64,000 nt of DNA from Lentisphaerota bacterium (GTDB lineage: Bacteria; Verrucomicrobiota; Kiritimatiellia; CAIQIC01; Lenti-01), in assembly GCA_012514035.1 (NCBI GenBank), contig JAAZBB010000003.1:23620-87619 (forward strand). Reading direction: 5' to 3'. The notes below the pieces were generated by a model. It was given only the letters and a program-made list of their open reading frames with translations. It had not been told where the DNA came from and ran no database searches. This document shows, piece after piece, positions 1 through 64,000 of this stretch (the first letter of the stretch is position 1; each line of letters starts with the position of its first letter). The position numbers and the translations under genes are program-made.

Positions 1-3000
1 CCAAATTCCGGTGCTGGATTTCATGGCGTTCGCCATTCGCGTCGATCAGCAGGAAATTCAGGGTGTCCTGTTCTACGAAGAGGTGAATCTCCCCTCCGGG
101 ATTGGGATCATCAAACTTGGCCAGGTATTGCAGGGGTTCGTTCGTGGTCCAAGCATCGGGTACAAACAAGACATCCAATGAACCTTCGGTGGACACCGGG
201 CCGGCCGGCGCGCGCGGATCCAGACCGGCCTGCCATGCGGCCAGGTTATCCATGCCGTCGCCATTGCTATCGCTCTGGGCGTCAAACAGGTCCTGCAACT
301 GCGCCGTTGTCAGGGCAGTTCCATAGAGACGAACATCGTCCAGACGTCCGCGCCAGGCGGAATCGGGGGTGTTGATATGCCCCCGGCCGATCAGGATTTC
401 CGGATTGCCGCCGGGGGCCCAAACGTTGGCCTTCTCGCTCCACAGGGAACCGTCGAGATACAGCCGGGTGGTGGTGCCATCATGACTCAATGCCACATGG
501 GTCCAGCGGCCTCGCCATCGCTGGGCCCACCAATTGGCCATGACTTCCTTGGAGGCATGGGTGGGATGGCCGACCATTCCAAGAATCCGGTTCTGCTCCC
601 GGTTCACTCGCAACATGAATCCCGGCCAATACGACTCGCCGTCCCAGTGAATATCCGAAAAGATGGTCGGATACAACGCCAAGGCATCGGGCTGATGCCA
701 CACCCAGGCACAGACCGTAAAGGCGGGACCGGTGATGCCGCCTTCGGCCGGATAAAGGAGTCGCACAAAACTCGTGTTTCCATCCAGCCACAAAGCCGTT
801 CCGTTCACCCCGTTGGTCAAACGCCCCCCCCAGGCGTTCCGCAGTTCCGGCTGGTACCCGGTGCCCGCCGAATTGACGAGGTTGGTCCCGGCCTCCTCGT
901 CAAATCGCAGCCAGCACTTCAGGTCCAGCTCGGCGCCCAGGCCGGAAAGCGGATTGTATCCATGGGCATCTTCCCACCCGTCCGGCAAACCGTCGGCGTC
1001 GGTATCCGCTGCCAGAGGATCTGTCCCCCGTTCCTCTTCCCGGCCGTCGTCCAGTCCGTCCGCATCCGTATCGGCCAGGCGCGGATGGGTGCCCAGGTGA
1101 TATTCCTGAAGGTTGGTCAGTTGGTCCAGATCCGGGTCGCCGTCCGGGCCGCCATCTCCATCGCCCAGGAGAGGATCCAGGCCGACGGTCAATTCCCACG
1201 GATCGGGCAGGCCGTCCGCATCCGTATCCGCTGCATTGGGGTTGGTTTCATGAGTCACGATCTCGATGTAATCGCTCAACCCATCCCCATCGCTGTCCGG
1301 GTCGAATGGATTCGTGCCGTGGATGAGGACTTCGAGGCCATCGTTGAGTCCGTCGCCGTCCGGGTCGGGATCCAGGGGCGGGGTGCCGTACTCCTGTTCC
1401 TGCAGATTCGTCAAGCCATCGTGGTCATCGTCGTCTTCACCGTTGGCCGTCAAGGCACACAACCCGTTTGCCAGTTCCCAGGCGTCCAGCAGGCCATCCG
1501 CATCCGTATCGGCCGCCAAGGGATTCGTGCCGTGCTGCTCAACCTCATCGCGATCGCTCAGTTCGTCGCCGTCGGAGTCGGGTTCCCGCGGATTGGTTTT
1601 CAATTCCCATTCCCGTCCGTTGACAAGACCGTCCTGGTCGGTATCGGCAACCCAGTCGTTGACCTCGGCCAGTCCGTCCGCATCCAAGGCGTCCCGGAAA
1701 ATGCGGACATCGTCGATCTTGCCCAGCCAGAAAGACTCCATGGAGTTGACATGGCCGCCGCCAATGCGCATTTCCAGCTGCGAGCAGGCATCGAATCCAT
1801 CGGCGACATAGGACGAAACGAGCCGGCCTTCCACGAACAGCCGGACGCGCGTGCCGTCGTGCGACATCGCCACGTCCACCCAACGGCCGAGGCATGTCCG
1901 GCTCCACTCCGGGGCGGCAACGGTCGCCGGGGACCGGTTGGTGGTTCCGGCGGTACCCACCAACTGATCCTGCGCCCGGAGATAGCGCAGGGAAAATCCC
2001 GGCCAGGAATTGGTGGAGTAATACTGTCCGTCGGAAACCACGGTGGGATAATCGGTGGTCACAGCCGGATCCTGCCAGACCACCGCCGTCACGGTAAACG
2101 GGGTTCCCGTCACCATCGGTTCGGCCAGCTGCCCGATGGCGACGTAATCATTACGCCCGTCGAAGAACAACGCCCCACCGCCGCGGCCGGCCACCCAATT
2201 GCTGGTGACCATGTAGCGCAGGACACCCGGCCAGTTGCTGGAAACCTGATTGGCAACCACGCCGCCTCCGCCTTCATCAAACGTCCAGCGCGCCACCAGT
2301 TCCCGGGATAACCCGCCGTCCGACAGCGGATCGAACTGGTTGGCCACTTCCCAGCCATCCGGCAGGCCGTCACTGTCCGTGTCCGCCTTCCAAGGATGAC
2401 TCCCCATCCGAAATTCCTCCTGATTGGTCAATCCATCTGCATCCGGATCTTCTTGCTCATCCGGCAGGAGCGGGTTCAGGCGGTTGGCCAGTTCCCAGGC
2501 GTCGGGCAGATTGTCATTGTCGGAATCCGCGGCATTCGGGTTCGTGCCATGAATCAGCAATTCGACATCATCAGTCAGACCATCCGCATCGGTGTCGGCG
2601 TTATCCGGATCACATCCGAACACATATTCCTGCAGATTGTTCAAGCCATCGCCATCGGGATCCTGATCGGCATCGGCAGACGACAGCGGATCCAGCAACC
2701 CGGAATGGCGCAGTTCATAGAGATCATCCAGCCCATCCGCGTCCGAATCGACCGGTTGGCTGAGAGGCCGGGACGCCACCTGATAAAACCGTTGGCTGAC
2801 CGCCGTCACGGCCTTGGTGTCGCGCCATACCAGGGTTCCTTCGACCCCCAGCACCATGCCGGTCAAGCCCCAGGAGGAATCGGCCAGGGAATCCGTAACG
2901 CGAACCAGATAGTATTCCGACGTGACCGAGGGAAACACGAGACTGAAATTGAAATTGCTTTCCGTCTGGCTCGAAAGCCACAGATTCCCGACATCCGAAG

Positions 3001-3106
3001 AGGGCCCGGAGGCCGCCATGCCCAACCAGATCGCCATGCCCCAGCTGGTTGCGCGCCTGACGACGGTCAGCCTCTTGGCGTTCCTGGTTTTTTTGCACCT
3101 CGCCAT
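1..3106 (-). CDS. Giant secreted LamG / thrombospondin type 3 repeat protein (3' end beyond the window)
   Basis: The frame stays open from the ATG at 3106 to the left edge, so 1035 codons are visible and the C-terminus is missing. An in-frame TAA lies directly before this ATG, which fixes the earliest start. A basic N-terminus (RCKKTRNAKR) and a short hydrophobic stretch ending near residue 32 look like a signal peptide. Calcium-binding TSP3 repeats of the form DTDADGLPDGWE fill about residues 110-265 and 475-725. Two LamG/concanavalin-like domains (about 270-465 and 727-925) each end in a DDVR(I/L) strand and are followed by more TSP3-like sequence. Such proteins are usually secreted or surface adhesins, often carbohydrate-binding; the ligand is unknown. 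The repeated DNA here is coding. A near-consensus promoter lies about 130 bp upstream. Confidence 0.85.
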   Translation of the reverse strand, partial: MARCKKTRNAKRLTVVRRATSWGMAIWLGMAASGPSSDVGNLWLSSQTESNFNFSLVFPSVTSEYYLVRVTDSLADSSWGLTGMVLGVEGTLVWRDTKAVTAVSQRFYQVASRPLSQPVDSDADGLDDLYELRHSGLLDPLSSADADQDPDGDGLNNLQEYVFGCDPDNADTDADGLTDDVELLIHGTNPNAADSDNDNLPDAWELANRLNPLLPDEQEDPDADGLTNQEEFRMGSHPWKADTDSDGLPDGWEVANQFDPLSDGGLSRELVARWTFDEGGGGVVANQVSSNWPGVLRYMVTSNWVAGRGGGALFFDGRNDYVAIGQLAEPMVTGTPFTVTAVVWQDPAVTTDYPTVVSDGQYYSTNSWPGFSLRYLRAQDQLVGTAGTTNRSPATVAAPEWSRTCLGRWVDVAMSHDGTRVRLFVEGRLVSSYVADGFDACSQLEMRIGGGHVNSMESFWLGKIDDVRIFRDALDADGLAEVNDWVADTDQDGLVNGREWELKTNPREPDSDGDELSDRDEVEQHGTNPLAADTDADGLLDAWELANGLCALTANGEDDDDHDGLTNLQEQEYGTPPLDPDPDGDGLNDGLEVLIHGTNPFDPDSDGDGLSDYIEIVTHETNPNAADTDADGLPDPWELTVGLDPLLGDGDGGPDGDPDLDQLTNLQEYHLGTHPRLADTDADGLDDGREEERGTDPLAADTDADGLPDGWEDAHGYNPLSGLGAELDLKCWLRFDEEAGTNLVNSAGTGYQPELRNAWGGRLTNGVNGTALWLDGNTSFVRLLYPAEGGITGPAFTVCAWVWHQPDALALYPTIFSDIHWDGESYWPGFMLRVNREQNRILGMVGHPTHASKEVMANWWAQRWRGRWTHVALSHDGTTTRLYLDGSLWSEKANVWAPGGNPEILIGRGHINTPDSAWRGRLDDVRLYGTALTTAQLQDLFDAQSDSNGDGMDNLAAWQAGLDPRAPAGPVSTEGSLDVLFVPDAWTTNEPLQYLAKFDDPNPGGEIHLFVEQDTLNFLLIDANGERHEIQHRNL

Positions 3107-3487
3107 TTACAGACTCATTTCCGAAACGGGATGATTCCGTGGAAGCAACCACAATTCCATGAAATCCGAAAATGCTTCGGTGGGATCTCCTGCCGCCAAA
3201 TGCGGAAACAAAAACATTATATATTCCTAACTGTTTTTTAATATATCGGCATATTACGGCCTTGTCAATGGCAATATTCATTTGTTTTCCCTTTCCGGTT
3301 TATCGGGGGCAATTGGATGTGAGAATATTTATAATATGTTATTTCACAATATATTACATCATAGATCATGGATTCGAATGCGTGCGAATTCCGGCGAAAA
3401 AAGCATTGGATTCGAAGAAATAGAATCGAAATAGAAGAAATGACAGGAGTCTGATCCGGAATCCCTGCCCGCCTGAATCAACGGGTG
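3107..3487. other. AT-rich intergenic island with the promoter of the LamG/TSP3 gene
   Basis: This 381-bp stretch separates the divergently placed 5' end of the LamG/TSP3 gene from the 3' end of rsmE. It is far richer in A+T than its surroundings, especially 3210-3430. Apart from the promoter listed separately I see no gene, RNA or terminator. The short open frames here have no recognisable product. Confidence 0.6.
3240..3268 (-). promoter_or_regulatory. Near-consensus sigma-70-type promoter of the LamG/TSP3 gene
   Basis: On the minus strand, TTGACA (3268-3263) is followed by a 17-bp spacer and TATATT (3245-3240). This is a perfect -35 box and a five-of-six -10 box. The predicted transcript would start near 3233 and carry a leader of about 127 nt before the ATG at 3106. 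Confidence 0.7.
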
Positions 3488-4219
3488 TCAACCCAGTGCG
3501 ATATGCAGGAATCCGAGCAACACAGAGCAAGCGGTATCAGTCCGCAAGGTGCGTGGCCCCCATGAAACGGGAGTGAAGCCATGCGCGGCCAGCAATTCCA
3601 GTTCAGACGGGATCCAGCCGCCCTCGGGACCCACCGCCAGGAGAACCCGGCCGGCGGCCGGCAGCCCGGACAGCCAGTCGATAGGAAAAAACCTGGGGCC
3701 CGGCTGGGCGACGAGACGGGCGGCATAGGACTCCAGGCCAGCCAACTCGTCCTCGATGAGCTTCTTGAACCGCCGATGCACGCTGACCTGCGGCAAGCGC
3801 GTATCTTGCGCCTGCTGCAATCCCTCCATCAATCCCGCCCGGATCTGCGCCGGTTCCAGAACATGCGAATCAAAATAGCACCGTTCCGTCTTCCAGGCAT
3901 TGGAGATGAAAATCCTGCCCACCCCCAGCGAAGCCAGCACCGGCCACAGGCGATTCATCACCTTGGGACGCGGCAGCGCCAGCAGCAGATCCACGCGCGG
4001 AAGGGACGGAATTCCGCCGTTCAACTCGCATTGCAAACGGATTTCCTGCCCGTCCGCGATCACCGCGGCTGTTCCCTTCGGACCGTCGATCACGCCAACG
4101 CGGATGGCTTGGCCCGGTGCCGCCTTGAGCACCTCCCGCACGTGCCGCGCGCGGGCGCCGGATAGGCGTGCGGTGCCATCGGCCTGGATTTCGTCCGGCT
4201 CCAACAAAATCAGGTTCAT
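3488..4219 (-). CDS. rsmE: 16S rRNA (uracil(1498)-N(3))-methyltransferase RsmE
   Basis: The 243-residue product has the layout of RsmE, a SPOUT-class SAM-dependent enzyme that methylates N3 of U1498 in 16S rRNA. The N-terminal part (HVREVLKAAPGQAIRVG) matches the PUA-like RNA-binding domain. The C-terminal knot carries LAVGPEGG and LRTDTA, the cofactor-binding loops of the family. I chose the ATG at 4219 (MNLILLEPDEI); a longer version from a TTG at 4246 adds nine residues unlike the family. No clear Shine-Dalgarno is visible, and a small hairpin repeat (4233-4253) lies just upstream. Confidence 0.93.
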   Translation of the reverse strand: MNLILLEPDEIQADGTARLSGARARHVREVLKAAPGQAIRVGVIDGPKGTAAVIADGQEIRLQCELNGGIPSLPRVDLLLALPRPKVMNRLWPVLASLGVGRIFISNAWKTERCYFDSHVLEPAQIRAGLMEGLQQAQDTRLPQVSVHRRFKKLIEDELAGLESYAARLVAQPGPRFFPIDWLSGLPAAGRVLLAVGPEGGWIPSELELLAAHGFTPVSWGPRTLRTDTACSVLLGFLHIALG

Positions 4220-4232
4220 TTCGGAACAGCCC

Positions 4233-4253
4233 GGACGGCGCGGCAAGCCGTCC
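4233..4253. repeat. Short intergenic hairpin repeat upstream of rsmE
   Basis: GGACGGC (4233-4239) pairs perfectly with GCCGTCC (4247-4253) around a 7-nt loop, with CTACC following. It lies 14 bp before the rsmE start. It resembles other short GC-rich hairpins in this window, but identity to a dispersed family cannot be shown from one copy. Confidence 0.4.
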
Positions 4254-4302
4254 CTACCTTTTCCGATCCCCTCATCTCCTCAGCGATCTCTGCGGCAAAG
4301 TG

Positions 4303-4935
4303 CTACCCCATCTGGACGTCGTGCCGGGCTTCAAACGCGGCGATTTCCGCCTCACGCGTCAGGGTGAGGCCGATGGCATCCAGGCCGCTGAGCAGTTTAT
4401 CCTTCACGTCGGGCGTGATATCGAACCGAAACACACGCTCCTCGGCGGCGTGGACCGTCACCGCCTGCGCGGACAAATCCACCGTGGCCTCGAGGCGGCC
4501 TCCCCGGGCGGCATCGAAGATCCACTGCACCTCGTCAGTCGACAGTTCGATCACCAGCAGCCCGTTGCCGTAAGCGTTGTTCCGGAAAATGTCGGCGAAG
4601 CCGGGAATGCGCTTCCCCTCGTCCCCGCGCCAGGGAGCGATCACCGCCTTGAACCCGTACTGCCGGACGGCCCAGACGGCGTGCTCGCGGCTGGAACCGC
4701 AGCCAAAGTTGTTGCCCGTGACCAGGATCGAGGCGCCCGCGCGCCGCGGATCGTTCAATTCGAACGCCGGATCGGGCAACCCGTCTTTCCGGTAGCGCCA
4801 GTCGAAGAACAGGGCCGGCCCGAATCCGGTTCGCTCGATGGATTTCAGGAATTGCTTGGGAATGATCTGGTCGGTATCGACATTGGCGCGCTCCAGCGTC
4901 GCCACCACGCCCCGGAATGTCTTGAACGCTTCCAT
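4303..4935 (-). CDS. leuD: 3-isopropylmalate dehydratase small subunit
   Basis: LeuD pairs with LeuC to isomerise 2-isopropylmalate to 3-isopropylmalate in leucine synthesis. The 210-residue product has the family hallmarks: an N-terminal ANVDTDQIIPKQFLK segment, GNNFGCGSSREHA and APWRGDEGKRIPGFADIFRNN. The ATG at 4935 is supported by GGAGG eight bases upstream, inside the end of leuC. Only one base separates the leuC stop from this start, so the two are almost certainly translated together. Confidence 0.96.
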   Translation of the reverse strand: MEAFKTFRGVVATLERANVDTDQIIPKQFLKSIERTGFGPALFFDWRYRKDGLPDPAFELNDPRRAGASILVTGNNFGCGSSREHAVWAVRQYGFKAVIAPWRGDEGKRIPGFADIFRNNAYGNGLLVIELSTDEVQWIFDAARGGRLEATVDLSAQAVTVHAAEERVFRFDITPDVKDKLLSGLDAIGLTLTREAEIAAFEARHDVQMG

Positions 4936-4936
4936 C

Positions 4937-6349
4937 TCAGTTGCCTCCTGCCAGGAACCGGCGCACATCCACGAAACGACCGGCTACCGCTGCGGCGGCC
5001 GCCATGACCGGGCTGACCAGGTGGGTGCGGCCGCCCTGTCCCTGTCGCCCTTCGAAATTGCGATTGGATGTCGACGCCGCCCGCTGCCCCGGCTGGAGCC
5101 GGTCCGGATTCATGGCCAGGCACATGCTGCAGCCCGGACTGCGCCATTCGGCCCCGGCCGCCAGGAACACCTTGTCCAGCCCCTCGGCCTCGGCCTGGGC
5201 CTTGACCCGAGCCGAGCCCGGCACCACCAGCGTCTGCACGTTTGGGGCGATCTTGCGGCCTTTGAGCACGCCGGCCGCCTCGCGCAGGTCTTCGATTCGC
5301 CCGTTGGTACAGCTGCCGATGAACACGACATCCACCGGAATCGAGGTCATCGGCGTGCCCGGCTTCAGGTCCATGTAGGCCAGCGCCTTTTCCACATCGC
5401 CCGGCTGCACTGTCGGCACGTCGTGCGGGCCGGGCACAACGCCATCGATGTCCACCACCATGCCCGGGCTGGTGCCCCAGGAGATCTGAGGCGCAAGCCG
5501 GGAGGTGTTGATCGTGACTTCGCGGTCAAAAGCCGCTCCGTCGTCGCTGGGCAGGGTTTTCCAGAACGCGATGGATTTCTCCAGGGCAGCCCCGCGGGGG
5601 GCATAGGGCTTCTCGCCTCTGGCAATGTATTCAAAGGTTGTGTCATCGGGCCCGATCAGTCCCGCGCGCGCACCCGCCTCGATGGACATGTTGCAGATGG
5701 TCATGCGCCCGGACATGGGCAGGGCGCGGATGGCTTCGCCGGCATATTCCAAGACGCTGCCGGTGCCTCCGGCGGTGCCGATCTCGCGGATCAGGCGCAG
5801 GATGAAGTCCTTGGCTGTGACTCCGGGACCCGGCCGGCCGGTGAAAGTCGCGCGCATCGCGCGGCTTTTGCGTTGCCACAGGGTTTGCGTGGCCAGCACG
5901 TGCTCAACCTCGCTGGTGCCGATGCCGAACGCCAGGGCGCCGAACGCGCCATGGGTCGCGGTATGCGAATCGCCGCATACGATGGTCAGCCCCGGCAGGG
6001 TGAGCCCCAGTTCCGGCGCCATGATGTGCACAACGCCGGTGGAAGGATCGCCGATGCCGAACAGGGCCAGGCCGAACTCTGCGCAGTTTTTCTGCAGCGC
6101 TTCGATCTGGGCCTTGGCGATCCGGTCCATGATGTTGTGCGGATCCACGGTCGGCACATTGTGATCGATGGTCGCCACGTTCAGCTCCGGCCGGCGCACT
6201 TTACGCCCGGCCAGCCGGAGGCCTTCGAACGCCTGGGGGCTGGTCACCTCGTGCACCAGTTGGCGATCCACATAGAGCAGGGTGGCGCCACTGGCTTCTT
6301 CCCGGACCACGTGCCGGGCCCACACTTTGTCATACAGGGTTGTCTTCAT
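4937..6349 (-). CDS. leuC: 3-isopropylmalate dehydratase large subunit
   Basis: LeuC is the aconitase-like catalytic subunit carrying a [4Fe-4S] cluster. The 470-residue protein is of normal length and begins with the typical KTLYDKVW-type start. [19 protein letters not shown] and the cluster cysteines in IGSCTNGR and SPGCSMC are all present. It is first in a two-gene leuCD operon and is divergent from rpsB. A promoter-like -10 box lies only 11 bases before the ATG, so the messenger may have almost no leader. Confidence 0.97.
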
Positions 6350-6360
6350 GTTCGCCCCGG

Positions 6361-6390
6361 ACTATACGGGCCGGGCCCCGTGCCGCGCAA
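6361..6390 (-). promoter_or_regulatory. Putative leuCD promoter with a very short leader
   Basis: On the minus strand TTGCGC (6390-6385), an 18-bp spacer and TATAGT (6366-6361) precede leuC. The -10 box ends 11 bases before the ATG, so initiation about seven bases downstream would leave a leader of about five bases. Confidence 0.5.
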
Positions 6391-6431
6391 GCCCCGGTCG
6401 CCTCCTTATGCAAAAAACCGCTAAAATGCCC

Positions 6432-6460
6432 TTGCATTCCCGCGGGAAGCCCCGTAGATT
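6432..6460 (+). promoter_or_regulatory. Putative rpsB-tsf promoter
   Basis: TTGCAT (6432-6437), a 17-bp spacer and TAGATT (6455-6460) match sigma-70-type boxes moderately well. The predicted leader before rpsB is about 120 nt, long enough to hold a control structure, although none is obvious. The same TTGCAT -35 box precedes argG. Confidence 0.4.
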
Positions 6461-6587
6461 GCGCGGCGAGTTTTGCGTGTGCAAAACCGGAAGCGAAGTT
6501 CTCCGGCGGTCCTCCGCCGGGGGCAAAAGCGGATTTTCCGGCCGAGAGCAAAGAAGGCTGGAACATGCCACAAGAGAGGAACCCATC

Positions 6588-7553
6588 ATGGTCACCATGA
6601 CGACCGCCAACGTCCGCCAGGACGTGAGCATCCAGGATCTGCTGGAAGCAGGCCTGCACTTCGGACACCGCACCAAGCGTTGGAATCCCAAGATGCGCAA
6701 GTATCTGTTCGGGCAGCGCAACGGCATCTACATCATCGACCTCGAACAGACCCTCGAAGGCCTGCAGCAGGCGCGCCAGTTCATTTACGATACGGTCGCG
6801 CGCGGCCGCCAGATTCTGTTCGTGGGCACGAAAAAGCAGGCGCAGGAGTCGCTCCGGGCCATTGCCACCCAGCACAAGCAGCCGTATGTCGTCAACCGCT
6901 GGCTTGGCGGCACGCTCACCAACAACGAAACGATCCGCAAGTCCATCGCCCGCATGCGCGAGATCGAGCAAATGGAGAAGGACGGCAGCATCAATGCCTT
7001 GCCCAAGAAGGAAGTCGCCCGGCTCCGGCACGAGCTGGTCAAGCTGCAGTACAACCTCAGCGGCATCGCCGACATGGCCGGCAATCCCGGCGCCCTCTTC
7101 GTGGTGGACATCAATTGCGAAGCGATCGCGGTGGCCGAAGCCAACCGGCTGAACATCCCGGTCATCGCCCTGGTGGATGCCAACGTGGATCCCGATCCCG
7201 TCGACTATCCCATTCCGGCCAACGACGACGCCATCCGCGGCATCAAGCTGATTGCCGAACTGGTGGGCCTTACCATCCAGCAGGCGCAGGTGGAATATTC
7301 CAAGGTCGCCGCGGAGGAAGCCCGCAAGCGCGCGGCGGAAGAGGCGGCCGCCGCGGCCCGGGCCAAGGTCGAGAAAGAAGCCCGCGAGAAGGAAAAGGCC
7401 GAAAAGGCGGCGGAAGCTGCCCGGCTCAAGGCCGAACGGGAAGCCGCCGCCAAGGCCGCCAAGGCCGAAGCGGAAGCTGCCGCCAAGGCCGCGCCCGTAA
7501 CGGAAGCCGCTCCGGCGGCCGCCCCGGACGCGGAACCGCCCCCGGCGGAATGA
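6588..7553 (+). CDS. rpsB: 30S ribosomal protein S2 with a long Ala/Lys/Glu-rich C-terminal tail
   Basis: S2 is needed for assembly of the 30S head and for mRNA binding. The core matches S2 throughout: [19 protein letters not shown] near the start, then [10 protein letters not shown] and [19 protein letters not shown]. The start is the ATG at 6588, seven bases after AGAGAGGA. The protein has 321 residues, whereas most S2 proteins have about 230-270. The extra 80 or so residues form a highly charged helix of Ala, Lys, Glu and Arg that ends in an Ala/Pro-rich stretch. It is followed by tsf, as in many bacteria. Confidence 0.96.
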
Positions 7554-7626
7554 GTCAACCCATCCACCCGGGGGCGCCCCGCGCCCCCCTGTTTACCCGA
7601 TTGCACAACAAATAAGGATACTACCC

Positions 7627-8466
7627 ATGGCAGAAATCACCGCCTCAATGGTCAAGGAACTACGTGAAGAAACCGGCGTCGGCATGATGGAGTGCAAAAA
7701 AGCGCTCGTTGAAGCCAACGGCGACAAAGCCGCCGCCATCAAAATCCTGCGCGAATCCGGCATGGCCATCGCCGCCAAGAAAGCCTCCCGCACCGCCAAA
7801 CAAGGCATCATCGCCGCGCAGATCGCCGCCGACGCCCAGTCCGGCGTCCTGGTCGAAGTCAACTGCGAAACAGACTTCGTCGCCAAAAACGAAAACTTCA
7901 AGGCGTTTGTCGCCGAGCTGCTCCGGGACGCCGCCGGGGCGGCGGACAACCAGCTGGGCGAAATCGCCAAGGCCAAAGTCGATGCCAAGATCGCCGAAAT
8001 CGGCGAAAACATCATCGCCCGCCGCAACGTCCGCTATCAGGTGCAAGGTCTGGGCGCCATTGCCGGCTACGTCCACCTGGGCGGCAAGCTGGGCGTCATG
8101 GTCGAGATCGGCTGCCAGAAACCCGCATCCCTCCAGAATCCGGCTGTCCAGGCGATGCTGGCGGATCTGACGCTGCACATCACGGCCGTCAACCCCGTCT
8201 GCATCACCCGCGACCAGGTGCCGGCGGAGACCGTCCAGGCCGAAAAGGACATCTACGCCAAGCAGGTTGCAGGCAAGCCCGCCAACATCATCGACAAGAT
8301 CGTGGCCGGCAAGCTGGAGAAGTACTACGGCCAGATCTGCCTGCTGGAACAGGCGTTCGTGAAGGACCAGGACAAGACCGTGGGCGCCGTTCTCGCCGAG
8401 ACGGGCAAGGCGGCCGGCGACGAATTCACCATTCGCCGCTTCGTCCGCTGGCAACTGGGCGCCTGA
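7627..8466 (+). CDS. tsf: Translation elongation factor Ts
   Basis: EF-Ts exchanges GDP for GTP on EF-Tu. The 279-residue protein has the N-terminal UBA-like segment (VKELREETGVGMMECKKAL) and the TDFVAKN motif that contacts EF-Tu. Length is normal. AAGGA lies nine bases before the ATG. The gene follows rpsB by 73 bp and ends just before a strong terminator at 8484, so rpsB-tsf forms one unit. Confidence 0.97.
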   Translation: MAEITASMVKELREETGVGMMECKKALVEANGDKAAAIKILRESGMAIAAKKASRTAKQGIIAAQIAADAQSGVLVEVNCETDFVAKNENFKAFVAELLRDAAGAADNQLGEIAKAKVDAKIAEIGENIIARRNVRYQVQGLGAIAGYVHLGGKLGVMVEIGCQKPASLQNPAVQAMLADLTLHITAVNPVCITRDQVPAETVQAEKDIYAKQVAGKPANIIDKIVAGKLEKYYGQICLLEQAFVKDQDKTVGAVLAETGKAAGDEFTIRRFVRWQLGA

Positions 8467-8483
8467 TCCCCCCTGACGGAAAC

Positions 8484-8514
8484 AGGCGGCGGACCAACCC
8501 GGTCCGCCGCCTTT
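8484..8514 (+). terminator. Intrinsic terminator of rpsB-tsf
   Basis: A perfect 11-bp stem (GGCGGCGGACC, 8485-8495, with 8501-8511), extended by an A-T pair, closes a 5-nt loop and is followed by TTT. It lies 17 bp after the tsf stop. The short T-run makes it a moderate rather than textbook case. Confidence 0.75.
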
Positions 8515-8560
8515 AACTCTGGCCCCGATTCCTTCCGCCCGGCTCCGGGCGGCGGAGAAC

Positions 8561-9496
8561 CTAACGGTTCACCACGGCGTTGCCAATGCCGCGATCGTCC
8601 AGATCGATCAGTTGCCGCGCGGCCAGTTCGGCGGCCTTGCAGTTTGCTTCGCGGGTGCTGGCCCCCAGGTGCGGCACCATGATGTCGGCGATGTCCGCCA
8701 CGCTCTTGGGCCCTTCTTCGTCCTTGGGATAGACATCGTTGAGGAAGCGGATCTTCTTTTCGGCCTTGAGGGCGCGCAGATCGTCTTCGTTCACGATGCC
8801 GGCGCGGGCGCAGTTGATCAGCACAGCGCCCGGTTTCATCCGGCCGAGCAGGTCCCGGTTGACCATGCCCTTGGTCTCCGCGTTCTCCGGCAAATGCAAG
8901 GTCACGTAGTCCGACCGGGCGAACAGATCGGTCAACGCCGCCAGTTCCACGCCCAGGGCCTGCGCCTGTTCGGGCTTGACGTTCGGATCGTAGCCCAGCA
9001 GTTTCGGCTCGAAGCCAGACAACCGCTTGGCCACCAGCCGGCCGATGTAGCCCAGGCCCACGATGCCGATCGTCTTGCCGGTGATTTCAGTGCCCATGAA
9101 GGTGGTCTTCTCCCACTTGCCGGCGCGGCAGGAAGGGTCGGCGGCAATCAGATGGCGCGCGTCGGCCAGCATCAGGGCAATGACCTCCTCGGCCACGCCG
9201 TTGGAGTTGGCGCCGGGGGTGTTCATCACGTCCACGCCCTTCGCCCGGGCGTGCTGGATGTCGATTGTGTTGTAGCCGGCTCCGGCGCGAATGATCACCT
9301 TGAGCGCGGGCGCCGCGTCGATGATTTCCGCCGTGATTTTCTCGCTCCGCACGATGAGGGCGTGCAGATCGGCATTCTCGCGCGCGAACTGGAGAATGTC
9401 GCACTTGGGAATCTGCACCACCGTGTAGCCGCCATGAGCCTCCAGGATGTCCTTGGCCACGGAATCCAACGCCGTCGGAATCAATACCTTTTTCAT
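8561..9496 (-). CDS. serA: D-3-phosphoglycerate dehydrogenase-like 2-hydroxyacid dehydrogenase (short form)
   Basis: This 311-residue enzyme belongs to the D-isomer 2-hydroxyacid dehydrogenases. The NAD site is GIVGLGYIG. The catalytic Arg lies in [14 protein letters not shown], and the catalytic His in VPHLGAST. The best match by feel is phosphoglycerate dehydrogenase, the first step of serine synthesis, but it lacks the C-terminal ACT domain of feedback-controlled SerA. Other 2-hydroxyacids remain possible substrates. The ATG at 9496 follows AAGGGAAAACG. It is divergent from argG. Confidence 0.75.
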
Positions 9497-9598
9497 CGTT
9501 TTCCCTTTCGTCGTGTCAAAACCGGTATGGAATGCAGGCACTGTATCCCGCCCGGCGGACGCGCGCAAGCCCTTCCCCGCCTGCCGCCTTCCCGCCGC

Positions 9599-9626
9599 TT
9601 GCATTCCGGCCGAAACCTCTTATTAT
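9599..9626 (+). promoter_or_regulatory. Putative argG promoter
   Basis: TTGCAT (9599-9604), a 16-bp spacer and TATTAT (9621-9626) lie about 55 bp before the argG ATG. It is located inside the divergent spacer between argG and serA. Confidence 0.45.
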
Positions 9627-9681
9627 CCCGGTTTGCGCCTTGTGGGACGCACCCGCGGCGCATCAAGACAAGGATCTGCTG

Positions 9682-10905
9682 ATGAAAATCGTGCTGGCAT
9701 ACTCGGGCGGACTGGACACCACCGTCATCCTCCAATGGCTCAAAGAACACTATCAGGCCGAAATCATCGCCTTCGCCGCCGACGTAGGCCAGGGCGAAGA
9801 ACTCAAGGGCCTGCGGCGGAAAGCGCTGGCGACCGGCGCCCGCAAGGTATACATCGACGACCTGCAGGCCGAATTCGCCCGCGATTTCATCTATCCCATG
9901 CTCCGGGCCAACGCCATCTACGAGGGCCAGTACTTTCTCGGCACCGCCATCGCCCGGCCGTTGATCGCCAAGCGCATGGTCGAGATCGCGCGGAAGGAAG
10001 GCGCGGACGCCATCGCTCACGGCGCAACGGGCAAGGGCAATGACCAGGTGCGGTTCGAACTGACCGCGGCGGCCTTGCATCCCGATCTGCAGGTCATCGC
10101 GCCGTGGCGCCTCGACGACTATCGCCGCCAGTTCCCCGGCCGCCGGGAAATGATCGCCTACTGCGCCAAGCACCGCATCCCGGTGCAGGCCTCCGCCAAG
10201 AAGCCGTATTCGATGGACCGCAACCTCCTGCACATCTCCTACGAAGCGGGCATTCTCGAAGATCCCTGGTTCGATGCCTTCGCCCCCGGCAACAAGGACA
10301 TGTTCCGCCTGACGCGCGATCCCGCCGACGCGCCCGACCGGGCCCAGATCGTCGAGCTGGAATTCCGGCGGGGCGACTGCGTGGCCGTCAACGGCCAGAA
10401 GCTCTCGCCGCTCGAGGTCATGCGCAAGCTCAATGCCTTGGCCGGCCGGCACGGCGTCGGCCGAGTGGACATGGTCGAGAACCGGTTTGTCGGCATGAAG
10501 AGCCGCGGCGTCTACGAAACGCCCGGCGGTACCATTCTGCAGTTCGCCCATCGCCAGATGGAGTCGCTGACGATGGACCGCGAAACCATGCATCTGCGCG
10601 ATGGATTCATCCCGCGCTATGCCGAGATGATCTATAACGGATTCTGGTTTTCCCCCGAGCGCCTCGCCTTGCAGGCCCTGATCGAGGAAACGCAGCGGAA
10701 TGTCACCGGCACCGTCCGCGTGAAGCTCTATAAGGGGGGCCTGTACGTCGCCGGCCGCAAGAGCCCCGTGTCGCTCTACAACCCCCGCCTCGCCACGATG
10801 GACGCCGATCCCACCCAGGCCTACAATCAGAACGACGCCACCGGCTTCATCCGGCTCAACGCCCTGCGTCTCAAGGTGGCCGCCAAGGTCCGGCGCAAAC
10901 GGTGA
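9682..10905 (+). CDS. argG: Argininosuccinate synthase
   Basis: ArgG joins citrulline and aspartate with ATP hydrolysis in arginine synthesis. The 407-residue product has the N-type ATP pyrophosphatase loop AYSGGLDT at residues 5-12. It also has [14 protein letters not shown] and the [19 protein letters not shown] segment of the family. Length is normal. The ATG at 9682 is preceded by AAGGA about eight bases upstream. The next gene begins 45 bp downstream and may be cotranscribed, though its function looks unrelated. Confidence 0.97.
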
Positions 10906-10950
10906 TCGCCGGCCCGCCCCTGCAACCCGCCCGTGATGGAAGGAAATGAC

Positions 10951-12453
10951 GTGAGCATCCACCCCGCCCCGCCCTCGAAGACCACCGCCGCCCTCCTGCT
11001 GGCCCTCCTCGCCGGACTGGCAGCCGGTCCGGCGCCCGCCGCCCTCACCGATCCCGCCCAGATCACCACCGAGGCCTATGTGAACCTCGTCCAAGGCGAC
11101 CAGAGCCTCGACGCCGGTCGCTTGGAAGAATCCCTGGCGTTGTACAAAACCGCCCGTGACTATTACCTCCAACTCTCCCGGGATTTTCCGGACTGGGAAC
11201 CGCGCGTCATTCAATACCGCCTGACTTATTGCGAAAACCAGATCATCGATGTTGAACGCCGCTTGACCCAGGGCGGGCCGCAGGTGCCGCCGCCAGCCGC
11301 GCCGCCGGCCACTGAGCCCCCGGCTCCCGCCGCGGCCCCCCAACCGGCCGGCCCGGGCGCCGCCGAGCCCTCGGTCGAAATCGACTATCTCAAAAGCCGC
11401 ATTGCCAGCCTGGAAACCGAATTGGCTGAATTCGATACCCTCCAGGAGGAATGGGAGGCCCTCTCCGCTGCTCATGCCCGCCTGCAGCAGGAACTCGTAG
11501 CCGCCAACCAGCGGCTCGATGCCGCCGCCGGCCAGGATCAAACCGCCCTCGCAGAGCTGCGCGCCGAACTGGCGGCTAAAGACGAACAAATCCGAACTCT
11601 GCAGGCGGATGCTGAGGTGGCCCGGCAGCGCGAACAGGCTATCCGCGAATTGGAAGCCAAGGTTGGCGAACTGACCGTCCGGAATGAGCGCCTCCAACAG
11701 GAAGTCACAACCCTTGATGAGGAACTTGATGACGCCGAACAACGCGCGGACCAGGCCGAAGAACAACTGCGGCTGGCGACATCCCGCGCACACCAGGCAC
11801 AGGCCGACCTGGAACCGGTCCGCGCAGCCCAGGACACCGCCCGGCCGGATCCGGCCCCATTCGCCACTCGGGCACCGCAAGCCTCCCCGCCCATGCCTGC
11901 ACCCGATGTGGCCGCTCCAAAAGCTTTGCCGGAGCAGCAGCCGGAGGCCGCCGCCGCAGTCTCCCCGGCCCCTTCGCCCGCCACCGCTGCCCCCTTGCCG
12001 GTGCCGGATCATCTGTCTCCCGCGGAATTCATCCGCCAATTGCTGAAGGACGGCCGCAATGATGTCGCGCTGGCCACCGTCCGGCAGGCCCGCCAACCCG
12101 CGCCGGATGACATGAACCTGACGCTTCTCGAAGGCGTCGCGCTGATCCGCCTGCAGCGTTATGCCGAGGCCGCCGCCATGCTGGTGGAACTGGCCCGCCA
12201 CAACCCCAAGAACGCGGAAATCCATGCCACCCTGGGTGCCGCCATGATGGGCGCCGGCTTCTATGAAGAAGCCCGCGAAACCCTCCAAATGGCCATCAAG
12301 CTCGACAAACAGCTCCCCGAATGCCTGTACAACCTGGCTCAACTCCATGCCTTCATCGATCCCATCGACCTGAAGGCCGCCCGCCGCTTCTATAAGCAAG
12401 CCCTGAACCTCGGGCTTGCCGTCGATCCCCAGCTCGAAGCCGTGTTGAAGTAG
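10951..12453 (+). CDS. Secreted coiled-coil / TPR protein of unknown function
   Basis: I do not recognise a named family. The GTG at 10951 fits best because GGAAGGAA lies just upstream and the ATG a few bases earlier in another frame meets a TGA at once. Residues 1-30 form a signal peptide (ALLLALLAGLAAGPAPA). A tetratricopeptide-like pair follows (about 35-90). A long coiled coil rich in Glu, Gln and Ala spans about 125-290. A Pro/Ala-rich linker comes next, and C-terminal TPR repeats cover about 355-490. The layout suggests a periplasmic scaffold. It lies between argG and xth and shares no obvious role with either. Confidence 0.75.
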   Translation: MSIHPAPPSKTTAALLLALLAGLAAGPAPAALTDPAQITTEAYVNLVQGDQSLDAGRLEESLALYKTARDYYLQLSRDFPDWEPRVIQYRLTYCENQIIDVERRLTQGGPQVPPPAAPPATEPPAPAAAPQPAGPGAAEPSVEIDYLKSRIASLETELAEFDTLQEEWEALSAAHARLQQELVAANQRLDAAAGQDQTALAELRAELAAKDEQIRTLQADAEVARQREQAIRELEAKVGELTVRNERLQQEVTTLDEELDDAEQRADQAEEQLRLATSRAHQAQADLEPVRAAQDTARPDPAPFATRAPQASPPMPAPDVAAPKALPEQQPEAAAAVSPAPSPATAAPLPVPDHLSPAEFIRQLLKDGRNDVALATVRQARQPAPDDMNLTLLEGVALIRLQRYAEAAAMLVELARHNPKNAEIHATLGAAMMGAGFYEEARETLQMAIKLDKQLPECLYNLAQLHAFIDPIDLKAARRFYKQALNLGLAVDPQLEAVLK

Positions 12454-12558
12454 GAACACCGGATACCGGGAGCTGGGAGCCAGGCCCGGCCCCTCGGGGG
12501 TGGATGACGGGTTGGGAGTATCCCTGGCCCGGCCGCTCGTGCTATTCTTTCCGACGCC

Positions 12559-13329
12559 ATGAGAATCGCCACTTTCAATTGCAACTCCATCCGTTCGCGC
12601 CTCGATGCCGTCCTGCGCTGGCTGGCCGACAACTCCCCCGACATTCTGTGCCTCCAGGAAACGAAGGTCCAGGATGCCGAATTTCCCGCCGACGCATTCC
12701 GCCTCGCCGGCTGGCAAATCGCCTTCCGAGGAGAAAAGTCCTACAACGGGGTGGCCATCGTTTCCCGCCGGAAAGCCGACGAAGTGTCCTTCGGGCTGGA
12801 TTCGGAACCCGCAGACGCGCCCCGGCTGGTTCACGCCCGCTTTGGCAAGCTTCATGTCGTCAACACCTACGTGCCCCAGGGCCGCGAAATCGAACACGCC
12901 ATGTACGCCTACAAACTGGCATGGTTCGCGCGCCTCAAAACATACTTTCAGAAGCGGTTCACCACCGCCACGCCGCTGCTGTGGTGCGGCGATCTGAATG
13001 TCGCCCGCCACCCCATCGATGTCTCCAACCCCGAGACGAAGACCCATCATGTCTGCTACCACCAGGCCGTCCGCGACGCCTTCGAAGACATCCTGGCGTT
13101 TGGCTTCACCGACCTCTTCCGCCGACACAACCCGGATCTGGTGGACTACTCGTTCTACGACTACCGCGCGCCGTTCAACCCGGACCAGAAACGCGGCTGG
13201 CGCATCGACTACGTCCTGGCCACCCCGCCCCTCGCCAGCAAATCCGCGGCCGCCGCCATCGATCTCGCGCCCCGCACCCGGCCCAAGCCTTCCGATCACT
13301 GCCCGCTATATGCAGATATCAAGGAATGA
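12559..13329 (+). CDS. xth: Exodeoxyribonuclease III (AP endonuclease family)
   Basis: The 256-residue product belongs to the endonuclease/exonuclease/phosphatase fold and fits ExoIII, which cuts abasic sites and trims 3' ends in base-excision repair. The metal and catalytic signatures are in order: ATFNCNSIRSR, CLQETK (metal Glu), WCGDLNVA (catalytic Asp/Asn), GWRIDYVL and a C-terminal SDHCPLY (catalytic His). Length is typical of the family. The start is the ATG at 12559. I see no strong Shine-Dalgarno. Confidence 0.93.
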   Translation: MRIATFNCNSIRSRLDAVLRWLADNSPDILCLQETKVQDAEFPADAFRLAGWQIAFRGEKSYNGVAIVSRRKADEVSFGLDSEPADAPRLVHARFGKLHVVNTYVPQGREIEHAMYAYKLAWFARLKTYFQKRFTTATPLLWCGDLNVARHPIDVSNPETKTHHVCYHQAVRDAFEDILAFGFTDLFRRHNPDLVDYSFYDYRAPFNPDQKRGWRIDYVLATPPLASKSAAAAIDLAPRTRPKPSDHCPLYADIKE

Positions 13330-13335
13330 AGAGTG

Positions 13336-13393
13336 AGGGTTCAGGATTCAGGGTTCAGGTGGGCGGTCAGAAGTCAGAGGCCAGATTCAGAAT
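13336..13393. repeat. Degenerate GGGTTCAGG-type repeat
   Basis: Between xth and cca the sequence runs as imperfect copies of a nine- to ten-base unit such as AGGGTTCAGG, decaying into TCAGAAGTCAGAGG. Similar tracts occur at 26902-26930, 28001-28032 and 36651-36675, always beside a gene end or start. Confidence 0.55.
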
Positions 13394-13418
13394 CCCGTGA
13401 TTTGAAAATACTTCATTG

Positions 13419-14756
13419 ATGTCTGCTCCCGTTCCATCTGCGCCGCTTGATATTCTGCACACCCTGCGGGCCAAGGGTCATGAAGCATATTTGGTCGGCG
13501 GTTGCGTCCGCGACCTCCTGCTGGGCCGTGAACCCCAGGACTGGGATGTCGCCACCGATGCCCGGCCCGAACAGATCGAGGCGCTCTTTCCCAAGACCCT
13601 CGCCGTCGGCAAGGCGTTCGGCATCATTACCGTCGTGCCCGACGTAGGCCAACCCGTCGAAGTCGCCAGCTATCGCGCCGACTCGCCTTACGCCGACGGG
13701 CGCCGTCCCGAAACCGTCACGTTCACCGACGCCCGCGCAGACGCCCTCCGCCGCGACTTCACCGTCAACGCGCTGTTCCTCGATCCGGATACCGGGGAAA
13801 TCCGAGATTTCGTCCACGGGCGGGCGGATTTGGAGGCCCGGATCATCCGCGCCATCGGCGACCCGGCCCGGCGTTTTGCCGAGGACCACCTGCGCCTGCT
13901 GCGGGCGGTCCGGTTCGCCGCCACCCTCGGCTGTGCCCTCGAACCGGCCACCTTCACCGCGATCCAACAACTGGCCCCGCAGATCCGCCGCATCAGCGCC
14001 GAACGCATCCGCGATGAACTGTTCCGCCTGCTGACCGAATCGCCCCAGGCTGGACAAGCCCTCCAACTCCTGCGCGATTCCGGACTTTTGAAGGAAATCC
14101 TGCCCGAGGTCGAGGGCATGGCCGGCGTCGAACAGCCGCCCGAGTTCCATCCCGAAGGCGATGTCTTCACCCATACGAAGCTCATGCTCAACGCCCTGCC
14201 GCCCCGCCCTTCGCTGCGCCTGGCGCTGGCCGTCCTGCTGCACGATGTCGGCAAACCGTCCACCGCCCAGTACACCACCCTGCCCGATGGCACGCAACGT
14301 TGGCGCTTTGAAAACCATGCGGCCATCGGGGCCGACATCGCCCGCGCCATCCTCGAACGCCTCCGCGCGCCGACCGACCTGATCAACGATGTCTGCGCCA
14401 TCATTGCCGGCCACATGCGCCTGGCCGACGCACCCCGGATGCGGACCTCCAAACTGCGCCGCCTGCTCGGCGGGCCGACCTTCCCCGACGAACTCGAACT
14501 GCACCGGCTCGATTGCGAATCTTCCCACGCGCTGCTGGATGTTTATGATTTCCTGAAAGCCAAGCAGGCCGAATTCGCCGCAGAGCCCGTCCTGCCCCCG
14601 CCGCTCGTCACCGGCCGCGACCTCATCGCCCTCGGCCACGTGCCCGGCCCTCCTTTCGCGAAATACCTGCGGGCGTGCTATGACCGCCAGCTCGAAGGCG
14701 AAACCGACAAGGCCGCCCTCCTCGCCGCCGTGCCCCCGCCGCCGGCCGCCCGCTGA
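13419..14756 (+). CDS. cca: CCA tRNA nucleotidyltransferase / poly(A) polymerase family protein with HD domain
   Basis: The 445-residue product is a class II nucleotidyltransferase. The head carries YLVGGCVRDLLLG and the metal motif DWDVATDA at about residues 45-52. DALRRDFTVNALF and the RFAEDHLRLLRAVRFA neck follow. An HD domain appears later (LLHDVGK). This fits the enzyme that adds or repairs the CCA end of tRNA; a poly(A) polymerase role cannot be excluded from sequence alone. The start is the ATG at 13419; the preceding TTG is a less likely alternative. Confidence 0.9.
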   Translation: MSAPVPSAPLDILHTLRAKGHEAYLVGGCVRDLLLGREPQDWDVATDARPEQIEALFPKTLAVGKAFGIITVVPDVGQPVEVASYRADSPYADGRRPETVTFTDARADALRRDFTVNALFLDPDTGEIRDFVHGRADLEARIIRAIGDPARRFAEDHLRLLRAVRFAATLGCALEPATFTAIQQLAPQIRRISAERIRDELFRLLTESPQAGQALQLLRDSGLLKEILPEVEGMAGVEQPPEFHPEGDVFTHTKLMLNALPPRPSLRLALAVLLHDVGKPSTAQYTTLPDGTQRWRFENHAAIGADIARAILERLRAPTDLINDVCAIIAGHMRLADAPRMRTSKLRRLLGGPTFPDELELHRLDCESSHALLDVYDFLKAKQAEFAAEPVLPPPLVTGRDLIALGHVPGPPFAKYLRACYDRQLEGETDKAALLAAVPPPPAAR

Positions 14757-14853
14757 TTCCCCGCACCCCCGCCGGGTTTTCGCGCTTTTCCGGAACTTCC
14801 CCGGATGCTAGATTGTCTGTCTGATTGCGCCGACCCCCCAACCGGATCTGTCC

Positions 14854-16638
14854 ATGAAAAAACTGCTTTCCGCCAACCAAGCCATCGCCTGGGCCGCCAA
14901 TCGCGCCGGCTGCCGCGTAGCCGCCGCCTATCCCGGCACGCCCTCCACCGAAATCCTCGAAAACATCGTCCAGTTCAAGGACGTGATCAACTGCGAGTGG
15001 TCGGTCAATGAGAAAGTTGCCCTTGAAATCGGCATCGGCGCCTCGCTGGCGGGCGTGCGCGCACTGGTGGCCATGAAGCACGTCGGTCTGAACGTGGCCA
15101 TGGACGCGCTGATGACCTTCACCCACATCGGGGCCATCGGCGGCCTGGTGCTGGTCAACGCCGACGACCCCAGCATGCACTCCTCGCAGAACGAACAGGA
15201 CAACCGTTCGCTGGCGAAATTCGCCCGCTGCCTGTTGTTTGAGCCCGCCGACTCGCAGGAAGCCTACGACATGGTCGTGGCCGGCTTTGAATTGAGCGAA
15301 CAACACCAGGTGCCCGTCATCGTCCGCATCACCACCCGCACCGCGCACACCTCCACCATCGTGGACCTCGGAGCCGGCGAACGGATCGAAGCGCCCGCCA
15401 TCCCCTACGTCAAGAACGCCCAACGCAACGTCGCCATGCCCGCCCACGGCCGGCTGATGCGCTTTGCCGTCGAGAAGCGCACTGCCGCCCTGCGCGCCTT
15501 GACGGAAGAATCCCCCTTCAACCGCGCCGAGGCGGGCACGGGCGACCTGGGCATCGTGGCCGCCGGGGTGGCCTACCAGTACGTAAAGGAAATCTTTCCG
15601 GACGCGCCGGTTTTCAAGGTGGGGCTCTCCTTTCCCCCGCCTATCGAAAAGATCCGCGCCTTCGCGGCGGGCGTGAAGCGCCTGGTGGTGATCGAGGAAT
15701 CCGATCCCGTGCTGGCCGACCAGATCCGCGCCGCGGGCATACCCGTCATGGAGCCGCACATGGAATTGCACATGATGGAGCTGAATCCGGCGCGACTGGC
15801 CGCGCTGCGCGCCGAACTGCTGGGCACGCCCGCGCCGGAAACGCCCAAGCCCGAAGCAGGCATTCCCGTGCGGCCCCCGGTGCTGTGCTCCGGCTGCTCC
15901 CATCGCGGCCCGTTTTACATCCTCGGCAAGCTCAAGGCCACGGTCTGCGGCGACATCGGCTGTTACACCCTCGGCTCGGCCCCGCCGCTGTCCGCAATGG
16001 ATACCTGCGTATGCATGGGCGCGGCCATCCCCGTCGCCATCGGCATGCGCAAGGCCGGGCTTGCCAACCGGCGCATCGCGGCGGTCATGGGTGACTCCAC
16101 CTTCTTCCACGCCGGCATGACCGGCCTGCTCGATGTGGCCTATAACAACATTCCCATCACCGTCATGGTCTTCGACAACCGCATCACCGCCATGACCGGC
16201 CACCAGGAAAATCCCGGCAGCGGCCACACCCTGACCGGCGAGACCGCCCCGGCGGCGCGGGTGGCCGACATCGCCCGAGCCTTTGGAATCCAACGGGTCC
16301 ATGAAGTCGAGCCCTACGACCTCGCCCGTCTGGAGCAGGTGTTCACGGAATGCCTCGACAGCGGCGAACCCGCCGTCGTGGTCGTCCGCGGCCCCTGCGT
16401 GCTGCATGAAAAATGGGCCGGCAAGTTCATCAACGCCGTGGATGCGGACCAATGCACCGCGTGCGGCGCCTGCTTCCGCCTCGGCTGCCCCGCCATCGTC
16501 CGCGGTGAACCCAAGGATCCCGAAGGCAAGCGGTTCAAGTCGCGGATCGATCCCCAGTTTTGCACTGGCTGCAACCTGTGCGCCCAGGTTTGCCGGTTCG
16601 GCGCCATCGCCCCGGCCCAAGGAAGGAATGCGTCATGA
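14854..16638 (+). CDS. iorA: Indolepyruvate ferredoxin oxidoreductase, alpha subunit
   Basis: IorA with IorB oxidatively decarboxylates aryl pyruvates to aryl-acetyl-CoA with ferredoxin as acceptor, using thiamine pyrophosphate. The 594-residue chain has the N-terminal pyruvate-binding domain (AAYPGTPSTEILE) and a central TPP-binding part with the metal motif in MGDSTFFHAGMTGL. The C-terminus carries two [4Fe-4S] motifs, CTACGACFRLGC and CTGCNLCAQVC. Length is normal. The last four bases overlap iorB, so the pair is translationally coupled. It points to anaerobic amino-acid metabolism. Confidence 0.95.
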   Translation: MKKLLSANQAIAWAANRAGCRVAAAYPGTPSTEILENIVQFKDVINCEWSVNEKVALEIGIGASLAGVRALVAMKHVGLNVAMDALMTFTHIGAIGGLVLVNADDPSMHSSQNEQDNRSLAKFARCLLFEPADSQEAYDMVVAGFELSEQHQVPVIVRITTRTAHTSTIVDLGAGERIEAPAIPYVKNAQRNVAMPAHGRLMRFAVEKRTAALRALTEESPFNRAEAGTGDLGIVAAGVAYQYVKEIFPDAPVFKVGLSFPPPIEKIRAFAAGVKRLVVIEESDPVLADQIRAAGIPVMEPHMELHMMELNPARLAALRAELLGTPAPETPKPEAGIPVRPPVLCSGCSHRGPFYILGKLKATVCGDIGCYTLGSAPPLSAMDTCVCMGAAIPVAIGMRKAGLANRRIAAVMGDSTFFHAGMTGLLDVAYNNIPITVMVFDNRITAMTGHQENPGSGHTLTGETAPAARVADIARAFGIQRVHEVEPYDLARLEQVFTECLDSGEPAVVVVRGPCVLHEKWAGKFINAVDADQCTACGACFRLGCPAIVRGEPKDPEGKRFKSRIDPQFCTGCNLCAQVCRFGAIAPAQGRNAS

Positions 16639-17231
16639 CTCCCCTCGCGTCTCTGTTCAACGTCTCCCTGGTCGGTGTTGGCGGGCAGGGCATTGTGCTC
16701 ACCTCCGACCTCCTCGCGCTGGCCGCCGTGCAGGCGGGCTGCGATGTCAAGAAGTCCGAAATCCACGGCATGTCGCAGCGCGGCGGCTCGGTGATCAGCC
16801 AGGTCCGCTTCGGCGCGAAGGTGTTCTCCCCCATCATTCCCGACGGCCAGTCCGACGTGCTCGTGTCCTTCGAGCGCACCGAAGCCCTGCGCTGGGCCCA
16901 TCTGGCCAAGCCCGGTGCGCGGATCCTGGTCAACGACATGGAGCGCATTCCGGTCACCGTTTCCAGTGGCCTGCAGGCCCCGCTGCGGGACGCGGATCAA
17001 CGCCTGGCCGCCTATCCCGGCCTGATGCTCCTGGCCGCCAATCCGCTGGCCGAGCAGGCCGGCAACCTGCGCACCGCCAATGTAGTGCTCATGGGGGCGC
17101 TCTCGACGCTGATCCCGTTCGCCGAAGCGCACTGGCAGGCCGCCATGCGCGAACGCATCCCCGCCCGGTTGCTCGAGGTGAATCTCCGCGCCTTCGCCCT
17201 CGGCCGCCACGCCGTCGGGGTCAGCCCTTAA
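16635..17231 (+). CDS. iorB: Indolepyruvate ferredoxin oxidoreductase, beta subunit
   Basis: The 198-residue product matches the gamma-type 2-oxoacid:ferredoxin oxidoreductase domain. VSLVGVGGQGIVLTSDLLA near the start and KKSEIHGMSQRGGSV are typical of IorB. The ATG at 16635 sits in an ATGA overlap with the iorA stop, and GGAAGGA lies upstream in iorA. It would form the partner subunit of IorA. Confidence 0.94.
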   Translation: MTPLASLFNVSLVGVGGQGIVLTSDLLALAAVQAGCDVKKSEIHGMSQRGGSVISQVRFGAKVFSPIIPDGQSDVLVSFERTEALRWAHLAKPGARILVNDMERIPVTVSSGLQAPLRDADQRLAAYPGLMLLAANPLAEQAGNLRTANVVLMGALSTLIPFAEAHWQAAMRERIPARLLEVNLRAFALGRHAVGVSP

Positions 17232-17275
17232 GACTTAAGAGATCCATATACTGATCCGCAACCCTGGCTAACCGC

Positions 17276-18112
17276 ATGAAATCAAAAATCCGGCTCATGA
17301 ATCTGGTGGTTTCCTGCACCTTGATTCTCCTGGCAATCGGCGCGACGCTGGTGGTGCTGGGCGTGTTCAACGCCCTGCTCAACTGGGATATTTTCGGTCC
17401 GCGGCTGGAAGCCGTGCTCTACGGCTTGTTCGGCTCGTGCATGGCGCTGGCGGCCTTTGGGACCGCCATGACCATCATCCTCGCCCTGCAGGAATCCGTG
17501 CGAGACTTCAAGAAATTCGTCCAGGCCCGCACGAACCAGGCCGAAATTCCCGACGCTCCGAAACGGGCCTATGCCGCCCGCATGATGTCCCTTCTTCTGG
17601 CCATGGTCGGTCTGATTGCCCTGTGCAACGGCATCAACTACGTCGTATTGGCGAAGCGCTGCGCGGTGTTCAAGCAATTGGCGGCCGAGCAGGTCGGCAA
17701 TTTCCAGGACAAGATCGCGGGACTTGTCGCCGGTTTCCAGGCTCCGCCGCGGGACCACGTGCCGCGGGATCTCTACGAGGTCCTTCGTTCCGTGAGCAGT
17801 CTCGCATTCGTCCAGACCGCCACGCTGTACCTGCCCGATCCGGAGGAGGGCGGCGCGATGTGGGGTTATACCGCCTGGCGCAACAGCTACAGTAACGAGG
17901 ATGGTTTTGCGCGCTTCTACGTCGCCAAGGACTTTGAGCGGGCGATGCGCCAGGCGGTGGACGGAGATCCTGCGGACCTGGAGGACATCAACCGCCGCAA
18001 CGAATTCATCTGGTACCGAACCCTGGCGGGCCCGGCGGGACGGCCCGCCTCCGTGATTCGCATAGACGGCAACCCCCGCCACAGCTTCCGCGAATACCGC
18101 CTGGGCCAATAA
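17276..18112 (+). CDS. Membrane protein of unknown function
   Basis: I do not recognise this 278-residue protein. Three hydrophobic segments are visible at about residues 9-31, 46-72 and 105-127. They are followed by a soluble C-terminal half of about 150 residues rich in Arg, Asp and aromatic residues. No catalytic motif is evident. It lies between iorB (44 bp) and a YdcF-type gene (6 bp), so it probably shares a transcript with the latter. Confidence 0.7.
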   Translation: MKSKIRLMNLVVSCTLILLAIGATLVVLGVFNALLNWDIFGPRLEAVLYGLFGSCMALAAFGTAMTIILALQESVRDFKKFVQARTNQAEIPDAPKRAYAARMMSLLLAMVGLIALCNGINYVVLAKRCAVFKQLAAEQVGNFQDKIAGLVAGFQAPPRDHVPRDLYEVLRSVSSLAFVQTATLYLPDPEEGGAMWGYTAWRNSYSNEDGFARFYVAKDFERAMRQAVDGDPADLEDINRRNEFIWYRTLAGPAGRPASVIRIDGNPRHSFREYRLGQ

Positions 18113-18118
18113 CCTGCC

Positions 18119-18724
18119 GTGCCCGCGGGTGCCGACGTGATTCGTTTCATTCTCAAGTCACTGGGCTGGATCGCCGGAGCGCTGCTGGTCTGGCTGCTGC
18201 TGCTGGGAATCGTCATTTGGAACTACGGACGGCAGGACCAGGCCGCCCCCGCCGATTGCGCCATTGTGCTGGGCGCGGCCGCCTACGGCGCCCGCCCCTC
18301 CCCGGTCTTCGAAGAACGCATCCGCCACGGGCTTGCCCTTTACCGAACCGGCCTTGTCTCCAAACTCATCTTTACGGGCGGCTACGGCGATGGCGCGTCG
18401 CATGCGGAGAGCGAAGTGGCCGCCGCCTATGCCCGGCGCCACGGCGTGCCGGAGGCGGATATCCTGATCGAGACCCGGTCCCGCACTACCCAGCAGAACC
18501 TGACCGAGGCGCGGGCCCTGATGAAGGCGCAGGGGCTGCGCACGGCGATTCTCGTCAGCGATCCCTTGCACATGCGCCGCGCCATGTGGATGGCCCGCGA
18601 CCTCGACATCCCCGCCGTCTCCTCGCCCACGCCCACCTCCCGCTACCGCTCGCTGAAGACCAAATGGCGCTTTCTGCGCCGCGAACTGCATTACTGGCAC
18701 GTCTATCTGTTCACCGGAACCTGA
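18119..18724 (+). CDS. YdcF / SanA / ElyC-type DUF218 membrane protein
   Basis: A single N-terminal membrane helix (about residues 10-33) is followed by a DUF218 domain. The family pattern is clear: ADCAIVLGAAAYGARPSPVFEERI, then LIFTGGYG, then ETRSRTTQQNLTEA and ILVSDPLHMRRA. Relatives SanA and ElyC affect envelope integrity, but the biochemical activity of the family is not settled. Either GTG at 18119 or GTG at 18137 could be the start; the latter begins just before the helix. It is convergent with the small heat-shock genes. Confidence 0.8.
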   Translation: MPAGADVIRFILKSLGWIAGALLVWLLLLGIVIWNYGRQDQAAPADCAIVLGAAAYGARPSPVFEERIRHGLALYRTGLVSKLIFTGGYGDGASHAESEVAAAYARRHGVPEADILIETRSRTTQQNLTEARALMKAQGLRTAILVSDPLHMRRAMWMARDLDIPAVSSPTPTSRYRSLKTKWRFLRRELHYWHVYLFTGT

Positions 18725-18750
18725 TCTGGTCCGTTCCGCTCGCACACAAA

Positions 18751-18782
18751 AAGAAACCCCGGGCGGGAGCGTCCGGGGTCTT
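18751..18782 (-). terminator. Terminator of the small heat-shock gene cluster
   Basis: ACCCCGG (18756-18762) pairs with CCGGGGT (18773-18779). Read on the minus strand the stem is followed by TTTCTTTTTG, a good U-tract, so it ends transcription coming from the Hsp20 genes. The plus side has only a weak T-stretch for the converging YdcF-type gene. Confidence 0.7.
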
Positions 18783-18803
18783 GTCGTCGCGCCGGGGCGA
18801 CGG

Positions 18804-19310
18804 TCATTCCGTCTGGATGGGCACGGTCTTGCGTTTGGCCTGCTCTTCCGGGCGTTTGGGCGCGGTGAAGGACAGCACGCCTTTCTTGAACTTGGCGGTG
18901 GCCTTCGCAGCATCCACGCCGGCGGGCAGATCAATGACGCGGTGGAACGCGCCCCAGGACTGTTCCCGGCGGAACCAGTTTTTGCCCTTCTCCTCCTGTT
19001 CGCATTTCTTCTCGCCCCGGAGAGTCAAGACGTCATCCTGCAGCTCCACGGAGATGTCCTTCTCGTCCATCCCCGGCAGCTCGGCCGACACCTTGACTTC
19101 CGTGTCGGTTTCGGAAACATCCACGCGCGGACAGAACACCGTCGGGGCCCATTCGGGCACCCGTTCGGTTTCCGCCAGCGGGAAATCGCCGAAGAAGTCG
19201 TCGAACAGCCGGTTCATCTGCCGCTGGAAATCCCGGAAGGGATCGATGTCTTCCTTGCGGGCGGGCACATGCTTGCGACCGATACGGGGGATCAGGTTTT
19301 TCATGCTCAT
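18804..19310 (-). CDS. Small heat-shock protein (Hsp20 / alpha-crystallin family), third of three
   Basis: Hsp20 proteins bind unfolding proteins without ATP. This 168-residue chain has an N-terminal arm with the DPFRDFQRQMNRLFDDFFGD segment. The alpha-crystallin domain follows (VDVSETDTEVKVSAELPGMDEKDI to KKGVLSFTAPK). The C-terminal IxI motif is modest (VPIQTE). AAGGAGG lies about nine bases before the ATG. It is the last and largest of three adjacent Hsp20 genes reading the same way. Confidence 0.93.
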   Translation of the reverse strand: MSMKNLIPRIGRKHVPARKEDIDPFRDFQRQMNRLFDDFFGDFPLAETERVPEWAPTVFCPRVDVSETDTEVKVSAELPGMDEKDISVELQDDVLTLRGEKKCEQEEKGKNWFRREQSWGAFHRVIDLPAGVDAAKATAKFKKGVLSFTAPKRPEEQAKRKTVPIQTE

Positions 19311-19371
19311 GTTTGCGCCTCCTTCCTTTTTTTTGTTGGCAGCGGGTTGTGAGTCGTCAAACGCGGACCGG

Positions 19372-19755
19372 TCAACCGGTGATCTGGATCTTCCGGGGTT
19401 TGACTTCCTCCTTCTTGGGGATGGACACGCTCAGCACGCCGTTCTTCACGCGGGCCTGTATGCGGTCGGGATCCACGGCGTCCGGCAGGGTGAAATCGCG
19501 GCGGTAGCGGCCGCAACCGAACTCCTGACCGAGCGTCTCGCAGCCCTCCGGCCGCGCGGGGCGGCTCCAGCCTTCGAGGGTCAGCACCCGGTTCTGGACC
19601 GTGGCTTCGACGGACTTCTCGTCAACGCCGGGCATGTCAGCCACAACGGTGAACTTTTCCGCATCTTCTCGGATATCCACGCGCGGCACAAAGACCGGCT
19701 CGTTTTCCGGCGTCTGGACCGGATCATTCTTCTGGATGGTTTTCTGATCGTTCAT
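19372..19755 (-). CDS. Small heat-shock protein (Hsp20 family), second of three
   Basis: The 127-residue protein contains an alpha-crystallin domain (VDIREDAEKFTVVADMPGVDEKSVEATVQ to VKNGVLSVSIPKK) with the family's A-x-x-x-N-G-V-L signature. A C-terminal IQI motif is present (KIQITG). The N-terminal arm is very short compared with its neighbours, which usually alters oligomer size in this family. It shares only moderate similarity with the other two, so the trio is an old rather than a recent duplication. Confidence 0.92.
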   Translation of the reverse strand: MNDQKTIQKNDPVQTPENEPVFVPRVDIREDAEKFTVVADMPGVDEKSVEATVQNRVLTLEGWSRPARPEGCETLGQEFGCGRYRRDFTLPDAVDPDRIQARVKNGVLSVSIPKKEEVKPRKIQITG

Positions 19756-19771
19756 GGGGATATGCCTCCTT

Positions 19772-20230
19772 TCAGGTCGCTTCGATGGCGATCTTGCGGG
19801 GTTTCTCCTCCTCCGCCCTCGGCAGGGAGATACGGAGCAGGCCGTTTTTGAATGTCGCCTTTACGGCGCCTGGATTGGCGCGGAAGGGCAGTTGCAGCGT
19901 GCGCTGGAATTCACCGGCGGGCCGCTCGCGTCGCAGAACAGTCTCGCCTGCGGCCGGATCCTCGGCATTCACCTTGCCGTGCAACGTCAGCATGTCACCG
20001 TCCACGGAGATTTCGACGTCCTTGGGGTCCACGCCCGGCATCTCGGCGTCGATGACCAGGCCATCCGCCGACGACCAGACATTCATGGGCGGATAGACCG
20101 CCCGCAGGCGGCGACCAAACCTTGGGGCCTCCGGAGCGGATAAAATCCGGTTCATGTCTTCTTGAAGCGATTCCAATTCGTCGAAGATCGTCCAGGGACT
20201 CCGCGGTCCAATTGTCAAGAGTTCCAACAT
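19772..20230 (-). CDS. Small heat-shock protein (Hsp20 family), first of three
   Basis: The 152-residue product has an N-terminal arm (IFDELESLQEDMNRIL), an alpha-crystallin domain (NVWSSADGLVIDAEMPGVDPKDVEISV to FKNGLLRISLPRA) and a C-terminal IAI motif. AAAGGAG precedes the ATG at good spacing. It is promoter-proximal, and a sigma-70-like promoter lies immediately upstream. No CIRCE inverted repeat is visible, so control by HrcA is not supported by the sequence. Confidence 0.93.
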   Translation of the reverse strand: MLELLTIGPRSPWTIFDELESLQEDMNRILSAPEAPRFGRRLRAVYPPMNVWSSADGLVIDAEMPGVDPKDVEISVDGDMLTLHGKVNAEDPAAGETVLRRERPAGEFQRTLQLPFRANPGAVKATFKNGLLRISLPRAEEEKPRKIAIEAT

Positions 20231-20259
20231 GGCTTCTGCTCTCCTTTCTTACCAGTGTT

Positions 20260-20288
20260 AGTATACTTCAATCTTTTTGAAAGCACAA
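20260..20288 (-). promoter_or_regulatory. Promoter of the small heat-shock gene cluster
   Basis: On the minus strand TTGTGC (20288-20283), a 17-bp spacer and TATACT (20265-20260) lie about 30 bp before the first Hsp20 start. The -10 box is five of six. This looks like a housekeeping-type rather than a classic sigma-32 promoter. Confidence 0.6.
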
Positions 20289-20510
20289 CCCGTGCCAAAT
20301 AGAAACTAAAAACAATGCTATTCATATATCTTATTGCATATCATCATATTATCGAAATTGTCGGACTGAAATACGCTTCATATTCTATATAATATATGCG
20401 CCATATTGACACACCGCGAAGAAATGCAAATGCAATAATGTCCCATAATCCCATGCGACGATTGCACCCTCTGTGCGAGCGGATTTCCTGGAGCCTGAAT
20501 CCAAACTGAT

Positions 20511-20534
20511 TTATGGAGTTTATAAACTCCATAA
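20511..20534. repeat. 24-bp perfect palindrome
   Basis: Bases 20511-20534 read identically on both strands, with core GGAGTTTATAAACTCC. It lies 78 bp after the vWA stop on the minus strand and about 280 bp upstream of the Hsp20 genes. It has no loop and no adjoining T-run, so it is a better candidate for a protein-binding site or recombination remnant than for a terminator. Confidence 0.6.
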
Positions 20535-20611
20535 TTGGGGTCCGCAGAAGCAGGGTCAGGCCTGTAGTGTTATATACAGTCGGGAGAAAGTGATGGCCTG
20601 CAGTTGTCTGG

Positions 20612-22387
20612 TTAGAGTGGGAAATCGGCGCCGTAGGGCAACGGGACGTTGTGACGGATCGACAAGTCGCGGATTTCCCGCAGGGTATCGTCGCGGCCGC
20701 TGGTCAGATGGTCGTTGATGAGCTTATAGATTTTCTGGGCGACCCATTCGCGGCGGAGGCCTTCGCCGCCATCTTCGGCTTCTTCAAGATCGATCGCAAA
20801 GACCATGTCGCGTTTGGCGGGACCGGATTCGCCGACAATCTGCAGCACGGCGGATTTCTGATCGGCGGGGCAGCGGCCGACGAGGCGCAGGGGCCGGTCG
20901 AGATAGAGGTGCGTGAGGGTGCGGGGATAAACTTCGGCCGCGGAATCCGACGAGAAGCGGTACGCGAGGTTGGCGAGAACAGGCCGGGACAATTCACGGG
21001 CTGCGCGGCGTACGGCATCGGGAATCTGTTCGCGCAGGGGCATGATCCAGGAGCCGCCCCGGTTGTTGTGGCCGAGCAGGTCGAGCAGGAAGGTATTGAC
21101 CCGGTCCCCCGCCCCGACCGTGAAGATCGATACCTTGCCCTGATTGGCCTTGCTGAAGCGGGCGATGATATCGGAACTGTCGATCGTGCCCATAGTCGGC
21201 CGCCCATCGGTCATCAGCACCACGACCATGGGCCGGTCCGGCCGGCGGGGAATCCGGAGCACCTGCTGCAGGGGAGAAAAGAGGTCGGTCTGGCCGCGCG
21301 CCCGCAGCTCCTCCACAAACTGCGCGGCCGCCTGCAGCGTATCGGCGGTGACCGGCTGCCAGTCCTTGAAACAGAGCTCCGGCGACTCGCTGTAGCGCAT
21401 CAGATTGAGGCGATCCGCGGTGGTGAGGGTGCGCAGGTATTCGATCAGGCCGGCCTTGAAGAAATCCAGCTTGGTGCGGGTGATGCTCTCGGAGGAATCC
21501 TGAACCAGGAGGACATCCTTGGGCAGCACGGGCAGCGCTTCAACCCCCGCGCGGCTGATGGCCAGTTCAAAATAAAGCGCGTTTTCGCTGGCGGCCTTGT
21601 AGGTGGAAACCGCCACGGACAGGAAGCGCTCGATCGGCTCCACGTCGGTCACGTCGGCGATTGTTTCATCCAGCATCCGGCCCTGGGCGGCCTGGCGTTC
21701 GGCCTCGGCGGGGGCGTTTCGGTCGGCGGCGGCCAGCATGGCGGCGGCCGGCGGCTGGGCGGCCGACAGCACATCCAGGGGGCGAATGGAGGCATCGCCG
21801 GGGCGATCGCCGGCGGCGGCCGCCGCAGCGGCGATCGCGGCCTCATCGGCGGGCAGGCTGATATCGGGCGCGCCGGAACGGCGTGCCAAGGCCGGTTCAA
21901 TGCGGCGTGGCAGGGCGGCCAGTTCGTCCGCCGCCGCCTTGTGCTCGATTTGGAGGATCTCCTGGCGAAGATCCAGGGAGGCGGCCGCCGCGGAGGAAGC
22001 CGGCGGGGGCACCGCGGCCTCGGCGGGCGGCGGCGGCGTGAATTCCAGCTCCTCGGCCCCGGCACGCAGGTTTTCCAACAACTCTTCCTGCAAGGGAGCG
22101 ACCTCGGCAAACGCCTCGGGATTCTCCGGCCGGAATTTTTCGGGTTGCAGGAAGCCGGCGAGATCGGGCACGGGACGCACTTCGCCCATGACCAGGGGCC
22201 GGCGCGGGACGGTGCTGGGCCAGGCCCCGGGCCTCCGCATGGGAATCACCGGGAACTGGAACAGCAGCACCGCGTGCAGGGCGAGCGAAACGGCCAGCGT
22301 GGCGGCGAACAGCCCGGCCCGCAGCCAAGGCTGCCGTGCTTCGCGCCCCGTCGGGATCTGCCTGCCGATCGCGGCCATGTCCCCCAT
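20612..22387 (-). CDS. Membrane-anchored von Willebrand factor A domain protein
   Basis: The 591-residue protein begins in the cytoplasm and has one membrane helix (about residues 24-46). An Ala/Pro/Glu-rich region follows to about residue 240. A vWA domain then carries the metal-binding DSSES motif (DVLLVQDSSES, about residue 292) and later LMTDGRP. It is likely exposed to the periplasm and may bind a partner through Mg2+. Its ATG overlaps the rho stop by one base (TAATG), so it is probably translated by reinitiation after rho. No partner ATPase of the MoxR type is adjacent, so its role is unknown. Confidence 0.8.
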   Translation of the reverse strand: MGDMAAIGRQIPTGREARQPWLRAGLFAATLAVSLALHAVLLFQFPVIPMRRPGAWPSTVPRRPLVMGEVRPVPDLAGFLQPEKFRPENPEAFAEVAPLQEELLENLRAGAEELEFTPPPPAEAAVPPPASSAAAASLDLRQEILQIEHKAAADELAALPRRIEPALARRSGAPDISLPADEAAIAAAAAAAGDRPGDASIRPLDVLSAAQPPAAAMLAAADRNAPAEAERQAAQGRMLDETIADVTDVEPIERFLSVAVSTYKAASENALYFELAISRAGVEALPVLPKDVLLVQDSSESITRTKLDFFKAGLIEYLRTLTTADRLNLMRYSESPELCFKDWQPVTADTLQAAAQFVEELRARGQTDLFSPLQQVLRIPRRPDRPMVVVLMTDGRPTMGTIDSSDIIARFSKANQGKVSIFTVGAGDRVNTFLLDLLGHNNRGGSWIMPLREQIPDAVRRAARELSRPVLANLAYRFSSDSAAEVYPRTLTHLYLDRPLRLVGRCPADQKSAVLQIVGESGPAKRDMVFAIDLEEAEDGGEGLRREWVAQKIYKLINDHLTSGRDDTLREIRDLSIRHNVPLPYGADFPL

Positions 22388-24216
22388 TATCCCTGCAGGG
22401 TCATCAGGAATTCAAGGTTGGTCTTTGTTTTTTTCAGGCGCCCAATGAGCAGTTCCATAGCTTCGACGGGAGGCACGCCATTGAGGGCCTTGCGTAAAAT
22501 CCAGACGCGGCTGAGCTCGTCGGGATGCATGAGCAGCTCCTCCTTGCGGGTGCCGGATTTCTCGATGTTGATGGCCGGGAAGATGCGCTTGTCCACCAGG
22601 TAGCGGTCCAAACAGATCTCCATGTTGCCCGTGCCCTTGAATTCCTCGAAGATGACCTCATCCATGCGGCTGCCGGTGTCGACCAGCGCGGTGGCGATGA
22701 TGGTCAGGCTGCCGCCGCCCTCGATGTTGCGGGCGGCGCCGAAGAAGCGCTTGGGCTTGTGCAGGGCGTTGGCATCCACGCCGCCCGAGAGGATCTTGCC
22801 GCTGTGCGGCTGGAGGGTGTTGTAGGCCCGCGCCAGGCGCGTGATCGAGTCGAGCAGGATCACGACATGCTTGCCGGCCTCGACCTGGCGTTTGGCCATC
22901 TCGATCACGATGTCGGCGATCTGCACATGGCGTTCCGGCGGCTCGTCGAAGGTGGAAGCGATGACCTCGGCCTTTGTGTTGCGTTCCATGTCCGTGACTT
23001 CCTCGGGACGTTCGTCGATCAGCAGGATGATCAGCTTCACCTCCGGGTTGTTCTCGGAGATGCTGTTGGCCATCATCTGCATCAGGACGGTCTTGCCGGT
23101 GCGCGGCGGGGCCACGATGAGCCCGCGCTGGCCCTTGCCGATGGGCGTGAGCAGGTCCATGACCCGCATGTTGACGTTGTTCTGGCTCTTGGTCTCGAGC
23201 ACCAGCCGCTGATTGGGAAACAGCGGTGTCAGGTTTTCGAAGGGGATGATGCCGCGCTGGCCCTCGGGCGGGCCGTCGTTGATGCTGTTGACCTTCTGGA
23301 GGGCGAAAAACCGCTCCTTGTCCTTGGGCGAGCGAATCTCGCCCTCGACCAGATCGCCGGTACGCAGGGCAAAGCGGCGGACCTGCGAGGGCGACACATA
23401 GATGTCGTCGGGGCACGGCAGGTAGTCGTTGTTGGGTGAGCGCAGGAATCCGAAGTTGTCGGGCAGGATTTCCAGCACGCCGCGGACGAACATGGTGCCG
23501 TTGCAACGGGCGTTAGCCTTGAGGATTTCAAAGATCAGCTCGTGCTTCTTGAGGGCGCCGAGATCCACGAGCTGATAGCTGTCGGCCAGTTCCTTGAGCT
23601 GGGGCACGGTGAGCTGCTGCAGTTCGTTGAGCTTGAGCACGCGGGCCATCTTGGCGCGTTCCGCGGCGGCGGCTTCGGCGGCGGCGCGCTGGGCGGCGAT
23701 CTGGGCGGCGCGGGCGGCCTCCTCTTCGGGGGTCAGGGGCGTCCGGGGCCGGTTGTCGTGAAAGGGCTGGCCGCCGTGGCGCCGGTCGCGGTTGCGGTCG
23801 AAATGACGATCATGGCGACCGCCCTGGTGTTGCGGATAGGGCGGCCGGTTGAAGCCTCCGTTCGGATAGGGCCCGCGGGGGCCTGGCGCGGCCGCGGCGG
23901 GAGAAGCGGGTGGGGCAGGCGGCGGGGCGGTCTCGTCTGCGCGCGGCGTTTCCGGCGCCGTCACGGGGGGGGCGTTGCCATTGATTTCCGGGGGAGTCGG
24001 CGGGGCCTGCGGAGGAGTCGGGTCGGCGGCCGGGCCACCCGAACCCGGACGGTATTCTTCGCCATCGGCAATGGTGGTATCCAGCAGGGAGGACGGCAAG
24101 GGCATGTCGGCGCGTTTCTTCGGATCGGCTTCTGGATTCTTGCGGGGGCGGCCGCGGCGGGCGCCGGCGGCGGAAGGCTTGCGGGATTGACGGGGTTGCT
24201 TGGGGTTTGTTGCCAT
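22387..24216 (-). CDS. rho: Transcription termination factor Rho with a long disordered N-terminus
   Basis: Rho is the hexameric RNA helicase that ends transcription. The core is complete: a Rho_N segment ([17 protein letters not shown]), an RNA-binding cold-shock fold ([13 protein letters not shown]), the P-loop VAPPRTGKT, Walker [13 protein letters not shown] and the GGVDANAL loop. The chain has 609 residues against about 420 in E. coli. About 190 residues before the core are Pro-, Arg-, Gly- and Gln-rich, and start with an AT-hook-like RRGRPRK. The ATG at 24216 fits AAGGAG nine bases upstream. It follows coaE by four bases and overlaps the vWA gene. Confidence 0.97.
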
Positions 24217-24220
24217 GGGA

Positions 24221-24838
24221 TCAGTCTCCTTGTTCAAATAAATCCTGCCAGACGGCCCGGCTGCGGGCTTCCAGTTCTTCTAGCGTGCCATTGTTTTCGA
24301 TCACCCGGTCGGCCAGCGCCATTTTCCGGGCCACGGGCCATTGGCTGGCCATGCGCGCCCGGGCCTCTTCGACCGTGAGGCCACGGTGCATGAGCCGCTG
24401 CACCATCACCGGCTCATCGGAGGCCACGCAGACGACGGCGTCCCATTCCTGTTGCATGCCGGTTTCAAACAACAGGGGAATCAACGCCACGCCGGCGAGT
24501 CCTTCCCGCCGGATGCCCTCGGCCCAGACCCGCATGCGACGGATCACCGGGGGGTGGAGCATCTGGTTCAGGCGTTCCCGGGCGGCGGCGTCGGCAAACA
24601 CGATCGCGGCCAGGCGGGTGCGGTCGATGCCGCCATCCGGCGCCCAGACCCGCGGACCAAAGGCCTGTTGGATTTCTTCCACGCACACCCCGCCAGGAGC
24701 GATCAACCGGTGCGCAATTTCATCGGCATCGATCATTTCGGCGCCCCAGCGCCGCCAGAAACCGGCCACGGTGCTTTTGCCGCAGGCGATTCCGCCGGTT
24801 AAAGCCACGCAATACCCTTTTTTCATTTCTTTCACCAT
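24221..24838 (-). CDS. coaE: Dephospho-CoA kinase
   Basis: CoaE phosphorylates dephospho-CoA in the last step of coenzyme A synthesis. The P-loop [12 protein letters not shown] lies near the start and is followed by [19 protein letters not shown] and the LID segment [19 protein letters not shown] complete the family pattern. The 205 residues are normal. The ATG at 24838 overlaps the stop of the upstream membrane protein; a second ATG four codons on (24826) is possible. It is part of a tight minus-strand run with rho. Confidence 0.95.
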
Positions 24839-26898
24839 GGTCGGGCCGGCGCCAGGGGGGGCGCTTCGCTGATGGCGCCGCCCTGTTCATCCGCGCGAAA
24901 TCCGGCGGCCAGCAGGGCGCCCGCGAGCCGCAGAACCTCCTGGGCTTCCTCGTTCCCGGCGTCCATGCGCAGGGCATGGGCTGCGCGGGTCTGGGCCAGA
25001 TCCGCCTCGCCGCTTTCCAGGGCGGAGCGAGCCTCTTCCGCCAGGGTCTCCGCCAGCCGGGCGGCGACGGGACTTTGCGTCAGCCGGAAGACCCGGAACT
25101 TGCGATTGGCGAACTGCGGCTCGAAATGCCGCAATTCCTCCGGCCGCTGCTCGAACAGGCGGGCCGCGGCATTCGTTGACGGCTCCAGCGCGTCCACCAT
25201 GTAGCGCATCTGGAGGCCGGGCTGGATGTCGGAAAACTCGCCCATGGCATGCACGTAAATCGTGGCGCCGTGCGCCTCCATCCAGGTACGGAACTGATCT
25301 TCGTCGCCTTTGAACAGCACCTCGCCATAGTCCTGCACCCGGGCGCGGATTTCCGGGGCTTCAAACTTCGGGTGCAGCACAACGGGACAGCCGCCGTAGG
25401 TGGCGATGGCGGCGCTGATGCCGAAATTCGCCAGCACGGGCTCCGGGGCCGCGTATGTTCGTAAATGCTTCATCAAGGCTTCTGTTTCACCGGCATAGAC
25501 GTTGGGGCGTCCCCAGCGCAAAGGTTCCCGCCAGGTTTGGCCCGCTTCCACCAGCCAACCCAAGATCAACCCGGCCGCGACGATCCCGCGGCTCCACCGC
25601 CCGCTGGCCGCCAGCCACCGGCCGGCCCCCAGGCCGACCAGGCCGCAGGCAAATACCGCCAGCCAGGCATGAAACCGGAAAAACAGGATGAAAGCAGCCA
25701 ACGACGCCAGGAAATAGAAAAACAGGAGGGGAAAATCGGCGCAGGGTGGCCTGTCGCGTAATCTGGCCGGAATCAAACCCCAAACGGCCAGCGCCGTCAA
25801 CACCAAAAGCGCAGGAAACCACTCCCCCACCATGCGCCAGGAGGTGGAGTGCAGCGCCGGCGCCCACAGGATGCGCTGATCGAAGGTCAGCATGGCCGGA
25901 TCGTCCGGACGGATGTTGAAACACCGCAGCTTGGCCCACAGCAGGGAAGCGAAATGGCCGTAGGCCGGCACATAATGCCGGGACAGCGCGAGATACAGCA
26001 GCAACGGGGCAACGGCCAGCACCAGGCGGGTGGCCAACCGCCGGTGCTGCGCGACCGGCGCGCCGGCCAGCAGCAGCCCCCACCCCAGCGCCATGACCGG
26101 CGAGCCCGCAAAACCGTGCGCGGCCAGATAGGGATTGCGCAGTCCCGCCGCCAGCAGGACCGCCATCAGCGGCACTGCCACCGTCCACAATTCCTCTTTC
26201 GCCAGCCGTCCGCGCACGGCCTGGACCCACCCCCAGGCCATGAACAGCAGCAGATAAAACTGCACCAGGTCCCATGCGCAGAGCGCGAGCCCCGCCAGCA
26301 CGGCCGCGAGCCCGCCCGCCACCAGCCGGCCGCGCCAAGAACCGGCGCGGCGGCGGGCCCAGGTCACCGCCGCCAGATGCCCCAGCAGCAGCGGCAGCGC
26401 ATGGTTTTCGTGCGACAATTCCTGGCCCGTCGAACGCGCCACGGCGCTGATGGCCACGGCATAGAAGGCCGCCGCCCAGAAGCCGCCCGCGAGCCCCCCG
26501 CCCATCCATTTGACCCAGAAAAACATCCCGGGAATCGCCAGACAGAACCAGGCCAGATGGAGCCAGCGGATTTTTTCGGCAAGATTCAAGGTGCCGGGCC
26601 AAAGCTTCGCGGCGCGCACATAGGCGTACTCCGCGCCGACCGTATCCGTCACCTGGGGGTCCACGCCGTGCGGATACTGGATGCCCTGATCCAGCCGCGG
26701 CAGCTCCCCGTCGCGATACACCATCTGAATGCGCCGGAACGCCAGCGCGCTTTCCAGGGTGAACGGGATCGTACCGTCCGGCGTCAATACGCGCTGCGCG
26801 TCCAGCACGTGCCGACGGGTTCCGACCGCCAGCAACACCAGCAGAACCAGCAGCAGCGCCTGCAGCGGGATTTGGAAAGATTTGGCGGGAAGGGTCAC
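24832..26898 (-). CDS. STT3-like GT-C membrane protein (paralogue A)
   Basis: The 688-residue chain has about a dozen membrane spans and a soluble C-terminal domain. Near residue 75 it carries IQYPHGVDPQ, which resembles the YPxGxxxHW segment of archaeal AglB/STT3. Around residue 165, SHENHALPLLLGH sits where two paralogues in this window have LRPDHHG. I therefore read it as a divergent oligosaccharyltransferase-like GT-C protein, moving sugar from a lipid carrier outside the cytoplasm. The changed acidic/His motif makes activity less certain. It begins with GTG after a GGGTTC-type repeat and a phased palindrome array, and overlaps coaE by seven bases. Confidence 0.6.
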   Translation of the reverse strand: MTLPAKSFQIPLQALLLVLLVLLAVGTRRHVLDAQRVLTPDGTIPFTLESALAFRRIQMVYRDGELPRLDQGIQYPHGVDPQVTDTVGAEYAYVRAAKLWPGTLNLAEKIRWLHLAWFCLAIPGMFFWVKWMGGGLAGGFWAAAFYAVAISAVARSTGQELSHENHALPLLLGHLAAVTWARRRAGSWRGRLVAGGLAAVLAGLALCAWDLVQFYLLLFMAWGWVQAVRGRLAKEELWTVAVPLMAVLLAAGLRNPYLAAHGFAGSPVMALGWGLLLAGAPVAQHRRLATRLVLAVAPLLLYLALSRHYVPAYGHFASLLWAKLRCFNIRPDDPAMLTFDQRILWAPALHSTSWRMVGEWFPALLVLTALAVWGLIPARLRDRPPCADFPLLFFYFLASLAAFILFFRFHAWLAVFACGLVGLGAGRWLAASGRWSRGIVAAGLILGWLVEAGQTWREPLRWGRPNVYAGETEALMKHLRTYAAPEPVLANFGISAAIATYGGCPVVLHPKFEAPEIRARVQDYGEVLFKGDEDQFRTWMEAHGATIYVHAMGEFSDIQPGLQMRYMVDALEPSTNAAARLFEQRPEELRHFEPQFANRKFRVFRLTQSPVAARLAETLAEEARSALESGEADLAQTRAAHALRMDAGNEEAQEVLRLAGALLAAGFRADEQGGAISEAPPLAPARPW

Positions 26899-26901
26899 GG
26901 G

Positions 26902-26930
26902 AATCAGGGTTCAGGGTTCGGGGTTCGGGG
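26902..26930. repeat. Degenerate GGGTTCAGG-type repeat at the start of paralogue A
   Basis: The tract reads as four imperfect copies of CAGGGTT/CGGGGTT units and ends four bases before the GTG start of the downstream minus-strand gene. It lies on the gene side of the palindrome array at 26952-27052. Confidence 0.55.
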
Positions 26931-26951
26931 AAAACCGACTGCAGGCAAATA

Positions 26952-27052
26952 TTCCACACTCTGGAAAGCAGTTTTCCACGGTGTGGAAAAAAAGGCCGAT
27001 TTTTTCCACACAATGGAAAAAGTTTTCGGCGTTTTTCCACACAATGGAAAAA
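26952..27052. repeat. Array of four helically phased TTCCA-N5-TGGAA palindromes (array 1)
   Basis: Four units TTCCA-N5-TGGAA are centred at 26959, 26981, 27011 and 27042, giving spacings of 22, 30 and 31 bp. The N5 cores are CACTC, CGGTG, CACAA and CACAA. Flanking A and T runs extend three of the palindromes to 19-21 bp, and GTTTTCGGCG-like spacers follow units three and four. The array fills the gap between the 5'-3' exonuclease gene and the STT3-like gene it precedes. A second array with the same spacing lies at 36720-36821. Confidence 0.8.
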
Positions 27053-27078
27053 ATTTTCGGCGGATATTCATGAGGGGA

Positions 27079-27987
27079 TCAGAACAGGTTCATCTGCCCG
27101 TCGGCGGGGGGCCGGGGGGCGGATTTCAGCGCGGGGGGCGCGGCAGGTCCGGCATCGAGTTCGGCGGCGAACTGGTGCAGCTCGTATTGTTCAAAGAAGG
27201 TCTTGAGCTTGGCGGGATCGGGGGCGGGCGCGGGCAGTTCCGCCCACCCCGGGACGCCGGGCACGTTCTTATCCAGGGTCATCAGCTCTACGTTGGTTTC
27301 CGCGATGGCCTGCCCGGCCTGGACTTTGGCGCGGAGGGTTTCCGATTCGATCTCCCCGGCGCGGGCCAGGCATTCCGCAAGCGACCCGAACTGCGCGAGA
27401 AGCCTGGTGGCGGTCTTGGGTCCGACGCCGTTGATGCCGGGGATGTTGTCGGAGACATCGCCGATGAGGGCGAGCCAGTCCACAATCTGTTCCGGTTTGA
27501 CGCCGGTCTTGGCTTCGACGCCGGCCGGGCCCATTTCCTCGCTGGTCTTGGTGGGCGGGACGATGCGGATGCGGTCGCTCACAAGCTGCATCAGGTCCTT
27601 GTCGCTCGTAGCCAGGCGGACGGTGGCGCCGGCCAGCGCGGCGCGGTCCGCCAGCGTGGCGATGACATCGTCGGCCTCCTGGCCCTCGATGAGCAGCATC
27701 GGAATGCCGGCGGCGGCGAGGTACTCATTGATCAGTGGAAGCTGGCCGCGCAGGTCGTCGGGCATCGGCGCGCGCTGGGCCTTGTAGTCCGGGCATTTTT
27801 CGAGGCGGTGGGCGGGCGACCCGCCGTCGAAGGCCACGACCAGGCGGTCGGGATGCCACTGCTTCTGGAGCTGGCGGATCATGCGGATGAAGCCAAACAG
27901 GGCGTTGGTGGGCCGGCCGGCGCGGGTGGTGAGGCCGCGTACGGCGTAGAACGCACGGTAGGCGACCGCGGTGCCGTCCACGATCAC
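27079..27987 (-). CDS. Free-standing 5'-3' exonuclease with C-terminal clamp-binding motif
   Basis: The roughly 300-residue protein equals the N-terminal flap/5' nuclease domain of DNA polymerase I without the polymerase. IVDGTAVAYRAFYA, VVAFDGG, EGQEADDVIATLA and TSDKDLMQLV supply the metal-binding acids, and DNIPGINGVGPKTATRLL is the helix-hairpin-helix region. It probably removes RNA primers or flaps. The extreme C-terminus is QMNLF, which matches the sliding-clamp-binding consensus. I place the start at the GTG at 27987; the open frame runs back to a TTG at 28050, but that stretch is GGGTTC-type repeat sequence. Start choice is uncertain. Confidence 0.85.
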   Translation of the reverse strand: MIVDGTAVAYRAFYAVRGLTTRAGRPTNALFGFIRMIRQLQKQWHPDRLVVAFDGGSPAHRLEKCPDYKAQRAPMPDDLRGQLPLINEYLAAAGIPMLLIEGQEADDVIATLADRAALAGATVRLATSDKDLMQLVSDRIRIVPPTKTSEEMGPAGVEAKTGVKPEQIVDWLALIGDVSDNIPGINGVGPKTATRLLAQFGSLAECLARAGEIESETLRAKVQAGQAIAETNVELMTLDKNVPGVPGWAELPAPAPDPAKLKTFFEQYELHQFAAELDAGPAAPPALKSAPRPPADGQMNLF

Positions 27988-28000
27988 GACAGAATGGAGC

Positions 28001-28032
28001 AGTTCAGTGTTCAGAGGTCTGATATCAGGGGG
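28001..28032. repeat. Degenerate TTCAG-type repeat before the 5'-3' exonuclease
   Basis: The tract AGTTCAGTGTTCAGAGGTCTGATATCAGGG resembles the other GGGTTCAGG-type tracts of this window and lies just upstream of the exonuclease start. Confidence 0.4.
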
Positions 28033-28118
28033 TATGCCCAATACATTCAACCCGAATCACAGGCACGGACAGCGCGGCGGCGCCGTCCATGCCATTTTTC
28101 GTGTGGAAGGAAAATCGG

Positions 28119-31100
28119 TTACGGCACCAGGGCGGCGGCCTCGGGCTCCGCTTCGATGCCGGTGCCGGGCATGGCCATCGCGCCTTCGCGGTGAATCGGG
28201 CGGCCGGCCGGATCGACCAAGCGGGCGGTCACGAAGATCAGCAGATTCATCTTGCGGCTGTTCTGGCCTTCCGAACGGAACAGCCAACCCAGCAGCGGAA
28301 TGTCGCCCAGGATCGGAATCTTGTCGCGGATGGTGGTCAGTTCCTCGCGGATCAGGCCGCCCATCACGACGGTCTGGCCGTCCCAGATGACGATGGAGGT
28401 GGTGACGTTGCGGCTGGTGAAGACCGGCTGGGGCATGTTGAAGAAGTAGACATCGCTGCCGCTGATGGTGATGCTGGAGCCGTATTGGATCCAGTCCACC
28501 AGTTCGGCGACTTCGGGGGCCATGACCAGGTCGATGGTGTAGCCGTCGGGGCCAACGGTCGGAGTGACGTTGAGGATCACGCCCGTCTCGCGGGTTTCGA
28601 AGGTTCCGGGGGTCACGATCGGCGCCATGGTCACGTTGCCGTCGGAATCCACCGTGGGCTGCGTCAGGTCGAACTCGGTCGGATAGATGATTTCCTTGAC
28701 GACCTGGATCTGGGCGTTGACGCCGCTGCGGGTGGTGACGCGCGGGGCGGAGAGCAGATCGGTGCCGCCGTGCTGCGAGAGGGCCTGAAGGACCACGGTG
28801 ACCTCGGGATTGGTCAGCACGCTGGACGCGCTGAGGATGCTGCCGAGCGGCACCTGGCCAGCGGCGCGGGTGATGGTGGACGCGGGCGAAGTCAGCATGT
28901 TGTCGATGCTGTAGTTGAAGAACCGGTTGCCCTGGGTCATGCCGGCGCTGTTGGCGTTGACCTGCATGCGGCCGGGGCCGTCCCGCTCGGTGGCGAATTC
29001 ATAGTTGTCGTTCAGAATCCATTGCAGGCCGAGTTCCTCCAGATCGCCCTGGGCCACCTCGATGAAGCGGGCTTCGATCTCAACCTGGTTGGGGACGACG
29101 TTGAGCTGCTGGAGAATGCGCTCGAAGGTCTCGAGATTGTCGGCCGTGTTGGCGACGATGAGCTGGCTGATGGCGGCGTTGTAGGTGATCGAGGCGCCGG
29201 CGGGGAACTTGACGCCGGTCTTCTCGAAGAACTCCTTCACGTCGGACTTGGTCATGGTGACCCGGCCGCTCATGGAGACGAATTCCGATTCGCGTTCTTC
29301 TTCGGAACTGGCCTGGCGTTCGACGATGACATCCATGAACGACGGCTGGACGGGATACATGCGGGTGATGATGTTGCCGGTGGGCGCGTCGATGGGTGTG
29401 ATGATGACGGCGGCCTCTTCGACGCGGTATTTCAGACCGGCGACTTCGGTGATGTACTTGATGGCATCCAGCATGCTGATGCGGCGGAGATTGAGGGTGA
29501 TGTCGCGCACGCCGGGGGCGGCGCCGGCGGCCGGCAGTCCGGCGTCGAAACCCGCATCCGCGCCAAAATCGCCCCACTCATCCGCGGCCGGCAGGGCCTC
29601 CGGGATGGCGGGAGCAGTCCCGCCGCCGCCGGGCCCTAGGTTGAGGATGATGTTGACGCCTTCCTTTTCGGTATCGGCGGCGATGCTGGCTTCGACCAGG
29701 AAATTGACCACGTCATTGATGTTGGCCTGGCGGAATTCGACAGCGGGAATGATGATGGTGCGCATCTTTTCCTGGAGGCGGGCGGCGCCGGTGCGGCTGT
29801 CCACGCCGCCGGCTTTGGCGATGTCTTCCGGCACTTCGATCTGGGCGCGGATGGGCGGGCTCCAGCTGCGGCGGACATCGGTCATCATGCCCTGCACGCG
29901 GGCTTCGCGTTCGTAGGTGGCGAGTTTGTACTTGTCGGACTCTATCTTCCGCAGGTAGCGCATGGCGCTCTTGTGGTAAGGATCGCGCAGGAGGATCTGT
30001 TCGAAGAGCGCGTTGGCGCGGTCATAATCCTTGAGCAGGTACCATTGGCGGGCTTCGTCGTAGAGTTGTTCGATGGTCGCGGCCTTTTCGATCGTGGCGG
30101 GCTGGTCGCCCGGCTCTTTGGGCAGGGCTTCCAAGGTCTCCAGACGGGTCAGGCGTTTGTTCAGGGCGAGGGCCCCGCGGTGATCCGGGGAGGCGGCGAG
30201 CGCGGCATCGACGAGCTTGCGAGCCTCCTCCAGCCGCTCCTGTTTCTGGACCATGGCGCGGGCGCGCAGGTACTGGGCCTCGGACAGCCCCCAGGCAATC
30301 TGCTTGCGCAGGTCGGCGGTCTGGGGCCGATCCGGCAAGGTATTCAAGGCGGAAGAAAAGGCGTTCTCGGCCGCGATGAGGTCATTCCCGCTCAGGGCCT
30401 TGAACCCGGCTTCGGCGCTTTGGCGGGCGGTGGCCTCGGCGGCCTGACGGCGAATTTCCTCCTGCTGGGCCGCCTCCTTGGCGATCTTCTTGAGTTCCTT
30501 GGGCGACAGTTTGTCGGCCTCGGCGGACGGTGACTCTTCGGCCGCAAGGTCAGATCCGGCTTCCTCAACCGCCGGGGCCGGTTCTTCCGGCATTTCAGCA
30601 AAATCTTCCTCACCAAAGGCAACCGGGGCGACTTCTTCGGCCGGCGCCTCGAGATCCTCGGCAAACAGATCGCCCAACAAGTCCTCTTCCTCCGGTACCG
30701 GGGCTTCTGCCACGGGCGCGGCTGATTCTTCGGGGGCGGCTTCCATTGCGGGGGCGGGTTCTTCCGCGGCCAAGTCGGCAAAGGGATCGGCGACCTCGGC
30801 GGCCGGAGCGGCAACTTCGGCTCCAACCGCTTCCGGCAACGGGGCGGCAATGTCTTCCGCTGCGGCCGGGGCTTCCTGCACCAAGGCATCGGCAGCATAC
30901 TCCGCTTGCTCCGCAACCGCTTCCACGGCGGCCGGCACTTCTTCCGCCAGCGCGGGGGGTTCCTCCGCCAGGATTTCCGCGGCTGGCGCGGCCTCCGCCG
31001 GGATAGCCTCATCCACTGGGACAGCTTCGGCGGCCGGCGCAAATTCTTCTGCCGCGGCTTCCGCGGCCGGAACCGCTTCCGCGGCTGGCGCATCGGCGGT

Positions 31101-31208
31101 CTCGAAATCGCCCAGCAGGGCATCCAGATCGAAATCATCCTCCTGAGCCAAAGCGACACCGCCGCACAGGAGAGACACCGCCATTGCCGCGACCATGCAC
31201 CATTTCAT
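28119..31208 (-). CDS. Amuc_1098-like type IV pilus secretin-family outer membrane protein
   Basis: The 1029-residue protein has a signal peptide (SLLCGGVALA|Q). An Ala/Glu/Pro-rich region runs to about residue 225. TPR repeats follow (about 255-420), then small N-domains (about 475-750) and a C-terminal secretin pore (about 800-1000). The pore part shows VVLQALSQHGGTDLLSAPRV, TGVILNVTPTVG and MGGLIREELT, then KIPILGDIPLLGWLF, the secretin signature. The ATG at 31208 has AAGGAGGAG upstream. It is the last gene of a five-gene operon in the order seen for Amuc_1102 to Amuc_1098. It likely forms the outer-membrane channel of a pilus-like machine. Confidence 0.9.
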   Translation of the reverse strand: MKWCMVAAMAVSLLCGGVALAQEDDFDLDALLGDFETADAPAAEAVPAAEAAAEEFAPAAEAVPVDEAIPAEAAPAAEILAEEPPALAEEVPAAVEAVAEQAEYAADALVQEAPAAAEDIAAPLPEAVGAEVAAPAAEVADPFADLAAEEPAPAMEAAPEESAAPVAEAPVPEEEDLLGDLFAEDLEAPAEEVAPVAFGEEDFAEMPEEPAPAVEEAGSDLAAEESPSAEADKLSPKELKKIAKEAAQQEEIRRQAAEATARQSAEAGFKALSGNDLIAAENAFSSALNTLPDRPQTADLRKQIAWGLSEAQYLRARAMVQKQERLEEARKLVDAALAASPDHRGALALNKRLTRLETLEALPKEPGDQPATIEKAATIEQLYDEARQWYLLKDYDRANALFEQILLRDPYHKSAMRYLRKIESDKYKLATYEREARVQGMMTDVRRSWSPPIRAQIEVPEDIAKAGGVDSRTGAARLQEKMRTIIIPAVEFRQANINDVVNFLVEASIAADTEKEGVNIILNLGPGGGGTAPAIPEALPAADEWGDFGADAGFDAGLPAAGAAPGVRDITLNLRRISMLDAIKYITEVAGLKYRVEEAAVIITPIDAPTGNIITRMYPVQPSFMDVIVERQASSEEERESEFVSMSGRVTMTKSDVKEFFEKTGVKFPAGASITYNAAISQLIVANTADNLETFERILQQLNVVPNQVEIEARFIEVAQGDLEELGLQWILNDNYEFATERDGPGRMQVNANSAGMTQGNRFFNYSIDNMLTSPASTITRAAGQVPLGSILSASSVLTNPEVTVVLQALSQHGGTDLLSAPRVTTRSGVNAQIQVVKEIIYPTEFDLTQPTVDSDGNVTMAPIVTPGTFETRETGVILNVTPTVGPDGYTIDLVMAPEVAELVDWIQYGSSITISGSDVYFFNMPQPVFTSRNVTTSIVIWDGQTVVMGGLIREELTTIRDKIPILGDIPLLGWLFRSEGQNSRKMNLLIFVTARLVDPAGRPIHREGAMAMPGTGIEAEPEAAALVP

Positions 31209-31232
31209 CGGGAACTCCTCCTTGGAACTGAA

Positions 31233-31256
31233 ACGAGGACGAAGTTGCGTCCTCGT
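31233..31256 (-). terminator. Intra-operon hairpin before the secretin gene
   Basis: ACGAGGACG (31233-31241) pairs perfectly with CGTCCTCGT (31248-31256) around a 6-nt loop. On the minus strand it is followed by TTTC, so it may act as a weak attenuator between the Amuc_1099-like gene and the secretin, or simply shield the upstream mRNA. Confidence 0.4.
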
Positions 31257-31296
31257 CCCACCCAACCTCTGCTTCTTGACATTCATTCGACGCACA

Positions 31297-32376
31297 TCAC
31301 CGGACCGGAGATGCCGCCGCCGCGGGGGCGGCGGCCGGCGGCGCGGTTTCCGCAGAGGCAGCAGGGCCAGCCCGCTCTTCGGCGCTCAACAGGGGAACCG
31401 TGACTTTTTCGCCGGTTTTTATGTTCTGAATTATCACGCTTTCGCGTTGGATGTCAACGACCTTGTATTCCACGCCGCGCAGCGCGAACACGTCGTTGAG
31501 CCGCTGAACCGGCAGCCGGCTGCGGTCGATCATGTAGACGAATAGAATGGCCAATTCCTGTTCCGTGACGGGCCGGCCCTTGACCAGCACGACGGGGCGC
31601 TTGTCGGACTGGCGGACCATGGTGAGGGTCTCGCCCAGCCGGCCGGCGGGATCGTGCTTTTCGACTTTGTAGCCGAGCACCACGTCCCCCAGTTTGGCGA
31701 AATAGGTGCGCTGGAGGGTTTGCAGGTTGAGCTGATAGCGCAGGGAGCCGTCCCCGAGTTCGGACGTGGTGACGAACCGCAGGTAGAACGGGACGGGGCG
31801 GATGGCCGCGACGCGGAGCTTGACGATGGGATCGGGAGAATCCCGGGAATTCCGGGGATCGGTGCCGGCGCCAAACTCCTCCAGGTTAGTGAAGCCGTCG
31901 CCGTCGAGATCACCGGAGGCATCGGCGGGATTTTGCGGATCGAGGCCCCAGGCCAGCTCCATCTTGTCGGGAATGCCGTCTTCGTCCGTGTCGAGGGTTT
32001 CGATGTTGATAGCCTTCGGCTGGGCGGCGAGGCAGAAGGGGCATTCCTCAGCCTCGTAGGCGATAGGCTTGCCGCATTTGACGCAGGCCACCCGGGTTTC
32101 GCTGATGGCCATGCGCGGGTTCTGGGGCAAGGCGTTGGTGGCGGCGGCGCGGGCAGCGGCAATCTGGTTGTCGAACGGCACGGTGTCGACCAGGGCGACA
32201 GGCGCTCCTTTCCAGCCGAGGCGCGCCAGGCTGGGTTTGGCCCGGTCCTTGTCAATCTGGATCCACTGCACCAGCAGCGCGCAGGACACCAGCAGCGCGA
32301 TCAGCACAATCAGCAGGATCGCCTTTTCATAGTGGTCGCGAAACCAATCATATTTTCCACGGGGGGCTTGGCTCAC
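31297..32376 (-). CDS. Amuc_1099-like pilus system protein with zinc-ribbon and TSP3 motifs
   Basis: The 359-residue protein starts with a short cytoplasmic piece and one membrane helix (about residues 18-39). A CVKCGKPI...ECPFC zinc-ribbon-like pair lies at about 97-115. A calcium-type TSP3 stretch follows (DTDEDGIPDKMELAWGLDP, then DLDGDGFTNLEEFGAGTDP). The C-terminal half is a beta-rich domain of unknown function with an Ala/Pro tail. The GTG at 32376 overlaps the upstream stop (GTGA) and has GGGGAGGAG at ideal spacing. Identification rests on position between Amuc_1100-like and secretin genes and on general layout. Confidence 0.75.
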   Translation of the reverse strand: MSQAPRGKYDWFRDHYEKAILLIVLIALLVSCALLVQWIQIDKDRAKPSLARLGWKGAPVALVDTVPFDNQIAAARAAATNALPQNPRMAISETRVACVKCGKPIAYEAEECPFCLAAQPKAINIETLDTDEDGIPDKMELAWGLDPQNPADASGDLDGDGFTNLEEFGAGTDPRNSRDSPDPIVKLRVAAIRPVPFYLRFVTTSELGDGSLRYQLNLQTLQRTYFAKLGDVVLGYKVEKHDPAGRLGETLTMVRQSDKRPVVLVKGRPVTEQELAILFVYMIDRSRLPVQRLNDVFALRGVEYKVVDIQRESVIIQNIKTGEKVTVPLLSAEERAGPAASAETAPPAAAPAAAASPVR

Positions 32377-33395
32377 GGATTCTCCTCCCCTTGTTCGGCG
32401 GCGGCGGCCGGCTCGGCAAACCGATACAGATCCAGTTCCAGGCGGACGAGCGGCAGTTCCTGGCCGGCGACCACGCGCAGGTCGCGCGGCAGGATTTCGG
32501 GCTCCGGAGTGGCCGGAGACTGGCCAGGAGCCAGCCCTCCGGTCTGCCAACCGACGGGCGCGGCCGGGCGCAGCGGCTCTTTCGGAGTCTCGCTGGTTTT
32601 GGGGGCAACCACGGCGGGCCGGGCTGAGTTGACGATCTCCGTTTTTGTCAGGACCACGAAGGGCGTGCCCTGGGCAAAGCGGTCGAGCACCTTCCAGAAC
32701 GCTTTGCCCGCGGTACGGAAGGACAGGACATAGTGTTCCTTGGTAAACAGTCCGTCCGGATCCCGGTACAGTTCGGTGCTGATGACCGGCTGTTCCGGAG
32801 TCTCGGCGCTGCGCCGCGAGCTGCGCCGGCTGTATTCCTCCTCGACCGGCAAGACCTGGGCATCCTTTTCAAAGATGGTACGGTCCACGGACAGGAGTTC
32901 GGCAATGCCGGCCTCGAACAGGATGTTGCACAGGGCTGCGACGGACCGCACCTGGATGACCAGCCGTTCCACTTCCTCTTCGGCGGGCAGGTTGCCGGCG
33001 GTGTAGCGCTGGAAGCCGAACGAAAAATCGGCCGGCAGCACCACGCGCTGGGCCTCGGCAAGGCGGACGAGGTCGCCGAGTACTTCTTCGAGCACCAGGG
33101 GGAAGCGGGCGCGGCCAACCTCTTCCGTCGGGAACTGTCCGGCGCGCATGGCCCCATAAAGCCCGTTGAGGTATTCCTCATAAATGCCCGTCTGTTTTTC
33201 AAGAGTCTGGACGTTTTCCTGCGCGGGGAAAACAGGTCGACTGGTCAGGCGCGTCAGGCGGTTCTGGGTCGCGGACAGGGCGGAAATCTTCTCCTGATAG
33301 CGGCTCCGAGCGGTGAAAAGCAGATAGACCAGGGCGCCGGCCACCAGCAGCACCACCAGCCCGCCGATCAACAACGGCATGTGTTTGCGGTTCAT
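32373..33395 (-). CDS. Amuc_1100-like pilus-like protein
   Basis: The 340-residue product has a cytoplasmic stub, a membrane helix (about residues 8-28) and a coiled coil (about 30-65). A mixed alpha/beta periplasmic domain (about 90-260) and a Pro-rich tail follow. This is the layout of PilO-type proteins and of Amuc_1100, the outer-surface protein of Akkermansia studied for host effects. The ATG at 33395 overlaps the PilM/PilN-like stop (TTATGA). Sequence identity to Amuc_1100 cannot be judged here, and functional equivalence should not be assumed. Confidence 0.75.
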   Translation of the reverse strand: MNRKHMPLLIGGLVVLLVAGALVYLLFTARSRYQEKISALSATQNRLTRLTSRPVFPAQENVQTLEKQTGIYEEYLNGLYGAMRAGQFPTEEVGRARFPLVLEEVLGDLVRLAEAQRVVLPADFSFGFQRYTAGNLPAEEEVERLVIQVRSVAALCNILFEAGIAELLSVDRTIFEKDAQVLPVEEEYSRRSSRRSAETPEQPVISTELYRDPDGLFTKEHYVLSFRTAGKAFWKVLDRFAQGTPFVVLTKTEIVNSARPAVVAPKTSETPKEPLRPAAPVGWQTGGLAPGQSPATPEPEILPRDLRVVAGQELPLVRLELDLYRFAEPAAAAEQGEENP

Positions 33396-35077
33396 AATTC
33401 CTGCGGCTCCTTCAGGACAGCCAGGATCTTGAATTCCAGGGTGGCGGCATCGGGCCGGGCGGGAGGCTGCCAAACGATCTCGCTCTTGTCCGAGAACCAT
33501 GCGGATTCGCGCAGCTTGTCGCGGAACCGGCCGATTTCTTCGCTGGATTTGATTCGGTCGAGATAGCCCATGCCTTCGATTTCAAGGCCGGCGAGGGTGG
33601 TCGGCGGCGGGGGCGCGGCCGGGTCGGCCGGAGGCGCGGCCGGGGCCGTGCCGGGCAGGGCGGCCACGGGGGTCACACGGGTGGCCCACATGCCGTTGGT
33701 CTGTGCCGCGGCCAGCTCGCCCAGCAGGCTCCGCCAGACGCCGCGACGCTGCTCCAGAGCGGTCAGCTTGGCAATCTTGCTTTCCACGGAGGCAACCTGC
33801 GCTTCGGCCTCGGCCAATTGCTGTTCCACGCCGGTCAGTTCATTGGCCCGGCGGTCAATCTGCTCGCGGATGTTGTCGGTGACGCCCGCCATGCGCACGT
33901 AGAAGGCGATCCAAGCGAGGAGGGTCAGCAGCGCCGCCGCGGCGGCCAGCGCGAAGACCGGCTGCTTGCGCTTGAACTTCTTCTCCTCCTCCGCCTTGGG
34001 CGGGAGCAGGTTGATTTCGATCGGGCAGGTATGCAACTGGCGCAGGGCCAGGCCCACCAGCTGGCCCATTTCGCAGGCATGGGCACCCACTTGTTCGGCC
34101 GGAATCTGTTCGGCCACCGCCACGTTGTTGAAGGGATTGAAGTAGTCGGTTTCGACACCGAGCTTCTCCCGCAAAAAGGTGTCGGTGTAGGGAATGACCG
34201 AGCTGCCGCCCGTGAGCAGCAGCAGCGCCGGCTGCTGGCCGCCCTGCTGGCTGCGGTAGAAATTGATCGAGCGGTTGAGCTCCTGGTGCAGGCGCGTCAT
34301 CATGCTGCGCACGCTTTTGGAGACCTTGTCGACCGTTTCGCTCTGCGGCCCCTCGTAGGCGCCGCCGAAGGCCACGTAGGCGTGGGCTTTCTTCATGGCC
34401 TCGGCATCGTCGAAGGAGATGCCGAACTCGCTCATGATCAACTGGGTGATCTGGTTGCCGGCCACGGGCACGCTGCGGCTGAAGATGCGGCCGGCCTCGA
34501 GGAAGACCAGATCGGTCGAGCGCGCGCCGATGTCCACCACCAGCGTGCAGGGCGGCAGGTGGTCGTAATTGTAGCGCACGGCGTTGTAGAGGGCCATGGG
34601 CGCCACGTCCACCAGGTTCGGCTCCAGCCCTGTGAACTTGATGCAGTCCACGATGCCGGCCATGATGTCGGACTTGATGGCGGCCAGCATCACGTCCACT
34701 TCGCCGGTGGCCCCGCTGATGAGCTGGTAGTCCCAGACCACCTCGTTCATCGGGAACGGCACGTTCTGCTGCGCCTCGTACTGGATGATCTGATAGACCT
34801 TCTCGGGCTCCACCGGCGGCAGTTTCACGAAACGCGAGAAGACCGAATGCCCCGAGATGCAGACCTGCACGGGACCGGGCTTGCAGCCGGATTCGCGGAT
34901 CAAATCGTGAATGGTGGTAATGATGAACTGCGAGCGGTCGGCATCGCTCTGGGGATCCACGCCCAGATCGCTCACGGCGTAGCGGGTCATCTCCAGCCCG
35001 CCCTTGACGTCAACGAACTCGGCCAGCTTGAGGCTGTGCGACCCGATGTCCAGCGTCAGTATCGGATTCTTGGCCAT
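33392..35077 (-). CDS. PilM/PilN fusion of the Amuc_1101 type
   Basis: The 561-residue chain joins two pilus assembly proteins. Residues 1-355 are an actin-like ATPase of the PilM family, with TLDIGSHSLKLAEF, LVVDIGARSTDLVFL and LLTGGSSVIPYTD as the nucleotide-binding loops. After the EINLLPPKAEEE motif, typical of PilN N-termini that bind PilM, come a membrane helix (about 376-398), a coiled coil and a periplasmic ferredoxin-like domain. Fusion makes the PilM-PilN contact permanent. The ATG at 35077 follows AGGA. Confidence 0.88.
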   Translation of the reverse strand: MAKNPILTLDIGSHSLKLAEFVDVKGGLEMTRYAVSDLGVDPQSDADRSQFIITTIHDLIRESGCKPGPVQVCISGHSVFSRFVKLPPVEPEKVYQIIQYEAQQNVPFPMNEVVWDYQLISGATGEVDVMLAAIKSDIMAGIVDCIKFTGLEPNLVDVAPMALYNAVRYNYDHLPPCTLVVDIGARSTDLVFLEAGRIFSRSVPVAGNQITQLIMSEFGISFDDAEAMKKAHAYVAFGGAYEGPQSETVDKVSKSVRSMMTRLHQELNRSINFYRSQQGGQQPALLLLTGGSSVIPYTDTFLREKLGVETDYFNPFNNVAVAEQIPAEQVGAHACEMGQLVGLALRQLHTCPIEINLLPPKAEEEKKFKRKQPVFALAAAAALLTLLAWIAFYVRMAGVTDNIREQIDRRANELTGVEQQLAEAEAQVASVESKIAKLTALEQRRGVWRSLLGELAAAQTNGMWATRVTPVAALPGTAPAAPPADPAAPPPPTTLAGLEIEGMGYLDRIKSSEEIGRFRDKLRESAWFSDKSEIVWQPPARPDAATLEFKILAVLKEPQEL

Positions 35078-35100
35078 GGAACAGTGTCCTCGGGAGGGGG

Positions 35101-35724
35101 TTACCGGCTGGCGGCGGCCGGCTTGATCGCGTTATAGGAATCGTAATCGATCAGGAAGAACGGGGTTTGCGACCGGTTGAGCAGAACTCCCGGCACGGGG
35201 CTGAACTGGGTCCACCAGTTCGGGGTCTGGGCCGTGGATTCGGTGGCCAGCACGGCCCCGCGGTGCTTGATCTCCACCGCCACGAACTTCGGCGGCCCCA
35301 CCCGGGCGATGGTGTTGGGATGCAGGAACATGTCCCCGACGTGCCGGCCCGCCGGCACGTTCACATAGGTGACCGCGCTCGAATACATCGTCGGGGCTTT
35401 TTTGTTGCTCATGTCTTCGACAAACACATACCAGGTCAGTTCCAGCTCGTCGATCCAGTCCGGCTTGGTTTCGAATTCAACGCCCACCCGCCACCAGTCC
35501 GTTTGCCGGCCCGTGGTTTGGGTGCGCACCGAGGTCTGGTAGATCGGCGTCTTTTCCTTGGTCGGCGCCAGGATTTTGCGGATGCGGAGAATGTCGTCCG
35601 CTCCCCGGGGCGCCACCGCGGCACCCGGGGCCGGCATCTGCGCCGCTCCCCGCCCCGCTCCCAGGCACAGCCCGAGGAAAAACACCGCCCCGATCACCGC
35701 CGCGGAACGAACTGGATACTTCAT
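35101..35724 (-). CDS. Amuc_1102-like pilus-like protein
   Basis: The 207-residue protein has a signal peptide (SAAVIGAVFFLGLCLGAGRGAA) and a beta-rich secreted domain with many Trp and Tyr residues (DWWRVGVEFETKPDWIDELELTWYVFV). It is first in the operon, right behind a strong promoter. AGGAGG precedes the ATG at 35724. Assignment to the Amuc_1102 family rests on position, size and layout. Confidence 0.72.
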   Translation of the reverse strand: MKYPVRSAAVIGAVFFLGLCLGAGRGAAQMPAPGAAVAPRGADDILRIRKILAPTKEKTPIYQTSVRTQTTGRQTDWWRVGVEFETKPDWIDELELTWYVFVEDMSNKKAPTMYSSAVTYVNVPAGRHVGDMFLHPNTIARVGPPKFVAVEIKHRGAVLATESTAQTPNWWTQFSPVPGVLLNRSQTPFFLIDYDSYNAIKPAAASR

Positions 35725-35791
35725 ATTCCTGCCTCCTGCGCACCGATTCCGGGCCCGCCAAAGCCCCAGGCCCGCCTGCACAATTTTCGGA

Positions 35792-35821
35792 AGTATAGGC
35801 GTACCCCGGGGGTTCCGTCAA
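35792..35821 (-). promoter_or_regulatory. Promoter of the pilus-like operon
   Basis: On the minus strand TTGACG (35821-35816), an 18-bp spacer and TATACT (35797-35792) form a strong sigma-70-type promoter. The leader before the Amuc_1102-like ATG is about 60 nt. No operator palindrome is visible between promoter and gene. Confidence 0.65.
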
Positions 35822-35874
35822 TTGCCATTTCCCGCCCCCCCTGGTCCATTTGGGCCTGGTCGTCTGGACATCGC

Positions 35875-36648
35875 TCAATCCAGACGGTTGAAAACCCGCG
35901 CGCGGGGGCGATGGGCCAGCAAGGCGCAAGTGCTCATTTCAGGCGCCAGCATGTCCGAGTCGGTCACGGTCACGCCGATGCGCCCGGCCTCGGTCCATTC
36001 GCAGATCCGGCGACTGAGGGTCATGTCCGGACAGGATGGATAGCCCGGTCCGAAACGCGCGCCGCGCTTGCCGCCCAGCGGGTCCAGCATCCGGCGGTGG
36101 GTCCATTCCGCCACCGCATCGGCGTATTCCGCCGCAAACCCGTTCCAGAAGAAGTATTCCTGATATTCCCCGGCCTCCTGCAGCCGGGTCATTTCCGCCG
36201 AGGCTTCCGGACTGCCAACCGTGACGGTAAAACAACCCAGGATGTCCCCTTCCCGCCGGAAGAAATCCGGAATGCTCAGTTGCTCGCCGATCCGCTGCCG
36301 GGGAAACACCAGCACGACCGGCTCCCCTCCCCCGGGCGGCGACACGATCAGGGTATCCCCGTCCGGCCGGCACGTGAGCCATGCCACGGCGGCCTGCGGG
36401 ACGAACAGGCGGCGCTTCAGGTTCTCCTTTTGCAGCCGCTCATAATGCCCCTGCGCCTCGCCTTCGAGGATCTGCCGGTACTCCCCTTCCGACAGGTTGC
36501 CCTTCTTGTAGCCCCAGCGCCCCACCAGCAGGGACATCCGTTCGATGAAAGGATTGACTTCCTCCATCGGCGGCTCCCAGACCTGCGCGCCCCGAAAGGG
36601 CGGCGTGAGGGGTTCATCGACGGGCAGCGATTGGGGTGCGGAGTTCAT
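35875..36648 (-). CDS. Methionine synthase reactivation (MetH activation) domain as a separate protein
   Basis: The 257-residue product corresponds to the C-terminal activation domain of cobalamin-dependent methionine synthase. That domain binds SAM and takes part in reductive remethylation of oxidised cobalamin. Family traits are the KGNLSEGEY region, AEYADAVAEWTH and RFGPGYPSCPDM, the counterpart of the canonical RxSxGYPACPD loop. It follows metH in the same direction but is separated from it by 208 bp with a palindrome array. Separate activation proteins are known in other bacteria. Confidence 0.87.
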   Translation of the reverse strand: MNSAPQSLPVDEPLTPPFRGAQVWEPPMEEVNPFIERMSLLVGRWGYKKGNLSEGEYRQILEGEAQGHYERLQKENLKRRLFVPQAAVAWLTCRPDGDTLIVSPPGGGEPVVLVFPRQRIGEQLSIPDFFRREGDILGCFTVTVGSPEASAEMTRLQEAGEYQEYFFWNGFAAEYADAVAEWTHRRMLDPLGGKRGARFGPGYPSCPDMTLSRRICEWTEAGRIGVTVTDSDMLAPEMSTCALLAHRPRARVFNRLD

Positions 36649-36650
36649 GG

Positions 36651-36675
36651 GGGTCAGGGTTCGGCGTTCAGGGGT
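36651..36675. repeat. Degenerate GGGTTC-type repeat at the start of the MetH activation gene
   Basis: GGGTCAGGGTTCGGCGTTCAGGGG lies two bases before the ATG at 36648, mirroring the layout at 26902-26930. It lies on the gene side of array 2. Confidence 0.5.
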
Positions 36676-36719
36676 CTTGTCTCACATTTCAAACTTTAAT
36701 TTTCTACTGGCCGATCCGG

Positions 36720-36821
36720 TTTTCCACACTGTGGAAACATTTTTTCCATTGTGTGGAAAATCCGCGAAACTTTTTTCCATTGTGTGGAAAAAACAGCCCG
36801 ATTTTTCCACAGTGTGGAAAA
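36720..36821. repeat. Array of four helically phased TTCCA-N5-TGGAA palindromes (array 2)
   Basis: Four units are centred at 36729, 36751, 36782 and 36812, giving spacings of 22, 31 and 30 bp. The N5 cores are CACTG, TTGTG, TTGTG and CAGTG; the two TTGTG units are the reverse complement of the CACAA units of array 1. A and T runs flank every unit. The array fills the gap between the metH stop and the activation-domain gene. Confidence 0.8.
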
Positions 36822-36856
36822 CTTTCCCCTCCACTCCAAGTTTCCAGTTTCCAGTT

Positions 36857-39412
36857 TTACGTTGTTGACCTCGGCGGCGGCGAAGGCGCCAGCGTTCCGG
36901 TTTCCTCCAGCTCGCGGAAGGCCGTCAGGCTGTCGAAGGCATCCTTGCAGTAGCGCACCGGACCCGAATAGACCGGCTGGCAGTCCTGGCGCACGAACGG
37001 CTCGGTCAAGGCCGCCCCGCCCAGCAGCACGGGGATCTTCAGGCCGGCGGTCTCCAGCACCTTGAGATTCTCGCGCATGACCTGGACCGATTTCACCAGC
37101 AGGCCGCTCATCCCCAGCATGTCGGCCTGCGATTCCCGGACGGCCTCCAGCATCTTTTCAACCGGCACCTTCACGCCCAGGTTCACCACCCGGTAACCGT
37201 TGTTTGAGAGGATGATGTCCACCAGGTTCTTGCCGATATCGTGCACGTCGCCCGCCACGGTCCCGATCACCAGGGTGCCGGCGGCCTTGGCCTGCCCAGC
37301 CTTCAGGTGCGGCTTGATCAGGGCCACGGCCTTCTTCATCACCTCCGCCGACTTCAACACGAAGGGCAGTTGCAAAATGCCGTCGTTGAAGAGCCGGCCC
37401 ACTTCCTTCATCGCGGGAATCAAGTGGCCGTTGAGGACATCCTCCGCCGCCATTTTCGCCAGCAGCGCCGGAATGGCCGTTTCCAGCAGCGCCGCCTTGC
37501 CCTTGACCAGGGCCGCGGCGACCTGTTCCTCCGGCGTCTGCGCCGCGACGGCCGCGCCGGCCTCGGCTTCCGGCTCGGCCGCCTCGAAGTGCTGGATGAA
37601 CAGCTCCAGCGGATCGCCCTCCGCCACATCGTTGTCGAGCAGCTTTTCGGCGAGTTGGATCGCCGCCGGCGCCAGTTCCGTCAGCGGAACCAGCCCGGCG
37701 GTGTTGATGATGCACGCATCCATCCCCGCCTTGATGCAGCGGTCCAAAAACACCGTGTTGAGCACCTTGCGCGCCGCCGGCTTCAAGCCGAACGACACGT
37801 TCGACAGCCCCAGGATCGTCCGCACGCCGGGAAATTCCTGTTTGATCCGCCGGATGGCCGCGATGGTTTCCTTGGCCGCGTCGCGCAGCGCGCCGTCGCC
37901 GCTGCACACCGTGAAGGTCAGCGCGTCGATCAGCAGATCCCCCCGCCGCAGGCCGCGCTTTTCGCAGAACTCGATCAGGCGCTTGGCGATCTCCACCTTG
38001 CGGTCCGCCGTCATGGCCATGCCGGTTTCGTCGATGGTCAGCGCCACCAGCCCCGCGCCAAACTGCCGGGCCAGCGCTACGAGCTTTTCGGCCTTCTCCT
38101 CGCCGGACTCGAAATTGATCGAATTGACGAGCATCCGCCCGCCGTAGAGCTTCAGCGCCGCTTCGACCACGTCGAGCTGGGTACTGTCCACCATCAGCGG
38201 CAGTCGGCATTCGCGCGCCGCGCGCGCCACCAGCGTCGTCATGTCGGCGATTTCGTCGCGGCCCGCATAGGCCACGCTCAAATCCAGCACATGCGCCACG
38301 CCCTCGTCCTGCTCGACGAGCAGGTCGAACGCCGCATCGAGCTTCTCGGCCAGCAGCGTGTCGCGGAATTTCTTCGAACCGGTGGCATTGGCACGCTCGC
38401 CGACATACAGCGGCGGGGGGTCCTGCGTCAGATCCACCGGCGCGAACAGGCTGGTCACCTGCTCCGGCGCCTGCCCCTGGCGCGGCGGCGGGGCCTTGGC
38501 CTCCCCGAGCGCCTGCCGCAATTCACGGATATGCTCCGGCGTGGTTCCGCAGCAGCCGCCGATCACATGCAAGCCCACGGCCTTGGCCATGGGGGCAAAC
38601 ACCTGCGTGAATTCAGCCGGCCCCAGCGGATAATGCACTTGGCCGTCCTGCAGCGTCGGCAGGCCGGCATTCGGCATGCAGCCGATGAAACCGCGCCACT
38701 GGCGGGCGATGGCCTCCAGATGCCGCTGCATCGCCTCCGGCCCCGTCGCGCAGTTCATGCCCAGCACATCAATCGGATACGGCTCCAGCGAGGCCAGCAC
38801 CGCCCAGATGGACGAGCCCACCAGCAGCGTGCCGGTCGTTTCCACCGTCACCGACACGTAGAGCAGTTTGTCCGACCGCGACCCCAGCACCTGCATCGCT
38901 GCCGCAACCGCCGCCTTGATCTGCAACAGATCTTGACAGGTCTCGACGATGATTCCGTCCGCGCCGCCTTCGAGCAGCCCGCCCATCTGCTCCTGGCAGC
39001 CGCCGTAGAGATCGTCGAACGAAACTTGTCCCAGCGTCGCCAACTTCGTCCCCGGCCCCACCGAACCCAGTACGAAGCGCGGCCGGCCGTCCTTGGCCGC
39101 CGCCGCAACCGCCGCACCGCGGGCGATCTGCGCCGCCGCGTGTGAAATCTCCCGCGCTTTTTCCGCCAGCCCATATTCCCCGAGCGTGATCGGCGATGCC
39201 CCGAAGCTGTTCGTCTCCACCGCATCGCTGCCCGCCGCAAAGTAGGCCGCGTGGATGTCGCGGATAATCTCCGGCGCGGACAGGTTCAGCCACTCGTTGC
39301 AGCCTTCGTATTTTCCCCAGGCCGCGGCCCCCGGCTGCCGAAGTTGGATCTGGGTGCCCATGGCCCCGTCGGCCAGCAACAGATGCCGCGCTAGATATTC
39401 CTTGATGCCCAT
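36857..39412 (-). CDS. metH: Cobalamin-dependent methionine synthase lacking the activation domain
   Basis: MetH moves the methyl group of methyltetrahydrofolate to homocysteine through cobalamin. The 851-residue chain has three of the four usual modules. The homocysteine domain (1-310) has zinc ligands in GMNCATGP and IGGCCGTTPEHI. The pterin domain spans about 325-610. The cobalamin module (about 640-845) carries the lower-ligand motif DVHDIGKN near residue 722. The reactivation domain is missing from this chain and is encoded by the next gene. The ATG at 39412 gives a start normal for the family. Confidence 0.95.
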   Translation of the reverse strand: MGIKEYLARHLLLADGAMGTQIQLRQPGAAAWGKYEGCNEWLNLSAPEIIRDIHAAYFAAGSDAVETNSFGASPITLGEYGLAEKAREISHAAAQIARGAAVAAAAKDGRPRFVLGSVGPGTKLATLGQVSFDDLYGGCQEQMGGLLEGGADGIIVETCQDLLQIKAAVAAAMQVLGSRSDKLLYVSVTVETTGTLLVGSSIWAVLASLEPYPIDVLGMNCATGPEAMQRHLEAIARQWRGFIGCMPNAGLPTLQDGQVHYPLGPAEFTQVFAPMAKAVGLHVIGGCCGTTPEHIRELRQALGEAKAPPPRQGQAPEQVTSLFAPVDLTQDPPPLYVGERANATGSKKFRDTLLAEKLDAAFDLLVEQDEGVAHVLDLSVAYAGRDEIADMTTLVARAARECRLPLMVDSTQLDVVEAALKLYGGRMLVNSINFESGEEKAEKLVALARQFGAGLVALTIDETGMAMTADRKVEIAKRLIEFCEKRGLRRGDLLIDALTFTVCSGDGALRDAAKETIAAIRRIKQEFPGVRTILGLSNVSFGLKPAARKVLNTVFLDRCIKAGMDACIINTAGLVPLTELAPAAIQLAEKLLDNDVAEGDPLELFIQHFEAAEPEAEAGAAVAAQTPEEQVAAALVKGKAALLETAIPALLAKMAAEDVLNGHLIPAMKEVGRLFNDGILQLPFVLKSAEVMKKAVALIKPHLKAGQAKAAGTLVIGTVAGDVHDIGKNLVDIILSNNGYRVVNLGVKVPVEKMLEAVRESQADMLGMSGLLVKSVQVMRENLKVLETAGLKIPVLLGGAALTEPFVRQDCQPVYSGPVRYCKDAFDSLTAFRELEETGTLAPSPPPRSTT

Positions 39413-39488
39413 GTCGCCGTTTCTTTCCGCTATCGGGGGCCCACTCTACACGGCCGCCCGGCCGTTCTCAACGGCAAAGAAGCCGCGG

Positions 39489-40502
39489 TCAGGGCCGGAA
39501 TCCGGGCGCGCGATAGCGCCGAAAGGCGTGGGTGTAGTTGCGCAGGAAAAACCGGCGCAGCCCCGGCCGCGCGGCCAGCCACTGCAGCAGGGCATCGAAC
39601 GCCGAGAGTTGGAGCAGGGTCAGCACGGCGAACACGGCGATGGCCCAAAGGACCGCCAGGCCAAACCCGTAGGCGCCCGGAAGCGGCACGACCTGGCGGT
39701 AGAGCCAGCCGACCCAATAGAACCACCACACCGTCAATCCAAGGTTCAGCGCCAAGTGGATGGCCAGCCGCGCAATCGAAATCTGGATGGCCCGGGCCGG
39801 GCACAAATTGATGCAGCGGTAGCAGCCCGCGCAAACCGCGCTCCAGCGCGGCCGGGCCGGCGCCCCTTCCATCCGGATCGCGCGCACGGGACACTGGGCC
39901 GCGCATTGGCCGCACGAAGTGCAGGCGTCGTCGGCCATGAAAAACTTGCCCATGAACCGGCGGCCAAAGGTCCGGAACAGCCTGGCCATGGGCCACGACC
40001 AGAGCACGTGCACGAACGCACACGCAAAGCGCACCGGTTTTGAGGCAAGTATAATATTTGCAAATATTATAGTTTCCACGTCGCCCTTGGCCAGCGCCTG
40101 CGCCAGTTCCTCGCCCGCCGGCGGATTCACGGCCAGCGTCCAACTGTCGGGATAGACCGCCTCGCCGCTGCCCACGAGCCGATAGCCCCGACGGCGCAGA
40201 ATCCGCGCCGCTTCGCCGACACCCTGGGCCCCGAAGCCGCCGCAAGTGGCCCAAATCGCCGCCCGGGCGCCCTGGGCGCGCGGCAACCGCCGGGCGTAGT
40301 CCAGAACGAAATGCGGCGCCGCCCACGCCCAGATCGGAAACGCCAGCACGGTCAGATCCGGAATATCCGCCGTCGGTTGACCATCGACTGCAATAGCAAC
40401 GCGCGCCACGGTCCACCCCGCCGCTTCCAGCCGCGAGGCAAGAATCCCCACGGCCCGCGCGGTGTTGCCCGTGGCGGAAAACCAATGGATGATCGCTTTC
40501 AT
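39489..40502 (-). CDS. EFR1-type protein: flavodoxin plus ferredoxin plus membrane helices
   Basis: The 337-residue protein has a flavodoxin-like half (FSATGNTARAVGIL phosphate loop, AFPIWAWAAP). Two [4Fe-4S] motifs follow at about residues 192-235, CTSCGQCAAQCP and CAGCYRCINLCP. The last 100 residues hold two or three membrane helices. This is the EFR1 layout, thought to pass electrons at the membrane. It starts 13 bp after the helicase gene and ends 76 bp before metH. An inference worth noting is that it could supply electrons for cobalamin reactivation of MetH. Confidence 0.8.
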   Translation of the reverse strand: MKAIIHWFSATGNTARAVGILASRLEAAGWTVARVAIAVDGQPTADIPDLTVLAFPIWAWAAPHFVLDYARRLPRAQGARAAIWATCGGFGAQGVGEAARILRRRGYRLVGSGEAVYPDSWTLAVNPPAGEELAQALAKGDVETIIFANIILASKPVRFACAFVHVLWSWPMARLFRTFGRRFMGKFFMADDACTSCGQCAAQCPVRAIRMEGAPARPRWSAVCAGCYRCINLCPARAIQISIARLAIHLALNLGLTVWWFYWVGWLYRQVVPLPGAYGFGLAVLWAIAVFAVLTLLQLSAFDALLQWLAARPGLRRFFLRNYTHAFRRYRAPGFRP

Positions 40503-40515
40503 GCCGCGCGCCGTC

Positions 40516-42525
40516 TTACAGTTCGAAGGTTTCCACCGGGCATTCGGGCAGGGACCGGAAGAAGACGCGGCCGTACCACTTGGTCAGGATCCGCGAATCC
40601 AGCACAACGACGATACCTTCGTCGGTCTGCGAGCGGATCAGGCGCCCGAATCCCTGGCGGAATTTCAGCACCGCCTCGGGGAGGGAGTAATCCCGGAACG
40701 GGTCGCCGCCCCGGTCCTTGATGCGCTGCAGGCGTGCGGCCACGACGGGGTGGTCCGGAACGGCAAATGGCAGGCGCGTCAGGATGACGTTGCTGAGCGC
40801 CGCCCCCTGCACATCCACGCCCATCCAGAAACTGTCGAGCCCGAACAGCACAAAGCCCGCATCCGCGCGGAAGGTCTCCAGCATGGCGCGCCGCGTCAGG
40901 CCCTCGCCCTGCGCCAGCAGGGTCAGCCCCGCTTTTTCCAGGGGTTCGCGCAGCGTTTCGGCCGTGCGCTTAAGCAGTTCCCCGCTGGTAAAAAGCGCGA
41001 ACGCCCGCCCGCGGGTTTTCAGCGCCCAGCGCAGTACGCCCTGGGCCACCGCCGCGGAGTAGGCTTCTTTATCGTTGGGATTCGGCGCGTTGGTCGCCAC
41101 ATGCAGCCGCATCTGGCGGGCATGGTCGAACGGCGAGCCGAGGCAAAGCAGCCGGCAGGCCTCTCCGGCGCCCAGCCGGTCGCGGAAATACTCCAGCCGC
41201 CCGCCCACCGCGAGGGTGGCGCTGGTCAGGATGACGGTCGGGATCTGCCCGAACAAGGCGTCCGCCAGCACGGGGGCCACCTCGACCGGGGCGGAATGCA
41301 TCACGGCCTGCCGCCGCCGGCCCTCCCGCTCCAGCCAGTAGACATGATCTGCCAGCTGCTGCCCCAGGAAAGCCTCGAGCATGCCGCCGAGGGCCAGGCC
41401 CTGCCCCCGCAGGCCACGCAGTTCGGCCCGGGACTCTTCATCCTGATCCTCCAGTTCGTCAATCAACCGAGCCAGGTGACCGGACAACTCGCGCAGCAGT
41501 TCGGGCACCTCCGTAGCCACCGTCAGGGGGCCCGGCACGGTCACCAGGCCTTCGTGCGCCTTCAGGCCCGCCGCCCGCGGCACCTCGTGAAACAGATCCG
41601 CCACGGCCGGCCACAGGCGCGTCACCGTTTGCGCCGCCCCGCCCGCCCGCAGATATCCCAACAGCCCCTTGCCCGTCTCCGGATTGAACAAGCGCCGCAG
41701 CCAGTATTCGAACGCATAGGGAGACAGACGGATGCCCAGGTGCTCGCTGGCCGTGTCCTCGACGGTATGCGCTTCGTCCATGACCACTGCCGTCACATCC
41801 GGCAGGAAGGCGGCTCCTTCGCGCCGCAGCGCCAGGTCTGAAAACAGCAGATGGTGATTGGCCACCAGCAGGTCCGCATCGTGCATTCGCGCCCGGGCCC
41901 GCATCAGGAAACAACGCTGGCGCTCGGGACACTTCGCCCCCAGGCAATTGCCGTGCTCCGCGCAAACGGCGCCCCACGCATCGGGCGAAGGCTGGCGGCG
42001 CAGCTCCTGCACGCTGCCGTCCTCTGTGCGATCGGCCCAGGCGCGGATGTGCTCGAGTTCCTCGGCGATGCCGATCCCGAACAGGTCCTGCGGATGGGCG
42101 CGGGCCCGGGCCAGGCGGCGCAGGCACAGGTAGTTCGCACGCCCTTTCACCAGTACGGCGCGGAAAGAAACGCCCAGGCGATCCTGCAGCAAGGGCAGGT
42201 CCTTGCCGACGAGTTGCTCCTGCAGCGAAATGGTGTGGGTGGAAACCATCACCCGCTTCTGGGCCCGCTTCGCGTGAAGAATCAGCGGCACCAGATAGGC
42301 CAGGCTCTTGCCCACCCCCGTGCCCGCTTCCACGACGAGATGGCGGTTTGCTTCCAGCGCTTCCGCCACGGCGCGGGCCATGTCCAGCTGCTGGGGACGC
42401 GCCTCATAGGCAAACCCGTGCGTCTGGGTCTCTGCCAGCGCGCCGCCCGGTTCGAACAGGGCACCGGCTGCCTGGGGCAGTGGACACAGATCGGCTGGCT
42501 GTCCGTTCTGGAGCGGGGCAATCAT
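40516..42525 (-). CDS. dinG: DinG/XPD-family ATP-dependent DNA helicase
   Basis: The 669-residue protein is a superfamily 2 helicase with an iron-sulfur domain. It has the P-loop EAGTGVGKSLAYL and a cysteine set typical of the cluster (YLCLRR ... CLGAKCPERQRC). VVMDEAHTVED is the Walker B motif, and the C-terminal motif region contains FWMGVDVQG and RLIRSQTDEG. Such enzymes unwind 5'-tailed DNA and clear R-loops or G-quadruplexes. The symbol reflects family only; YoaA-like function is equally possible. Confidence 0.88.
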   Translation of the reverse strand: MIAPLQNGQPADLCPLPQAAGALFEPGGALAETQTHGFAYEARPQQLDMARAVAEALEANRHLVVEAGTGVGKSLAYLVPLILHAKRAQKRVMVSTHTISLQEQLVGKDLPLLQDRLGVSFRAVLVKGRANYLCLRRLARARAHPQDLFGIGIAEELEHIRAWADRTEDGSVQELRRQPSPDAWGAVCAEHGNCLGAKCPERQRCFLMRARARMHDADLLVANHHLLFSDLALRREGAAFLPDVTAVVMDEAHTVEDTASEHLGIRLSPYAFEYWLRRLFNPETGKGLLGYLRAGGAAQTVTRLWPAVADLFHEVPRAAGLKAHEGLVTVPGPLTVATEVPELLRELSGHLARLIDELEDQDEESRAELRGLRGQGLALGGMLEAFLGQQLADHVYWLEREGRRRQAVMHSAPVEVAPVLADALFGQIPTVILTSATLAVGGRLEYFRDRLGAGEACRLLCLGSPFDHARQMRLHVATNAPNPNDKEAYSAAVAQGVLRWALKTRGRAFALFTSGELLKRTAETLREPLEKAGLTLLAQGEGLTRRAMLETFRADAGFVLFGLDSFWMGVDVQGAALSNVILTRLPFAVPDHPVVAARLQRIKDRGGDPFRDYSLPEAVLKFRQGFGRLIRSQTDEGIVVVLDSRILTKWYGRVFFRSLPECPVETFEL

Positions 42526-42588
42526 CCCGGCAAGCCCCCGCGCTCATCCGCCGGCATGTCCGCCGGAAGCGCAGGTGACTCCCCCGGC

Positions 42589-43755
42589 TTATTCCGCCGG
42601 TGCGGGTGCCGGATCCCCGGCGGGAGCGGTGGCCGCTGGAGACGGCGGTTCGGTCACGGTGGAGACCGGCGCATCATTCGCGGCGGGAACCGCCTCGGCC
42701 GCTGCCGCAGCGCCCTCGGGAGCCGCTTCCGTCTCCGGCGAATTCGCAAAGCCCGCCAGCATGCCGTCCAGTTTGATCGTCGCCTTCTCCTTCAACTCCT
42801 GAATGTAGGCGGAGGTGACCTTCTGCTGGGACATGTGCCGCATCCGCGCGGTCAGCCGGTCCTTCACTTCATCAAAAGAGAAAACCTTCTCCTCCTGCTC
42901 GCCGGTCGCCACGATGACATGGAAGCCCACGGGGGTTTCCACCACTTCCCCGATTTCGCCGATGGGCTGGCCATAGACGGCCTCTTCGAAGGCGGGGTCC
43001 TCGCGGCCGGGTGGAATCAGCCCCAGCACACCTCCGCGCGCGCGGCTCGGACAATCCGACACCTCCGTGGCCAGCTTGGCGAAATCCGCACCTTCCAGCA
43101 AACCCTGGCGCACGCCTTCCGCCTTGGCCCGCAGCTCGGTCTTGGCGCTTTCATCCGCATCTTGGGGCACCCGCACCAGGATATGGGAAGCCAGTCGTCC
43201 CGCCGGAATCCTGAACTCCTGTGGATGTTCGTCATAATAGGTCCTGACCGCCTCGTCGGTCACCTCGGCCATGGCCGCTGCCAACTTGTCCTTCAAGACC
43301 TTGTTTTTGAACAGGTCCAGCCGGAGATTCTCCTCCAGTTCGGCCATCGGCAGGTTGGCTTCGGCGATCAGCATCGTCAGCGAATGGCCTTCGCCCAGGC
43401 CCTTTTCCAGGTCCTGCTTGCCCTTTTCGACTTCTTCCTGGGTGATCAGGACCCCCGAGCGTTCCATTTCGGCCCGCACCAGCTGGCGCGAGACCAGGTT
43501 GTCCACCGCCTGCTGCAGGAGCCGGAACTGGACCGCCTGCTGCTGCTCCGGCGGCAAATCCTTGGGAACCTTCGAATACAGCCGGCTGGCCTCCTTCTGG
43601 ATTTGACTGCCGGTGATGCCCGTCTGGTCCACCCACACCGCCACTTCCGCTTCCAGCTCGGACCTGGGCTTCACCACCTGCGCCTCGTTCCGGCCGCACC
43701 CCGCGACCGCCGTCGCCACTGCCAACATCCCCAGCCACCCAATGTGCCGCGCCAT
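42589..43755 (-). CDS. Lipoprotein peptidyl-prolyl isomerase of the SurA/PrsA (parvulin) type
   Basis: The 388-residue chain has a lipobox (LAVATAVAGC) with the lipidated Cys at residue 20. A SurA-N-like helical chaperone region follows (about 50-160). One parvulin domain (about 185-285) contains ASHILVRV, DFAKLATEVSDCPSRARGGVLG and TPVGFHVI. The last 60 residues are Ala/Pro/Glu-rich. It likely folds exported or outer-membrane proteins in the periplasm. AAGGAAGGG precedes the ATG at 43755. Confidence 0.9.
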   Translation of the reverse strand: MARHIGWLGMLAVATAVAGCGRNEAQVVKPRSELEAEVAVWVDQTGITGSQIQKEASRLYSKVPKDLPPEQQQAVQFRLLQQAVDNLVSRQLVRAEMERSGVLITQEEVEKGKQDLEKGLGEGHSLTMLIAEANLPMAELEENLRLDLFKNKVLKDKLAAAMAEVTDEAVRTYYDEHPQEFRIPAGRLASHILVRVPQDADESAKTELRAKAEGVRQGLLEGADFAKLATEVSDCPSRARGGVLGLIPPGREDPAFEEAVYGQPIGEIGEVVETPVGFHVIVATGEQEEKVFSFDEVKDRLTARMRHMSQQKVTSAYIQELKEKATIKLDGMLAGFANSPETEAAPEGAAAAAEAVPAANDAPVSTVTEPPSPAATAPAGDPAPAPAE

Positions 43756-43836
43756 ATATCCCTTCCTTTCGATACCCGTACAAACAGAAAACCCCCGTAT
43801 TCTCCGAAATCCCCCTTGGAATGCAAGCTTCAAACC

Positions 43837-43866
43837 GCAAAAGTGGTCAGCCCGTGAATTGTAGCA
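43837..43866. repeat. Left 30-bp inverted repeat of the RAYT element
   Basis: Bases 43837-43866 match the reverse complement of 44903-44932 at 29 of 30 positions. The inner 22 bp (GTCAGCCCGTGAATTGTAGC core) are identical. The RAYT stop codon lies inside this repeat. Confidence 0.85.
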
Positions 43867-44857
43867 TAAATTTCTTGAGACATTCCGTGTCCTGGCCTGA
43901 AGCCCGTTCAAATGCGCCCACCGCTCGAGACACATTGGTTCGGTGCCCCATGCCCAGCCGGGCAGCCAACCACGCGACCGATACCGTGGTGTGCTTTTTC
44001 AGCAACCAACACACCGCCTGTTTCTCCAACTGAGTGCCTGTCATCCTGATGAGTTGGTCTTCACTCAATTCCAGGGCGGCGAGGATGTTCTCCAGCAAGC
44101 GTTCGGCTTCCGCCTCGTCATGGGCGCGACGTTGAGGCCCTCGTAAATTGTCGGAAGGCCGGTCAATCATTCCAGCTAATTGCTTCCGAAACGATTCGCC
44201 TCCGATAAACCAGCCCCGCTTCAACTGGTTCCCAATCTCATCGTAAACGGCATCCGGCGCGGTCTCGCGGTTTTCCTGCATCCGGGCGGCAATCAACCGA
44301 CGGTATTGGGATGCGACTCCCGGCGCGCGTTCCTCAAGCCCGCACGCGCGCAGGAGGCGGTCACGCCTCAGCCATGCCTGGCGCACCGGACCCGCCGACA
44401 CATAGTCCGGATAGCTGCTCCATACAAAGCTCTCCAGGGCAAAGGGCGTTCCGACTCCGGCCAAGCCTGCCCGAAACGGATTGAGGTGGATATACTGCCC
44501 CACTTCCCTTAAATAGGACGCATCCTTTCCCGCTTCGACCGGCAGCGCCTTGTAGCGCCCCTGAAACAAGTGCCCTCGGCTCCGAGTCATGGCGTTGAAA
44601 CGCTGGGTGTACGTCCCCAGAAACCATTTCATGCCCGCCACAAGATTGGGTTCAGGAGTTTCCAGCAGCAAGTGGTAGTGATTCGCCATCAACACATAGG
44701 CGTGAATGATCCAACCGGTTTGCTCACAAACCTCTTTGACTGTGGCGAGAAATAACCTGCGCCCGTCGTCCCCCAGAAAAATATCCCGTCCGTCATTGCC
44801 GCGACTCATCGCGTGGTACACGGCCCCCGGATATTCATGTCGCACAGCTCGTGGCAT
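43847..44857 (-). CDS. REP-associated tyrosine transposase (RAYT, Y1 family)
   Basis: The 336-residue protein has the Y1/HUH single-strand transposase pattern. YPGAVYHAMSRGN lies at the N-terminus. The metal-binding HUH appears as VLMANHYHLLLETP at about residues 56-69, and the catalytic Tyr probably as QYIHLNPFRAGL near residue 122. A C-terminal DnaA/Chromobox-like helix-turn-helix region (about 270-310) is typical of larger RAYTs. The gene is framed by 30-bp inverted repeats, one overlapping its stop codon. RAYTs are thought to mobilise or maintain short palindromic repeats. Confidence 0.9.
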   Translation of the reverse strand: MPRAVRHEYPGAVYHAMSRGNDGRDIFLGDDGRRLFLATVKEVCEQTGWIIHAYVLMANHYHLLLETPEPNLVAGMKWFLGTYTQRFNAMTRSRGHLFQGRYKALPVEAGKDASYLREVGQYIHLNPFRAGLAGVGTPFALESFVWSSYPDYVSAGPVRQAWLRRDRLLRACGLEERAPGVASQYRRLIAARMQENRETAPDAVYDEIGNQLKRGWFIGGESFRKQLAGMIDRPSDNLRGPQRRAHDEAEAERLLENILAALELSEDQLIRMTGTQLEKQAVCWLLKKHTTVSVAWLAARLGMGHRTNVSRAVGAFERASGQDTECLKKFMLQFTG

Positions 44858-44902
44858 GGGCGGAAGAATAGCCCGCCCAGATAGAAGGGCACAACCCCAA
44901 AA

Positions 44903-44932
44903 TGCTACAATTCACGGGCTGACCCCTTTTGC
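44903..44932. repeat. Right 30-bp inverted repeat of the RAYT element
   Basis: This copy lies upstream of the RAYT start and within 50 bp of the TMTC-like gene start at 44983, so it may have displaced or supplied control sequence for that gene. Confidence 0.85.
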
Positions 44933-44982
44933 AAAATGGTATGTTTTTCCTGCCGAAACCGGTATCCTGCCCCCCTGACCCG

Positions 44983-47055
44983 ATGAAACCGGACCTGCCA
45001 ACCCGAACAAGAACCGCCGGGCTCCTGCTGGCGCTGCTGTCCGCTCTGACGCTGGCCCTCTTCTGGCCGGCCTCCGGCTACGACTTTGTCAAGCTGGACG
45101 ACGACCAATACATTTGCCTGAACCCGCACGTGCTGACCGGCCTTGCACCCGATAACCTCCGCTGGGCCTTTACCACCATTTATCAGAACTGGTGGCTGCC
45201 TCTGCTCTGGATCTCCTACATGGCAGATACCCAGTGGTTTGGTCCCGAACCTTTCGGTTACCACCTGACGAACATCCTGCTGCATACAGTCACTGCCGCC
45301 CTCCTCTTCTGGTTCCTGTTCCGCTCGACCGGCTCCCGTTGGCGCAGTTTATTTGCCGCCGCCTGCTTTGCCATCCATCCTCTGCGGGTCGAGTCCGTCG
45401 CCTGGATTTCTGAACGAAAGGATGTCCTCAGCGGGCTGTTCTTCTGCCTCGCCCTGCTGGCCCATGTGCGCCAGGCGGAACGGCCCTCGGCAATCCGGCT
45501 GGGCCTGGTGCACCTGTGGATGCTGCTCGGGTTGATGTCCAAGTCCATACTGGTAATCCTGCCGCCCCTGCTTCTTCTGCTGGATTACTGGCCGCTGGCC
45601 CGGGCCGGCGACCCCGGACGCCGCACAACATGGCCCCGGTGGCGCCGACTGCTGTTGGAGAAATCGGGTTTATTCGTACTGGCCCTGGTGTTCATCGCCT
45701 TGAATCTGCATACGCATCATTCCACGCTGGTCAACCGCGACGGCACAACCTGGCTGCAGCGTCTGGGATTGATTTTCCCCAATTACTGGGACTATCTCGC
45801 GAAAATCGCTTGGCCCGCGAAACTTTCCGTCATCTATCCTCCCCGAGATTTGGTGAATTGGCCGCTGTCTCTCGTTGCCGTGACGGCGCTCGTTGCCGTC
45901 ACGCTACTTCTCCTGCGTCACCGCCAAAAATGTCCCTATGCACCGGTCGGCTGGTTGTGGTTCCTGGTGGCGCTTGGTCCCGTCATCCGCGGCATCCGCT
46001 TCGACGACATGCTCGCCTACGCCGACCGCTACACCTATCTGCCCTCCATCGGCCTGGGCATCGCCCTCGTCTGGGGGGCGGGTGACCTGATTTCATTGCG
46101 GCCAAAGCTCAAAACCCCCGTGATTGCGGCCGGCCTGGCACTCCTGGCTGCGTGGGGCATCCGAAGCCGCCTTCAACTCCCCTACTGGAAGGAATCCTTC
46201 ACGACCTTTTCGGAGTTGATCGATTTTGCGCCGGACCATTTTGCCGCCAACAGCGCCTACGGCTTTGCCCTGCTGGAAAAGGGCCGGGTGGAGGAAGCGC
46301 TGGTGTATTTCGCCCGCGCGGCGGAGATCAAGCCCAAGAACACCCAAGCCCCCGCCGACTATGCCGACGCCCTGCTCCGCCTCGGGCGCAACGACGAGGC
46401 CATCGCCTGGCTGCAACAAGCCCTGGCGGAGCGCGATCCAAACTGCCCCGTCCTGAACAGCCTGCTGGCGTTCGCCTGGCTGGATGTCGGCCGCGCCGAC
46501 CTGGCCATTCTCCCGCTGCGCAAGGCGCTGGCACACCAGCCCCGCAACCTCGGCTGGCGCATCGAACTGATCCGCGCCCTGTTCGAAACCGGCCACGAGC
46601 CTGCCGCCTTCGAAGAAATCCGGAGCCTGCAGGGCGAGGGGTATGTCGGAATCCGCGGCTTTGACGACCTGATCCCGCACTATGTGAACTGGTGGAGCAG
46701 CGGGGAGAAAAGACACGCCTGGAATTTCTTTCAAAGCGCCCTGCGCACCCGTCCCGACCACCTTGGCCTGTTGAACACCGCCGCATGGCTGCTGGCCACC
46801 GATTCGGCCCCACCCGCACCGCCCGAGGAGGCCGTTCGCCTCGCCCGCCGCGCGGTCAATCTTGCGCCCGCCCCCCATCCGGGGCTGCTCGACACTTTGG
46901 CAGCGGCCCTGGCCGCCACCGGCGACATTGAGCGCGCACAACAAACCGCACGTCAGGCCCTCGCGCTCGCCCGGCAAGGCCAGGATCCAGCCCTCGTGGC
47001 CCGCATTCAAGCGCGCCTCGCTGTTTATCGTGCGGGACAACCCTGGCGTGAATAG
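44983..47055 (+). CDS. TMTC-like GT-C membrane protein with TPR domain (1 of 3)
   Basis: The 690-residue protein joins about ten membrane spans (residues 1-420) to C-terminal TPR repeats (about 430-680). Hallmarks of the TMTC/DUF1736-type family are an acidic first loop (GYDFVKLDDDQYICLNPHV) and AIHPLRVESVAWISERKDVLSG. Eukaryotic TMTCs are O-mannosyltransferases using dolichol-phosphate mannose, so a lipid-phosphate-sugar-dependent glycosyltransferase role is inferred. I place the start at the ATG at 44983; there is no strong Shine-Dalgarno. It is the only one of the three on the plus strand. Confidence 0.75.
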   Translation: MKPDLPTRTRTAGLLLALLSALTLALFWPASGYDFVKLDDDQYICLNPHVLTGLAPDNLRWAFTTIYQNWWLPLLWISYMADTQWFGPEPFGYHLTNILLHTVTAALLFWFLFRSTGSRWRSLFAAACFAIHPLRVESVAWISERKDVLSGLFFCLALLAHVRQAERPSAIRLGLVHLWMLLGLMSKSILVILPPLLLLLDYWPLARAGDPGRRTTWPRWRRLLLEKSGLFVLALVFIALNLHTHHSTLVNRDGTTWLQRLGLIFPNYWDYLAKIAWPAKLSVIYPPRDLVNWPLSLVAVTALVAVTLLLLRHRQKCPYAPVGWLWFLVALGPVIRGIRFDDMLAYADRYTYLPSIGLGIALVWGAGDLISLRPKLKTPVIAAGLALLAAWGIRSRLQLPYWKESFTTFSELIDFAPDHFAANSAYGFALLEKGRVEEALVYFARAAEIKPKNTQAPADYADALLRLGRNDEAIAWLQQALAERDPNCPVLNSLLAFAWLDVGRADLAILPLRKALAHQPRNLGWRIELIRALFETGHEPAAFEEIRSLQGEGYVGIRGFDDLIPHYVNWWSSGEKRHAWNFFQSALRTRPDHLGLLNTAAWLLATDSAPPAPPEEAVRLARRAVNLAPAPHPGLLDTLAAALAATGDIERAQQTARQALALARQGQDPALVARIQARLAVYRAGQPWRE

Positions 47056-47169
47056 CGCCGCCTCTATTCTCCTTCCCCGCCACGCGTCCCCCGGTCCCTC
47101 GCTTCTGCCGCGGCACTCTTCGGCGAGATGGTTGTTCATTTCCCGATCCGACGCGTCCTGCGGGCGCAT

Positions 47170-49236
47170 CTACAAGGCCGGTCCCGGTGCCTCCACCACA
47201 TAGACCAGCAGCGTACCGAATATCGGCTCCCCGTGAAACCGGTATCCCGGCTGGAGAGCGCGCTCCAACGCGCGGTCCCGTCGCAACCAGGCCGGCAGCG
47301 TCTCGGGACGTTCCAGCAGCCGGCCTCCCAGCGAGGCCCGCGCCCCTTCTTCGGATGGTTTCCCCGTCTTGACATAATGAAACATGCCAACCAATGGCGC
47401 GGAATATGGCAGCACCACATGGGTGATGCCCCGTGCGCGCACGATGCGCAAGGCTTCCTCGTCATCCGCGCCGCCAAAGAAATCGGAGGCCGCCTTCAGC
47501 CCGTCCAGGTTTTCCCAGTAATACGACGCCACGTTTGGAATGCCGCCATAGTAGTGCAGCCGCGCCGCCATGTGCGGACCGCCCATCACCCGGAATGTCC
47601 TCCCGGGGTCCATGGCGCCGAGTTTCTCCGCGAACTGCCGTTGGAGTATGGGCGCGATCAGCTCCCCGATCTGTTCTCTGGAAATGTCTCGCAGCAATAT
47701 GTCCTGGGCTTGCAGATGCAGGAAGTACCCCGCTTGTCCGACCAGCGCCAGAAGCACTGCCAGGAGCCCCAGGCCGGCATGGCCGGTCTGGCCATGCCAC
47801 CGCCAGAGAACCGGCATAGCCACCACCGCCACCAATAGTCCGGTGCCCCCGAAGAAGTTGAGCCAGCGCGCCTGCCACAGGGTCAGGGCGGCATAACCCA
47901 TCGCCACCACCAAGACCATCGCGAGCACGGAACGCTCAGGGGGCAACGTTCGCCGATGCCAGGCCAGGATGGCCACTCCGGCCACACCCAACGGCATCAG
48001 GCCGAAATCCTTCACGACATTCCACCAGAAAGCACCGGGATAAGCTGTCGCATAGGGCCGAAACTCGTCGATATACTGGTGCAGACGCTGCATCAGGGGA
48101 TCGCGCATAGCGTGCCAGTCGTTCGGGCCCCAAGCCAGCAGTGCCGGCAGCAGCAGCGCGCCGGCCCCCAAGGGACCCGCCCAGCGCAGCGATATTCCCC
48201 GCCCCTCGCGCCTCGCCGCCGACCACCGCGCAAGAAATTCCCCGATGCACACCCACGATAGTGCATGCAGCGGATGGTTCACCTCCAGCCGCATCCCGGG
48301 AAACCGCGGCGCATACTCCACCAGATAAAGCAGCAGCGCCGTGAGGGCTCCCGCCCACCCCCAGACCCGCCACAGACCGGGTTCATATTCCCATTCCGCT
48401 GTCACAGATTCCTTCCGTGGCAGCATCCACACCGACAGCCCCGCGCCAATGACCACCAATCCCCACCCCAGCAATTGCACCGAGGCCCCGATCCACAATC
48501 CCAAGCCGCCGAGAATGCCGGACGCCATGAAGAACCGGCGGGCCTCGCGGCGGTTCGGCGGAACCAGCGGCCGAAACCAAATAGCTCTTGCGCCTTCCTC
48601 CTCGTCGCCTCCTCTCCGGACCCAGCCTGTTCCGCCCAGCATAAGACAAAGCACCCCCGAGACCACGAACCCCAGTTGCAACCCATGGTGGTCCGGGCGC
48701 AACGGATGGAACGCCCACGAAATCGCAACCATCGACGCGATATTCAACACCCAAACCATCGCGGGCGCCACCCCCAGCCGACGGCAAACCAACCCGCCTG
48801 TCCCGGCCAGCAGCAGAATCAACAGCCCCGGGCCCACCCAAATCGCCGCCTGCTCGATCGCGACGGACACTCCTTCGCCCGTCAATCCGTGCCGGATGCC
48901 GCCGGCCAGCAGCAGCAGCCACGAGACCGATTGGCTCCAATGCACCGGGCGGCCATCGGGCGGATTGTCCAACTGCGTGTGGCGGATGCGCCACCTCCCC
49001 GTCGCCGCCATCTCCCGTGCATAGGCCACCCAGTAGTAGGCATCGTTGTCCATGAAGATTCGGCCCGGGCTCTCTGACGCCGGCACATCCACCCAGCCCA
49101 CGCCGCGGAATTGCGCGGCATATTCTTCAACGGCACGGTCCCAGCGAAAGGTCCCCCATGCCAGCCAGGCAGCCACCGCCACGAGCAGGACGAAATACAG
49201 GCCGGGCCCGATGTCCGAATGGCACGCGGATTTCAT
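47170..49236 (-). CDS. STT3-like GT-C membrane protein (paralogue B)
   Basis: The 688-residue protein has about a dozen membrane spans and a soluble C-terminal domain. An acidic motif follows the first span (FMDNDAYYWVAYAREM). LDNPPDGRPVHWSQ comes next, and HPLRPDHHGLQ near residue 165. These match the first DxD-like loop, the xxPxGxxxHW segment and the DHH motif of archaeal AglB/STT3. YYWENLDGLKAASDFF near residue 580 is shared with paralogue C. I infer a lipid-linked sugar transferase; the sugar and acceptor are unknown. It converges with the TMTC-like gene 1. Confidence 0.7.
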   Translation of the reverse strand: MKSACHSDIGPGLYFVLLVAVAAWLAWGTFRWDRAVEEYAAQFRGVGWVDVPASESPGRIFMDNDAYYWVAYAREMAATGRWRIRHTQLDNPPDGRPVHWSQSVSWLLLLAGGIRHGLTGEGVSVAIEQAAIWVGPGLLILLLAGTGGLVCRRLGVAPAMVWVLNIASMVAISWAFHPLRPDHHGLQLGFVVSGVLCLMLGGTGWVRRGGDEEEGARAIWFRPLVPPNRREARRFFMASGILGGLGLWIGASVQLLGWGLVVIGAGLSVWMLPRKESVTAEWEYEPGLWRVWGWAGALTALLLYLVEYAPRFPGMRLEVNHPLHALSWVCIGEFLARWSAARREGRGISLRWAGPLGAGALLLPALLAWGPNDWHAMRDPLMQRLHQYIDEFRPYATAYPGAFWWNVVKDFGLMPLGVAGVAILAWHRRTLPPERSVLAMVLVVAMGYAALTLWQARWLNFFGGTGLLVAVVAMPVLWRWHGQTGHAGLGLLAVLLALVGQAGYFLHLQAQDILLRDISREQIGELIAPILQRQFAEKLGAMDPGRTFRVMGGPHMAARLHYYGGIPNVASYYWENLDGLKAASDFFGGADDEEALRIVRARGITHVVLPYSAPLVGMFHYVKTGKPSEEGARASLGGRLLERPETLPAWLRRDRALERALQPGYRFHGEPIFGTLLVYVVEAPGPAL

Positions 49237-49354
49237 CTGTTTAACCTACCAACTCAACCATCCCCGGGACAAGCCTGGGGGATTCCCAGCCCACATCCAC
49301 CGGCCTTGCGCCGGGATGCATAAGGCTGCGGCGCAACTTCCGTTGCCCCGCCGT

Positions 49355-49387
49355 TAAAAGAAAAGAGCGGCCTTGCGGCCGCTCTTT
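49355..49387 (-). terminator. Terminator of the PEP-CTERM gene
   Basis: A perfect 11-bp stem (AAAGAGCGGCC, 49362-49372, with 49377-49387) closes a TTGC loop. On the minus strand it is followed by TCTTTTAA, a usable U-tract, 22 bp after the PEP-CTERM stop. Confidence 0.8.
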
Positions 49388-49408
49388 GCATCATCCCTTG
49401 CGGGGTGA

Positions 49409-50065
49409 TTATTTCTTCATCTTGCGGCGGAGGACCATCGCCAGCGCGCCGAGGCCCAGCAGGCTCATCGTGGCCGGTTCGGGAATCGTCTGGGTGACCG
49501 CGCCAGCCACCGAAAAACCGGCGCTGGTGAAGCCCCAGCCGCCGGTCGAGGTCTGGCCGCTGGCATAGTAGCGCAGATACACGGTGGAGGAGGCCGGAAT
49601 GTTCTGCAGAGCAGAAGTGCCCGAGAAGTCGAAATCGCTGGTGCCATTGCCGACGCGACTGACCGCGTTGTCGATCAAGGTGTAGCTGCTATCATCGAAG
49701 CTGTACGCCCATTGATGGCTCACGCCCGGGGTGGGGCTGAACGTGGATGTGCCGGCAAAATCGCCCGAGATGGAATTCAGCGAGAGCTCATAACCGGTAG
49801 CCGCCGCCAGAGAGATCTGGTAGAAGTCCGTGTTCGCCACGTTAATTCCATTGTTCTGGAATCCCGTCGTGCGGAATCCAGCACCGGTGGTTGCCGGAGC
49901 GCCAGCACCGCGGGTCAGGGTGACCGTACCCGCCAAATTGGCATCCTGGCTGTCGGCATCCTGACTAACCTGCGAACTGACCGGGAACGTCCAGGTCGCA
50001 ATGACCTCGGCTTGCGCCACCGCCGCGATGGCAAAAACCATCAACACCGCCATTAACTTCTTCAT
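49409..50065 (-). CDS. PEP-CTERM sorting domain protein
   Basis: The 218-residue protein has a signal peptide (MKKLMAVLMVFAIAAVAQA) and a beta-rich middle rich in Ser, Thr, Gly and Asn, a plausible target for O-glycosylation. It ends in the PEP-CTERM tail PEPATMSLLGLGALAMVLRR plus KMKK. Such tails are removed by exosortase, which is not encoded in this window. GAGGAG lies seven bases before the ATG at 50065. It has its own terminator and lies between STT3-like and TMTC-like genes, which suggests that it may be a substrate. Confidence 0.93.
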   Translation of the reverse strand: MKKLMAVLMVFAIAAVAQAEVIATWTFPVSSQVSQDADSQDANLAGTVTLTRGAGAPATTGAGFRTTGFQNNGINVANTDFYQISLAAATGYELSLNSISGDFAGTSTFSPTPGVSHQWAYSFDDSSYTLIDNAVSRVGNGTSDFDFSGTSALQNIPASSTVYLRYYASGQTSTGGWGFTSAGFSVAGAVTQTIPEPATMSLLGLGALAMVLRRKMKK

Positions 50066-50138
50066 TCGTTTTCTCCTCATCCTTTTGTTTTCATTTATTA
50101 AATCGCTGCGGGAAACACAGCTTTCACCAACGTGGGCA

Positions 50139-50160
50139 TTCTCACCTACTGAGGCGAGAA
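50139..50160. promoter_or_regulatory. Hairpin in the leader region of the PEP-CTERM gene
   Basis: TTCTCACCT (50139-50147) pairs with AGGCGAGAA (50152-50160), one pair being a wobble, around a 4-nt loop. It lies about 75 bp upstream of the PEP-CTERM start and may be a leader structure or the tail of an upstream unit. No sigma-54 promoter of the type reported for some PEP-CTERM genes is visible. Confidence 0.3.
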
Positions 50161-50270
50161 AACCAAGTTAATTTTATGTTTTTATTTTCATATCGTTTTA
50201 CCTGCCGGAATGAATGGTTTTCTTCCCTGAGGCACGCGCGCGCACGGCATGGGAACCTTGCCGGTTCGGT

Positions 50271-52028
50271 TCATTCGCGCCACATCTGGCCCTGGCCATA
50301 CGCATCCAGCCGGGCCTGGATGCGCTGGCGCAGTGTCCGTCCTGCGGCATCTGCGGGAACCTGGGCCACCGCTTCCTGGGCGGCCAAAACGGCACCCGCG
50401 AAATCGCCGTTGGCGGCCAGCGCCAGTCCCAGGGTATCGAGCACGGAAGCATCCGGAGGGTCGGCAAGCGCCGCGGCGCGCCGGGCCAGTGCCAGAGCTT
50501 CTGTCGCCCGTTCCGGACTGCAGGCCGGATCCGCGGCCAGCAGCCAGGCCACGTTGTTGAGCGCCTTGACGTGGTCCGGGGTGTCCTCCGCCGCGATCCG
50601 ATAATGCCGGAGCGCATCCGTCGTCCGGCCCTGCTGGAGATAGAGGTTGGCAAGATTGAAGTTGGCTTCGTTGTGACGGGGTTTAAGCGTCAGACTGCGC
50701 AACAGGTTGACCTGGGCCTCCGCCTCCCTGCCCTCCGATGCCTGCCAGACGCCCAGGCTTCCCCACGCGCGTCCATTGCGGTCGGCCACCTTGACAGCCC
50801 GCGCAAACAGCGCCTCGCTGTTGCGCCAGATCTCCAATTGCCGCCACGCACCCCAGGCCAGCGCCAAGGTCAACACCGCGGCGAGCACATGGAACCATCC
50901 GCCGGGCCGCGCCCGAACCGCTGCCCCCGCCAGCACCACGGTCAGCCCGACATGCGGCAGGTAGGTGAACCGGTCCCCGGCCCCCTCCGTGGTGCCGACC
51001 CAGATGAATCCGATGGACGGCACAAGCATGCCGAGGAACCACAACCATCCTACCAGTCCAGCGGGATGCCGCTGCCGGCAACCCCAGGCACCTGCCGTCA
51101 GCAGGCCCAGCACCACCAAGGCCAGCACCAGCATCTCGACTGTAAACTGCGGACGGTTGTAGAGCACCGATAAATCTGCCGGCCAGACCGTTTGCCACAG
51201 GTAGGCCAGGTAGTTCCGGGGAAGAAGCCCCAGCCGCAGAAGCAGCGGGGGCTGCGGCGTGGCCAGCCGCCCCGGCCCAAAATTCGCAAACCACGACACC
51301 GCCCCCAACGCCAGCGCCAGCAGCCAAAACGGCCATTTTTCCATGACCAGCCGGAAACCCCTGGCCCGGATGTCCGCCCACTCCCACCGGACACGTCCCA
51401 GCGGCCACACGTCCAGCAGTAGCAGGACGAACGGCACCGTGACCAGCACCGGTTTGACCAGCAGCCCCAGGGCAAGGCACCCCGCCGCGGTCCAGGTCCA
51501 GCCGCGCGACGGCCGTCCACCCGCCTGCGCGCGCCCATAAGCCAGCAGGCACAGGAAGAAAAACAGTCCGCTCAGCACGTCCTTGCGCTCGGTAATCCAC
51601 GCCACGCTTTCCACCCGCAGGGGATGCACCGCCCACAGCAGCGCCGCCCAGAAGGCCGCCCACCGCCGGCCCGTCCAGCGCCGCAGCATCCAGAACACCA
51701 AGGCCGCGTTCAGCGCATGCAGCAGGACATTCGTGGCGTGGAAGCCCCACGGCTCCGGACCAAACAGCGTGCCGTCGAGCATGAAGGACATCCAAAGCAA
51801 GGGGGCCCAGTAGCCCAGCAGGTTCGTCGTCCAGGCCCACTTCAGCGACTCCGCTGAAAAGCCGTCCCGGGTCATCGGATTCTCGCTGACGTAGGGCATA
51901 TCGTCGAGTCCGACGAAATCAAAGCCCATGGCCGGCGCGAACAGGGCCAGCGTAACCGCAATCAACGCCCAGGCCAGCAGCCCGTCTTCATGGCGTCTTG
52001 CCCCGACGTGAAGAGCAGTCCGGTTCAT
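50271..52028 (-). CDS. TMTC-like GT-C membrane protein with TPR domain (2 of 3)
   Basis: The 585-residue protein shares the layout of the other two. The acidic loop is FDFVGLDDMPYVSENPM. LFGPEPWGFHATNVLLHALNA and AVHPLRVESVAWITERKDV follow. Membrane spans reach about residue 390, and a shorter TPR region ends near 560. The ATG at 52028 follows AGGA eight bases upstream. It lies 76 bp downstream of the third copy and shares long near-identical DNA stretches with it, so the pair arose by tandem duplication. Confidence 0.75.
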   Translation of the reverse strand: MNRTALHVGARRHEDGLLAWALIAVTLALFAPAMGFDFVGLDDMPYVSENPMTRDGFSAESLKWAWTTNLLGYWAPLLWMSFMLDGTLFGPEPWGFHATNVLLHALNAALVFWMLRRWTGRRWAAFWAALLWAVHPLRVESVAWITERKDVLSGLFFFLCLLAYGRAQAGGRPSRGWTWTAAGCLALGLLVKPVLVTVPFVLLLLDVWPLGRVRWEWADIRARGFRLVMEKWPFWLLALALGAVSWFANFGPGRLATPQPPLLLRLGLLPRNYLAYLWQTVWPADLSVLYNRPQFTVEMLVLALVVLGLLTAGAWGCRQRHPAGLVGWLWFLGMLVPSIGFIWVGTTEGAGDRFTYLPHVGLTVVLAGAAVRARPGGWFHVLAAVLTLALAWGAWRQLEIWRNSEALFARAVKVADRNGRAWGSLGVWQASEGREAEAQVNLLRSLTLKPRHNEANFNLANLYLQQGRTTDALRHYRIAAEDTPDHVKALNNVAWLLAADPACSPERATEALALARRAAALADPPDASVLDTLGLALAANGDFAGAVLAAQEAVAQVPADAAGRTLRQRIQARLDAYGQGQMWRE

Positions 52029-52104
52029 GCCCGTGATCCTGTCCGCTTCGCGCCCGGATTCCCCGCCGGGCTGAACTGTGCGTGGGAAGACATCGTCGTG
52101 CCGT

Positions 52105-54192
52105 TCATTCCCGCCAGGGCTGCTGCCGGTGATACGTTGCCAGACGGGCATCGATACGCCGCGCCAGCTGCGCTTGTCCTTGTGCCTCGGCCGCGTGCCG
52201 AGCCCGTGCCGCCGTTTTTACCGCCGCATCGAAATCGCCGCGCGCGGCCAGGACCGCCGCCCACGTGTCCTGCACGGCGGCATTCTGTTCCCCGGCGAGG
52301 CCAACGGCCCGCCGCGCATATTCCTCCGCATCCGCCAGAGCGTCCGGGGGCGCATCGCCATCTGTGGCCGCCAGCCAAGCCAGGTTGTTCAGCAACGGAA
52401 TGCAGTCGGGCTGTGCCTCGATCAGCCGCCGGAAATATTCCCACGCATATGGCCGAGCGCCGTCCCGCCAGCGCTGCAGGTAGAACGGATACAGATCATC
52501 CGCGGTACGGATTGGCCGTCCGGGCCAGGTCATCAACCGCGCGGCGTGCTCCCGGGCTTTGTCCTCCGCACCGGACTCGAAGCAGGCCCGGACAAGTTCC
52601 ACCCGGTACTCCTCCGTGCCGGGCTCCAGGGCCAAGGCCTGGTTCAGATGCCAGATCGCATCAGGCAGATGGCCGGCATGCAGACAGGCCATGCCGGCGG
52701 CGGCGTGAATCAACGGAGTCGCACGGACATCGTATCGGGCGGGCGCGAGCAGGTCCAAGGCCCGGGAAGCCTGCCCGGCCAGCGCCCAATCGTAGGCGGC
52801 TTTCCCCATGACCTCCGGCCGATTCCGGGCCGAAACCTCCCAGGCCCGGCGATAATGTTCCTGCGCCTCCGCTGCCCGGCCGGCTTCTGCGAGCCAGATC
52901 CCCCGGTTGAGATTGGCCTGGAAATGATCCGGCATGACTTCCAGAACGCGACCAAACAAGGTGCCGGAATGTTGCCAAATGGGCAGTTGGCGCAGGGTGG
53001 CCACCCCCGCGCCCAGAACGGACACGCTCCCGGCCACAATCCATAGACACCGGCCCCGTCCGAACCGGGGCAGAGCACAGACGACGGCCAGCATCAGCCC
53101 CATGGCGGGTAGATAGGAAAAGCGATCCCCCGCCCCTTCCGTCGTGCCCATCCAGAAGAAACCGATGGACGGCACCAGCATGACCAGAAACCAAACCCAT
53201 CCCGACAAGACGCCCGGCCGATGCAAACGTACCTGCCATGCCGCCGCGGACAGCCCCAGCAGAATCATCGCCGCTACGACCAGGCGAACCGCATGGAATT
53301 CCGGACGCGGATACAATACGGAAAGCCCCGCAGGCCAGACCGTCTGCTGGAGATATACCAGGTAGTTGCCCGGGATCAGTCTCAACCGCTCCCCCCAGCC
53401 GGGCATGTGCGCATGGAGCAGACCGGCCGTTACATTGGTCCGCCACACCACCGCACCCAATCCCAGCGCCAGCAGGACAAACGGCCACTTTTCGCACGCA
53501 AGCCGCCCGCCCTCCTTCCGGAACGAGGTGCAGGTCCATTCCATCCGACGCAGTGGTCCGGCATCCAGCAGCAGCAGCACAACCGGAACCGTTACCAGCA
53601 CCGGTTTCACCAGCAAACCCGCGCCCAGAAACGCGACTGCGGCCCAAACCCATCGCCGTCCGGGCCGCCCCGACGTCACGCCGCGGGTGTAGGCCTGCAA
53701 ACCAAGCAGAAAAAACAGACCGCTGAATACATCCTTGCGCTCCGCAATCCACGCCACGCTTTCCACCCGCAGGGGATGCGCCGCCCACAACAGCGCCGCC
53801 CAGAAGGCCGCCCAGCGCCGGTCTGTCCAGCGGCAGAGCAGTGCGAACAGCAGCACCCCGTTGAGGGCATGCAACAGGACGTTTGTGAGATGGAATCCCC
53901 AGGGCTCGGGACCGAACAGGGTGCCATCGACCATATAGGACAACCACAGCAACGGCGCCCAATGCCCCACCACGACCGCTGTCCACGCCCACGCCCACGA
54001 CTCCCGGGTGAATCCGTTCCGGGTCATAGGATTCTCGGCCACATAGGCCTCGTCGTCCAGCCCGACGAAATCGTAGCCAATGGCCGGCGCGAACAAGGCC
54101 AGCGTGGCCACAAACAAAGCCCCCGCCAGAAGGCCGTTCAAATGCCGCTGGCACCAGGCTGAAATGGGCAGCCGACTCATGGCTGAACTCAT
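52105..54192 (-). CDS. TMTC-like GT-C membrane protein with TPR domain (3 of 3)
   Basis: The 695-residue protein has the acidic loop YDFVGLDDEAYVAENPM. LFGPEPWGFHLTNVLLHALNG and AAHPLRVESVAWIAERKDVFSG follow. Spans reach about residue 400, then a TPR domain runs to the end. Two ATGs (54192 and 54180) are possible; AAGAAGGG is close to the first. It is about 110 residues longer than its tandem neighbour, the extra length lying in the TPR region. It follows the GT2 gene by 147 bp in the same direction. Confidence 0.75.
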   Translation of the reverse strand: MSSAMSRLPISAWCQRHLNGLLAGALFVATLALFAPAIGYDFVGLDDEAYVAENPMTRNGFTRESWAWAWTAVVVGHWAPLLWLSYMVDGTLFGPEPWGFHLTNVLLHALNGVLLFALLCRWTDRRWAAFWAALLWAAHPLRVESVAWIAERKDVFSGLFFLLGLQAYTRGVTSGRPGRRWVWAAVAFLGAGLLVKPVLVTVPVVLLLLDAGPLRRMEWTCTSFRKEGGRLACEKWPFVLLALGLGAVVWRTNVTAGLLHAHMPGWGERLRLIPGNYLVYLQQTVWPAGLSVLYPRPEFHAVRLVVAAMILLGLSAAAWQVRLHRPGVLSGWVWFLVMLVPSIGFFWMGTTEGAGDRFSYLPAMGLMLAVVCALPRFGRGRCLWIVAGSVSVLGAGVATLRQLPIWQHSGTLFGRVLEVMPDHFQANLNRGIWLAEAGRAAEAQEHYRRAWEVSARNRPEVMGKAAYDWALAGQASRALDLLAPARYDVRATPLIHAAAGMACLHAGHLPDAIWHLNQALALEPGTEEYRVELVRACFESGAEDKAREHAARLMTWPGRPIRTADDLYPFYLQRWRDGARPYAWEYFRRLIEAQPDCIPLLNNLAWLAATDGDAPPDALADAEEYARRAVGLAGEQNAAVQDTWAAVLAARGDFDAAVKTAARARHAAEAQGQAQLARRIDARLATYHRQQPWRE

Positions 54193-54339
54193 ACCCTTCT
54201 TGCCAAGGACAATGCCAGCGAAAACCAGAGCAAATCCGCAACCCGGCGCCCCTTCCGCAGTGAGGCCCCGGCAGGGTCACATCCGGACCGACCTGATCCT
54301 CCTGACTCGCCCCGGCAGGCGGACAGCGCGGCTCCGCCT

Positions 54340-55086
54340 TTACCCGGTGAACGCCGGCTTGAACCCCAGCCCCATTTTCGCCAGCCGGTAGGCCAGCGCC
54401 ACGCGGAGACAGCCGAAGCCGTAGCGGACGCTGCGACGGAAGTTGATCGAGGAGGCTTCGGAAAAATAGCGCGTGGGACAGCTCACTTCGGCAATGAAAA
54501 CGCCCCGCCAGAGGATCTGCGCCAGCATCTCGTTGTCGAAAACGAAGTCGTCGGAGTTGCGCTCCAGCGGCAGGCTTTCCAGCAGCTGCCGCGAAAACGC
54601 GCGGTAGCCCGTGTGGTACTCGGAAAGCTTCGCGCCCAGCAGCAGGTTTTCCCCCAGGGTCAACACGCGGTTCGCCGTGTATTTCCACCAGGGCATACCG
54701 CCCGTCAAGGCGCCTCCGCCCAGGATGCGCGAGCCCAGCACGCATTCGTACAATCCTCCGGCGATCATGCTGGCCATGGCGGGAATCAGCCTCGGCGTGT
54801 ACTGGTAATCCGGATGCACCATGATGACCACGTCAGCCCCCGCTTCCAATGCCAGCCGGTAACAGGTTTTCTGGTTTCCCCCGTAGCCGAGGTTCTTCTC
54901 GTGCACGTGCACCTGCGCGGCCGGGAGTGTCCTGGCCATCGCCGCCGTCTCGTCGCGGCTGGCGTCGTCCACCACGATCACGCGGTCCACCACTCCCTGC
55001 TCCATGACCTCGTCATAAGTTTTCCGCAGGGTTTTCGCCGCGTTGTACGCCGGCATCACCACCACGATCTTCCTGCCATTGATCAT
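54340..55086 (-). CDS. Family 2 glycosyltransferase resembling dolichol/polyprenyl-phosphate sugar synthase
   Basis: The 248-residue GT-A protein has VVVMPAYNAAKTL, VIVVDDASRDET (UDP/GDP-sugar-binding Asp pair), NLGYGGNQK and MVHPDYQYTP. The later TGYRAFSRQLLE region also fits DPM1/GtrB-like enzymes, which put mannose or glucose on a polyprenyl phosphate. It lacks the C-terminal membrane helices of GtrB. GGAGG precedes the ATG at 55086. It heads the run of TMTC-like genes, which fits a role as their donor-making enzyme. Confidence 0.85.
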   Translation of the reverse strand: MINGRKIVVVMPAYNAAKTLRKTYDEVMEQGVVDRVIVVDDASRDETAAMARTLPAAQVHVHEKNLGYGGNQKTCYRLALEAGADVVIMVHPDYQYTPRLIPAMASMIAGGLYECVLGSRILGGGALTGGMPWWKYTANRVLTLGENLLLGAKLSEYHTGYRAFSRQLLESLPLERNSDDFVFDNEMLAQILWRGVFIAEVSCPTRYFSEASSINFRRSVRYGFGCLRVALAYRLAKMGLGFKPAFTG

Positions 55087-55270
55087 TGGTCCTCCGATTC
55101 CCGGCCGCCGCAGGGCGGCTTCGGGGACATCCAATCATATCGCGCCGCCGACGCGAAGTGAAAAACGGGGACCGGCCGGCGGATCAGACGAAAGTCTTCC
55201 TCCGCCGGTTTCTCCCCGTTTCCGGGTCCAATCCTCATATCCGGCTGTGCATGTCCGCCGGAAACCCGCT

Positions 55271-57340
55271 ATGATCCGGGACATGAAGCGAGTTGTTGCA
55301 TCCGGCGCCCTTGCGCTGTGCACCGGCGTATTGCTGCTGGCCCTGTGGCATGGCGGTCTTTCGTGGGCCACCGACCTGGGCATTCGCAGGTTCGAAGCTC
55401 ATGCCACCGCCCATCCCCCCCGGCCCGATCCTGGCGAAATCTGGCGAACCATGCGGTTTTTTCGCGATCCCGACGCCTATACCTGGCTGGTTCTTACGCG
55501 CGACCTCCGGGAATCCGGCCAGGTCCGGATCCGCCGGACTGCGGTCGACAATGCACCCTATGGCCGGGAAGTCCATTGGGCACAATTGCCCATCTGGCTC
55601 CTGGCCGCCCTGTCCTTCGCCTTTGAACGCCTGGGCGATTTGCCTCCGGCAACCGCTCTGGAATTGGCCGGTCTGACGCTCATGCCCATGCTGGGATTTA
55701 CATTCTTCAGCGCGATCCTGCTGTTCCTGGCTCGCCAAGTCGGCGTTCTGGCGGCCCTGCTGACCGTTCTGCCCATGGCGGTTTCCTGCCATTATGAATT
55801 CCATACCCTGCGGCCGGATCACCACGGATTCCAGATCGCCTTTGCAACGGGCTCCCTGCTCTGCCTGCTGGGCAGCGGCTTGGGGCTGACCCAGACAACA
55901 AGGAACGCGCTTCCCCTGCAGCGGATTCCCTCTGCGGCCAGCGCCCGCCGCTGGTTTATTGCCTCCGGGCTGTTCGGGGGTCTGGCGCTCTGGATGGGCG
56001 CCACGGTGTTTGCCTTCGTCCTTTGCGCCATCGCGGCCGGACTCGCCCTGGCCTGGGGGCGCGCCGACACCCGGAACCTCCCGGAAGAAATCTCCATCGA
56101 ACCCGATCTCTTCCGGTGGTGGGGACTGGCCGGAGCCGCGTCTGCGCTCATGCTCTACCTGGTCGAATATGTCCCGGCCCCCCCGGCCATGCGGCTGGAA
56201 GTCAACCATCCGCTCTATGCAGCCTGTTTTGGGAGAACCGCCGAATGCTTGCGCGCCCTGGCGCGATGGAAGTCCGGCCGGCCGTGGCGCCCCCGCGCAG
56301 ATGGACTGCCCGCCGCGGCGGGATTGCTCGCGGCCCTGACCCTGCCGGGGCTGGTCCTGTTCGGCCCTCCCTCGTGGTATTGGCCGCGCCTGCCTCTCAT
56401 GCTCCGGCTCCATTCCCGCCACATCACTGAGTTCCTTTCTCCGATCCATCCTGCGGTCTCGGCCATATATCTGGCCCGCGTTCCCTTGTTGCTGGCGGGC
56501 GGCTTGGCGCTCGGGCTGACGCTCTTCCTGCTGCACCGGAAATGCCTCCCCCTCTCCTGCCGGGCCCGGTTGCGCCTGCTGGCCACCGTTTCCGGTCTGA
56601 TGTTTCTCCTGTTCTGCTGGCAAGGCCGCTGGGTCCAGTTTCTGCCGCCTGTGTTCTTCCTGCTGGCGGGCTATGGCCTGGCCGCCGGGCGGGCCGGAGT
56701 CAAGGCAGCGGCCCTGCCCCCCAAAACCACCTGGCTCCTCGCCCTGCTGGGCGTCGCGCTTCTCCTGCAGGCGGGTCATGCCGGGTTCCTCTACTCCCGC
56801 CCCATCTGCCGCATGCTGCGCGTCGAAAGCATGGATGTCCTCTTGAATCGGCAGATGCTTCAACGCAACCTCCTGCTGAGCTTGAAAGCCGAGACAAAAG
56901 GCGTTCCCCTCCGGCTACTCCTCCCCGCCGAAATGGCCCCGGCGGCCGGTTATTTCGGAGTCGGCGACACCATCAGCTCCCTGTACTGGGAGAACCAGGC
57001 GGGCCTCACCGCCGCCGCTGAATTCCTGGCGGACCCGTTGCCGGGCAGCCGAGCCCGGGCAATCGCCCGCGAGCGATCCATCACCCACGTTCTCTCCTAT
57101 CGGACCGCGGGGGAGGCCCGCCTGGCCCGCAATCTCCTGACAGGCCGTGACGATCCTGCCGGCTTGACCAACACGCTGGGATACGCCCTGGCCCAGGCTC
57201 CTGCCACCCTCCCGGACTGGCTTCGGGAAGACTACCGTCTCCTGCCGGTTGTCGCGCAATCCTATTCTGTTTTTCTTCCCGCCCGGGCGCGCTGGGTGTC
57301 CGACAAAATCCCTGCCCGGATCTACCGGTTGTCGCCATGA
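55271..57340 (+). CDS. STT3-like GT-C membrane protein (paralogue C)
   Basis: The 689-residue protein mirrors paralogue B. It has FRDPDAYTWLVLTRDLRE after the first span, VDNAPYGREVHWAQ, and HTLRPDHHGFQIAF near residue 175. LYWENQAGLTAAAEFL lies in the C-terminal soluble domain. The acidic and DHH motifs fit archaeal-type STT3. The ATG at 55271 is the first plausible start; an ATG at 55283 is an alternative. It is divergent from the GT2 gene, with a 184-bp shared control region. Confidence 0.7.
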   Translation: MIRDMKRVVASGALALCTGVLLLALWHGGLSWATDLGIRRFEAHATAHPPRPDPGEIWRTMRFFRDPDAYTWLVLTRDLRESGQVRIRRTAVDNAPYGREVHWAQLPIWLLAALSFAFERLGDLPPATALELAGLTLMPMLGFTFFSAILLFLARQVGVLAALLTVLPMAVSCHYEFHTLRPDHHGFQIAFATGSLLCLLGSGLGLTQTTRNALPLQRIPSAASARRWFIASGLFGGLALWMGATVFAFVLCAIAAGLALAWGRADTRNLPEEISIEPDLFRWWGLAGAASALMLYLVEYVPAPPAMRLEVNHPLYAACFGRTAECLRALARWKSGRPWRPRADGLPAAAGLLAALTLPGLVLFGPPSWYWPRLPLMLRLHSRHITEFLSPIHPAVSAIYLARVPLLLAGGLALGLTLFLLHRKCLPLSCRARLRLLATVSGLMFLLFCWQGRWVQFLPPVFFLLAGYGLAAGRAGVKAAALPPKTTWLLALLGVALLLQAGHAGFLYSRPICRMLRVESMDVLLNRQMLQRNLLLSLKAETKGVPLRLLLPAEMAPAAGYFGVGDTISSLYWENQAGLTAAAEFLADPLPGSRARAIARERSITHVLSYRTAGEARLARNLLTGRDDPAGLTNTLGYALAQAPATLPDWLREDYRLLPVVAQSYSVFLPARARWVSDKIPARIYRLSP

Positions 57341-57547
57341 CCCTGGCGCATTCCCGAATCGGGAGTCGCCCCACCCGGCGGATGCGGGAATCGAATGGCC
57401 CAAAGCGCGGACACCGGGATCAATTGCCAACGAGCTGGCCCCTCCCGGCCCCGATCCATTGCAGCAGTCTGCTTTTTGAACAGCGCAACCGGAAGCGTTC
57501 GTCATCCGGATGTACAGCGGATTTCGGAATCAAGCCCGTTTCCCGCC

Positions 57548-58666
57548 TTATCGCGACCAGCCCCAATGCGCCCCCAAGGGCCAGTAGACAAAGAAGGACG
57601 GACCCACCAGCGCTTTTTCCGCAACCGGGCCGAAATACCGGCCGTCCAGGCTGGAATAGGTATTGTCGCCGAAGGGCAGAAATTGCCTCTCGCCCACCCG
57701 GATTTCCGCCGCCGCGCTGGGCAGTTTCGACCCGAGGCGGGGGACATAGCCGCGGTAGCTGGAATCCGTGGCCTGACGCTTGAATACAGCCGGCTCTTCG
57801 ATCGGCTGGCCATCGACCACCAGATGCCGGTCGCGGATCGAGATCTTTTCCCCTGGCAGACCAACCAGGCGCTTGATGTAGAACGTGTCGGCGCGGATGC
57901 CCAAGGGTTCTTTGCCGGGGATGAAATTGGTATCGAACACGATGATCTGCCCCCGGCGGGGCCGGGTGAAGTGATAGAGCACCTTGTTGACAAAGATATG
58001 GTCTCCCTGCCGCACGCGGCCGGATGCGATGACCTGCCCTTTTTGCACCCGGTCGCCGGGCTGAAAGTGCAGGTGCATGCTGCGGTCGGGGTCCAGGTAG
58101 GGACTGTCCGGCCGCATCGCCAGCCGCACCAGGTGGATCGCTGTTCCGATGCGATAGGCGTACTGGTCGTCCAGCGGCCCCGCAAATTCCAACCGGCCCG
58201 TAGCCTTGGCTTTCACCTCGACATAGCGCTCGCCGAAGAAGACCAGGTTCACCAGGTTCATCGGCAGGCGGTCGCGCCACAGCTTCCCGTCCTGCGGCCG
58301 GGCGGTCACCCCGTTGAGCGTGGGTTGCATCGAGCCGGTGGGGATCTTGAAAGGCTGGATGAAATAGGTCCGGCAGGCCATGGCCAACGAGATCGCCACC
58401 ACCAGCACTTCCAGATTCTCGCGCCATTTGGGGAACGATCGCGACGGCATGAGCTGATCTGCGGCCGCCGCCGCGCCCTCGCAGGCGGCCTCCAGACGGT
58501 CCCAGGCGCGCGCGCGCCAGGCGTCTTGCAGGTTTATCTCGGCTGCCCGAGTCGCGGCCAGTGCTGCCTTATCCCCCACGTCCTCCCGCATGTTCAACGC
58601 ATGCCGTACCATATGCCGCGTCAGATGCACGGTCTTCTTAAGATTTCGCCTCTGGAAAAAGTTCAT
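57548..58666 (-). CDS. lepB: Signal peptidase I with extended N-terminus
   Basis: LepB cleaves signal peptides outside the membrane. The 372-residue chain has about 85 extra N-terminal residues before the membrane helix (about 85-98). The catalytic Ser lies in PTGSMQPT (S112), the Lys in FYIKRLVGLPGE (about K265), and box E is GDNTYSSLDGRYFG. A large insert separates the Ser and Lys boxes. It probably processes the many exported proteins of this window. It lies downstream of lepA, a common pairing in bacteria. Confidence 0.94.
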   Translation of the reverse strand: MNFFQRRNLKKTVHLTRHMVRHALNMREDVGDKAALAATRAAEINLQDAWRARAWDRLEAACEGAAAAADQLMPSRSFPKWRENLEVLVVAISLAMACRTYFIQPFKIPTGSMQPTLNGVTARPQDGKLWRDRLPMNLVNLVFFGERYVEVKAKATGRLEFAGPLDDQYAYRIGTAIHLVRLAMRPDSPYLDPDRSMHLHFQPGDRVQKGQVIASGRVRQGDHIFVNKVLYHFTRPRRGQIIVFDTNFIPGKEPLGIRADTFYIKRLVGLPGEKISIRDRHLVVDGQPIEEPAVFKRQATDSSYRGYVPRLGSKLPSAAAEIRVGERQFLPFGDNTYSSLDGRYFGPVAEKALVGPSFFVYWPLGAHWGWSR

Positions 58667-58698
58667 CTCGTTTCCTGTCCTTCAACCGGTCCATGGGA

Positions 58699-58800
58699 GG
58701 GGCAACCTCCGTGTTGCCCGGTTCCCCGAATGGTCGGGACGGAGTCCAACCCTCCCGAAAACCTCGATTCCCGGCTCTCTGGCGGGACGACCTCCGTGTC
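58699..58800. repeat. Intergenic hairpin and CCTCCGTGT repeats between lepA and lepB
   Basis: GGGCAAC (58700-58706) pairs with GTTGCCC (58713-58719) around CTCCGT. A second ACCTCCGTGT copy lies at 58790-58799 in GACGACCTCCGTGTCATC. The two copies flank a CCCTCCCG-rich stretch, giving a nested repeat in a 190-bp gap with no gene. Confidence 0.45.
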
Positions 58801-58856
58801 ATCCACTGCTTCGGCGCTTCTTTCGTATTCTACGCGCATTGCGCTGTTTCGTTCCG

Positions 58857-60740
58857 TTATTGTTTCGACTTCAAGACCGCGATGAACGCTTCCTGCGGAA
58901 TGCCGACCTTGCCAAACTGCTTCATGCGCTTCTTGCCTTCCTTCTGCTTTTCGAGCAGCTTGCGCTTGCGGGTGATATCGCCGCCGTAGCACTTGGCCGT
59001 CACATCCTTGCGATACGCCCGCACCGTCGTGCGCGCAATGATCTTCGCCCCGATCGCCGCCTGGATCGCGATGGCGAACTGCTGCGGCGGGATCAGGTCC
59101 ACCAGCACCTCGCAGATTTGCCGCCCGCGCGCCTCGGCCTTGTCCCGGTGCACGATGCACGAAAACGCCTCCACGGCCTCCCCGTGCACCAGGATGTCCA
59201 GCTTGACCAGGTCGTCTTCGCGATAGCCCGCGTGTTCGTAGTCCATCGAGGCATAGCCCCGCGACAGGCTCTTGAGCCGGTCATGAAAGTCGATCAGGAT
59301 CTCGTTCAGCGGCATGGTGCACGTCAGCATCACCCGCTTGGCGTCCAGCGTTTCCGTCCGGTCAATCGAGCCGCGCTTGTCCATCACCAACTTCATCATG
59401 TCGCCGATCTGTTCTCCCAGGCAGATCAGGAACAGTCTCACGATCGGCTCCTCGATGGCCTCGACTTCCGTCGGATCCGGCAGGAAGACGGGGTTGTCCA
59501 CTTCTTTGACCGTGCCGTCGTTCATACGCACGCGGTACACCACGCCCGGATAGGTCGCAATGATGTCGCAATCGTACTCCCGGCGCAGCCGCTCCTGCAC
59601 GATTTCCATGTGCAGCAGCCCCAGGAACCCGCACCGGAATCCGAATCCCAGCGCCACGCTGCTCTCGATCTGGTATTGGAACGAACTGTCGTTGAGCGCC
59701 AGTTTTTCGAGCGAGTACTTCAGCTTTTCGTAGTCGTCGGCATCAATGGGATACAGCCCCGTGAACACCATTGGGTGCATGGCCTTGAAGCCGGCCAGCG
59801 GATGGGCGGTCGGATTCCGCGCGGAGGTGATCGTGTCGCCGACCAGGATCTCCGCGGTGTTCTTGATGTTGGCCAGGAAATAGCCCACCTGCCCCGCCTG
59901 AAGCGCCTCCACCGGCTGCGGCTTGGGATTGAAAATGCCGACTTCCTGCACCTCGTAATCCTTGCCGGTCCCCATCAGACGGATGCGGTCGCCGCGGCGA
60001 ATGGAGCCGTCGAACATCCGCACGTAGATCATGCCGCCGCGGAAGGTGTCATACTCCGAGTCGAACACCAGCGCGCGCAATTCGTCCGGATGGGAGGATT
60101 TCGGCGGGGGGATGCGCGCAACCAGGGCCTCCAGCACCTCCGCGACACCTGCCCCCGTCTTGGCACTGACCCGGAAGCATTCTTCCCGGGGAATCGCGAA
60201 AATATCCTCGATCTGGCGTTCCACCGTCTCCGGATCGGCCGCGGTCATGTCGGTCTTGTTCAGCACCGGGATGATCTTGACATGGTTAGCCGCCGCCAGG
60301 AACGCGTGCGCCACCGTCTGGGCCTCCACGCCCTGCGTGGCGTCCACCACCAGCAGCGCCCCCTCGCACGCGGCCAGGCTGCGGCTCACCTCGTAGGAAA
60401 AATCCACGTGTCCGGGCGTATCGATGAAATTAAACTCGTACATCCGGCCGTCCCGCGCCTGGTATTTCATCGTGACGGGATGGGCCTTGATGGTAATGCC
60501 GCGTTCGCGCTCGAGGTCCATGTCATCCAGCAACTGGTCGCGCTGGTCGCGCTTGGCGACCGCTCCCGTCAACTCCAGCAGGCGGTCGGACAGTGTCGTC
60601 TTGCCGTGGTCGATGTGGGCGATGATGCTGAAGTTGCGGATTCGCGACAGATCGTGAACGGGCCCGGCCGGCGCCGCCGGCCCGGCCGGCGCAGGCGCGC
60701 CTTCTTCGTTTTCCCTGTAGAATTTCATCGCCATAACCAT
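58857..60740 (-). CDS. lepA: Elongation factor 4 (LepA)
   Basis: LepA is a ribosome-bound GTPase that can back-translocate stalled ribosomes. The G1 motif [12 protein letters not shown]3 DTPGHVDF and G4 NKTD are present, and the unique C-terminal domain ends with [19 protein letters not shown]. The 627 residues slightly exceed the usual 600 because of an Ala/Pro-rich stretch ([16 protein letters not shown]) before the G domain. Several in-frame ATGs lie close together, and I take 60740. Confidence 0.97.
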
Positions 60741-61059
60741 CAAATCTCATGCGGGCTTTGTTGTCGCCGGCCACGTTGGGGCCGGCTTCCCCCTCGTCCG
60801 CGCCCAGCGGGCTCGGCTGCAACAAATTTCCCCGATTTTTCCTGTTTCCCTGCTAATTTCCAATCCATATCCCGTATTAAAAGAGCTTTCGATATTCCCG
60901 GCCCATTCCCCATCCCGATCCCGGCGGGCTCGGCGAGCCCGCCCTGCCTTCCGATCCATCCTCTCCAATTTCCATTCGTGTCATTCGCGTGATTCGCAGT
61001 TGCAATCTCCCGGCTGTTTTCCGGCCGTTGCCTTCAACCGGCCTTCCGGGCCAGCAAAG
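60741..61059. other. Intergenic region with TTCGTG-type repeat
   Basis: This 319-bp gap between lepA and the HEPN gene holds a moderately AT-rich stretch (60825-60900). It also holds the repeat CATTCGTGTCATTCGCGTGATTCGC-like tract at 60973-60997. I see no gene, RNA or terminator. Confidence 0.5.
60973..61004. repeat. Degenerate TTCGTG-type repeat, copy 1
   Basis: The tract repeats CATTCGTGT / CATTCGCGT / GATTCGC in nine-base steps. A related tract lies at 61881-61906. Confidence 0.4.
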
Positions 61060-61485
61060 TCAGCCTTGCCCAGGACGCAGACTGTTCTCCGCCGCTTCCA
61101 CGATTGTCCGGGCTTGTACGAGCGCCGTATCCGCGTCCCGGCGGGTAAAGGTCGTCCCTGGCGTCAGGTCTGGCAGTCCGTTGGGATAGCGAGCGGGAAT
61201 ATAGAACCGGTCCAATGCCGCGGCTTTGTCGAGATAATCCTGCCAAGGAACCATTGCGGGCGGCGGCTCCGGCAGATCGGCCAACAGCTTCTGAATGCCG
61301 TGGCCCCAAGGGTCTCGGTCCTGGATCAAATGGATGGATTTGACGGCTTTTTCCGCACTCTGCTGGGCCAGAAAACAACTATGCGAGAACAAACCGGCAT
61401 CCCGGAGGACCTCGGACGCGCGCAGATCTTCCTGTGCGGTTCTCAACCACCGCTGGGCCTCATGCCACAATCGTTCGCTGCTCAT
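61060..61485 (-). CDS. HEPN-domain protein (probable toxin-like partner)
   Basis: The 141-residue helical protein fits HEPN: WLRTAQEDLRASEVL, SHSCFLAQQSAEKAVKSI and RDPWGH. The last is R-x4-H, the nuclease-type motif, but the residue two after the His is Ile, not the Tyr that the HepT partner of MntA carries. The gene overlaps the upstream nucleotidyltransferase by 26 bp, the usual order of MNT/HEPN pairs. An RNase toxin role is possible; loss of the Tyr argues against the described AMPylation control. Confidence 0.82.
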   Translation of the reverse strand: MSSERLWHEAQRWLRTAQEDLRASEVLRDAGLFSHSCFLAQQSAEKAVKSIHLIQDRDPWGHGIQKLLADLPEPPPAMVPWQDYLDKAAALDRFYIPARYPNGLPDLTPGTTFTRRDADTALVQARTIVEAAENSLRPGQG

Positions 61486-61795
61486 AAATGGTGACTCCGT
61501 CGCGCAGGATGGATTGGATGAACTTGCGGTGCGCCATGGCAGCCAATTCCTCGGGAGTATAAATCAGCAGGTCCACAGCGCGCCCCTTCAACAAGCGGCA
61601 TACGTCGGCATAGAGGCCCTCGTAACGGTCGAGAAATCGCCGCTTTGTCGGTTGAACCACCAGCAGATCCACATCGCTGTGCCGGGTGGCGGTTCCGCGG
61701 GAAAACGAACCGAACAGAACAGCCTTGAGCACCCCGTTTGCGGAAAACAAACGGGCCATTTCATCGTACGGCAAACTGGAGTCGAGTGGCGCCAT
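61460..61795 (-). CDS. Minimal nucleotidyltransferase (MNT) of an MNT/HEPN pair
   Basis: The 111-residue protein has the nucleotidyltransferase signature GSFSRGTATRHSDVDLLVV, that is G-S-x10-D-x-D at about residues 28-42. MntA-type antitoxins use this motif to add AMP to their HEPN partner. The ATG at 61795 is preferred to a TTG three codons earlier. It overlaps the HEPN gene, so both are likely made together. Confidence 0.85.
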   Translation of the reverse strand: MAPLDSSLPYDEMARLFSANGVLKAVLFGSFSRGTATRHSDVDLLVVQPTKRRFLDRYEGLYADVCRLLKGRAVDLLIYTPEELAAMAHRKFIQSILRDGVTIYEQRTIVA

Positions 61796-61880
61796 TTTAT
61801 TCAATCCATGGACAGAATGGCACGGGCAGCGGCCCCCGTCAATTCACGAGTCTGGCACCCGAGATCCTGGGGCTGCTCTT

Positions 61881-61906
61881 TCGCATCCATCGCGTGATTC
61901 GTCGTT
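61881..61906. repeat. Degenerate TTCGTG-type repeat, copy 2
   Basis: TCGCATCCATCGCGTGATTCGTCG resembles the tract at 60973-61004, and the two flank the MNT/HEPN pair. Confidence 0.35.
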
Positions 61907-61937
61907 GAAAGCTTTCGACGGTTTCCCGGGTCCGGAT

Positions 61938-62612
61938 TCAATCGACCTTCCGGGCCGATTCGACTTTCCAGCGCATGTCGGCGATGGCGTCGCGCATGTC
62001 CGGGGCCCGGAACAGGAACGAACCCGCCAGCAGCACGTTCGCACCCGCCGCCACACAACGGGCGCCGGTCTCTGCATTGATGCCCCCGTCCACCGAAATA
62101 TCCACCGCCGGCAGCTTCTCCGCCACTTCCGCCACCTTGGGCACTCCGGCCTCCAGAAACGCCTGCCCGCCGAAACCCGGATGCACCGTCATGATCAACA
62201 CTTCGTCCAGCAGGGATTCATATCCAGTCAGCGCCGCGACCGGCGTTTCGGGATTCAGCGTCAGGCCGGCCCGCCGGCCGCTGGCCCGGATCCCGGCCAA
62301 CGTCGCGGCCAGGTCGCAGGGCGACTCCACATGAATCAGCACCGTGTCCGCCCCGGCCTCAAGAAAACGCGGCGCGTACAGGTCGGGCCGCATCACCATC
62401 AGATGTACGCTCAGATAGGCCTCGGGCAACTCCGCCCGCACCGCCCGCAGGATATCCGGCCCCATCGTCAGGTTCGGCACAAAATGCCCATCCATGATGT
62501 CCACATGCAGACCATCCGCACCGGCCTCCAGCGCGTGCCGGCAGTCTTCGGCCAGATACCCCATCCGGGCGGACAGGATCGAGGGCAGGATCTGGATCGG
62601 CTTGCTGTTCAT
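61938..62612 (-). CDS. rpe: Ribulose-phosphate 3-epimerase
   Basis: Rpe interconverts ribulose-5-phosphate and xylulose-5-phosphate in the pentose phosphate pathway. The 224-residue TIM barrel has ILPSILSARMGYL, GLHVDIMDGHFVPNLTMGP, SVHLMV, MTVHPGFGGQAF and VDGGIN, which carry the metal ligands and phosphate loop. Length is normal. The start is the ATG at 62612; no Shine-Dalgarno is visible. Confidence 0.95.
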   Translation of the reverse strand: MNSKPIQILPSILSARMGYLAEDCRHALEAGADGLHVDIMDGHFVPNLTMGPDILRAVRAELPEAYLSVHLMVMRPDLYAPRFLEAGADTVLIHVESPCDLAATLAGIRASGRRAGLTLNPETPVAALTGYESLLDEVLIMTVHPGFGGQAFLEAGVPKVAEVAEKLPAVDISVDGGINAETGARCVAAGANVLLAGSFLFRAPDMRDAIADMRWKVESARKVD

Positions 62613-62682
62613 TGAGAGAGGAATATATGGGTTAAGAGTAGAAATCAACAGCCATATCTCTCACAAAGGAACAGCCTGTTTG

Positions 62683-62708
62683 AGACAGGATTACAGGATT
62701 TTCAGGAT
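62683..62708. repeat. CAGGATT-type repeat, left inverted copy
   Basis: GACAGGATTACAGGATTTTCAGGAT repeats CAGGATT in nine- to ten-base steps. Together with 62830-62865 it forms an imperfect inverted pair in the rpe-rhomboid gap. Confidence 0.55.
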
Positions 62709-62829
62709 GGGAAGAACAGCGACCAGCCCTTCCCGATCCATCCGGAATTCATGCCCCTAAGATCTTTTTCGTGTTTGTTTCATGGTGACAATGGATGCCA
62801 GCAGTGTTCCAGCGCAATTTTCTGGCGGC

Positions 62830-62865
62830 AATCCCGTAAATCCTGCCAATCCTGTCATCCTGTCT
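62830..62865. repeat. CAGGATT-type repeat, right inverted copy
   Basis: Read on the minus strand this tract is AGACAGGATGACAGGATT followed by GGCAGGATTTACGGGAT, clearly related to the copy at 62683-62708 but in the opposite direction. Confidence 0.55.
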
Positions 62866-63754
62866 AAATTCCTTGGGGTTTGCCAGCGATCCACCCCAGG
62901 ACACCTCCGACAACCAGTCCCGAAAAGTGGGCGGCATTGGCCGTGGGGCCCAGCAGCCCGAAAATGCCCAGCGCCAGGAACACCAGCAGCAGGCTGGAGG
63001 TCATGGATGAGACATACAGACCGAAATGAAAATCCTGCCGGCTGCGCACCCACAGATATCCGAAAAGGCCGTAGACGACACCGCTCATCCCGCCGAACCC
63101 GGCCCCGCCGGCCACGTATTGGGCCAGATTCGAAGCCACCGCCACCAGCACCACTAGCCCGGCAAACCGCCAGGTGCCGATGCGGGCCTCCAGCGCCGTA
63201 CCCAGATCCTGCATCCACAGCAGGTTGAACAACAGATGCCAGAGCGAAAAATGCAGCAAAACCGGCGTGAACAACCGCCACACCTGCCCGGAGGACACTT
63301 CCCCGAGCGAATTCCAGAACCGCAGCGGATCCAGGCGCGGCAGGTTGGAAATCAGCAGCCATTCCGTCCACGCCGTGTTCTCCCCCAGCCGGGTCGCCAG
63401 CCCAACAACGATGCACAGGATGGATAGCAACATGGTCAGCCCGCCGCCGCCCAGGTGCCAGGCCAACGCGCCCGGCCGGCGCAGCCGCTGCTGCTCTTCG
63501 CGCGCCTCTTGCCGTTCGTCCCGCCGCCGTTCCAATGCCACGGCCGCCGCCTGGTGAAATTCCTCCGCATCCGGCATGCTCCGGAAGCGGGAGAGCAGCG
63601 CCTGGCCCTCGTCCACCCGCTCCTCATCCACCACCCAGACCGCCCACCCCCCCCCCTTGACAGTCTCCACCTGGGCCTCGATGTCGCGCACAAACAGGTA
63701 GTCCGCAAACAACCGCGCCTGCTCTTCCGTGGGCAACTGGCCGATCATTCTCAT
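62864..63754 (-). CDS. Rhomboid family intramembrane serine protease (GlpG-like)
   Basis: The 296-residue protein has a cytoplasmic N-terminal domain (about 1-95) and about six membrane helices. The catalytic Ser224 lies in GGMSGVVYG, the His276 in AAHFSG, and the oxyanion side chains in HLLFN (His173, Asn177). It cleaves membrane helices within the bilayer. Length and layout are those of GlpG. The ATG at 63754 is the first of two close ATGs. Confidence 0.9.
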   Translation of the reverse strand: MRMIGQLPTEEQARLFADYLFVRDIEAQVETVKGGGWAVWVVDEERVDEGQALLSRFRSMPDAEEFHQAAAVALERRRDERQEAREEQQRLRRPGALAWHLGGGGLTMLLSILCIVVGLATRLGENTAWTEWLLISNLPRLDPLRFWNSLGEVSSGQVWRLFTPVLLHFSLWHLLFNLLWMQDLGTALEARIGTWRFAGLVVLVAVASNLAQYVAGGAGFGGMSGVVYGLFGYLWVRSRQDFHFGLYVSSMTSSLLLVFLALGIFGLLGPTANAAHFSGLVVGGVLGWIAGKPQGI

Positions 63755-64000
63755 GGAATCCGTGGGACTCTATCGCGCCGTCGACGGCACCGCAATGATT
63801 TTGCACGCCGGACATGGCCAGAAGCGCATCTGCGTTTCATTGACTGAGCGGCATCGCAACTCCCCGATTCTGTGGCTTGAACCACTTTGGAGTGCGGCGG
63901 GAAGGGAGGCTTCGAGCTCCACCCCGCTGTGATCCCGATCCGGAAAAGCTGGGCCGCGGCCACACCTTGCCTCCGCACTCCAAAACTGGCCCCCCCCCAT
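63755..64000. other. Right-edge region without a recognised gene
   Basis: The last 246 bp show no credible gene. They hold a 12-bp inverted repeat (TTTGGAGTGCGG at 63886-63897 and CCGCACTCCAAA at 63973-63984) and a C-run at the very end. Confidence 0.5.
63886..63984. repeat. 99-bp element bounded by 12-bp inverted repeats
   Basis: The perfect 12-bp ends TTTGGAGTGCGG/CCGCACTCCAAA bound GC-rich sequence. The similarity continues outward by a few bases with one gap (CCAC against CCAGT). This looks like a small non-coding mobile or repeat element. Confidence 0.45.

Follow-up and report, generated by a model that had tools for sequence, protein, structure and literature searches.

BOX elements of pneumococcus are mosaics assembled from short modules, the middle one of which is repeated, and Rickettsia palindromic elements are palindromic repeats which are tolerated in frame inside genes. 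Sites placed at fixed helical intervals for a multimerising protein are known from sopC/ParB centromeres and from the ends of Tn7 and Mu. GTAG- and CGTC-tagged repeats have also been described, in a source which gives O. terrae as an enriched verrucomicrobium (PMC3733652) and whose main text has neither TTCCA nor TGGAA at the start of a word. The BrickBuilt MITE of Porphyromonas gingivalis is a dispersed array of 23-bp units, AGAYCATARTATCCTCTCRTRTG (PMC4596501); the main text of that paper contains no TTCCA, TGGAA, or "palindrom".

Here we analyzed arrays of the palindrome TTCCA-N5-TGGAA in a 64-kb window (the whole stretch of DNA studied), in the rest of its source genome, and in related organisms. 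These arrays resemble REP/BIME sequences in being dispersed intergenic palindromic mosaics that are homogenized in each genome. They differ in that no conserved tetranucleotide (GTAG or CGTC tag) lies outside the array in 31 core-oriented source-genome copies, in that they do not flank RAYT-type genes, and in their helical phasing and G/C dyad base. BOX elements are likewise modular mosaics, but their unit length, sequence, and helical spacing, as these elements are generally described, are different. The arrays share with Rickettsia palindromic elements an in-frame presence in a gene (NTP_transferase, 11 of 13 relatives), whereas they are mostly intergenic and are built from numerous short, phased units, and the unit count at a given address varies. 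Unlike sopC/ParB or Tn7/Mu sites, which belong to one locus or one transposon pair, there are tens to hundreds of arrays per genome. The BrickBuilt unit AGAYCATARTATCCTCTCRTRTG is unrelated, and the consensus given for it lacks TTCCA and TGGAA (PMC4596501). Compared with MITEs, the outer array units are palindromic at both ends, empty sites are too diverged to show duplications, and no parent transposase was found. The original prediction knew of no described family with such geometry; none was found in the literature searched, which had few subscription papers. The array is one copy of a dispersed palindromic repeat, and on balance we lean slightly towards the view that it acts as a cooperative docking array for putative DNA-binding protein dimers.

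Sequence and distribution of the repeat

The window contains two arrays (table 1), 9.7 kb apart, which hold all eight of its exact TTCCA-N5-TGGAA matches; 100 shuffled windows gave a mean of 0.01 matches and a maximum of 1. The four palindromes originally noted for array 1 are exact matches at all four positions and at the stated spacings. None of the eight half-sites of this array departs by more than 0.14 turn from a whole multiple of 10.5 bp, in agreement with the proposal that the units share one face of the helix, and the phasing is general across the family. The excess over control sequence extends to the whole source genome, which has 221 sites (39 pairs of them at 22 bp) versus one for the reversed pattern.

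Table 1. Features of the two window arrays and their neighborhood, with loci of in-gene arrays and copies of the 104-nt module
Feature	Position	Strand	Sequence	Remarks
Array 1	26952-27049			Four exact units; spacings 22, 30, 31 bp
Array 1 unit W	26952..26966	.	TTCCACACTCTGGAA	Exact match; centre 26959
Array 1 unit X	26974..26988	.	TTCCACGGTGTGGAA	22 bp on; centre 26981
Array 1 first core unit C	27004..27018	.	TTCCACACAATGGAA	30 bp on; centre 27011
Array 1 second core unit C	27035..27049	.	TTCCACACAATGGAA	31 bp on; centre 27042
Array 2	36722-36819			Four exact units; spacings 22, 31, 30 bp; opposite orientation to array 1
Array 2 unit Y	36722..36736	.	TTCCACACTGTGGAA	
Array 2 core unit C, reversed	36744..36758	.	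TTCCATTGTGTGGAA	
Array 2 core unit C, reversed	36775..36789	.	TTCCATTGTGTGGAA	
Array 2 unit X	36805..36819	.	TTCCACAGTGTGGAA	
Dpy19/GT-C-like membrane protein gene	24832..26898	-		Pfam PF10034, E 8.8e-12; start 53 bp from array 1
5'-3' exonuclease gene	27079..28050	-		Pfam PF02739, PF01367; stop 29 bp from array 1
Separate methionine synthase activation domain gene	35875..36648	-		Pfam PF02965; flanks array 2
B12-dependent methionine synthase without activation domain	36857..39412	-		Pfam PF02574, PF00809, PF02607, PF02310; flanks array 2
In-gene array, source genome	L010 1440-1537			
In-gene arrays, other loci	L316, L317, L318, L319, L321, L323, L324, L325, L326, L327			
104-nt module copies	L119 3838-3942; L286 1394-1498; L323 1868-1972; L309 10425-10538; L075 2009-2113; others			

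The gene downstream of array 1, originally described as STT3-like, has a Pfam match to Dpy19, a GT-C relative of STT3, and not to STT3 itself. Array 2 lies between the two genes of a split methionine synthase, in which the activation domain forms its own downstream gene. Short GGGTTCAGGGTTC-like repeats were observed beside both window arrays (26907-26930 and 36645-36672); by a simple pattern, they occur within 150 bp of only 3 of 34 source-genome arrays.

Extension of the motif from 568 sites in Kiritimatiellae-type loci gave TTTTCCA-NN-(C/G)-NN-TGGAAAA. The five central bases are not free: once duplicates are removed, 514 of 523 sites from loci whose baits leave the middle (dyad) base unspecified have C or G there, although some stretches behind this figure were chosen near pairs listed by a pattern requiring C or G. 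The proportions were 395/401 in loci baited only by N5 pairs and 134/137 in other stretches; a figure of 572/578 includes loci from baits which fix the base.

In a sample of 288 genomes of the phylum, paired sites were found in 38: every one of the 12 genomes of the window's order has them, as do 25 of the 85 others of its class and 1 of the 191 remaining genomes. The reversed-pattern control was found in none of the 288. A scan of named genomes for 22-bp pairs gave at least 106 stretches, among them 17 labeled Prevotella/Prevotellaceae and one labeled Proteobacteria, which were excluded from the Kiritimatiellae motif, spacing, and context counts. The remaining labels among the matches listed were Kiritimatiellae, Kiritimatiellales, Pontiellaceae, Verrucomicrobia, Lentisphaerae, Opitutia, and plain uncultured bacterium. 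Pontiella sulfatireligans F21 has 3 pairs with 22-bp spacing and Pontiellaceae bacterium B12227 has 14. G011, from the same family as the source genome, is identical over 8,000 bases to JAFXQI (Kiritimatiellae bacterium RGIG6649).

The Prevotella-labeled loci (L055, L056, L083, L093, L106, L128, L133, L149, and others) contain arrays of a like palindrome, TTCCA-NN-S-NN-TGGAA. This palindrome has C or G at its centre in 55 of 58 sites, and CA or TA comes directly after it in 40 of 58. Between 1 and 30 pairs are present in each of 11 Prevotella/Prevotellaceae-labeled genomes, nearly all at 22 bp, which is also the bait spacing. A shared reader or convergence is possible for these arrays.

Helical spacing and half-site variants

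Spacing was expected to be conserved in other copies of the array, and the 34 deduplicated source-genome arrays, fetched with a 22-bp or a 30-32-bp bait pair, use only 22 bp (26 cases), 30 bp (33), and 31 bp (35). Alignment of 31 copies on the core revealed a common order, W-22-X-30-C-31-C-22-Y, whose outer units are often missing or decayed. In these copies C is TTCCACACAATGGAA, X is TTCCAC-(three variable bases)-GTGGAA, the spacer ends are A/T-rich, and the flanks are unique. X was exact in 31 of 32 source-genome arrays chosen only by the C-C core. The two C units of the core always point in the same direction even though either one is close to symmetric, and a plain dimer site does not account for this. 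The W-X-C-C-Y order is not general, and arrays of congeners are built differently: among 22 arrays from four congeners, only 4 had an exact X 29-32 bp before the core.

Two further observations concern the array DNA itself. In three source-genome arrays (L013, L034, and L039), a GC-rich TCCGGC...GGCCGGACC palindrome is spliced into or beside a TTCCA unit, with one base different in L039. DNA bending by phased A-tracts was considered and rejected, as the T and A tracts are about 16 bp apart and would be out of phase.

The main rival to a docking array is a dispersed repeat that is purely selfish, in the manner of BIME, BOX, MITE, or Rickettsia palindromic elements, for which the palindromes would be ends or hairpins used in spreading and no host protein would be needed. 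We regard this as somewhat unlikely, but several features of the family favor it. The source genome holds 31 copies with a common order and unique flanks, and their spacers are related (core identity of 0.62 vs. 0.38 shuffled for 33 spacers of 31-bp pairs); these arrays are thus copies of one another, and part of the regular spacing there is inherited. Site numbers in the window's genus range from 29 to 310 per genome (seven genomes, two of which are less than 70% complete), which also fits a selfish repeat.

Inheritance hardly explains the spacing in genus g8 (G017, G020, and G025), whose spacers are unrelated (two sets, of 8 and 17 spacers, with identities of 0.38 and 0.40 vs. 0.36 and 0.38 shuffled) and whose pairs are nonetheless 31 or 32 bp apart, a point against a purely selfish origin. 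When spacings of 21-33 bp were allowed, the 89 plus-strand pairs listed from 12 genomes fell at 21 (1), 22 (22), 30 (7), 31 (39), and 32 bp (20); none of those listed lay at 23-29 or 33 bp. After removal of one 22-bp or 31-bp bait pair per array, 269 spacings from 161 arrays gave R = 0.86 at 10.5 bp, with a best period of 10.35. The 26 distinct spacing values alone gave R = 0.71 at 10.5 bp, and 61 spacings in relatives' stretches gave R = 0.93. Judged from these sequence comparisons, phasing is a constraint in its own right.

Half-sites have changed in two genomes (loci L351, L353, L358, L359, L363, and L370). The stretches of G004 that were read contain 19 standard sites, 9 hybrids (TTTCCAC/TTTACGT), and 1 switched site, and those of G006 contain no standard site and four switched ones (TTTACGT-N3-ACGTAAA), although G006 still has 29 standard sites genome-wide. 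No hybrid half-sites were found in the stretches of G000, G001, and G002. Nine close pairs hold a hybrid, six of them at 31 bp, two at 22 bp, and one at 19 bp; the four switched sites of G006 have no recognized neighbor within 80 bp. Because a hybrid cannot form a full hairpin, a cruciform or an RNA stem is a poorer match to these sites than a two-fold protein would be, and the fact that hybrids break hairpin pairing and mostly keep the spacing also counts against a purely selfish repeat. Complementarity at positions 7/9 is not enriched, either in X units of the source genome (24 observed vs. 31.5 expected) or in A..T clades (38 vs. 49.9), which speaks against a hairpin; at positions 6/10 it exceeds expectation (294 vs. 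214 in 578 pooled sites), a point in the opposite direction. Variant half-sites and spacing together argue for reading by a dimer, not for a hairpin. The half-sites look separately read, and we infer that a protein dimer recognizes the motif.

The half-site sequences also bear on the idea that the arrays are DnaA-box clusters which titrate DnaA. The DnaA box is TTWTNCACA, which TTTTCCACA resembles, and the commonest half-site of the source genome is TTCCACA (136 of 256), with TTCCACG third (39). However, there is no conservation of CACA: each core unit has TTCCATTG as its second half, TTCCAAT or TTCCAAG takes its place in other clades, and G006 carries TTTACGT. Titration of DnaA is therefore extremely unlikely.

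Genomic context and turnover of the arrays

Genes around the arrays were called by a simple codon-usage script, and single sites and arrays near locus ends were excluded from the context counts of the source genome and the named relatives. The 90 arrays of named relatives comprise 49 in codirectional, 21 in divergent, and 12 in convergent gaps, 4 at edges, and 4 in genes, and the 82 classified ones were distributed like array-free gaps of at least 80 bp (89/35/24 codirectional/divergent/convergent; p 0.92). In relatives' stretches, 50 intergenic clusters (27/14/9, with 4 more in genes) were compared with 138/42/36 array-free gaps (p 0.35). In the source genome, 33 arrays (21/10/2) leaned towards divergent gaps when compared with the gaps of the window (37/5/5; p 0.08). 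The core points the same way as the gene in 18 cases and the opposite way in 20, so the two directions are independent, and source-genome arrays showed no fixed distance to gene starts. Annotated flanking genes are mixed (PheS, DciA, Ddl, lipid A acyltransferase, DUF58, and others), and clustering of 249 adjacent and 491 other proteins revealed no family with more than three array-adjacent members. Thus, most arrays lie between genes and show no significant preference for promoters or terminators.

These data make a gene-specific operator array, bound by a transcription factor upstream of particular genes, improbable. Such a role would suit the intergenic position of most arrays, the divergent lean in the source genome, and the conservation of some addresses. 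Against it stand the absence of gap-type bias in the two sets of relatives, the lack of a fixed start distance or strand preference, the mixed flanking genes, one array in a coding region, and the finding of no sigma-70-like promoter at array 1. The cooperative operator of the original prediction is accordingly not upheld in respect of the downstream gene, and cooperative dimer binding remains the best reading of the motif and its phasing.

An RNA-level element (a hairpin terminator, a 3'-end stabilizer, or a riboregulator) is very unlikely as well. Array 1 RNA folds with z -6.9 relative to shuffles, as would any palindrome array, and in 16 of 27 codirectional gaps of relatives' stretches the array is closer to the stop of the upstream gene. 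On the other hand, positions 26600-27300 contain no terminator-like site (a GC-containing stem directly followed by a T run), no Rfam match was obtained in the window at the gathering score, divergent gaps are not avoided, and an array forms part of a nucleotidyltransferase open reading frame. RNAalifold found almost no covariation in 28 source-genome arrays, whose core units were invariant by choice.

The nucleotidyltransferase gene (PF00483, NTP_transferase) carries this internal array in 11 of 13 readable relatives, 17 family genomes having been searched (table 1). With 1 to 7 exact units, the array lies between NGDSL...D and ...APIxxxGRYG. The genes of G011 and G013 have no array at that position, and the gene of G012 is split by the assembly. 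All ten checkable array linkers are multiples of three (96-252 bp); eight are without a stop, and for those of G003 and G015 (126 bp each, minus-strand coordinates) the matches report none inside. Arrays are nearly stop-free in general, with 5.91 of six frames open in 33 source-genome arrays, compared with 2.67 when shuffled and 4.77 when sites were fixed and spacer cores shuffled. Freedom from stops, together with an array in frame inside a gene, favors the selfish repeat.

Addresses are partly shared between organisms. For genes adjoining source-genome arrays, named loci supplied 17 homologues, and 15 of these also adjoin an array (4.9 expected); for homologues of non-adjacent source-genome genes the figure is 2 of 14. 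This count compares the source genome with named loci only, and since the 15 come from 10 of 12 source-genome loci, they are not all independent. It was preferred because the raw adjacent-adjacent excess is inflated by short source-genome loci and by the identity of G001 with CALMBO and of G002 with SABN (100% identical proteins). Addresses partly kept across genera speak against a purely selfish repeat. At a shared address the array content is rewritten, with differences in unit number, centre, and sometimes orientation. Core centres vary by genome within the limits of the bait CNCNA (mostly CACAA in G000, CGCAA in G002, and CGCCA in G003), and such genome-specific centres again fit a selfish repeat.

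Both gaps that hold the window arrays vary among congeners. At the xni gap, G000, G003, G012, and G016 have an array or a single site; the fetched flanks of G001, G002, G004, G005, G006, G008, G009, G010, G011, and G013 contain no exact site. The metH gap has sites in G000, G002, and G015 and lacks them in G001, G004, G006, G009, G010, and G013; other genomes are cut, partial, or weakly matching at these gaps. Presence and absence of this kind favors a selfish repeat, and as the array is missing in several congeners at both gaps, no single copy is essential. In a block syntenic with G001, two G000 arrays and one G001 array occupy different gaps. A composite transposon between the window arrays was rejected: the block keeps its synteny in G001, which has neither array there, and in G002, which has only the metH array.

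These comparisons show that arrays turn over between congeners, are homogenized within each genome, and keep part of their addresses between genera. The location, turnover, and homogenization of the arrays, together with the in-gene copy, render a gene-specific operator or terminator unlikely. The structured mobile repeat offered as the second option of the original prediction is borne out in so far as the arrays are dispersed, homogenized by lineage, and subject to turnover, but no mobilizing enzyme was found and the RAYT-type transposases of the source genome are not linked to them.

Companion elements and possible role

A folded module of 104 positions, TAGCCGAGTGCCGAG...GAGCGGCAA, was observed in association with the arrays. 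A 14-base pattern matched it in 10 of 17 family genomes and had no match in the source genome; the single match in G008 (L354) resembles coding sequence unrelated to the module, and nine genomes is the safer count. In 28 distinct matches (L354 included), a palindrome with at most one mismatch lies to the left in 21, to the right in 17, and on both sides in 15; several matches not bracketed on both sides lie in G004 and G006. A covariance model located three further copies, in loci most of which had been fetched for their arrays; these copies are also bracketed by palindromes, in one case with a mismatch. In an alignment of twenty copies (2 of 22 full copies being left out), both partners change in eight base pairs, and there are 24 such cells compared with 3.6 in shuffled alignments, the structure counted having been derived from nearly the same rows. 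There was no Rfam match at the gathering score in five module-bearing loci and no tRNA in four. The module is possibly a new structured RNA or a folded mobile piece, and the fact that arrays often bracket it favors a selfish repeat.

RAYT-type transposases were considered as partners of the arrays. The source genome has 17 Y1_Tnp matches, 15 of them over the Pfam cut-off, whose loci hold two TTCCA sites (one array) in 38.5 kb. Seven of the 17 loci have inverted ends of the GGGGTCAG-N-CC kind or of the GGTCAG form. One of the 17, a RAYT-type Y1 transposase gene in the window (43847-44857), is flanked by a 23-bp perfect inverted repeat of this kind, GGTCAGCCCGTGAATTGTAGCAT. NCBIfam REP_Tyr_transpos matches to the RAYT-type genes were below the cut-off. 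Thus, the RAYT transposases of the source genome are probably not the route of array spread, and the lack of any enzyme found with matching ends counts against a purely selfish repeat.

We favor a probable cooperative docking array carried by a dispersed repeat. On the repeat family, TTTTCCA-NN-(C/G)-NN-TGGAAAA set at two- and three-turn intervals, putative dimers would bind next to one another along a single helical face, and neighboring dimers would touch. Their role would be a general one, in chromosome organization or in keeping the repeat itself, rather than in control of adjacent genes. The family itself spreads and is homogenized inside each genome. A docking array and a selfish repeat may both be true at once. 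More tentatively, and with some doubt, the Kiritimatiellae might possess a chromatin-like system in which a class-wide dimer polymerizes along one helical face of the arrays at tens to hundreds of chromosomal addresses, half-site specificity having drifted and, in one lineage, switched, and in which semi-selfish arrays survive within a coding gene and bracket the folded module.

If the arrays are selfish, they would represent a class of repeat in which helical phase is preserved rather than the sequence of the spacers, and which an enzyme gene can carry within its reading frame. If instead a protein reads them, a whole bacterial order would have a chromosome-scale binding system of which no description was found in the literature searched. 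The standard, hybrid, and switched half-sites among congeners would then be a natural experiment in specificity change, and the arrays would offer a ready test of cooperative, phase-dependent binding.
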